A DNA stretch of 32,198 nucleotides from an uncultured delta proteobacterium (GTDB lineage: Bacteria; Myxococcota_A; Polyangia; Polyangiales; Polyangiaceae). The stretch covers positions 1-32,198 of the forward strand of contig CAIVJW010000130.1 of assembly GCA_903906315.1 (NCBI GenBank). Direction: 5' to 3'. Positions 1 through 32,198 of this stretch are shown piece after piece. Position 1 is the first letter of the stretch. Every line of letters starts with the position of its first letter. Both the position numbers and the translations under genes were made by a program. Below the pieces are notes generated by a model that was given only the letters and a program-made list of their open reading frames with translations, had not been told where the DNA came from and did not search any database.

Positions 1-485
1 GTCTTGCCGACGCCCGCGCCGCCGAAGAGGCCGATCTTGCCGCCTTTTCGGTAAGGGGCGAGCAGGTCGATGACCTTGATGCCCGTCTCGAAGACCTCGA
101 CCTTCGTCGACTGATCGACGAACGCCGGCGGCTCCTTGTGGATCGGCGCGAACTTGGTCGCGTTGACCGGGCCGGCCTCGTCGACGGGCTCGCCGACGAC
201 GTTGAGGATGCGGCCGAGGCACTCGTGGCCGACCGGCATCATGATGGGCTTGCCGGTGTCCTTGACCTCCATGCCGCGCATCAGCCCGTCCGTGGAATCC
301 ATCGCGACGGTGCGCACCATCGACTCGCCGAGGTGCTGGGCGACCTCGAGGGTGAGGTTGTCCGCCTTGCCCGAGATGCTCGGGTTCGACACCTTCAGGG
401 CGTTGAGAATCCTCGGGAGCTGGCCCGGCGGGAAGTCGACGTCGACGACGGGTCCGATGACCTGAGCAACTTTTCCAACCACCAT
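1..485 (-). CDS. atpD: ATP synthase F1 subunit beta (partial, N-terminal part)
   Basis: Catalytic beta subunit of the F1 head of ATP synthase, which makes ATP from ADP and phosphate at the inner membrane. About 161 residues are visible. The protein begins [19 protein letters not shown], the standard beta-barrel start of the family, and carries the [11 protein letters not shown] segment and [10 protein letters not shown]. The reading stops exactly in the P-loop (GGAGVGKT) at the window edge. The ATG is at 485, with AGGAGG at 502-497, 11 nt upstream. The gene upstream is rsmA, 122 bp away, and not atpG, so the usual atpHAGDC order is broken here. Whether atpC follows cannot be seen. The sequence looks like an ordinary F-type beta chain. 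Confidence 0.97.
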
Positions 486-528
486 GGTGCCGAGAGCCTC
501 CTCGTAGGGATGCGGGTCCGCGGGCGCG

Positions 529-571
529 CTTCACGTGATGCCGTGAAGACGTGCGTACGGTCGGGTACGCA
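529..571. promoter_or_regulatory. Two adjacent perfect 7-bp stem-loops between rsmA and atpD
   Basis: CTTCACG at 529-535 pairs with CGTGAAG at 542-548 (6-nt loop). TGCGTAC at 552-558 pairs with GTACGCA at 565-571 (6-nt loop). Three bases separate the two. They lie between the rsmA stop (608) and the atpD start (485), both on the minus strand. No T-run follows, so an intrinsic terminator is doubtful. They could be a Rho-type or leader structure, or protein operators. The pairing is seen directly; the function is unknown. Confidence 0.5.
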
Positions 572-607
572 GCGCGGGCGCCACCTAGCACGGGACTGCG
601 CGTCTGA

Positions 608-1480
608 CTAGTCTCGTCGCGAGCGGACGGTTCGCTCGGGGTCGTTCCGGCTCGTGCCGGCGCGCGTCGCGAGGGCGGCGAACTCCTCGACCGAGAGCGT
701 CTCGCCGCGGCGATCGAGGTCGACCCCGGCGGCGAGCGCGTGCGCGTCGAGCTCGTCGCGCGACCAGCCGTAGATCCCCTTCCATGCGTTGCGGAGGGTT
801 TTGCGGCGGGCGCCGAAGGCGGCCCGGACGGCGTCGCGGAAGGCGTCCGTCTCGATGGCGCGCGCCGGGCGCGCGGGGTCGAGGACCACGACTGCGGAGT
901 CGATCTCGGGCCGCGGGTAGAACGCCCCGGCCTTGACGGTCAGGAGGCGCGAGACGGCGAAGGACGCCTGGGCGAAGACCGAGAGGGCGCCGTAGGCGTC
1001 GCCGCCCGGGGGCGCGATGAGCCGCTCGGCGACCTCGGCCTGCACCATGAACACCGCGCGGTCGATGGCCCCGGCCGCGCGCGTCGCGAGCTCGAGCAGC
1101 CGACCGGTGATCTGGTAGGGCAGGTTGCCCGCGACCACGTGGGGGCGTGGCCCGTCGGCGAGCAGCGCGAGCCAGTCGGCGGTGGCCGCGTCGGCCTCGA
1201 GCAGCGTGAAGCGCCCGAGGGCCTCCTCGTCGGCGAGCTCGTCGCGCAGGATCGGCACGAGGTCGCGATCGCGCTCGATGGCCACGACGCGGGCCGCGCG
1301 TTCGAGCAGCGGTCGCGTCAGCGCGCCGAGGCCGGCGCCGATCTCGAGGACGGTGCCGCCGGTGGGGGTCGTGGCGGCCTCGGCGATCATGCGCGCAGCG
1401 TGAGCGTCTGCGAGGAAGTTCTGACCGAAGCTCTTCTTGGGGCGGAGCCCGCGTTCGCGCAGGCGCTCGGCGATGGACAC
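608..1480 (-). CDS. rsmA: 16S rRNA (adenine1518-N6/adenine1519-N6)-dimethyltransferase
   Basis: RsmA/KsgA dimethylates the two adjacent adenines in the 3'-terminal helix of 16S rRNA, using S-adenosylmethionine, late in assembly of the small subunit. The 290-residue protein has the N-terminal KKSFGQNFL signature (about 15-23), the SAM-binding motif VLEIGAGLGALT (about 44-55), an acidic residue after VVAIE, and the catalytic NLPY motif (about 118-121). The C-terminal helical domain includes AFGARRKTLRN. The start is GTG at 1480, preceded by TAGGAG, which overlaps the stop codon of the DUF58 gene; only 9 nt separate the two genes, suggesting coupled translation. Family membership is certain. Confidence 0.96.
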   Translation of the reverse strand: MSIAERLRERGLRPKKSFGQNFLADAHAARMIAEAATTPTGGTVLEIGAGLGALTRPLLERAARVVAIERDRDLVPILRDELADEEALGRFTLLEADAATADWLALLADGPRPHVVAGNLPYQITGRLLELATRAAGAIDRAVFMVQAEVAERLIAPPGGDAYGALSVFAQASFAVSRLLTVKAGAFYPRPEIDSAVVVLDPARPARAIETDAFRDAVRAAFGARRKTLRNAWKGIYGWSRDELDAHALAAGVDLDRRGETLSVEEFAALATRAGTSRNDPERTVRSRRD

Positions 1481-1489
1481 GGGGGGCTC

Positions 1490-3151
1490 CTACGCGGGAC
1501 CGGGCGCGACCGCGTCGCCGCCTTCCCCCGGGTCGACGTGGTGCTGGCGGGGGCGCGGTCGGAGGATCTTCACGCCGATCCGGCGCAGCTCGGCCTCGCC
1601 GCGTGCGTGGGCGACGCGCGCGCGCACGCTGAGCGCCCGTCCCGCCGCCTCGGCGGCGTCACCGAGCGCGGGCGGCGGGGCGACCGGCGGGTCGTCCGAG
1701 GGGTCGGCTGGGGGGACGGCCACGACGTCCCAGGGGGGCGTGAGGCCGGGCTCGAACGGCGGCGTCGACCAGGTGACCGCGACGCCGGCGCGGGCGAGCC
1801 TGCGCACCCCTTCGCGCAGCGCGTCGATCTTGCGTGGCTCGGGCGGAACGCCGATGACGTGCACGCGGCTCGCGTGGGGCTTGGTGCGCGCGATCTGGAT
1901 GAGCGCGTCGGCGATCGCGTCGCTGGTCGCGGCGCGATCGGGCTCCGTGCGCGGGGGCGAGTCGATGCCGTAGGCCGCGAGGTAGCGACGCAGCACGCGC
2001 TCGCGCATCGATCGGCCTCCCGGCGAGGGGACCGGGAAGGGGGCGCGCATGCGCATGGCCTCCGCGCGCACCGCGAGCTTGTCGAGATCGCCGCGACGCA
2101 CGTCGGGCAAGCCGCGCGGGTCGAGCGGGCGCAGGTGCTCGAGGACGCGGACCGCGACGTCGAGCTCGTCGAGGTCGCTGCGGTCCGCGTCGTGGCAAGC
2201 GGTCGCCGCGAGGAGCGCCTGGACGATGCGGTGGCCCTGCGAGGGCCCCAGCCCGGGCGGGACGGTCGCGCGGTTGCCTGTCGCGACCACCGTGAGGCCG
2301 ACCCGGTCCCCGCGGGCGAGGTGGCGCGTCGCGACGGAGGCGGCTTCGTCGATCGCGAGGTCGAGCGGGGCGCGTCCGAGCGGACCGGCCCAGAGCTCGA
2401 CCGAGGCGTCGAGCACGATCCACACGACGTCGCGCTCTTCGCGCTCGAACTCGCGCACGAGCAGCACGCCGCGGCGCGCGCTGGCCTTCCACGCGATGCG
2501 CCGGAACGGGTCCCCGGGCTGGTGCTCGCGCAGCTCGCGCAGGTCGCTGCCCTCACCGCGCACGCGCCCGGCGCGGCCGGCCGTCGCCGCGAGCCGGCTT
2601 CGACCTCCGCGCGGCTCGAGGAGGTAGGTGGCGAGTGATCTCGGCAGCACCTCGACGCCGTACGGGTTCGCGAAGGTCAGCGGCACCTCGAACATGCCCG
2701 ACGCGCCGCGCACCTCGAGCGCGAGGCCGTGCAGGCCGTGCAGGCCGACCCGCGGCGCGGTCACGAGCACGCGCACCTTGAGTCGACCGGAGGCCGCGAC
2801 CTCACCCGCGCTCGGCTCGATACGCACGTCGAGCTGGGTCGACGCCACGGCCCGGAGCTTGACGTAGCGGGCCGCGAGCGTGTCGCGGTTGCGCACCTCG
2901 GCCGCCAGCTCGATGGTGTTGCCGCGCGCGGTGCGCGTGACGCGTCGCGAGCCGCTCCACAGCATCTCGAAGCCCGCGGCGCGGATGCGCGCGACCGAGA
3001 GCAGCGTCACGGTGCGAGCCAGCGCGACCGCGACGAGCAGCGCGCCGCCCCAGCCCACGATCGCGGGCTCTTGAGCGGCGAGCCCGACGCCGAGCACGAC
3101 CGATCCCGCGACGGCGACGTGCGAGCTCGTGCGGGTGGGGTAGAGGTGCAT
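1490..3151 (-). CDS. DUF58 domain membrane-associated protein
   Basis: About 553 residues. Two hydrophobic segments near the N-terminus (about 13-27 and 31-50) are followed by an extracytoplasmic-type beta region and then the DUF58 core, with GDPFRRIAWKASARRG and a downstream VVWIVLDAS, which resembles a degenerate vWA start. DUF58 proteins are normally encoded beside MoxR ATPases, as here, and are thought to work with them in assembling or maturing periplasmic or membrane complexes; the substrate is unknown. The C-terminal third is Arg/Pro-rich and less conserved. The ATG at 3151 places the membrane helices at the start but has no clear ribosome site. The frame stays open upstream through the 51-bp repeats because that period is a multiple of three, so a longer form cannot be excluded. 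Confidence 0.85.
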   Translation of the reverse strand: MHLYPTRTSSHVAVAGSVVLGVGLAAQEPAIVGWGGALLVAVALARTVTLLSVARIRAAGFEMLWSGSRRVTRTARGNTIELAAEVRNRDTLAARYVKLRAVASTQLDVRIEPSAGEVAASGRLKVRVLVTAPRVGLHGLHGLALEVRGASGMFEVPLTFANPYGVEVLPRSLATYLLEPRGGRSRLAATAGRAGRVRGEGSDLRELREHQPGDPFRRIAWKASARRGVLLVREFEREERDVVWIVLDASVELWAGPLGRAPLDLAIDEAASVATRHLARGDRVGLTVVATGNRATVPPGLGPSQGHRIVQALLAATACHDADRSDLDELDVAVRVLEHLRPLDPRGLPDVRRGDLDKLAVRAEAMRMRAPFPVPSPGGRSMRERVLRRYLAAYGIDSPPRTEPDRAATSDAIADALIQIARTKPHASRVHVIGVPPEPRKIDALREGVRRLARAGVAVTWSTPPFEPGLTPPWDVVAVPPADPSDDPPVAPPPALGDAAEAAGRALSVRARVAHARGEAELRRIGVKILRPRPRQHHVDPGEGGDAVAPGPA

Positions 3152-3167
3152 CGTTGGGTAGCGGCCT

Positions 3168-3349
3168 GACGAGCCCACGCAAGATGGGCGGTGTCCCGGG
3201 CCACGGCGGCCCCCTCGAGACGAGCCCACCGGAGGTGGGCGGGGTTTGGGGCCACGGCGGCCCCCTCGAGACGAGCCCACCGGAGGTGGGCGGGGTTTGG
3301 GGCCACGGCGGCCCCCTCGAGACGAGCCCACCGGAGGTGGGCGGGGTTT
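3168..3349. repeat. 51-bp tandem repeat, three full copies and one partial
   Basis: Full units lie at 3197-3247, 3248-3298 and 3299-3349. The last two are identical and the first differs at 3197. A diverged partial unit covers 3168-3196. Each unit contains two hairpins: GCCCACC-gga-GGTGGGC and GGGGCC-acggc-GGCCCC. The array fills the gap between the moxR stop and the DUF58 start. The identical copies suggest recent expansion or conversion. Confidence 0.9.
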
Positions 3350-3367
3350 GGGGCCGCTCGCGGCCCC
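3350..3367 (-). terminator. Stem-loop directly after moxR
   Basis: GGGGCCGC and GCGGCCCC form a perfect 8-bp stem with a 2-nt turn, starting 7 nt after the moxR stop codon. There is no T-tract. The segment 3353-3377, which includes the stop codon, is identical to 6165-6189 on the other strand. It may be a transcription end, a 3'-end stabiliser, or a dispersed repeat. Confidence 0.5.
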
Positions 3368-3374
3368 ATCGCGA

Positions 3375-4345
<971 letters not shown>

Positions 4346-4349
<4 letters not shown>

Positions 4350-5725
4350 GCAGCGTCGGTCTCCAGCCGCGCGGGGCGGCTCGGGGGCGTGGGGCCGGAA
4401 GCTTGGCAGGCGGCGAGCGCGCCGTCGACGACCTCGGCGGCGTGGGCGAGGTCGGCGCGGCTCACCTTGGCGTTTCGGCCCGCGACGAGCGACGCCTCGG
4501 CGCGCGCCATCGACGCGAGCACGCCTTTCAAGGCGGAAGCGGTGGCCTCGTCGAGCGCGCCGTGCTTCCGCACGAGGTTGAAGAGTGCGTCGGGCGTGGG
4601 CTCGCTCGAAAGGCCGAAGCGGACGCCGATCGCCTCGTAGAGCGCGCTGCGGAGCTCGAGCAGCGCGAGGCTGCGCGGCGACGTGGGCGCGGCGAGCAGG
4701 CCGAGGCGACCGCCGAGCCCGCCCTGCGCGACGAGCGGCGTCGGGCGTGCGTAGCGGGGCAGCGGCGCTCGGTACGGTCGCGCGGAGGATCGCGACACCC
4801 AACCGGCCACCCCGATGGCGGCGAGCGCGGCCAGGGCGAGGAGCAGCGGGTGCGGCAGGCCGTCCCGACGCGCGTCGGCGAGCGCGTTCGTGACCGCGCG
4901 CACGGCGGCGTCGAGGTCCTTGTAGAGCGGCGTCTGGCCGCCGAAGCTGCCCTGCTCTCGGAACCGATTGGTCACGATGAAGAGCCGGCCACGCTGCCGA
5001 CGCCCCACCTCGTCGTCGACGAGGTAGCGCGAGAGCGCCGCGGCGAACGTGCGGTTGCCGGGATAGCGCAGCATCTGGTTGGTCAGCGTCGACGGGTCGC
5101 TCATTGCGAACAGGCGACCTCCGCCCACCTGGCCCGCCACCGCGATCACGACGTCCGCCTCGCCGACCGAGCGGATCTTGAGCACTGGGGAGAGGTTCGG
5201 GTGGCGGAGCCCCGTGGGGTGGTTCGTCGCGATGCGCTGCACGTGCGCGACGACCGGGTGCGGCCCGTGACCCGACGCGGCGTCGACCGCCGGCTCGGCG
5301 ATCGCGAGCGCCGCCTTGTTGCGGAGCGCGAGCATCGGGTGAGCCGGCGCCGGGATGCGGTCGATGTGGAAGCGCGCGAGCGTCTCTTCGCCACGACCGT
5401 AGTCGTCGAGGATGGCGAGGCGCCCGCCGGCCTTCATGAACGCGGCGGTCTCGTCGGCGTCCATCGGCTGCTCAGGGTGCAGCGCGAGCACGCCGTCCTC
5501 CGGGCCGACCTCGGCCCAGTTGAGCACGCCGACCGCCGACACGCGGGCGGGGCCGAGCTCCGCGCGGGCGATCTCGTAGAGCTCCGAGCAGCCTTCCCAG
5601 CCTCCGTCGGCCACGTCGAACGCCTCGGCCCGCGCGTCGCCCGCGCCGCCGAGCGCGATCGCGAAGGCCGCGAGGGACGCGGCGCGCGCCGCGAAACGAG
5701 GGGGAGGGGCTTCGCGTGTGCTCAT
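4346..5725 (-). CDS. DUF4350 domain protein, secreted or membrane-anchored
   Basis: About 459 residues. A signal peptide ends near ALGGAGDARAEA (about 37). The next section resembles a glutamine-amidotransferase-like fold: FMKAGGRLAILDDYGRGEE is typical of DUF4350, where an ORF partner of MoxR/DUF58 has a 'GG.l...D' strand. A transmembrane helix follows (LLLALAALAAIGVAGWVS, about 315-335), and then a cytoplasmic helical tail. No catalytic residues are obvious. The ATG at 5725 is chosen because GGAGGA lies about 9 nt upstream and the signal peptide follows; the open frame continues to 5911 without good support. It is the first gene of the minus-strand unit with moxR. Confidence 0.75.
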
Positions 5726-5892
5726 GCCGGCGGCGGTCCTCCGTAGCGCGCGACCTTCGCGGTTGCGAGCTTCGTTTGCGGCGTCGTCATCGGAGGACGA
5801 CATCATCGCACCTGCAGAGGTCCGGTCGTGCGTCGAAAGCGCACGCCTCGACGAGAGCGTCCTCGCCGCGAGGTCCGTGGCGGGTGACAACC

Positions 5893-5920
5893 TTGACCCG
5901 GGTGCATGCATTGCTAGATT
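5893..5920 (+). promoter_or_regulatory. Predicted sigma-70-type promoter for the small LPPFIIE gene
   Basis: TTGACC at 5893-5898, a 16-nt spacer, and TAGATT at 5915-5920. These match 5/6 and 4/6 of the housekeeping consensus. The start codon lies 71 nt downstream of the -10 box. The element stands out in an otherwise GC-rich intergenic region of 265 bp (5726-5990). No equally good box was seen for the divergent minus-strand unit. Confidence 0.55.
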
Positions 5921-5990
5921 CGATCACAGGATACGAGGTGCCGACGGCGAGTCGGTCCGTCGACGCAGGCAGGAAAGGTGGAGGAGTTCG

Positions 5991-6167
5991 ATGCTCCCTC
6001 CGTTCATCATCGAGCAGATCAGGCAGCGGGAAGAGAAGGAGCGCGCTCGCCATGACGAGCAGCGTCCCCGTCTCGAGCTGCCGCTCGATCGCATGCCGGC
6101 GCCGCGTCGCACCCCGGACGACGAGGACGACCCGAATCGCGGCGTCATCGTCATCGACTTGGTCTAG
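5991..6167 (+). CDS. Small conserved LPPFIIE-type protein
   Basis: A 58-residue protein of unknown function. It begins MLPPFIIEQIRQREEKERAR, continues as a charged helix, then a Pro-rich and acidic stretch (RTPDDEDDP), and ends RGVIVIDLV, a hydrophobic beta-like tail. From memory, short proteins with an LPPFIIE start and a similar hydrophobic end are common in myxobacteria and other large-genome bacteria; this could not be checked here. GGAGGAG sits at 5980-5986, 4 nt before the ATG, and a promoter lies at 5893. It is followed at once by a stem-loop shared with moxR. No signal peptide and no cysteines. The two ends look conserved and the middle looks disordered, which would suit an adaptor (inference). 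Confidence 0.8.
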   Translation: MLPPFIIEQIRQREEKERARHDEQRPRLELPLDRMPAPRRTPDDEDDPNRGVIVIDLV

Positions 6168-6174
6168 TCGCGAT

Positions 6175-6192
6175 GGGGCCGCGAGCGGCTCC
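6175..6192 (+). terminator. Stem-loop after the LPPFIIE gene
   Basis: GGGGCCGC pairs with GCGGCTCC (one G-U pair) around a 2-nt turn, 7 nt after the stop codon. Segment 6165-6189 repeats 3353-3377 exactly, inverted. It lacks a T-run. Confidence 0.45.
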
Positions 6193-6339
6193 AAGGCCCG
6201 CGCGGGCAGGTGGCGCTGAACGCTCGGGCCGAGCGGCCGCGACGGTGCCGCGCAGCTCGTTCCTGGCCGTGGTGAGCGGTCGAAGCGTCGCGAGGCCCTC
6301 TCCGTGCTCTCCCCGCGGAAGGGCCCCGTGAGGGCGGCC

Positions 6340-6368
6340 TTGACGATACTGGGCCCTTGCCCTACCTT
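6340..6368 (+). promoter_or_regulatory. Predicted promoter of the rpsP operon
   Basis: TTGACG at 6340-6345, a 17-nt spacer, and TACCTT at 6363-6368 followed by GC. The same arrangement, TTGACA-17-CACCTT-GC, lies upstream of rpmB on the other strand. The rest of the 6168-6458 gap shows only GC-rich inverted repeats. Confidence 0.55.
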
Positions 6369-6458
6369 GCGCGCCTCGCCACGGCAGGTTGGTCGTGGCT
6401 CGCGCGCTGGCGAGGCTCGTCGCGCTGCAACTTCCATCGATTCTCGAGGTTGATTCGA

Positions 6459-6734
6459 ATGGCCGTTCACATCCGTCTCGCTCGCGCGGGCACCACCAAG
6501 ACGCCCTTTTATCGCATCGTCGTCGCCGATCAGCGGAGCCCCCGCGGCGGCCGCTTCATCGAGCGCGTCGGCACCTACGATCCCCGTCGCACGGAGATCC
6601 GCGTCGATGGGGCGCGCATCAAGCACTGGATCTCGCGTGGCGCGCAGGCTTCGGCCACCGTGGCGCTTCTCCTCCGGCGTCCCGAGTGCCAGGACTCGAG
6701 CGCGCTGGCCCAGATCGCTCCTGCGGCCAAGTAG
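6459..6734 (+). CDS. rpsP: 30S ribosomal protein S16
   Basis: S16 binds 16S rRNA early in assembly of the 30S body. The 91-residue product starts MAVHIRLARAGTTKTPFYRI and has VVADQRSPRGGRFIERVGTYDP, both hallmarks of S16, followed by the WISRGAQASATVALLLRR segment and a short tail. The ATG at 6459 has GAGG 10 nt upstream; the frame is open further upstream but without homology. It opens the classic rpsP-khpA-rimM-trmD cluster, with khpA starting 3 nt after its stop. Confidence 0.97.
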   Translation: MAVHIRLARAGTTKTPFYRIVVADQRSPRGGRFIERVGTYDPRRTEIRVDGARIKHWISRGAQASATVALLLRRPECQDSSALAQIAPAAK

Positions 6735-6737
6735 CCC

Positions 6738-6989
6738 ATGAACGGCTCTTCGGCCCAGCTCGTCGATCTGGTCTCCCTGATCGCTCGGGCGCTCGTGGAT
6801 CAGCCCGATCAGGTCGAGGTGCAGGAGGTCGCCGGCGACCGGATCCCGCGCATCGAGCTCAGCGTGGCACGCGAGGACATCGGCAAGGTGATCGGCAAGG
6901 ACGGCCGCACGGCCCAGTCCATCCGCACGCTCCTTGCCGCTGCCGCCAGCAAGACCGGCCGCCGCGCGCACCTCGACATCGTCGACTGA
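6738..6989 (+). CDS. khpA: KH-domain RNA-binding protein KhpA
   Basis: An 83-residue single KH domain protein. The GxxG loop is in IGKVIGKDGRTAQSIR (about 52-67), which contacts single-stranded RNA. KhpA partners with KhpB in several bacteria to bind RNA and affect cell growth; here it lies between rpsP and rimM, its usual place. It begins 3 nt after the rpsP stop, so translation is likely coupled. Length and domain match the family with no odd feature. Confidence 0.93.
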   Translation: MNGSSAQLVDLVSLIARALVDQPDQVEVQEVAGDRIPRIELSVAREDIGKVIGKDGRTAQSIRTLLAAAASKTGRRAHLDIVD

Positions 6990-7002
6990 TCGCGATCCCG
7001 GC

Positions 7003-7509
7003 ATGTCTCGTCGCTGGGTCCCCGTGGCCGAGATCGCCCGCCCGCACGGGGTGCGTGGTGAGCTTCGGCTCAAGCTGTACAACGAGGGATCGGAGCTCCT
7101 GCTCCGGCCCCGTGACGTGAAGCTCCGGCTCCCCGACGGCGTGGAGCGCGACGCGCGCGTGACCGCCGGTCGCGCCGTGAGCAAGACGATCCTCGTCACG
7201 GTGTCGGGAGTGGGCGACCGCAACCAAGCCGAAGCTTTGCGCGAGGCACGCGTCTGCGTGCCTCGCGACGAGTTCCCCGCGCTCGGCGACGGTGAGTTCT
7301 ACGCCTGCGACGTCGAGGGGGCGCGCGTCGTGCTCGGCGACGACGAGGTGGGGCGCGTCGTGGAGCTGAAGTCTTATCCGGCGTGCGACGTGCTCGTCGT
7401 GCAGCGAGGCGAGAAGGATTCCATCGAGGTCCCGCTCACCGACGCCTTCGTCGAGCTGGTCGACCCGGGGGCCGGCCTCGTGAAGCTCGTGACGCTCGAG
7501 GGGCTGTAG
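7003..7509 (+). CDS. rimM: Ribosome maturation factor RimM
   Basis: RimM helps mature the 30S head and binds S19. The 168-residue product has the N-terminal RimM barrel ([18 protein letters not shown], about 4-21) and the C-terminal PRC barrel ([14 protein letters not shown] onward, about 97-168). The ATG at 7003 was preferred to the upstream open frame because the conserved start WVPVAEI follows it directly and it lies 13 nt after khpA. Cotranscribed with rpsP, khpA and trmD. Confidence 0.94.
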
Positions 7510-7526
7510 GCTCGCTTCCGAGCTCC

Positions 7527-8234
7527 GTGCGCTTCGACGTCGTCACACTCTTCCCCGAGCTGTTCGGCCCGTTCCTGTCGACCGGCATGATGGGTCGGGC
7601 GGTGGCGTCCGGCGCCCTCACCGTGCGGCTGCGGAGCCCGCGCGAGTTCGGCATCGGCCGCCATCGAAGCGTCGACGACACGCCGTACGGCGGCGGATCC
7701 GGCATGGTGATGCGCGTCGACTGCCTCGTCGACTGCCTCGAGTCGCTCGACGCCGACGCGCCCGAGGGCGTGCGCGCGCACCGGGTGCTCATGACGCCGC
7801 AGGGCGCGCCGTTCCGGCAGGCGACGGCGATCGCGCTCTCGACCCGGCCCGCCGTCTCGCTCATCTGCGGGCGCTATGAGGGGTTCGACGATCGCGTCCG
7901 CGCGTTCGTCGAGGAGGAGGTGTCGCTCGGCGATTTCGTCCTCACCGGCGGGGAGGTCGCGGCCATGGCCGTCGTCGATGCGTGTGTGCGGCTCCTGCCC
8001 GGCGTGCTCGGCAATGCCGAGTCGGCGACGCACGAGTCCCACAGCCCGGCGCTTGGCGGTCAGCTCGAGTACCCGCAGTACACGCGTCCGGTCGAGTTTC
8101 GCGGCGCGCGGGTGCCCGACGTCCTGCAGAACGGCAATCACGCCCATATCGAAGCGTGGCGGCGCGCCGAGGCCGAGCGGCGGACCGCGGAGCGGAGGCC
8201 CGATCTCGTGCTACCGCGGAACGAACCCCGATGA
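7527..8234 (+). CDS. trmD: tRNA (guanine37-N1)-methyltransferase
   Basis: TrmD methylates N1 of G37 next to the anticodon in tRNAs reading codons that start with C, and so prevents +1 frameshifting. The 235-residue SPOUT enzyme has [14 protein letters not shown] (about 50-63), the knot segment [12 protein letters not shown], and [15 protein letters not shown], which form the SAM-binding trefoil knot. The start is GTG at 7527, just before [13 protein letters not shown]; no strong ribosome site is seen. Its TGA overlaps the ATG of the next gene. Confidence 0.96.
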
Positions 8235-8794
8235 CCTTCCCCGTCTCGATCGCGCTCGTTCACCATCCCGTCCTCGACCGCGGCGGCGGCACGGTGACGA
8301 CGGCCATCACGAACCTCGACCTGCACGACATGTCGCGCAGCGCTCGCTCGTACGGCCTGCAGGACCTGTTCGTCGTCCATCCGGTCGCGGCGCAGCGGAT
8401 GCTGGCCGCGCGCATCCAGGAGCATTGGGTGACCGGCTCCGGGCGCAAGCGCATCCCGGACCGCGCGCTCGCGCTCGAGCTGATCCGCATCGTACCCGAC
8501 CTCGCGGACGCCTTCGCGGCGCTTGGCGGGGACCGGGCCGGCGTCGAGGTGTGGACGACGGCGGCCTCGTCGCGCGGCGGTGAGCCGACGACGTACGGGG
8601 TCGGGCGCGATCGCCTCGCGCGGCGCGATCGACCCGTGCTGCTCGTGTTCGGCACCGGCTGGGGGCTCGCGCCGCAGGTCGTCGCCGACGCCGACGTGCG
8701 CCTCGAGCCGATCCACGCTCGCGTGGAGACGGGCTACAACCACCTCAGCGTGCGCGCGGCGTGCGCGATCACGCTCGACCGGCTGCTGGGCTGA
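8231..8794 (+). CDS. SPOUT-type RNA methyltransferase (PF09936 family)
   Basis: A 187-residue protein opening with [20 protein letters not shown] and [16 protein letters not shown], the signature of the PF09936 (RNA_Me_trans) family, whose Thermotoga member has a trefoil-knot SAM fold. The C-terminal part, [14 protein letters not shown] and [13 protein letters not shown], resembles the SAM-binding loops of SPOUT enzymes. It probably methylates a tRNA or rRNA; the exact target is not known. The ATG at 8231 overlaps the trmD stop. In related genomes this gene sits between trmD and rplS; here rplS is missing. Confidence 0.9.
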
Positions 8795-8818
8795 GGGCGG
8801 CGGCAGCGGAAGCCGCGC

Positions 8819-8845
8819 CGCGCCGCGCTGAGAGCGGGCGGCGCG
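8819..8845. terminator. Hairpin between convergent genes
   Basis: CGCGCCGC (8819-8826) pairs perfectly with GCGGCGCG (8838-8845), and a smaller GCT/AGC stem lies inside. It sits in the 61-bp gap between the PF09936 methyltransferase gene (plus) and the lipoprotein gene (minus), where a two-way transcription end is expected. There is no T-run. Confidence 0.5.
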
Positions 8846-8855
8846 TGCGGGAGCG

Positions 8856-9959
8856 CTACGGGACCTGGAACGGGCGCATCCCGCGGAACGTCACGCTGGT
8901 GACCGCGTCGGCGAAGACCTGCACGTGGAAGAAGCCCAGCGTGACGAGCTTGCCGCCGACCTTGCCCGCCGCGGCGACGGTGACCGGCCCGGGCTTCACG
9001 TCGAGCGCGGCGTACAGGCCGAGCGTGCTGGTGCCCTTGGGGTGGCCTTGCGGGTCCGGGAGCGGATGGTCCTCGTTGTCGGTGAAGTAGACGGTCTGCG
9101 CCTTCGCCACGTCGATGTCGACGACGGCGTTCGAGACGCGGACGTCGCCGCAGTCGTGGATCTCGCCGGCGATCGCGCCGTGGCCGGTGGTGATGGGGCC
9201 GCCGATCGCCGCCTGCGGGATGACCTGGTAGTCGTCCTGCGCGAGCGCTCGCACGTTCTTCTCGAACGCGCCGTCCTTGAGCCGATCGTTGGGGACGTAG
9301 ACGTCGTACTCGTACAGCGGCTTCCAGGTGTCGCCGTACGTCTTGATGAGCAGCTCGGTCTCGCTCGGGACGTCGGCGTACTCGTAGGTGCACTCGTAGC
9401 GCGTGCCGCACTTGTCCGGGTCGTCCGAGGCAACGCCGGCCGACTTGCACTCCTTCGCCGTCGTGACCGGCGAGCCGACGAGCTGGTCCGGCATGCCGTC
9501 GTCGGTGCCGCCCGTGCGCTTGACCGTGTAGACCTCGACCTTCAAGTCGTGCGACTCGCAGCCGCTCGAGAAGATCTTCGCCGTGCCCTTGAGCTTGGCC
9601 TTCTGTGACGTGCCCGCGGCCTTGGGCCAGCCGGCCTGGGAGTAGCAGGCCACGTCGACCGGGCCGGTGCCCGCGTACTCGTCCAGGCCGGCCGATCGAA
9701 CGAGGTCCCCGGCCGGATCCTTGAGCGGCACGCCGCAGACCTGGTTCACGTAGGCGGCCGTCGCGAGCTTGCAGTTCGTGGCGGCGGGGTCGGCGTCACA
9801 GAACTCGGTGTTCGCGGCCTTCGCGAGCTTGGTCGCGCAGTTCGCGTCGGTCGTCGAGGAGCCGCTGCTGCCGCCGGTGCTGGAGCACGCGGGGGCCAGG
9901 CTGACGAGGGCGGCGGAGGCGGTGAGGCCGAGGAGGTGGCGAAGGGAAGCGCGGCTCAT
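8856..9959 (-). CDS. Cys-rich lipoprotein with C-terminal beta domain
   Basis: A 367-residue predicted lipoprotein of unknown function. The signal peptide ends in the lipobox LAPAC (Cys 25), followed by a Ser/Gly linker. The mature part has many cysteines (NCATKL, FCDADP, NCKLAT, VCGVPL, ACYSQ, GCESH, KCGTRYECTYEY, DCGDV), suggesting disulphides in the periplasm or at the cell surface. The C-terminal 100 residues (AIAGEIHDCGDVRVSNAVV onward) look like a carboxypeptidase-regulatory-like beta sandwich, a common module in myxobacterial lipoproteins. The ATG at 9959 lies only 17 bp from the proposed queG start on the other strand. No operon partner. Confidence 0.75.
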   Translation of the reverse strand: MSRASLRHLLGLTASAALVSLAPACSSTGGSSGSSTTDANCATKLAKAANTEFCDADPAATNCKLATAAYVNQVCGVPLKDPAGDLVRSAGLDEYAGTGPVDVACYSQAGWPKAAGTSQKAKLKGTAKIFSSGCESHDLKVEVYTVKRTGGTDDGMPDQLVGSPVTTAKECKSAGVASDDPDKCGTRYECTYEYADVPSETELLIKTYGDTWKPLYEYDVYVPNDRLKDGAFEKNVRALAQDDYQVIPQAAIGGPITTGHGAIAGEIHDCGDVRVSNAVVDIDVAKAQTVYFTDNEDHPLPDPQGHPKGTSTLGLYAALDVKPGPVTVAAAGKVGGKLVTLGFFHVQVFADAVTSVTFRGMRPFQVP

Positions 9960-9976
9960 TGCGCTACGCTAGCGAA

Positions 9977-11128
9977 GTGACGGCGACGCGCCAAGCTCCA
10001 GGCGACGCGGGCGATGGCGAGGTCGACCTCGACCGCCGCGTGCGCGCCCGCGCCCGCGCCCTCGGCTTCGACGTGGTCGGCGTCGCGCGCGCTGACGTCC
10101 CGCTCGGCGTCGACCACGACCGCTACCGCGAGTTCGTGGCGGGCGGGCTGCACGGCGACATGGGGTGGCTCGCGGAGCACGCCGAGGTGCGCCGGCGGCT
10201 CGACGGTCCCGACATTCTCGAGGGAGCGCGCAGCGTGGTGTGCCTTGGGAAGCGCTATTTGCGGCCGCCTTCCGACGAGGCGCGGGACACCGGGGTCGTG
10301 CCGCTCGTCGCCCGGTACGCCCAGGGCGGTGACTACCACAGCCACTTGAAGAAGCGGCTCAAGCAGCTCGCGAAGTACCTGCGGACGCTCGCGCCGGGGG
10401 CCGAGGCGAGGGCGCTCTGCGACATCGAGCCGGTGCTCGAGCGCGCATGGGCTGCACGCGCCGGGCTCGGGTTCGTCGGCAAGAACGGGCTCGTGATCTC
10501 GCCGGGGCAGGGGAGCTACCTGATCCTGGGCGAGGTGGTCACGTCGCTCGTGCTCGTGCCCGACGAGCCGATCGCGGAGCGCTGCGGATCGTGCACGCGC
10601 TGCCTCGATGCGTGCCCGACGGCGGCGTTCCGCGCGCCGTTCGTGCTCGATGCGCGCCGCTGCATCTCGTACCTGACGATCGAAGCCTCGGGGGCGCCGG
10701 CGGAGCCGCTGCGCGAGGCCACGGGCGAGCACCTCTTCGGCTGTGACGTGTGCCAGGAGGTGTGCCCGTTCAATCGCACGGGCGCGCCACCGCTCGATCG
10801 GACGCGCGGGTTCCACCCGCACCCACGCTGGCAGGAGATTGACGTCGATGCGTTCGTCGCCATGGACGAGGCGAGGTGGGACGAGGTGTCGCTCGGGTCG
10901 CCGCTGCGGCGCGCTGGGCGCGCAGGGATCGCCCGGAACGCGGTCCTCGTGGCGGCCAGCCGCCTCGCGAACGGCGCCACGGGGCCCGCCGCCGACCGGG
11001 CGGAGCGGGCGATCTCTTTGGCGGAGCGGCACGACGGCGAGGCCGTTCGCGAGGTCGCCCGGTGGGCGCGCGAGCGGGCTCCCGCGGCGCCGGTCGACGG
11101 CGACGGCCGCGAGCGCCCCGCGCGGTGA
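9977..11128 (+). CDS. queG: Epoxyqueuosine reductase
   Basis: QueG reduces epoxyqueuosine in tRNA to queuosine, using cobalamin and two [4Fe-4S] clusters. The 383-residue protein has GFDVVGVARAD at the N-terminus, CDIEPVLERAWA with the expected catalytic Asp, GLGFVGKNGL, and two cluster motifs, CGSCTRCLDACP and CDVCQEVCP. The C-terminus holds HEAT-like helices (SPLRRAGRAGIARNA). The GTG at 9977 gives a normal N-terminal helix; TTG at 9959 or GTG at 10040 are alternatives. No Shine-Dalgarno is evident. The gene is divergent from the lipoprotein gene. Confidence 0.93.
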   Translation: MTATRQAPGDAGDGEVDLDRRVRARARALGFDVVGVARADVPLGVDHDRYREFVAGGLHGDMGWLAEHAEVRRRLDGPDILEGARSVVCLGKRYLRPPSDEARDTGVVPLVARYAQGGDYHSHLKKRLKQLAKYLRTLAPGAEARALCDIEPVLERAWAARAGLGFVGKNGLVISPGQGSYLILGEVVTSLVLVPDEPIAERCGSCTRCLDACPTAAFRAPFVLDARRCISYLTIEASGAPAEPLREATGEHLFGCDVCQEVCPFNRTGAPPLDRTRGFHPHPRWQEIDVDAFVAMDEARWDEVSLGSPLRRAGRAGIARNAVLVAASRLANGATGPAADRAERAISLAERHDGEAVREVARWARERAPAAPVDGDGRERPAR

Positions 11129-11240
11129 TGGGTTCGGTGCGGAGCACCTGGGCCGCCTGGGCCGGCGGTTGGCCGCGGGCGGCTGGGTGTGGGATCCTGT
11201 GCGTTCACGGTCCGATCTCGGGGCCGAGGGAGGAGGATCC

Positions 11241-12518
11241 ATGCTGCACGCGTTCGTCCGGGGAGCCGGCGTGGCGGTGTTCGCGCTGGCGCTCGCCGCG
11301 AGCGGCTCGGCGCGCGCGCAAGAGGAAAAGGTCGCCGGAATGCGGGCCCGGCTGAAGGCTGCGCCGGACGACCCCGCAGCGGCGCTGGCGCTCGGGAAAG
11401 CGCTGCGGCGAGCGGGGCGTGCCGTCGAGGCCGCGCAGGTGCTCGAGCGCGGGGCTCCGCGGTCCCGCGGCGAGGATGCGGCTGCGCTCCGCTGGGAGGC
11501 GGTGCGCGCGCGCATCGACGCGCGCGAGATCGACAAGGCGCTGGCGGGCTGCAAGGGGCTCGCCGACGCACCCGCGGCTGCGTGCCGGGCGGAGGTCCAC
11601 CTGGTCCGCAACCGGGCATCGCTCGCGCTCCCCGAGGCGCGCCACGCGCTCGCGGCCGACCCGACGATCTACGAGGGGCGCCTCGCGCTCGGGCGTGCGC
11701 TCGCCTTCGAGGGGCAGACGGCGGACGCCGAGGCGGCGCTGCGCGCGGCGGTCGCCTCCGCGGACGCGCGCCCGGAAGCGCACCACAGGCTCGGGCTCCT
11801 CCTCGTCGATCTGGGGCGCCGAGCGCCGGGCGTTGCCGAGCTGCGGCGCGCGCGCTCCGCCGATCCCGACGATCCGGTCGTGGCGCTCGACCTCGCGGCG
11901 GCTCTCGGCTCCACGGTCGAGGCGCGCGACGCGCTCGTCGAGGCCACTCGCGCTCGCCCCGGCTACGCGGAGGCGCAGACCGCCCTCGCCCGCGTCGCGC
12001 TCGATCTCGGGGACGTCGCCTCCGGCGAGGCCGCCGCGCGCGAGGCCGTCCGGCTGGACCCGAGCCTCTCGCCTGCGCACGCTGCGCTGGGGCGCGCGCT
12101 CGTGGCTCGCCTGCGCTTCGACGAGGCGTTGCGCGAAGCGGAGGCCGCGCGAAGGCTCGTACCGAGGTCGGCGCCCGCCGAGCTCGTGGCCGCCGACGCA
12201 TACGCTGGGAAGGGCGATCTCGACCTCGCGGTCGAGGCCTACCAGAAGGCGGCCGCGCTCGACCGGACCGATCCCGCGCCGCTCGTTCGGGCGGCAGCCG
12301 CGTGCCTCGCCGCAGGCCGCGCCACCACGGCGCGCGGTTTCGCGGACAAGGCGACGGCGGATCACCCCGGCTGGGGCCCCGCCTGGGTCGCCCTCGGCGA
12401 CGTCCTCGCGGCCATGGGCGAGAAGCCCGCCGCGATCGCCGCGTGGGACCGATCGCTCGAGGTCGGTGGCACGGTGGACCGGGCCGCCGTCGCGCGCCGG
12501 ATCGCGGCCGCGAAGTAG
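11241..12518 (+). CDS. Secreted TPR-repeat protein
   Basis: A 425-residue protein with a signal peptide (FALALAASGSARAQ, cleavage near 27) and about eight or more tetratricopeptide-like repeats. Examples are DDPAAALALGKALRRAGRAV, TIYEGRLALGRALAFEGQTA and GYAEAQTALARVALDLGDVA, with the usual W/L-G-Y/A-P spacing. TPR solenoids bind peptides, and this one should do so in the periplasm; the partner is unknown. The ATG at 11241 is set by a strong GGAGGAGGA at 11229-11237. The 112-bp gap after queG shows nothing else clear. An outer-membrane assembly role is possible but not shown. Confidence 0.82.
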   Translation: MLHAFVRGAGVAVFALALAASGSARAQEEKVAGMRARLKAAPDDPAAALALGKALRRAGRAVEAAQVLERGAPRSRGEDAAALRWEAVRARIDAREIDKALAGCKGLADAPAAACRAEVHLVRNRASLALPEARHALAADPTIYEGRLALGRALAFEGQTADAEAALRAAVASADARPEAHHRLGLLLVDLGRRAPGVAELRRARSADPDDPVVALDLAAALGSTVEARDALVEATRARPGYAEAQTALARVALDLGDVASGEAAAREAVRLDPSLSPAHAALGRALVARLRFDEALREAEAARRLVPRSAPAELVAADAYAGKGDLDLAVEAYQKAAALDRTDPAPLVRAAAACLAAGRATTARGFADKATADHPGWGPAWVALGDVLAAMGEKPAAIAAWDRSLEVGGTVDRAAVARRIAAAK

Positions 12519-12640
12519 GCGCCCTGGGGCCGCCGCAGAGGGACTGTGCGCGCCGCCCGGATGGGGTATGTTGCTCGCCCTTCGCGGCGCGGTCCGCCGA
12601 CCGACCGTGCGGCCCCCGACCCGCCCCTCGTGGCCTCCCC

Positions 12641-13552
12641 GTGATCGACGTCGCCAAGCTCCGCGCGCTCGCGGCCGATCTGCGGCAGCACGACTCGGTG
12701 TTCTGGCGGCGGGCCGTCGACCTCGGCGTCGTGTACGGGCCGGAGCCATGGATCCGCTACAGCCCCGCGTTCTTCGGGCTCGCCTTCGGCGCGGCCCTGC
12801 CGAAGCACCGGCGCGCGGTGCTGCGAAACCTGCGGCTGGCGCTCGGCCCGCGCTCGGCGCCGGCCGAGCTGCGCGACGCGGCGGCCGTGTTCGTCAACTT
12901 CGCGGCCTGCATGACCGAGGGCCTCGCCCTCAGCAGCCGCCCGGGGGCGAAGCTCGACGGCGCGGTCGTCGATGACGAGCCGTTCCTCGAGGCGGTGGCC
13001 CAGGGCAGGGGAGTGATCGTCGCGACCGCGCACACGGGCGGGTGGGAGATCTCGGGCCTGTTGCTCAAGTCGCTGCACGCGGCCGACGTCATCGTCGTGA
13101 TGCAGCGCGAGCGCGACGCGCGCGCACAGGCGTTGCACGACGACGCGCGTCACGGCGCCGGTGTCCGGGTCATCCGGCTCGGCGGCGACCCGCTCGAGGC
13201 GCTGCCGCTCCTCGCCCATCTGCGCAAGGGCGGCGTCGTCGCGATCCAGGTCGACCGGCTGCCGAAGGGCATGCGCGGCCGGCAATCGAGGCTTTTCGGC
13301 AAGCCGTGGTGGGTGCCGGAGGGGCCGCTCGCCCTCGCCGCGGTGAGCGGGGCCCCGATCATCCCGGCGTTCACCCGGCGCCTCGGGTTCATGCGCTACG
13401 AGGTCCTGCCGCAGGCGCCCATCCGCGTCCCGCGCAGGCCCTCGCCTGCCCAGCTCGACGAGGCGGCCGGGCGGCTCATGGCCGACCTCGAGCGCTTCGT
13501 GATCGACAACCCCACGCAATGGTTCCACTTCGAGGACGTAGACGAGGTGTGA
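12641..13552 (+). CDS. LpxL/HtrB-family lysophospholipid or lipid A acyltransferase
   Basis: A 303-residue protein of the lipid A late acyltransferase family, which moves an acyl chain from acyl-ACP to a lipid A precursor or related lipid at the inner membrane. The HX4E catalytic motif is HTGGWE within ATAHTGGWEIS (about 130). VVAIQVDRLPKGMRGR, PWWVPEGPLALA and the family-typical end NPTQWFHFED are also present. The N-terminus (RRAVDLGVVYGPEPWIRY) lacks a clear membrane helix. The GTG at 12641 is assumed; no ribosome site is visible. Acyl chain and acceptor cannot be predicted. Confidence 0.85.
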   Translation: MIDVAKLRALAADLRQHDSVFWRRAVDLGVVYGPEPWIRYSPAFFGLAFGAALPKHRRAVLRNLRLALGPRSAPAELRDAAAVFVNFAACMTEGLALSSRPGAKLDGAVVDDEPFLEAVAQGRGVIVATAHTGGWEISGLLLKSLHAADVIVVMQRERDARAQALHDDARHGAGVRVIRLGGDPLEALPLLAHLRKGGVVAIQVDRLPKGMRGRQSRLFGKPWWVPEGPLALAAVSGAPIIPAFTRRLGFMRYEVLPQAPIRVPRRPSPAQLDEAAGRLMADLERFVIDNPTQWFHFEDVDEV

Positions 13553-13724
13553 CTGCGCGTGCGTGCGCTGCCGCAGGGGGCCGGCGCGGGGCTCGCGTTC
13601 GGTTCTCGCTCTCGAGGCGGATCGAGCCCGACCGCTCGCGCCGCGCTCGCTTCTGGACTAGAAGCTCGCCCGCTGCCCTCGCCGCACCGGCGACCACGCA
13701 CGCACGGCTCGACCGCACAGCGAT

Positions 13725-14444
13725 ATGACCCGTATCTGTCTGGGCCTCCCCGCCCTGCAAGGCGACCTCCGCACGTACCAGAAGCGCTTCGACCTGGTCG
13801 AGCTGCGCCCGGTCGACAACGCGCTCCCGCGCGCGTCGAAGCTGCGCGCCTGGCGCAAGAGCGTGCCCCCGACGTTCGTGTTCAGCGTCGTTCTGCCGCG
13901 CGCGGTCGGCGAGCTCGCCGGCGGCGACGCCGAGGCCACCGCGCTCGCGCAGTCGCTCGAGGTCGCGAACGCCGTCGAGGCGCGCTGCATCGTGCTCGCG
14001 ACGCCGCCCTCGATCCGGCCAACGCTGGCGAACCGCAAGCGCGTGGCCGCGCTCCTCGAGCGCATCCCGCGCGATGGGGTCGTGGTGTGCTGGGAGCCCA
14101 GCGGCATGTGGGAGCTCGACGAGATCGCCGCGCTCGCGAAGAGCGTCCGCGCCGTGCCCGTCGTCGACGCCGCGCGCGACGCCGTGCCGCCGGGCGCCGT
14201 CGTGTACACGCGGCTCCGGGCGCTCGGCACCTCTGCCGCCGTGAGCGCTTCGGCGATCGAGCGCATCGCCGACCGGCTGCGCGGGCGCCGAGAGGCCTTC
14301 GTCATCGTCGAGGGCAAGCCCGACGCGGCACGCGTGAAGGCGGGGCTCGGCGCGGCGCTCGCTCGCGACCGCGACAAGCCGCAATCGGCGCCGGTCGTTC
14401 GGCCGTCCGCGGGGCTGCTGATCGCCGAGGACGAAGAGCAGTGA
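13725..14444 (+). CDS. DUF72-like protein (divergent)
   Basis: A 239-residue protein with a pattern like the DUF72 (YecE) barrel family: YQKRFDLVELRP where the family has 'E.N.tFY', then LRAWRKSVPPTFVFSVVLPR, matching the 'W...tP..F.F.vK.pr' block, and later VVCWEPSGMW and a VVYTRLRALG strand. The family's function is unresolved. This copy is shorter and has lost the usual FY pair, so it is a distant member. Its TGA overlaps the GTG of the next gene, which indicates a two-gene unit. The 172 bp upstream show no clear promoter. Confidence 0.65.
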   Translation: MTRICLGLPALQGDLRTYQKRFDLVELRPVDNALPRASKLRAWRKSVPPTFVFSVVLPRAVGELAGGDAEATALAQSLEVANAVEARCIVLATPPSIRPTLANRKRVAALLERIPRDGVVVCWEPSGMWELDEIAALAKSVRAVPVVDAARDAVPPGAVVYTRLRALGTSAAVSASAIERIADRLRGRREAFVIVEGKPDAARVKAGLGAALARDRDKPQSAPVVRPSAGLLIAEDEEQ

Positions 14445-15463
14445 TCCGGGGCATCGCCGCCGCCGCGGTCGACCCGGCGGTCTCGTCCGCTGCGCAGGCG
14501 ACGCTCGAAGAGGGCGGTGGGGCCGTCGATGCGGTCGTGGCCGGGTGGTTCGCCGCCGCTGGAGGCTCGCCGGGCGTGCTGTTCGCGCCGCTCACGTTGC
14601 TCGTCGCCGGAGCGGGGGCGGGGGCGCGCGCGTTCGACGGTCGCGCCGCGCAGCCGGGCCTCGGCGCCCAGCGGCCACGCGGCTTCGTGCGCGACGCCGA
14701 CGTGTCGGTCGGTGCGCGCGTCGCGGTGCCGAGGTCGCTTGCCGCGGTGACGCTCGCGCACGGGCTCCGCGGCCGCATGGCGCTCAGCACCTTGTCGCGG
14801 GCGGGGGTCGCGCGCGCCGAGGCGCTCGGCGCGAAGCAGCGGGCGTCGCTGCTTCGCTCGGTCGGTCGAGCCGCGGCGCTCGCGCTGCAATCGCGCGAGG
14901 TCTCGCGCGCCTTCCTCGCGGTCGGCGGGCCGGTCGCGGGCGGCATCGTCACCGAGCAGGATCTCGAGGCTGCGCTGCCGGCCGAGCTGGACGCGAAGGT
15001 CCTGCCGGTCGGCCAGGGCGGCTCCGTCACGGTGGTTCCGTGGGAGCTTCCGGGCGGCTGGGGGCGTGGCGCCGAGGTCATCGTCGCCGTCGACGGCCGC
15101 GGCCTCGTGGCGGCGCTCGCGTACGCTCCCCCTCGGTCGCAAGACGAGATCAAGCTCCCCGAGCTCGAGTGCAGCGTGGGCCCGGATGCCGAGCCGGTCC
15201 GCCGGGGCATCACGCGCGTCAATCCGGGGACCCCGCTGCTCGCCGCGGCTCCGATCGGCGTGCTCGGGCTCCCGCTGGGCATTGCGGCGGCGATCGGCCT
15301 GCCCGGCGCGATCGGGCTCGACGGTGACGATCTCGCCGGGGTCGCGGAGGCCGCTTCCTTCGAGGCGGGGCTCGCCGCGCTCTGTCGCGGCAGAGGCCGA
15401 GACACCGCCATCGCAGCGATGCGCGATGCGCGAGACGCGCGGGCGTTCGTCGTGCGCGGCTGA
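14441..15463 (+). CDS. Gamma-glutamyltranspeptidase-like protein, probably inactive
   Basis: A 340-residue protein. Its N-terminus, GGGAVDAVVAGWFAAAGGSP, GVLFAPLTLLVAGAG and a following RAFDGRAAQP, matches the start of gamma-glutamyltranspeptidases (GGNAVDAAVA..., then a 'DgR..AP' strand). It is much shorter than the normal about 550 residues. At the place where GGT is cut and the catalytic Thr of the T-T-H-x-S motif should stand, this protein reads GAEVIVAVDGRGLVAALAY, with no Thr. It therefore looks like a reduced, non-processed pseudoenzyme. There is no signal peptide, whereas true GGTs are periplasmic. Translation is probably coupled to the DUF72-like gene. It might instead belong to another Ntn-hydrolase-derived family. 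Confidence 0.6.
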   Translation: MIRGIAAAAVDPAVSSAAQATLEEGGGAVDAVVAGWFAAAGGSPGVLFAPLTLLVAGAGAGARAFDGRAAQPGLGAQRPRGFVRDADVSVGARVAVPRSLAAVTLAHGLRGRMALSTLSRAGVARAEALGAKQRASLLRSVGRAAALALQSREVSRAFLAVGGPVAGGIVTEQDLEAALPAELDAKVLPVGQGGSVTVVPWELPGGWGRGAEVIVAVDGRGLVAALAYAPPRSQDEIKLPELECSVGPDAEPVRRGITRVNPGTPLLAAAPIGVLGLPLGIAAAIGLPGAIGLDGDDLAGVAEAASFEAGLAALCRGRGRDTAIAAMRDARDARAFVVRG

Positions 15464-15620
15464 AGCGTCGCCCCGCGGCGGCGACCCCGCCTCCGCCTGG
15501 ACGCAACTCAAGCGAAGGCCGGTGCGCGCGCGACGCGCCTCCCTCGCGCTTGCGCGGTCGAGCGAAGCCCCGATCGCGCGGCGCCGACATGGCCGGGAGG
15601 TACTGAGGGCCCGGACTTGC

Positions 15621-15683
15621 ACGAAACGAAACCACCCCGCCGGCAACGAGGCCGACAGGGCGGGTGCCCGCGTGCGACGCGGG
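15621..15683 (-). terminator. Double hairpin terminator region downstream of rpmB
   Basis: Just after rpmB (minus strand), CCCGCGT and ACGCGGG form a perfect 7-bp stem with a 3-nt loop (15683-15667). A second stem CCCGCC/GGCGGG follows (15664-15636), and then a T-rich TTTCGTTTCG tract (15632-15623). The second hairpin plus T-rich tract fits an intrinsic terminator. The rest of the 15464-15702 gap shows nothing else. Confidence 0.6.
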
Positions 15684-15702
15684 AGCTCGGTGCGGTGACG
15701 AG

Positions 15703-15927
15703 CTAGAGCGTGACGCCGTAGCGCTTCGCGTAGGCCGTCACGCCGATCTTGTCGATCGTGCGGATGTCTCGCGTCGTCAGGCTCAGCGTGACGAAGCGGT
15801 TGTACTCAGGCACCCAAACGCGGCGCACCTGCACATTGATGTGCTGCCACCGCTTCGTCTTGATGTTCGAGTGCGAGACGTTGCGCGCCAGCAGCTTGCG
15901 CTTCCCAGTGATGTCGCTCTTCGCCAT
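15703..15927 (-). CDS. rpmB: 50S ribosomal protein L28
   Basis: A 74-residue L28 of the large subunit. DITGKRKLLARNVSHSNIKT gives the family signature, followed by KRWQHINVQ, RFVTLSLTTRDIRTIDKIG and a short tail. The zinc-binding cysteine pairs found in many L28 proteins are absent, so this is the zinc-independent type. GAGGA lies 4 nt before the ATG at 15927. The gene appears monocistronic, with its own promoter (16067-16039) and terminator region. Confidence 0.95.
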   Translation of the reverse strand: MAKSDITGKRKLLARNVSHSNIKTKRWQHINVQVRRVWVPEYNRFVTLSLTTRDIRTIDKIGVTAYAKRYGVTL

Positions 15928-15971
15928 GACGTCCTCGCCGGATGCGCCGGCCGAGCCGGCGTCGCGGTGTG

Positions 15972-15987
15972 GGGCCGCGTGCGGCCC
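15972..15987. promoter_or_regulatory. Hairpin in the rpmB leader
   Basis: GGGCCGC and GCGGCCC form a perfect 7-bp stem with a 2-nt turn in the predicted 5' untranslated region of rpmB. With its flank GTCGCG, it resembles the stem-loops at 3350-3367 and 6175-6192, with a 2-nt insertion. It could control rpmB expression or be a degraded repeat copy. Confidence 0.35.
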
Positions 15988-16038
15988 AGCCCGAAACTCG
16001 CGCCGATGCCGAGGGGCACCAGGCGTTCGGAGCGCGGC

Positions 16039-16067
16039 AAGGTGGCGGTTTGCGCCTCGCTTGTCAA
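16039..16067 (-). promoter_or_regulatory. Predicted promoter of rpmB
   Basis: A perfect TTGACA at 16067-16062 is followed by a 17-nt spacer and CACCTT (16044-16039), then GC. The -10 box matches the consensus poorly but matches the rpsP promoter box (TACCTT-GC) at the same spacing. It lies in the gap between pilZ and rpmB. Confidence 0.5.
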
Positions 16068-16104
16068 GCGCCGAACGCCGCGCGGCGACAGGCGCACCTC
16101 CGGA

Positions 16105-16494
16105 TCACGGCTTGGGCAGCGGGGGCGGACCCGGGCGGGGCGGCTCGGGATCCTCGATCTCGAACGGGAAGGGGCTCCGCGTCGCCATGAAGCTCTCGAT
16201 CGCCGTGCGGACCTCCGCGCCGAGCGAGAGAAAGCGGAGGCCGACGCCGATGGTCTCGCCGTCGTCGCCGGTGAGGACCCACGCGACCTCGGTCTTGCAC
16301 TGGACGCGGTGCTCGCCGAGGTGCAGGCGAACGGTCACCTCGGCCCCCGGGGCGAGGCCGAGGTTGCCGTCGATGAAGAGCCCGCCGGAGGAGATGTCGC
16401 GCGTGCGCCCTGCGTAGAAGTTGCTCTCCGACGTCACGTCGACCTCGACGGACAGGCTGAGACGCGGGTGCTTGCGTCGCTCTTTCGGGGACAT
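16105..16494 (-). CDS. PilZ domain protein (c-di-GMP binding)
   Basis: A 129-residue single-domain PilZ protein, expected to bind cyclic di-GMP and pass the signal to a partner in motility, polysaccharide or surface behaviour. Both binding motifs are present: RxxxR as RKHPR (about 7-11) and DxSxxG as DISSGG (about 33-38). The beta-barrel follows, with VTVRLHLGEHRVQCKTEVAW and GVGLRFLSL. The C-terminus is a Pro-rich tail (PEPPRPGPPPLPKP). The upstream 190 bp (16495-16684) contain a 6-bp hairpin, CGCCCC-ggc-GGGGCG, at 16564-16578 and no clear promoter. Confidence 0.92.
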   Translation of the reverse strand: MSPKERRKHPRLSLSVEVDVTSESNFYAGRTRDISSGGLFIDGNLGLAPGAEVTVRLHLGEHRVQCKTEVAWVLTGDDGETIGVGLRFLSLGAEVRTAIESFMATRSPFPFEIEDPEPPRPGPPPLPKP

Positions 16495-16684
16495 GGCGCG
16501 CTCTTAGCACCTCCCGGTCGAGGCGTCCTGCGGCCTGCGCGGTGAGGCGCGTCACTGCGCCGACGCCCCGGCGGGGCGACGCGAGGCCCGAACCATCGGC
16601 GATCGGGACGGGCGTGAGCGCCGGCGGGTGGGTCCTCGCGCGCGGAGCCCGCTCGGCGCGAGGCGGGCGGGCCGCTTGGGCCGA

Positions 16685-17734
16685 CTACGGGGCGAAGCCG
16701 GGAAGCACGTGCCGCCGCAGCACGCCGGGCAGCAAGCGGAGCTGCGCGCAGTGGTCTCCCTTGCCCTTGCCGGCGTAGCCGCGGACGAACAGCGCGCCAC
16801 GGTCGTACGAGCGCAGGAGGGTCAGCTCGTCGCCGGAGCCGCCCCGCGCGAGGTCGGTCGGGCGCGCGCCGAGCTCGCGCAGGACGAACTCCGCCGTCTC
16901 GCCGGTCGAGGCGTACCCGTCCGTCTCGATCTCGGTGGTCGTCAGGTAGAAGAGCGGGCCCCCCTCCGCCGCGGTGCGCGCCGCGCGGACGAACAGCGCA
17001 GCCTGCCCGTGCTCGAGCGCGCGCTTGCCGGGCTTGTAGCCGGCGTAGAGCGAATCGAGCAGCACGAGGGCCTCCAGGCGCTCGTGCGGTCGGGCGAGGA
17101 GCTGGCCGATCGCGCCGTAGCCCGCGCTCCACGAGGATACGGCGAGGTGCCCGAGCCGCGCGTCGGGCCGCCCGGACGCCGCCCGGACCTCGCGCTCCAC
17201 CGCCGACAGCAGCGCCTCGAAGGCGCCGTCGCGGGACAGCGCGCGCTCGTATTTGCCCGACCCGGCGCCCGCGTCGAGCGCCGCGATCACGAGGTCCATT
17301 CGCTCGGGCGCGAGCTCCTTGCGGACCGGCTCGGCGCCGTGGAAGTGAACGAGGAGGCTGTAGGTGCCGTCGTCGCGGACGGCGCGCTCGCCGGGGACGA
17401 GCACCTTCCCGACCGGCAAGGTGCGCCATCGTTGGTAGTCGCCGAAGCCGCGATCGGGGAACGCGCAGCCGACGCCCTCGTCGTCGATGCGGACCTCGTC
17501 GTCCGGCGCCGTGGGCCGCTCGGCGCCGGTCGGAAGGAATGGCGCGGCCTCCGGCGCCCCCGAGGCGACCTGTGGCGTGGCTGCGGGCTCCGCCGGGAGG
17601 CTCTGCCCGGCGCCCCCGGCAAGGAGCAGCACGAGCCCGCTGGCCGCGAGCAGCGCCGCGTCACGGAGCCGTCCTCGCCGACCGGGCGCCGGTCGCGCCT
17701 CCTTCGCGGGCGCAGCCGGCGGGCGATCGGTCAT
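16685..17734 (-). CDS. Membrane-anchored alpha/beta-hydrolase-like protein
   Basis: A 349-residue protein with one N-terminal membrane helix (AALLAASGLVLLLAGG, about 26-42), an Ala/Pro linker, and a domain that looks like an alpha/beta hydrolase: LLVHFHGAEP (oxyanion-type HG strand), SSWSAGYGAI (SxSxG nucleophile elbow), LVLLDSLYAGY (possible acid), and a late His in GDHCAQL. The predicted triad is Ser/Asp/His; the substrate is unknown. The first residue of the elbow is Ser rather than Gly. It starts 1 nt after the stop of the Ser/Thr kinase gene, so the two are cotranscribed. It could serve as an esterase or thioesterase-like cell-envelope protein. Confidence 0.65.
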   Translation of the reverse strand: MTDRPPAAPAKEARPAPGRRGRLRDAALLAASGLVLLLAGGAGQSLPAEPAATPQVASGAPEAAPFLPTGAERPTAPDDEVRIDDEGVGCAFPDRGFGDYQRWRTLPVGKVLVPGERAVRDDGTYSLLVHFHGAEPVRKELAPERMDLVIAALDAGAGSGKYERALSRDGAFEALLSAVEREVRAASGRPDARLGHLAVSSWSAGYGAIGQLLARPHERLEALVLLDSLYAGYKPGKRALEHGQAALFVRAARTAAEGGPLFYLTTTEIETDGYASTGETAEFVLRELGARPTDLARGGSGDELTLLRSYDRGALFVRGYAGKGKGDHCAQLRLLPGVLRRHVLPGFAP

Positions 17735-17735
17735 G

Positions 17736-19313
<1,578 letters not shown>

Positions 19314-19356
19314 CGATCTTCCGGGCTGCGCTGCGGGGGGCGAAGCCTCGAACCTC

Positions 19357-20007
19357 TCACGCTCCGGGAGGAACGGGGCCCCAGAGCTTCTCGTAGACCT
19401 TGGTGAGCCGGTTGTGCGCGTCCGCCGTGAAGGTGTTGTTGGCGTGCGGCCAGACGGTGCCCTGCGCCTGGTTGCAGGCCAGCGAGATCATGACGTCGAC
19501 CTCGGGCTGGCCGGGGCGCACCATCGCGACGCCCATCCCGGGATAGAAGCACGTCGCCTGACCGGGCTGGAAGCTGCTCGGGCTGCCGAAAAGGTCGAGC
19601 AGCTCGTTCTTGATCGCGTCGTTCTGGAGCGACATCTGCGCCACGATCACGAAGCCGGTGCCCGGGGCACCCTGCGGGAACCGCGGCAGCTGCGCCTGCA
19701 CGGCGGGCTGGGTGGCCGCCGGCATGCCGGGGATGAGGCCCGGCGGAATGAAGCCCGGCGGGAGCGCGGAGAGCGCGGCTTGGCCGATCTGCTCGAGCCC
19801 GGGCGGGAACGGGAGCCCGGGAATGGCGGGGAAGGGCGAGGCCGCCGCGGGCATGGGGGTCGGCTGCGGCTGCTCCTGGCCTTGCAGCCGGAGGACCGTG
19901 ATCTGCGCCTTGTCCATGTCGTTGAAGGGCGCGACGCGGGCGGCGCAACCCGTGGCGAGCGGAGCAAGGAGGCCAAGGACGGCGAAGCTTCGGAGGTGAG
20001 CTCTCAT
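19357..20007 (-). CDS. Pro-rich lipoprotein of unknown function
   Basis: A 216-residue predicted lipoprotein with signal peptide and lipobox LATGC (Cys about 18). A Pro/Ala-rich section (about 40-105, with repeats such as PGLPFPPGL and PPGFIPPGLIPG) is followed by a compact domain: GFVIVAQMSLQNDAIKNELL, CFYPGMGVAMV, VDVMISLACNQAQGTVWPH and LTKVYEKLWGP. Two cysteines in that domain may form a disulphide. The family is not recognised. The start at 20007 places the lipobox correctly. It is divergent from the T6SS gene at 20152 (144-bp gap) and lies 43 nt ahead of the kinase gene, possibly in one transcript. Confidence 0.65.
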   Translation of the reverse strand: MRAHLRSFAVLGLLAPLATGCAARVAPFNDMDKAQITVLRLQGQEQPQPTPMPAAASPFPAIPGLPFPPGLEQIGQAALSALPPGFIPPGLIPGMPAATQPAVQAQLPRFPQGAPGTGFVIVAQMSLQNDAIKNELLDLFGSPSSFQPGQATCFYPGMGVAMVRPGQPEVDVMISLACNQAQGTVWPHANNTFTADAHNRLTKVYEKLWGPVPPGA

Positions 20008-20151
20008 CGTGGTGCGTTCAGAAGTAGCACGCTCGGGGCGCTCGTGGCCAATCGTCCCAAGGCGGGCCACCAACGCGGGGGTAGGAGCGCGTCGGCGCGA
20101 AGGCGCGACTCGCGCGGTGGTTGGCATCGGTCTATGTTTCGAGCTTCGCCC

Positions 20152-21393
20152 ATGACCATCCCCGAGCTCCCCCTTGAGCGGTTCGCCGAGTTGTCCGCGG
20201 AGCTCGACGCCGGCGTCTCGCGCGAGCAGGTGCTGGCCGAGGCCGGCCTCACGCCGGAGGTTTGGGCGGGTACGCAGGAGCATTGGCTCGGCAAGATCGC
20301 CGCCGAGGCGACGCGCAAGCGCTTCGATCTAACGACGCGGTACACCAAGGCGTTCTCCGCGAGGCGAAGGGTGCTGGCCGACGCGGCGCGCGCAGGGGCG
20401 GGACCGCTGACCCGAGCCGCGCACGTGCCGCCGGCGGCGCCTGCGCTCGGCGCGCCTCCGTCGGCGACGCCAGCGCAGCCACCACCTCCGTTCGACGTGG
20501 CGGCCGCCGTCGCGCCGCCCGCGTTCTTCGCCGCGCCGCCCGCGTACGTCGCGAACGAGGCCGCGTCCGGCGATCCGCCGCCGGCGTTCGTCAGCACGAC
20601 CGACCCCGCGCCGCCGCCGCGCGCGGCGATTCCCGACGGGCCGGAGGGCGCGCCGGGCGGTGCCGTCTCGAACGAGCTCGGGCGGACAGTCGTCGCGATG
20701 TCGCCGTTCGCGTTCGGCGGGTCGATGCCGTTTCGGGGCGGCGCGGGGAAGCCGCCCTCTACGCCGCCGTCCGTCGCGGCCGGGGGGCTGCCGTTCCGCG
20801 CTCCAGGGGCGGATTCGGGGCCCGTTCCCGCGCCCGGCACCGCGCCGTTCCGCGACGGGGGCGTCCCATCGGAGACCGCCGCGCCGCCCGAGCCCGCGCC
20901 GAAGCGCGCTAAGACAGAGACGTTGTCGGGAGGCGAATTCGCCGCGCTCCGCGCCGAGCCGTTGCCGTTTCGTCGTACCGATTCCAGCCCGTCGCTGCGC
21001 GCGACCTCGCCGGTGCCGGGCGCGGCGCTCGGCGGGCTGCCGTTCCAGGGCGCGCCCGCGGCGTCGCCGCCTCCCGCCGGTGGCTCGGCTCCGCCCCCGC
21101 CACGGTCGCCCGATCTCGAGCCGACGTTCGCGCCGCCCGTCGCGCCGGTCGCGCCGCCCGCGGCGCCGGTCGCGCGCCTGCCGCTCGCGAGGTTCGCGCA
21201 GATGACCGCGGAGTCTCAGCTCTGGCCCGCGGCGCTGGCCGCCATCCGCGCGCGCTACGGCCTCGACGAGGCCGGCTACTCCGCGGAGAACGAGGCCTGG
21301 CAGTGCCTGTTCCTCTCGGACGCGGCCCTCTACGCCCGCTATGGCAGCCTGCTCGCGCACTACCGCGACTGGCTCGCCAAGTCCGCTCGCTGA
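20152..21393 (+). CDS. T6SS-linked protein with duplicated end domains and PF[R/Q] motifs
   Basis: A 413-residue protein of unknown function, not assigned to a named family. The N-terminal domain (about 6-75: LPLERFAELSAELDAGVS, GLTPEVWAGTQEHWL) and the C-terminal domain (about 343-411: LPLARFAQMTAESQLW, GLDEAGYSAENEAWQ) align over their length and look like one helical domain present twice. Between them lies a Pro/Ala/Gly-rich linker of about 260 residues with repeated short motifs MPFR (192), LPFR (213), APFR (231), LPFR (271) and LPFQ (296), plus SPFAFGG (184). No signal peptide or membrane helix, so it is cytoplasmic. It lies 87 nt upstream of vgrG1, same strand, so a T6SS role is likely. 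TATGTT at 20133-20138 resembles a -10 box but has no matching -35. Confidence 0.75.
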   Translation: MTIPELPLERFAELSAELDAGVSREQVLAEAGLTPEVWAGTQEHWLGKIAAEATRKRFDLTTRYTKAFSARRRVLADAARAGAGPLTRAAHVPPAAPALGAPPSATPAQPPPPFDVAAAVAPPAFFAAPPAYVANEAASGDPPPAFVSTTDPAPPPRAAIPDGPEGAPGGAVSNELGRTVVAMSPFAFGGSMPFRGGAGKPPSTPPSVAAGGLPFRAPGADSGPVPAPGTAPFRDGGVPSETAAPPEPAPKRAKTETLSGGEFAALRAEPLPFRRTDSSPSLRATSPVPGAALGGLPFQGAPAASPPPAGGSAPPPPRSPDLEPTFAPPVAPVAPPAAPVARLPLARFAQMTAESQLWPAALAAIRARYGLDEAGYSAENEAWQCLFLSDAALYARYGSLLAHYRDWLAKSAR

Positions 21394-21480
21394 GGCCGCT
21401 TCTGCCGCCCGCCGGCGGGGCTCGCCCGGGCCGCGGCGCCGAGTAGACTTGCCGCCATCGTGGCGTATGCTTCCGCCCAC

Positions 21481-23694
21481 ATGCCCGCGTCGTCCATCCT
21501 CGAGCTGCGTGGCGAGGCCCTGCCGGCGGACGTGCTGGCCATTCGCTACGAAGCGCGCGAGGCCCTTTCCCGGCCGTACGAGGTCGAGGTCGAGTTTTCG
21601 ACCACCGATTTCGCGTTCCGGGTCGAGGACTGCCTGCGCACTCGCATGGTCCTCCAGCTCGTCGACGCGCGCGGAGGAGTGCGGTCCTTCGACGGGGTGA
21701 TCGACCGCGCCGAGTACGCCTACGTCACCGGCCCGCGGCTCCATTTTCGCGTCCGGCTGCGGCCGTCGATCGCGGCGCTGGCGCGGCGCGAGGGCTGCCG
21801 CATCCACCAGAACAAGAGCGTCGTCGACATCGCGGGGCTCGTCCTGCGGGAGGCGGGCATCGACAAGGTCGAGTGGCAGCTCGTCGAGACCTACGAGCCG
21901 CGCGATTTCGTCGTGCAGTATCGGGAGTCGCAGCTCGACTTCATCCATCGCCTCTTCGAGGACGAGGGCATCTTCTACTTCTTTCGACACGACGCCGACG
22001 GGCACGTGCTGATCGTCGCGGACTCGCCGTCGGCGTTCACGCTCATGGACGACGCGCCCGCGGTCGAGTTCTCCATGTCGCAGGGGGGCGGCGAGCCTCT
22101 CAAGGACTTCTCGCGCAAGCTCGCGCTGCGCACGACGAGCGCGAGGCTGCGCGACTACGATTTCGAGAAGCCGCAGAGCAAGCCCGAGGCGCAGGTCCCG
22201 GGCCCCGATGCGTGGCCGATGCCGCTCTACGAGTACCCGGGCGGCTTCCTCAAGGCTGCGGCGGGGCAGCGCAAGGCCAAGGCGCGTCTCGCGTCCGAGC
22301 GTCGCGACGCCGACACCGTTCGTGGAGCCAGCCGCGCGATCGGCCTGCGCGTCGGCGTGCCGTTCGCCGTCGACGGCGCGGCCCAGCCCTGCCTGAACGG
22401 CGAGTTCGTGGTGACGGAGCTGCGCACGTGGGGCGAGCAGACGCTCGAGAGCGGCGGCGCCAACGAGGTCTGCAGAAACCAGTTCGTCGGCATCCCCAAG
22501 GACTCCCCCTGGGCGCCCGCGCGCGTGACGCATCGGCCGCGGATCCGGGGCATTCAGACGGCCCGCGTCATGGGGCCGAGCAGCGAGGAACAGGCGATCC
22601 ACGTCGACAAGTACGGTCGCGTGAAGGTGCGCTTCCACTGGGACCGCGAGGGCCAGCAGGACGACACGGCGAGCTGCTGGCTGCGCGTCGCGCAGCTGGC
22701 GACGGGCGGCTCCATGGTGCTCCCGCGCGTCGGCTGGGAGGTCGCGGTGACCTTCGCCGACGGCGATCCGGACCGGCCCTTCGTGCTCGGCCGCGTCTAC
22801 AACGCCGAGAAGACGCCGCCGTACGCGCTCCCGGGCGCGCAGACGTCCGGTGCGCTCAAGAGCCTGTCGAGCCCGGGCGGCGCCGGCTACAACGAGATCA
22901 AGATGGGCGATAGCGGGGGCAGCCAGGGCTGGGACCTGCACGCGCAGAAGGACCTCAACATCACGATCAACCACGACCGCAAGGAGACCATCGACGTCGA
23001 CGAGTCCCACACGGTCAAGGTCAACGTCGCCTGGCACGTCGGATCGAACGAGAGGCTCACCGTCGGCGGCAACCAGTCGGTCGACGTCGGCGCGGACCGG
23101 CAGGACCTGATCGGCGGCAACCAGTCGGTCGACGTCGGCGGCAACGAGACGTTCGACGCGACGTCGAACCTGCTCGAGAAGATCGGCGGCGATCGATCGT
23201 ACGGGGTCGGCGGCAACCAGGTGGTCATCTCGAACTCGGTCGCTCAGTCGATCGAGGGCAACTTCAGCCGCACGGTCGGCGCCGTGCAGCTGACCGGGTC
23301 GGTCGACGAGATCGGCGAGAACGTCGCCGGGTCGCACACGGAGACCGTCGGCGCGGTGAAGATCGAGCTCGTGAAGGGCGACAGCGCCGAGGAGATCGCC
23401 GGCAACAAGACCCTGACGGTGGCGGTGGCGGATCTGCACCTGATCAAGGGCAACCTCGCCATCAGCGCGGAGGGATCGACCACGCAGCTCGTGGGCGGGC
23501 TGCACTACCAGAAGATCGCCGGCGATTTTTCGATCAAGGCGCCCGTCATCACGCTCCTCGGCGCCGTCGGCGTGTTCAAGGGGGGCGGCAGCGAGCTCAA
23601 GCTCGGCGGCGGCCCGGTCGTGATCAAGGGCGACAAGATCGCGATCGAAGCCGCGCTCGTCGTCAAGATGGGCGCCTCGCTGAAGCTCAAGTGA
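21481..23694 (+). CDS. vgrG: VgrG spike protein 1
   Basis: A T6SS spike protein; trimers cap the Hcp tube and are fired into target cells. The 737-residue product has the gp27-like N-terminal region (ALSRPYEVEVEFSTT, YRESQLDFIHRLFEDEGI), then the gp5-like OB segment from about 379 (GRVKVRFHWDREGQQDD, GSMVLPRVGWEV, DGDPDRPFVLGRVYN), and a beta-helix from about 475 built of VGGNQSVDVG-type repeats, ending KMGASLKLK. No toxin extension. The ATG at 21481 is preferred; GTG at 21460 would add seven residues. A 30-nt stretch at 23063 recurs exactly at 23111, within the beta-helix repeats. An 81-nt gap with a hairpin separates it from vgrG2. Confidence 0.95.
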   Translation: MPASSILELRGEALPADVLAIRYEAREALSRPYEVEVEFSTTDFAFRVEDCLRTRMVLQLVDARGGVRSFDGVIDRAEYAYVTGPRLHFRVRLRPSIAALARREGCRIHQNKSVVDIAGLVLREAGIDKVEWQLVETYEPRDFVVQYRESQLDFIHRLFEDEGIFYFFRHDADGHVLIVADSPSAFTLMDDAPAVEFSMSQGGGEPLKDFSRKLALRTTSARLRDYDFEKPQSKPEAQVPGPDAWPMPLYEYPGGFLKAAAGQRKAKARLASERRDADTVRGASRAIGLRVGVPFAVDGAAQPCLNGEFVVTELRTWGEQTLESGGANEVCRNQFVGIPKDSPWAPARVTHRPRIRGIQTARVMGPSSEEQAIHVDKYGRVKVRFHWDREGQQDDTASCWLRVAQLATGGSMVLPRVGWEVAVTFADGDPDRPFVLGRVYNAEKTPPYALPGAQTSGALKSLSSPGGAGYNEIKMGDSGGSQGWDLHAQKDLNITINHDRKETIDVDESHTVKVNVAWHVGSNERLTVGGNQSVDVGADRQDLIGGNQSVDVGGNETFDATSNLLEKIGGDRSYGVGGNQVVISNSVAQSIEGNFSRTVGAVQLTGSVDEIGENVAGSHTETVGAVKIELVKGDSAEEIAGNKTLTVAVADLHLIKGNLAISAEGSTTQLVGGLHYQKIAGDFSIKAPVITLLGAVGVFKGGGSELKLGGGPVVIKGDKIAIEAALVVKMGASLKLK

Positions 23695-23703
23695 ACCGCC
23701 GCC

Positions 23704-23731
23704 CGCGCACCACGGCCATCGTGGCGGCGCG
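23704..23731 (+). terminator. Hairpin between vgrG1 and vgrG2
   Basis: CCACG (23710-23714) pairs with CGTGG (23720-23724), extended by CGCGC/GCGCG across a small bulge. There is no T-run. It may weaken read-through so that vgrG1 and the vgrG2 operon are expressed at different levels. No clear promoter is seen in the remaining 44 nt before vgrG2. Confidence 0.35.
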
Positions 23732-23775
23732 GCGCTCGCGACGCACCTCTCGAGACCTCTAGTGAGCGAGGGACC

Positions 23776-26022
23776 ATGCCGGAGCTCGTGAACGTTGACA
23801 TCGAGGTGGCCGTCGACGGGCAGGCCTATCGCGCGCTCGGCGTGTCGGCGCGCGAGGGGCTCTCCGAGGTCGGCGCCGTCGTCGTGGACCTGGTGTCGCC
23901 CGACGGCGCGCCCGACCCCCGAACACTCGTCGGCAAGGCCGTCGAGGTCGGCCTGCGTCGCGCCGACGGCAGCGCCTCGAGGTCGTGGGTCGGGTTCGCG
24001 GCCGAGGCCGAGCGCCTCGCCGATCAGGACGGGCGCCCCGCTACGCGCCTCCTCGTCACGCCGCGCTTGCAGCGGTTGGCGAAACGCGCCGATTGCAGGA
24101 CGTTTCAAGAGCTGTCGGTGCCCGACATCGTGAAGAAGGTCCTCTCGGACGCCGGAATGCCGGAGGCCGACCAGACCTGGACGTTGTCGCAGAGCTACTC
24201 GCCGCGCGTGTACGCGGTGCAGTACCGCGAGACCGATCTCGACTTCGTCCTCCGGCTGCTGTCCGAGGAGGGCATCGGCCTCGCGGTGCGCTTCGACGGC
24301 GGGGCCGACAAGGTCGCCTTCTGCGACGATCCCAAGGGCTTCGGCGATGTCGAGGGCACGACCGAGCTCCCGTTCGCGCACACGTTCGGCTTCGACACGT
24401 CCGAGGACAACGTCCTCTTCGTGCGGCAGGTGCACGAGGTCCGATCGGACAAGGTCTTTGTCCGCGACTACGACTTCGAGCGACCGAAGCTGAAGCTCGA
24501 GGCCGAGGTGTCCGGCGGCGACCCGGGCGCGAAGGCGCTCGAGGTCTATGCGTGGCCGGGTCGGTTCACCGACCAGGGCGTCGGTGATCGCTACGCGCAG
24601 GTGCTGCTCGACTCGATGCAGGCCGAGCGGGACGTGGTGGCGGGCGAGGCGACGGCGATGAACCTGCAGCCGGGCCTCCGCTTCTCGATCACTGGACACC
24701 CTTACGAGGGGCTCAATCAGGAGTACCTCGTCGTGTCGGTCGAGACGGAGGCGCGCGACCGCACGGCCATGAGCCCCACGGGCGGGTCGGGCCGGCAGTA
24801 CGCGTGCAGGTTCACCGCGGTGCCGACCGGCCGCAGCGCGTGGCGGCCGCCGCGCCGACCGCGAGCGCGCGTGGCGCCGGGGTTCGCGTCGGCGTTCGTC
24901 ACGGGGCCGAGCGGGTCGGAGATCCACACCGACAAGCTCGGCCGCGCGAAGGTGCGCTTCCACTGGGACCGCGTCGGCAAGCACGACGACACCTCGAGCC
25001 TCTGGGTGCGCACGCTCCAGCTACCGACCGGGGGATCGATGCTGCTCCCGCGCGTGGGCTGGGAGGTCGGGCTTCGCTACGTGGAGGGCGACGTCGACGC
25101 GCCGATCGTGATGGGGCGCATGGTCAACGCGGTCGCTCCGCCGCCGTACGCGCTGCCGGGTGGCAAGGCGCGGGGCGCGCTGCAGACGGCGACGACGCCC
25201 GGCGGTGGCAGCACGAACGAGATCCGCACCGACGACTCCAAGGGCGGCGAGGAGATGTTCTTCAACGCGTCGAAGGACATGTCCATCACGGTGCTCAACA
25301 ACACGACCGAGACGATCGGCAATTGCGAGACGCACGAGGTCGGATCGAACCACACGATCGACGTCACCAACAGCATCCAGGCCACCGTCGGCGCGTCGCA
25401 GACCCTCTCGGTCGGCGGCAACCAGACGGTGCACGTCGAGTCGCTGGCCGTCGACGACATCGCCGGCAACCACGAGCTTGCGATCGGCGGCAACCGGACG
25501 TTGCAGATCGGCGGCGATCATCGTCGCCAGGTCGCGGGCGGATCCACGCTCGACGTCGGCGGGAACGCGGTAGACCTCGTCGTCGGCGCGGTGAGCGAGG
25601 CGGCGGTTGGTGACCACACGCACACGGTCGGGGCCGCGCTGATCGAGATGACGGCGAAGGATCGGTCCCTCGTCATCGGCGGATCGCGCACGGAGACGAC
25701 GGGCGCCGTGAAGGTCGTCATCGCCGGAGGGGGCCGGTCGGTCACGGTCGGCGGGTCGATGACCGAGATGGTCGGCGGCGCCGTCCTCGCCAGCGTCAAG
25801 GGTGACCGCAGCGACAACGCCGGCTCGTCGTTCACGGAGATCGCGGCGGGGGCGTCGATCGTGAAGGCCGACAAGGTAGTGTTCGAGGCGGATACCGCGC
25901 TGTGCGTCGTGATGGGGGCGTCGATCCTCGCGCTGACGCCGGCGTCGGTGTCGATCGTGGGCGTCAGCGTCAAGATCGACGGGGCAGCGGCCGAGACGGC
26001 CGCGCTGATCACGGACAACTGA
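23776..26022 (+). CDS. vgrG: VgrG spike protein 2
   Basis: A 748-residue VgrG with a different N-terminus from VgrG1 (VNVDIEVAVDGQAYRALGVS), the family block VQYRETDLDFVLRLLSEEGI (about 150), and the OB segment from about 389 (GRAKVRFHWDRVGKHDD, GSMLLPRVGWEVGL, GRMVNAVAPPPYALPGG). The beta-helix repeats (VGGNQTVHVE, IGGNRTLQIGGD) run to about 700. The final 50 residues are hydrophobic strands with no enzymatic domain. GAGGGA sits 3 nt before the ATG. It is separated from vgrG3 by 4 nt. It is diverged enough from VgrG1 that a recent tandem copy is excluded; a heterotrimer of the three VgrGs is possible but not shown. Confidence 0.94.
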   Translation: MPELVNVDIEVAVDGQAYRALGVSAREGLSEVGAVVVDLVSPDGAPDPRTLVGKAVEVGLRRADGSASRSWVGFAAEAERLADQDGRPATRLLVTPRLQRLAKRADCRTFQELSVPDIVKKVLSDAGMPEADQTWTLSQSYSPRVYAVQYRETDLDFVLRLLSEEGIGLAVRFDGGADKVAFCDDPKGFGDVEGTTELPFAHTFGFDTSEDNVLFVRQVHEVRSDKVFVRDYDFERPKLKLEAEVSGGDPGAKALEVYAWPGRFTDQGVGDRYAQVLLDSMQAERDVVAGEATAMNLQPGLRFSITGHPYEGLNQEYLVVSVETEARDRTAMSPTGGSGRQYACRFTAVPTGRSAWRPPRRPRARVAPGFASAFVTGPSGSEIHTDKLGRAKVRFHWDRVGKHDDTSSLWVRTLQLPTGGSMLLPRVGWEVGLRYVEGDVDAPIVMGRMVNAVAPPPYALPGGKARGALQTATTPGGGSTNEIRTDDSKGGEEMFFNASKDMSITVLNNTTETIGNCETHEVGSNHTIDVTNSIQATVGASQTLSVGGNQTVHVESLAVDDIAGNHELAIGGNRTLQIGGDHRRQVAGGSTLDVGGNAVDLVVGAVSEAAVGDHTHTVGAALIEMTAKDRSLVIGGSRTETTGAVKVVIAGGGRSVTVGGSMTEMVGGAVLASVKGDRSDNAGSSFTEIAAGASIVKADKVVFEADTALCVVMGASILALTPASVSIVGVSVKIDGAAAETAALITDN

Positions 26023-26026
26023 GGCC

Positions 26027-28834
26027 ATGGCGACTCGATCCTTCCTCGCGTCGATCACCGTCGGAGACGTCGAGCTCCCGGCGCTTGCCTTCCGCGCCGA
26101 GGAGCGCCTCGGCGAGCCCACGGTCGCGGATGTCGTGCTGCAGCTCGCGGAGTACGGCGACCCGACCGCCATGCTCGGCAACGCCTCGACCTTGTCGTTC
26201 GGGCCGAGCGGCGCCGCGCCGCATCAGGTCGCCGGCATCGTCGACGAGGTCACGGTCGTCGGGTCGGCCCTCGTCGGCGGCACGGGGGTGCACCTCGTTC
26301 GCGTGCGCGTCGTCTCGACGCTCGCGCTGCTGGATCGCAAGGTCGGCTGCGAGATTCACCAGGACCGCGACGTTCGCGAGATCGTCACGAAGGTGCTCGA
26401 GGACAACCACATCCCGGCCAGCGCGCAGTCGTGGAAGCTCGGCGCGAGCTACCCGAAGCGCGAGTACTGCGTGCAGTACGCCGAGAGCGCGCTCGCCTTC
26501 GTGCGGCGCCTGCTCGAGGAGGAGGGCATCACCGTCCACCCCGAGGTGAACGTCGACGGCAAGGAGCTCCTCGTCTTCGAGGACGACTCCACGACGGCCG
26601 CGCCCATCGACGGCGAGGAGCTCGTGCCGTTCCGCCAGCGCACGGGCCTCGAGCACGTCGCGGACGCGATCCACTCGATCTCCGAGCGCTGCCGCGTGGT
26701 GTCGGGCAAGTTCGTCCTGCGCGACTACGACTTCAAGCGCCCCAAGCTCGACCTGACCGTGACCGCGACGGCGGCGCTCGACACCGACCTCGAGATCTAC
26801 GACTACCCCGGCCTTTATGCGGATCCGGGGCAGGGCAAGCGCCTCGTGCGGGCGCGCCTCGAGGCCGAGCAGATCGATCGCGAGACGCTGCGCGTCGAGG
26901 GGGACTGTCATCGCCTCGCGGCGGGTCGGACCGTCGAGATCGGCGAGGCGCTCCACGAGGAGCTGAACGGCCGGTACCTCCTGACCGGCGTGGTGCACGA
27001 GCTCGCGCACGGCAAGGGCGGAGGCGGCAGTCCGGTCTACGGGGCGTCGGCGACGCTCTTGCCGATCGCGATCACGTACCGGCCGCCGCGTCGCACGCCC
27101 AAGCCGCTCATCGAGGGGCCGCAGACGGCGCGCGTCGTCGCGCCGCCCGGGTCGCCGGGCGAGGAGATCCACACCGACGAGCACGGCCGCGCGAAGGTGA
27201 AGTTTCACTGGGACCTCGCGCCGGAGGAGGCCGACAAGGCTTCGTGCTGGATGCGCGTCGTTCAGCCGCAGACGTCGGGCTCGATGATCTTGCCGCGCCT
27301 CGACTGGGAGGTGACAGTCGAGTTCGTCGAGGGCGATCCCGACCGGCCGATCGTCAGCGGGCGGCTCTACAACGGCGTCTTCATGCCGCCGTACGCGCTG
27401 CCGCAGGGGCGCACGCGCACCACGTGGAAGACGCACTCCACGCCGGGCGGCGGTGGCGCCAACGAGATCCGCTTCGAGGACAAGGCCGGCGGCGAGGAGG
27501 TCATGATCCACGCCGAGCACGACCAGGTCGTGCACGCGGCGAACAACAAGACGAAGGTCGTCCTCAACTGCGAGACGAAGAAGGTCAAGGTCGACTCGAC
27601 GACGAAGGTCGGGGCCAACCAGGACGTGAAGGTGACCAAGGGCGTAGAGCGGAAGATCACCGGCGATCAGTCGGTGAGCATCTCCGGCAATCGCACGGTG
27701 CAGGTCAACGCGGTCGCCGGGCTGACCGTCGCGGGAAACGGGGCGACGACGGTCGGTGGCAACCAGTTCGAGATGGACGGCAACCCGCTCCAGGCGCTGC
27801 TCGCGCTCGCGGCGGAGAAGGCCACCGAGTTCGTGCAGGGCAAGGCCGCCGAGGTGCTCGGGAAGATCGACGCGGCCGTGCAGGCGAAGGTCGACCAGGT
27901 CATGGGCCCGGTCAACGCGCTGCAGGAGCGGCTCGGGACGATCCAGGAGAGCATGGACGCGCTCGCCGACGGCGACCTGAGCGCGGCGGCGGACCTCGTG
28001 ACGGCGGTGTCGGAGCTGCCCTCGGCGGGGGGCTTCGCGGACTCGCTCGGCGGCCAGGCGGGCGAGGGCGAGGGCGAGGCGGACGCTGGGGGCGCCGAGG
28101 ACGGCGGCGGCGAGGAGGAGGCCGAGGGCGGTGGCGAGGAGGGCGAGAAGGAGCCCGGGATCACCGAGCAGCTCGGTATCGACGCGGTCGTGAGCGGCGC
28201 GATCGAGCGCGGCATCTCGGGGGGCGCGAATGCGCTCGGCGAGGCGCTCGGCTTCGACTCGGCCGGTGGCGGCGGTCAGTCGGCCGAGAACGTCGGCGGG
28301 CCCGAGGGGACCGTGGCGGGGGTCGCGGCCGAGGATCGCGCCAAGGGGCCTGGCCACTCGCAGAACAAGGTCGGCGGCGATCACACCGAGACCATCGGTA
28401 CGCTGAAGGTGACGGCGGCGCTGAAGCCGGTGGAGACCGACGTCGGCGGATCGATGACCCAGAGCGTCGGCGCCGCGCGCGTCGAGATGGTGCTGGGCAA
28501 CCGGTCGGAGTCGGTCGGCGGCGACAAGACGGAGACGGAGCTCGGGCTCATCGTGGTGACGAAGGGCGACGAGACGGAGGCGGTCACCGGATCGAAGACC
28601 CTGCTGGTCGGTGGGGCCATCCTCGAGAAGATCGCCGGTGGCCACACGATCGAGGCGGGCGCGCCGGCGACGTTCATCGGCGCGTTCCACAAGGTCGACG
28701 CGGGCACGTCGATCACCTTCAAATGCGGCGCGAGCGAGGTCGTCGTCGACGGCAGCGGGGTGTCGATCAAGAGCCCCCTGGTGACGATCACGGCGGGCAA
28801 GATCTCGCTGACGAAGTCGGTGTCGGAGGTCTGA
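26027..28834 (+). CDS. vgrG: VgrG spike protein 3 with internal helical insert
   Basis: A 935-residue VgrG, about 190 longer than its neighbours. It has VQYAESALAFVRRLLEEEGI (about 150), the OB segment from about 387 (GRAKVKFHWDLAPEEADK, GSMILPRLDWEVTVEF), and beta-helix repeats beginning near 500. At about 586-778 the repeats are interrupted by a helical stretch (LLALAAEKATEFVQGKAAEV, LQERLGTIQESMDALADG), then a Gly/Glu-rich acidic run (about 683-715), then GITEQLGIDAVVSGAIERGI. The beta-helix then resumes (NKVGGDHTETIGTLKV) to the C-terminus. The insert is not a toxin domain I recognise. Its TGA is immediately followed by the GTG of the next gene. Confidence 0.94.
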   Translation: MATRSFLASITVGDVELPALAFRAEERLGEPTVADVVLQLAEYGDPTAMLGNASTLSFGPSGAAPHQVAGIVDEVTVVGSALVGGTGVHLVRVRVVSTLALLDRKVGCEIHQDRDVREIVTKVLEDNHIPASAQSWKLGASYPKREYCVQYAESALAFVRRLLEEEGITVHPEVNVDGKELLVFEDDSTTAAPIDGEELVPFRQRTGLEHVADAIHSISERCRVVSGKFVLRDYDFKRPKLDLTVTATAALDTDLEIYDYPGLYADPGQGKRLVRARLEAEQIDRETLRVEGDCHRLAAGRTVEIGEALHEELNGRYLLTGVVHELAHGKGGGGSPVYGASATLLPIAITYRPPRRTPKPLIEGPQTARVVAPPGSPGEEIHTDEHGRAKVKFHWDLAPEEADKASCWMRVVQPQTSGSMILPRLDWEVTVEFVEGDPDRPIVSGRLYNGVFMPPYALPQGRTRTTWKTHSTPGGGGANEIRFEDKAGGEEVMIHAEHDQVVHAANNKTKVVLNCETKKVKVDSTTKVGANQDVKVTKGVERKITGDQSVSISGNRTVQVNAVAGLTVAGNGATTVGGNQFEMDGNPLQALLALAAEKATEFVQGKAAEVLGKIDAAVQAKVDQVMGPVNALQERLGTIQESMDALADGDLSAAADLVTAVSELPSAGGFADSLGGQAGEGEGEADAGGAEDGGGEEEAEGGGEEGEKEPGITEQLGIDAVVSGAIERGISGGANALGEALGFDSAGGGGQSAENVGGPEGTVAGVAAEDRAKGPGHSQNKVGGDHTETIGTLKVTAALKPVETDVGGSMTQSVGAARVEMVLGNRSESVGGDKTETELGLIVVTKGDETEAVTGSKTLLVGGAILEKIAGGHTIEAGAPATFIGAFHKVDAGTSITFKCGASEVVVDGSGVSIKSPLVTITAGKISLTKSVSEV

Positions 28835-29380
28835 GTGGCAAAGGTCGACGCGAGCGTGGCGACGGCGGACGGGCGCGGCGTGGAAGCGCCTCCCGCGGCG
28901 GAGGCCGATCCGCGCGGCGCGGACGGTGTGGACGCGCTCCTCGACCGCGTGGCGGTCCCGGCCGCGCGCGCGGTCTCGGCCCTCCCGGCGCTGTGCACCG
29001 CGAAGGTCGTTCGGGTGGACCGCGAGGGCGTGACGGTCGCGCTGCGCGGGCGCGCCGAGCCGCTCGCGGCGACGATCGCCGATGAGGTCGATCGACAGCT
29101 CGTCGAGCGCGCGGGCGCGGCGGGCGACGCCGTCCTCGTCGAGATCGGCGCGGACGGCGCTCCGGTGGTGGTCGGGGTCGTGCAGCGTCGCGTGCCGGAG
29201 ACGCTCGAGCTACGCGCCGCGACGGTGATCATCGAGGCCGAGCGCGAGATCGTGCTCCGCGCCGGGCGATCGGCCCTCCGCATCCGCGAGGACGGCGACG
29301 TCGAGCTGGTCGGGGGCCGCGTGCTGGCGATGTCTCGCGGGCTCTTCCGCATCGTGGGGCGCGTGCTCCGCCTGAACTGA
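28835..29380 (+). CDS. DUF6484 domain T6SS accessory protein
   Basis: A 181-residue protein fitting the DUF6484 family found beside vgrG genes. After an Ala-rich N-terminus, it has AKVVRVDREGVTVALRGR, then GDAVLVEIGADGAPVVVGVV (the family's 'l.Fe.gdp..PiilG' block), and a beta C-terminus: EREIVLRAGRSALRIREDGD, then VLAMSRGLFRIVGRVLRLN, close to the family's 'S.G.nrI.Ggsv..N' ending. The C-terminal strands resemble the VgrG beta-helix and may sit on the spike (inference). The start is GTG at 28835, directly after the vgrG3 stop. The family's exact role is unknown. Confidence 0.8.
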   Translation: MAKVDASVATADGRGVEAPPAAEADPRGADGVDALLDRVAVPAARAVSALPALCTAKVVRVDREGVTVALRGRAEPLAATIADEVDRQLVERAGAAGDAVLVEIGADGAPVVVGVVQRRVPETLELRAATVIIEAEREIVLRAGRSALRIREDGDVELVGGRVLAMSRGLFRIVGRVLRLN

Positions 29381-29381
29381 C

Positions 29382-30416
29382 ATGGATCCGCCGAGCCTCG
29401 ACAACCGCACCGGGTACGCCGTCCTGCCCCAGTTGCTCATGGATCGGGACGGCGAGAAGCTCGCCGTGCTCGTGAAGGCGACCTACGAGCTACCACCAGG
29501 CGCCGCCGAGCTGGAGGTCGCGCCCTCGCCGCGCCGCCGCGGCATCCGCCTCGCGGACGTGCCGTGGGGCGAGATCGAGAAGAGCAGCATCCGCTACCCT
29601 GCGGACCTCTGCTTGCGGAAGCCCGGCACCGACGTGATCGTGGTCGCCAAGGGCTACGCGCCGGGCGGGCGCGCCGTGCCGTCGTTCGACGCGGGCGTGC
29701 GCGTCGGGCCCGTCGCGAAGACGTTGCGGCTCTTCGGGTTGCGCGTGTGGCAGAAGGCGGGCAGCGGCCTGTCCGCGGCGCGCCCCCTGAGCGAGCTCGA
29801 GCTTCGCTACGATTTCGCGTGGGGCGGGTTCGACGACAGCGATCCGGAGCGTCCGGTCGAGGAGCCCCGCAACCCGGTCGGGCTCGGCGTGACGCGCGAT
29901 CCCGAGGCGCTGACGCACCAGCCCGCGCCGAGCATCGAGGACCCGACCGCGCTCATCACGTCGCATCGCACGCGCCCCGCGCCGGCCGGCCTCGGCGCGA
30001 TCGCGCGGCACTGGGATCCGCGACGTCGGCACCTCGGAACGTACGATGCGCAGTGGCTCGAGTCACGAGCGCCGCTGCTCCCCGCCGACGCGGACGATCG
30101 CGCGAACCTCTGCGCGACGCCCGATCTCGTGGCGCAGACGCCGCTCCTCGGCGTCGAGGAGGTGGCGCTGCTCAACCTGGTGCCGGGCGGGGGCTCGACG
30201 CGCTTCGCGCTGCCTGGGGTCGGGGTCGAGATCGACGTGCGGGTGAAGGGTCGGGATCCGGAGATCGTCCGGCCGTTCCTCGACACGGTGCTCGTCGACG
30301 CGCTCTTCGTGCCGCGGCGGCCGGTGACCGTCGAGCTCGTCTGGCGAGCCCATTTCCGCGCGCCGCGCCGGATGAAGGACGCGCGCATCCTGGTGCGCGA
30401 GCGGGAGATCCGATGA
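29382..30416 (+). CDS. DUF2169 T6SS adaptor protein
   Basis: A 344-residue DUF2169 protein. The N-terminus, GYAVLPQLLMDRDGEKLAVL and VKATYEL, is the family opening. ADVPWGEIEKSSIRYPADLC, VVAKGYAPGG, RYDFAWGGFDD and RHWDPRRRHLGTYDAQW are further signatures. A DUF2169 protein in Agrobacterium tumefaciens acts as the adaptor that loads a DNase effector on VgrG; the same role is likely here, though no effector gene is adjacent. It starts 1 nt after the DUF6484 stop, and its own TGA overlaps the ATG of the next gene, so the set is one operon. Confidence 0.92.
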   Translation: MDPPSLDNRTGYAVLPQLLMDRDGEKLAVLVKATYELPPGAAELEVAPSPRRRGIRLADVPWGEIEKSSIRYPADLCLRKPGTDVIVVAKGYAPGGRAVPSFDAGVRVGPVAKTLRLFGLRVWQKAGSGLSAARPLSELELRYDFAWGGFDDSDPERPVEEPRNPVGLGVTRDPEALTHQPAPSIEDPTALITSHRTRPAPAGLGAIARHWDPRRRHLGTYDAQWLESRAPLLPADADDRANLCATPDLVAQTPLLGVEEVALLNLVPGGGSTRFALPGVGVEIDVRVKGRDPEIVRPFLDTVLVDALFVPRRPVTVELVWRAHFRAPRRMKDARILVREREIR

Positions 30417-31465
30417 ACACGCGGGCGATCGTGGTGAGCGTGGGAGCGCGGACGGCGCTGGGCCTCGACGCGCCGCAGACGGCGTTCCTCCTGCGCACGG
30501 GCGTGACGGCGATCCACGCGGCGCCGCTCGTCGACTCGCAGGGCGAGCCCGTGACGATGTGCTACTTGCCGACGCTCGATCCGCGCTGCACGGGCGAGGA
30601 TCGCGCGGCGCGGCTCGCGCAGCCGGCGCTCGAGGAGGTCTTCGCGGCCCTCGGGCTCGCGGCGCGCGCCCTCTCGACGAGGCTCGTCGTGTGCCTCGGC
30701 GAGGCGGACGGGCGCCGCGAGGACCGGGACGCGGTCGCGCGCGGCGCGGACCTCGCCGGGCGGATCCACCTCGCGGCGCGGGAGATCCTGCCGGACGTCG
30801 AGCTCGACGTGTCGGTGCGTGGGGCGGCCGGCGCGGCCATCGCGCTGGGGCGGGCGCTGCAGTCGATCGCGGATCGCCGCATCGACGCGGTCCTGCTCGG
30901 CGGCGTGCACACGGACTACGACCCCGCGGTGATCGCGCGGCTCGAGGAGCAGGGGCGCCTCTTCACGCCGCGCAACCTCGACGCGATCATCCCGGGCGAG
31001 GCCGCCGCGTTCGTGCTCCTCGTGCGAGAGGACGCGGCGCGCGCGGCGAAGCTGCCGGCGCTCGCGCGCGTCGTGGGCGTCGGCACCGGCGTCGACCGAG
31101 CGACGCCCGACAACGACGAGCCCGCGTTCGACGCGCGCGGGCTCACGGCCGCGGTTCGCGCGGCCGGGGCGGATCTCACGGCCGATCAGCTCAAGGTCGG
31201 CTGGTCGTGGAACGACCTCACGTTCGAGATGCGGCGCACCTACGAGTGGCAGGCGATGGTGACGCGCACGGGCGGCCTGTGGGGCGAGCCGTACGCGACG
31301 GAGTGGCCGGCGCAGCGCCTCGGGCACCTCGGCGCGGCCGCGCTCCCGCTTCACATGGCGCTCGCCGTCGAAGGCTGGCGGCGTGGCTGGGCGCCCTCGT
31401 CGATCGCGATGTCGCTCGTGGGCAGCGACGGCGGCGACCGCGGCGCGGTGGCGCTGGTCCAGTAG
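30413..31465 (+). CDS. Ketosynthase-like (thiolase-fold) protein without catalytic cysteine
   Basis: A 350-residue protein with the layout of beta-ketoacyl synthases: VVSVGARTALGLDAPQTAFL at the start, RGAAGAAIALGRALQSIADR with VLLGGVHTDYDP, LFTPRNLDAIIPGEAAAFVL (matching the KS 'r.FD..rdG...GEGa..lvLe' block), and RLGHLGAAALPLHMALA (matching the second-His motif). At the nucleophile elbow, where KS enzymes read a Cys in a C-S-S/S-G turn, it has RGAAG. Its three cysteines (near 50, 59, 93) are not at the active site. It is probably not an acyl-chain enzyme but a T6SS accessory protein. It overlaps the DUF2169 stop by 4 nt. Confidence 0.75.
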   Translation: MNTRAIVVSVGARTALGLDAPQTAFLLRTGVTAIHAAPLVDSQGEPVTMCYLPTLDPRCTGEDRAARLAQPALEEVFAALGLAARALSTRLVVCLGEADGRREDRDAVARGADLAGRIHLAAREILPDVELDVSVRGAAGAAIALGRALQSIADRRIDAVLLGGVHTDYDPAVIARLEEQGRLFTPRNLDAIIPGEAAAFVLLVREDAARAAKLPALARVVGVGTGVDRATPDNDEPAFDARGLTAAVRAAGADLTADQLKVGWSWNDLTFEMRRTYEWQAMVTRTGGLWGEPYATEWPAQRLGHLGAAALPLHMALAVEGWRRGWAPSSIAMSLVGSDGGDRGAVALVQ

Positions 31466-31481
31466 GCGCTCCGGAGAGCGC
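31466..31481. terminator. Hairpin closing the T6SS operon
   Basis: GCGCTC and GAGCGC form a perfect 6-bp stem with a CGGA loop that starts on the base after the ketosynthase-like gene's stop codon. It lies in a 55-bp convergent gap, so it may end transcription from both sides. There is no T-run. Confidence 0.5.
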
Positions 31482-31520
31482 TCCCGCGTCGGCGGGCGCG
31501 TCCTCGACCGGGAGGAAGCG

Positions 31521-32198
31521 TCAGCCGCGCGTGGCGCGCGCGGCGCGCGCGAAGGATCCCGCCGCCGTCGAGGCTCGGCGAGCGATGGGCTCCCACTGCC
31601 GCAGCGCCTCCTCCTGCACGGCGACGAGGTCGTGCGGGTCGAAGCGCACCACCTGGCCGGTGCGGATCACGAGCTCGCGTTGCAGCAGCCGTCGCTCGGC
31701 CGGTCCGACCGGCCAGCCGTCGAGCTCCCACAGCGACACGGCCGGCCAGTACGGGTGGCCGCGGCGGTAGCGCACGCCGGCGCGGTAGTTCGCGCCCGCC
31801 TCGGCCCAGTAGGCGGCCCAGCGATCGGCCGAAATCGTCGGGCGGGTGACCGTGTCGGGTGACCCTTCCGACGGCAGGTCGCGCGGGTCGCTGACCTGGC
31901 GCGCGAGCTTCGGCGGCGGCTCGCCGACCTCGGGCTCGGGCGGATCCTCGACGGCGATCGTCTCGGGCGCGACCTCGACGAGCTCGAGGAGGCGCGCGCC
32001 CGTGAGCCGGTCGAGCGCGTAGGCGGCTGCGAGGACGAGGCCGTCGTCGGCGCTCCGCAGCAGGGCGATGAGCGTCGGGACCGACTCGGGCGCGCCGGCC
32101 CAGCCCAGCGCTGCCACGAGCGACGGGGTGGGGGCCGCCTCGACGCGCTCGAGGATGCGCGCGGCGTCGTGCCCGTCGCCGACGATCGCGAGCGGCAC
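31521..32198 (-). CDS. TIGR02270-type HEAT-repeat protein (partial, start outside window)
   Basis: The C-terminal 225 residues. The first part holds HEAT-like helices: PTPSLVAALGWAGAPESVPT, LIALLRSADDGLVLAAAYAL, DRLTGARL. Then come an acidic/Pro linker (about 80-120) and a C-terminal block with AAYWAEAGANYRAGVRYRRG, PVGPAERRLLQRELVIRTG, VVRFDPHDLVAVQEEALRQW. This matches, from memory, the TIGR02270 proteins of T6SS clusters. HEAT repeats are protein-binding scaffolds. It is convergent with the spike operon, suggesting the T6SS locus goes on to the right. Its function is not known. Confidence 0.75.
   Translation of the reverse strand: MPLAIVGDGHDAARILERVEAAPTPSLVAALGWAGAPESVPTLIALLRSADDGLVLAAAYALDRLTGARLLELVEVAPETIAVEDPPEPEVGEPPPKLARQVSDPRDLPSEGSPDTVTRPTISADRWAAYWAEAGANYRAGVRYRRGHPYWPAVSLWELDGWPVGPAERRLLQRELVIRTGQVVRFDPHDLVAVQEEALRQWEPIARRASTAAGSFARAARATRG

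Follow-up and report, generated by a model that had tools for sequence, protein, structure and literature searches.

The space between a moxR-type gene and a DUF58 gene in the window analyzed here, a stretch of 32,198 nucleotides, is filled by a tandem array of a palindromic element that is dispersed behind many genes in some soil myxobacteria from three genera of the Polyangiaceae. Each unit of the element consists of a stop codon (TAG or TGA), the sequence TCNCGAT, a hairpin of constant sequence (hairpin A), the sequence AAACCCC, and a second hairpin (hairpin B) whose sequence is free and whose pairing is conserved. We consider it probable that this is a lineage-restricted REP-like element with a stop codon of its own, that it functions in RNA as a hairpin at the 3' end of the upstream gene, and that it has been amplified locally at the moxR site.

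Structure of the array between moxR and the DUF58 gene

The earlier note had described a 51-bp tandem hairpin repeat at positions 3168-3349. The array was confirmed by Tandem Repeats Finder, which identified 4.1 copies of 51 bp at 3168-3375 (91% matches) with a score of 323, the runner-up within the window scoring 125, and a full unit folds into the 7-bp (GCCCACC/GGTGGGC) and 6-bp (GGGGCC/GGCCCC) hairpins that had been claimed. The end of the array was set too early in the note, and the last hairpin (3350-3367), which is 8 bp as written and the best conserved of the array, was thereby cut off. The array in fact reaches 3375, where it abuts the TAG stop codon of moxR (3375-3377, minus strand). 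The 223 nt from this stop to the ATG of the DUF58 gene (3151) are almost entirely hairpin array, composed of three good units and one degenerate unit at the DUF58 end. In the sense of the genes, unit 1 reads TAG TCG CGAT GGGGCCGC GA GCGGCCCC AAACCCC GCCCACC TCC GGTGGGC. The features concerned are listed below, where bit scores refer to a model (R1) of 52 units hand-picked out of 138.

1490-3151, minus strand: DUF58 gene downstream of the array, ATG at 3151 (Pfam PF01882, 9.2e-18; orthologs start at the matching place)
3168-3223, minus strand: unit 4, degenerate, at the DUF58 end (Tandem Repeats Finder; direct repeat D1, 91% identity over 86 nt); not among the R1 matches listed
3224-3274, minus strand: unit 3, resembling unit 2 (repeat analysis; R1 51.5 bits)
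3275-3325, minus strand: unit 2, with the hairpin A variant GGGGCC-GCCGT-GGCCCC and hairpin B (repeat analysis; R1 51.5 bits)
3326-3377, minus strand: unit 1, stop-proximal and canonical, with an exact core (sequence; 74.1 bits for R1, which itself includes this unit)
3326-3342, 3343-3349 and 3350-3367, minus strand: hairpin B, AAACCCC and hairpin A of unit 1, respectively (sequence)
3375-4349, minus strand: moxR-type AAA ATPase gene (AAA_3; Pfam PF07726, 2e-63; extent from the ortholog match; TAG stop at 3375-3377)
6165-6217, plus strand: another copy of the element, single and degenerate, with three mismatches in its core at 6171-6199 (R1 44.6 bits)

The degenerate copy at 6165-6217 opens with the TAG of a 58-codon ORF at 5991-6167 on the plus strand (MLPPFIIEQIRQREE...), and a start near 6459 presumably belongs to a product resembling ribosomal protein S16. 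Additionally, 24-bp repeats (CGGCGGCAACC...) were observed at 23036-23158 and 25459-25515, inside two long plus-strand ORFs. A CRISPR array was rejected as an identity for the moxR-DUF58 repeat, as its units follow one another directly and hardly differ along the whole 51 bp, rather than being repeats with unique spacers between them. A search of positions 2900-3700 against Rfam 15 returned five matches up to an E-value of 10, the best at 0.18 and all far under the gathering scores. When folded and compared with shuffled sequences, a single unit was only modestly better (z of -1.20 on the plus strand and -2.13 on the minus strand), and the stop-proximal 61 nt gave z of -2.30 and -3.06, respectively.

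Copies, distribution, and pairing of the element

The search of the genome for further units that the earlier note had called for revealed a dispersed family. At up to three mismatches, the 29-nt core of the element has 84 copies in the genome from which the window derives (hereafter the source genome); Minicystis rosea contains 324 and a Byssovorax MAG contains 30. The backward control of the core has none in any genome, which places the copies beyond chance. The core is nearly invariant among the three genera, and its exact form occurs in at least two named organisms, Minicystis rosea DSM 24000 and Byssovorax sp. MAG. Within the family, six of 108 genomes carry the core, comprising the three above and three with one copy each, and a class-wide search recovered the same six among 317 genomes and added none. 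A relaxed frame (CGATGGGG, 2-18 nt, CCCCAWACCCC) was found in 13 of the 317 class genomes and eight of 151 genera, with no match for its control. Since most genera examined are without the element, it is not a general requirement.

Model R1 had eight matches in G014 and 16 in G024, and the one inspected in each was element-like, although its inner stem differed. The model also had one weak match each in G013, G022, G043, and G044, all unlike the element, and a doubtful one in G019. Tandem units with a period of 46 bp were found in G111, G113, and G114, where each later unit starts with TAGTC or TAGTT. A genome from another family of the class (G177, locus L244) contains three cores embedded in a repeat unit of about 174 bp that forms additional hairpins. 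They have no adjoining stop and may be unrelated to the element. In G088 (L247 and L265), partial element heads (CGATGGGGCTCTTCG and CGATGGGGCTCTTAA) occur in short tandem ahead of a full core. In the source genome, which like that of Byssovorax is an incomplete draft, arrays were seen at contig ends (e.g., C112, C103, C303, C439, C244, C286, C358, and C364), and the repeat family therefore probably fragments the draft assembly.

As far as the open-access literature was searched, no description of the family was recognised and it appears to be undescribed. The available part of the Minicystis genome paper (PMC8436480) contains none of the terms 'intergenic', 'repetitive', and 'transposase', and uses 'repeat' for protein repeats. 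Those parts available of two REP papers contain no mention of 'myxo', 'Minicystis', or 'Polyangi' (PMC12306157) and of 'myxo', 'Sorangium', or 'Haliangium' (PMC3733652).

Hairpin B varies in sequence between loci while its pairing is largely retained. Among all 44 arrays of the source genome, its covariation score was 0.180 versus 0.084 in shuffles, none of 500 shuffles reached that value, and every slid version of the structure scored lower in this alignment (A5). In the same arrays 70.5% of the hairpin B cells pair, roughly three in ten being unpaired. At least six of the seven pairs were formed in 23 of these 44 arrays, versus 8.0 when the arms were dealt anew, and in 58 of 82 Minicystis arrays, versus 37.7; among the 12 Byssovorax arrays, for which a single loop length was tried, there were none. 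In the mixed alignment of the units behind R1 (A2), a version slid by +2 scored higher (0.131) than the structure itself (0.104), which we attribute to the 5-nt loop of Minicystis. At the loci looked at in other genera, the outer frame of hairpin A is constant, and its inner stem differs yet still pairs.

Position behind genes and at stop codons

A total of 139 arrays were examined, with 44 from the source genome, 12 from Byssovorax, and 83 representing part of the Minicystis copies. Genes were called by a home-made codon score. Sufficient upstream sequence was available for 132 arrays, and clear upstream coding was found for 99 of these, the other 33 being excluded from the orientation count. 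The array is in sense orientation to the upstream gene in all 99 cases (32 in the source genome, 11 in Byssovorax, and 56 in Minicystis), where random positions give 50%. An in-frame stop codon lies 2-20 nt ahead of the core in 78 of the 99, compared with 1.1-1.2% of random positions, and outside that range in 21. A spacing of 6 nt is the commonest in the source genome (16 of 24) and Minicystis (14 of 46), and shares that place with 7 nt in Byssovorax (three of eight each); at 6 nt, hairpin A begins 10 nt past the first base of the stop codon. In the source genome, 21 of 24 genes that carry the element terminate in TAG, versus 26 of 79 others (p = 3e-6). The corresponding counts in Byssovorax were four of eight with the element and five of 32 without, which is not significant (p = 0.059), and in Minicystis the element-bearing genes mostly end in TGA (38 of 46), no more commonly than elsewhere (199 of 263).

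The upstream genes are diverse. Seventeen of 20 scanned ORFs, taken from 31 in the source genome, match Pfam in varied families, and the element-bearing genes include what we take to be nuoH, purH, rpoZ, rpsI, and citrate synthase. Within multi-unit arrays of the source genome, the stop-proximal unit is closer to the consensus in 14 cases and the distal unit in two, with six ties (p = 0.004). The same comparison in Minicystis gave 24 versus 12 with six ties, which is not significant (p = 0.065). In an initial count the trend had been less marked (p = 0.06 and 0.26, respectively); detections less than 33 nt apart were then barred because hairpin B had counted as a unit, a threshold chosen after the initial count had been seen.

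Comparison of orthologs indicated that the moxR array is particular to this genome among those compared: in seven of seven other genomes, no element was found within 260 nt of the moxR ortholog. The distance from the moxR stop to the DUF58 start in the four closest orthologs is 2 nt (G014), 5 nt (Byssovorax), 7 nt (G031), and 44 nt (Minicystis). Among the pairs covered by retrieved sequence, three genes carry an element in more than one genus. The nuoH element is present in the source genome and Byssovorax and absent in Minicystis, the rpoZ element occurs in Minicystis with a degenerate copy in the source genome, and an element at one further gene is common to the source genome and Minicystis. 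In six other close pairs covered in this way (62-89% identity; L031 plus, L043, and L202 of the source genome, L121 and L026 of Byssovorax, and L115 of Minicystis), the ortholog is without the element, and the same is true of four weaker pairs (30-49% identity). The moxR junction hinted at a target duplication of CGATG, which the nuoH site did not confirm, and no clean target-site duplication was found. The Y1 transposase family PF01797, whose presence in a genome marks RAYT-mobilised REPs, had no match at an E-value of 0.001 in the incomplete drafts of the source genome and Byssovorax and one match of 26.1 bits (cut-off 23) in Minicystis. In a genome of 13.4 Mb (G109), nine PF01797 places were found, the most among the 23 genomes searched, along with zero core copies.

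The array belongs to the 3' end of moxR. The proposal that it tunes expression of the DUF58 gene remains plausible, given 223 nt in place of the 2, 5, or 7 nt in three of the four closest orthologs, while the idea that it is specific to the moxR-DUF58 pair has to be given up, as the element is one of many that are tied to the end of an upstream gene. Because a tight junction has been replaced by 223 nt, DUF58 expression would be expected to fall relative to that of moxR. The DUF58 frame is open upstream as far as 3517, and it had also been suggested that the array might be translated as a repeated peptide. Such an N-terminal extension of DUF58 is hardly credible: the orthologs, which lack the array, begin at the ATG matching 3151, past the array position, and half of the unit spacings in sampled arrays (38 of 76) are not multiples of three and break the frame.

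Candidate functions and relation to known REPs

The stop spacing, the fixed orientation, the conserved pairing, and the better-kept stop-proximal unit point to an action as RNA on the upstream gene, and the hairpins probably shape the ends of messages in this form. The element would arrive immediately 3' of a gene, supply or retain its stop codon, and then be copied in tandem in place. Once transcribed, hairpin A could meet the terminating ribosome, and the hairpins could protect the upstream message against 3' decay and set it apart from what follows, which here would separate moxR from DUF58. A more elaborate proposal is that of a mobile stop-codon cassette, namely a sequence-specific 3' RNA element with its own stop. 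Such a cassette would insert precisely at the ends of genes, always in the sense direction, and a dedicated factor would recognise it, such that many genes would come under a common post-transcriptional control and the number of tandem copies would determine how strong that control is. We put this forward as a speculation that is unlikely to hold.

Copy numbers that range from 324 to 0 within one family, the absence of the element at moxR of relatives, and the many degenerate distal units would all suit a passive selfish REP-like repeat, which has no host function and accumulates behind stops since insertion harms least there. We regard this reading as rather unlikely. Harmlessness predicts neither the fixed sense orientation (99 of 99) nor the 6-nt stop spacing (16 of 24, 14 of 46, and three of eight in the source genome, Minicystis, and Byssovorax, respectively), and two further observations also argue against it: hairpin B pairing survives sequence change, and in the source genome's arrays the stop-proximal unit is better preserved than the distal ones. 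A site acting at the level of DNA, either bound by a protein or used in uptake, with gene ends as safe places, could account for the near invariance of the 29-nt core in three genera. It is improbable, as strict sense orientation and stop spacing are unexpected for a double-stranded DNA site, and the core copies are split almost evenly between the two strands of the records (47/37 in the source genome, 170/154 in Minicystis, and 15/15 in Byssovorax).

The position and orientation at gene ends also fit a transcription terminator, in which the upstream transcript would stop at hairpins A and B and extra copies would add strength. At least four T within the 8 nt after hairpin B were found in three of eight Byssovorax cases, but in just one of 30 arrays in the source genome and two of 72 in Minicystis. 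This scarcity makes a canonical intrinsic terminator, with a GC hairpin and a T-run, unlikely, and it was rejected for the latter two genomes, while Byssovorax may differ. Moreover, elements lie within gene pairs expected to be cotranscribed (nuoH with the gene after it, and moxR with DUF58). Of the 139 arrays, 71 are followed by a gene in sense orientation and 49 by one in antisense, and for the other 19 the downstream gene was unassigned. A terminator is therefore an unlikely account overall, although one that depends on a factor may be considered.

The REP-like 3' RNA element that we favor has close counterparts among described REPs. The 29-nt core qualifies as a REP in the general sense, being palindromic, within the size of 20-40 bp, and present in many intergenic copies; hairpin B lengthens the whole unit to about 50 bp, beyond that size. 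According to the available part of PMC12306157, 446 of 4,072 REPs lie within 15 nt of a stop codon (260 of 496 in earlier work cited there), and work that it cites found E. coli REPs at this distance to stall ribosomes. As described there, these stop-near REPs are likewise short repeated palindromes of the 3' untranslated region, and their first stem is within about 10 nt of the stop. Compared by description, the Polyangiaceae unit differs in combining a constant with a covarying hairpin and in its one orientation to the upstream gene, and the distance from stop to core is 2-20 nt in 78 of the 99 arrays that could be assessed.

Two further REP classes are described in the available part of PMC3733652. 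The termini of GTAG REPs often provide a TAG stop codon, and in the two genomes plotted most of these REPs are near 3' ends; the Polyangiaceae element resembles them as dispersed palindromes behind genes and differs from that description in its CGAT stem foot, its head-to-tail copies, and the lack of PF01797 in the source genome and Byssovorax. A GTAG at 7-4 nt ahead of the core was seen in seven of 138 arrays (7/44 in the source genome, 0/12 in Byssovorax, and 0/82 in Minicystis), and the unpaired GTAG at the stem foot that defines the class was not found, the TAG lying 7 nt farther out and being mostly TGA in Minicystis. The CGTC REPs, as far as that part describes them, have a terminal CGTC, a stem opening with AT pairs, a CCA tail, no known dedicated transposase, and negligible head-to-tail copies. 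The Polyangiaceae element shares with them a stem of 8-9 bp and the lack of a known dedicated transposase, and differs in a stem that starts with GG rather than AT, a tail of AAACCCC rather than CCA, and copies that stand head to tail. CGTC was found 5-2 nt before the core in seven of 138 arrays (1/44, 0/12, and 6/82, in the same order), and the stem begins with GGGG and has no CGTC at its foot. By analogy, the element would work like stop-proximal REPs, yet it falls under neither the GTAG nor the CGTC tag definition.

The element would add to the cases in which palindromic repeats have colonised the region just past stop codons, here in a single orientation to the upstream gene and, in two of the three genomes rich in copies, with no REP transposase found. 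Because Minicystis rosea, a culturable type strain, carries 324 copies and empty orthologous sites are available for comparison, the old question of whether repeats of this kind serve as functional 3' elements or are passengers is directly testable.
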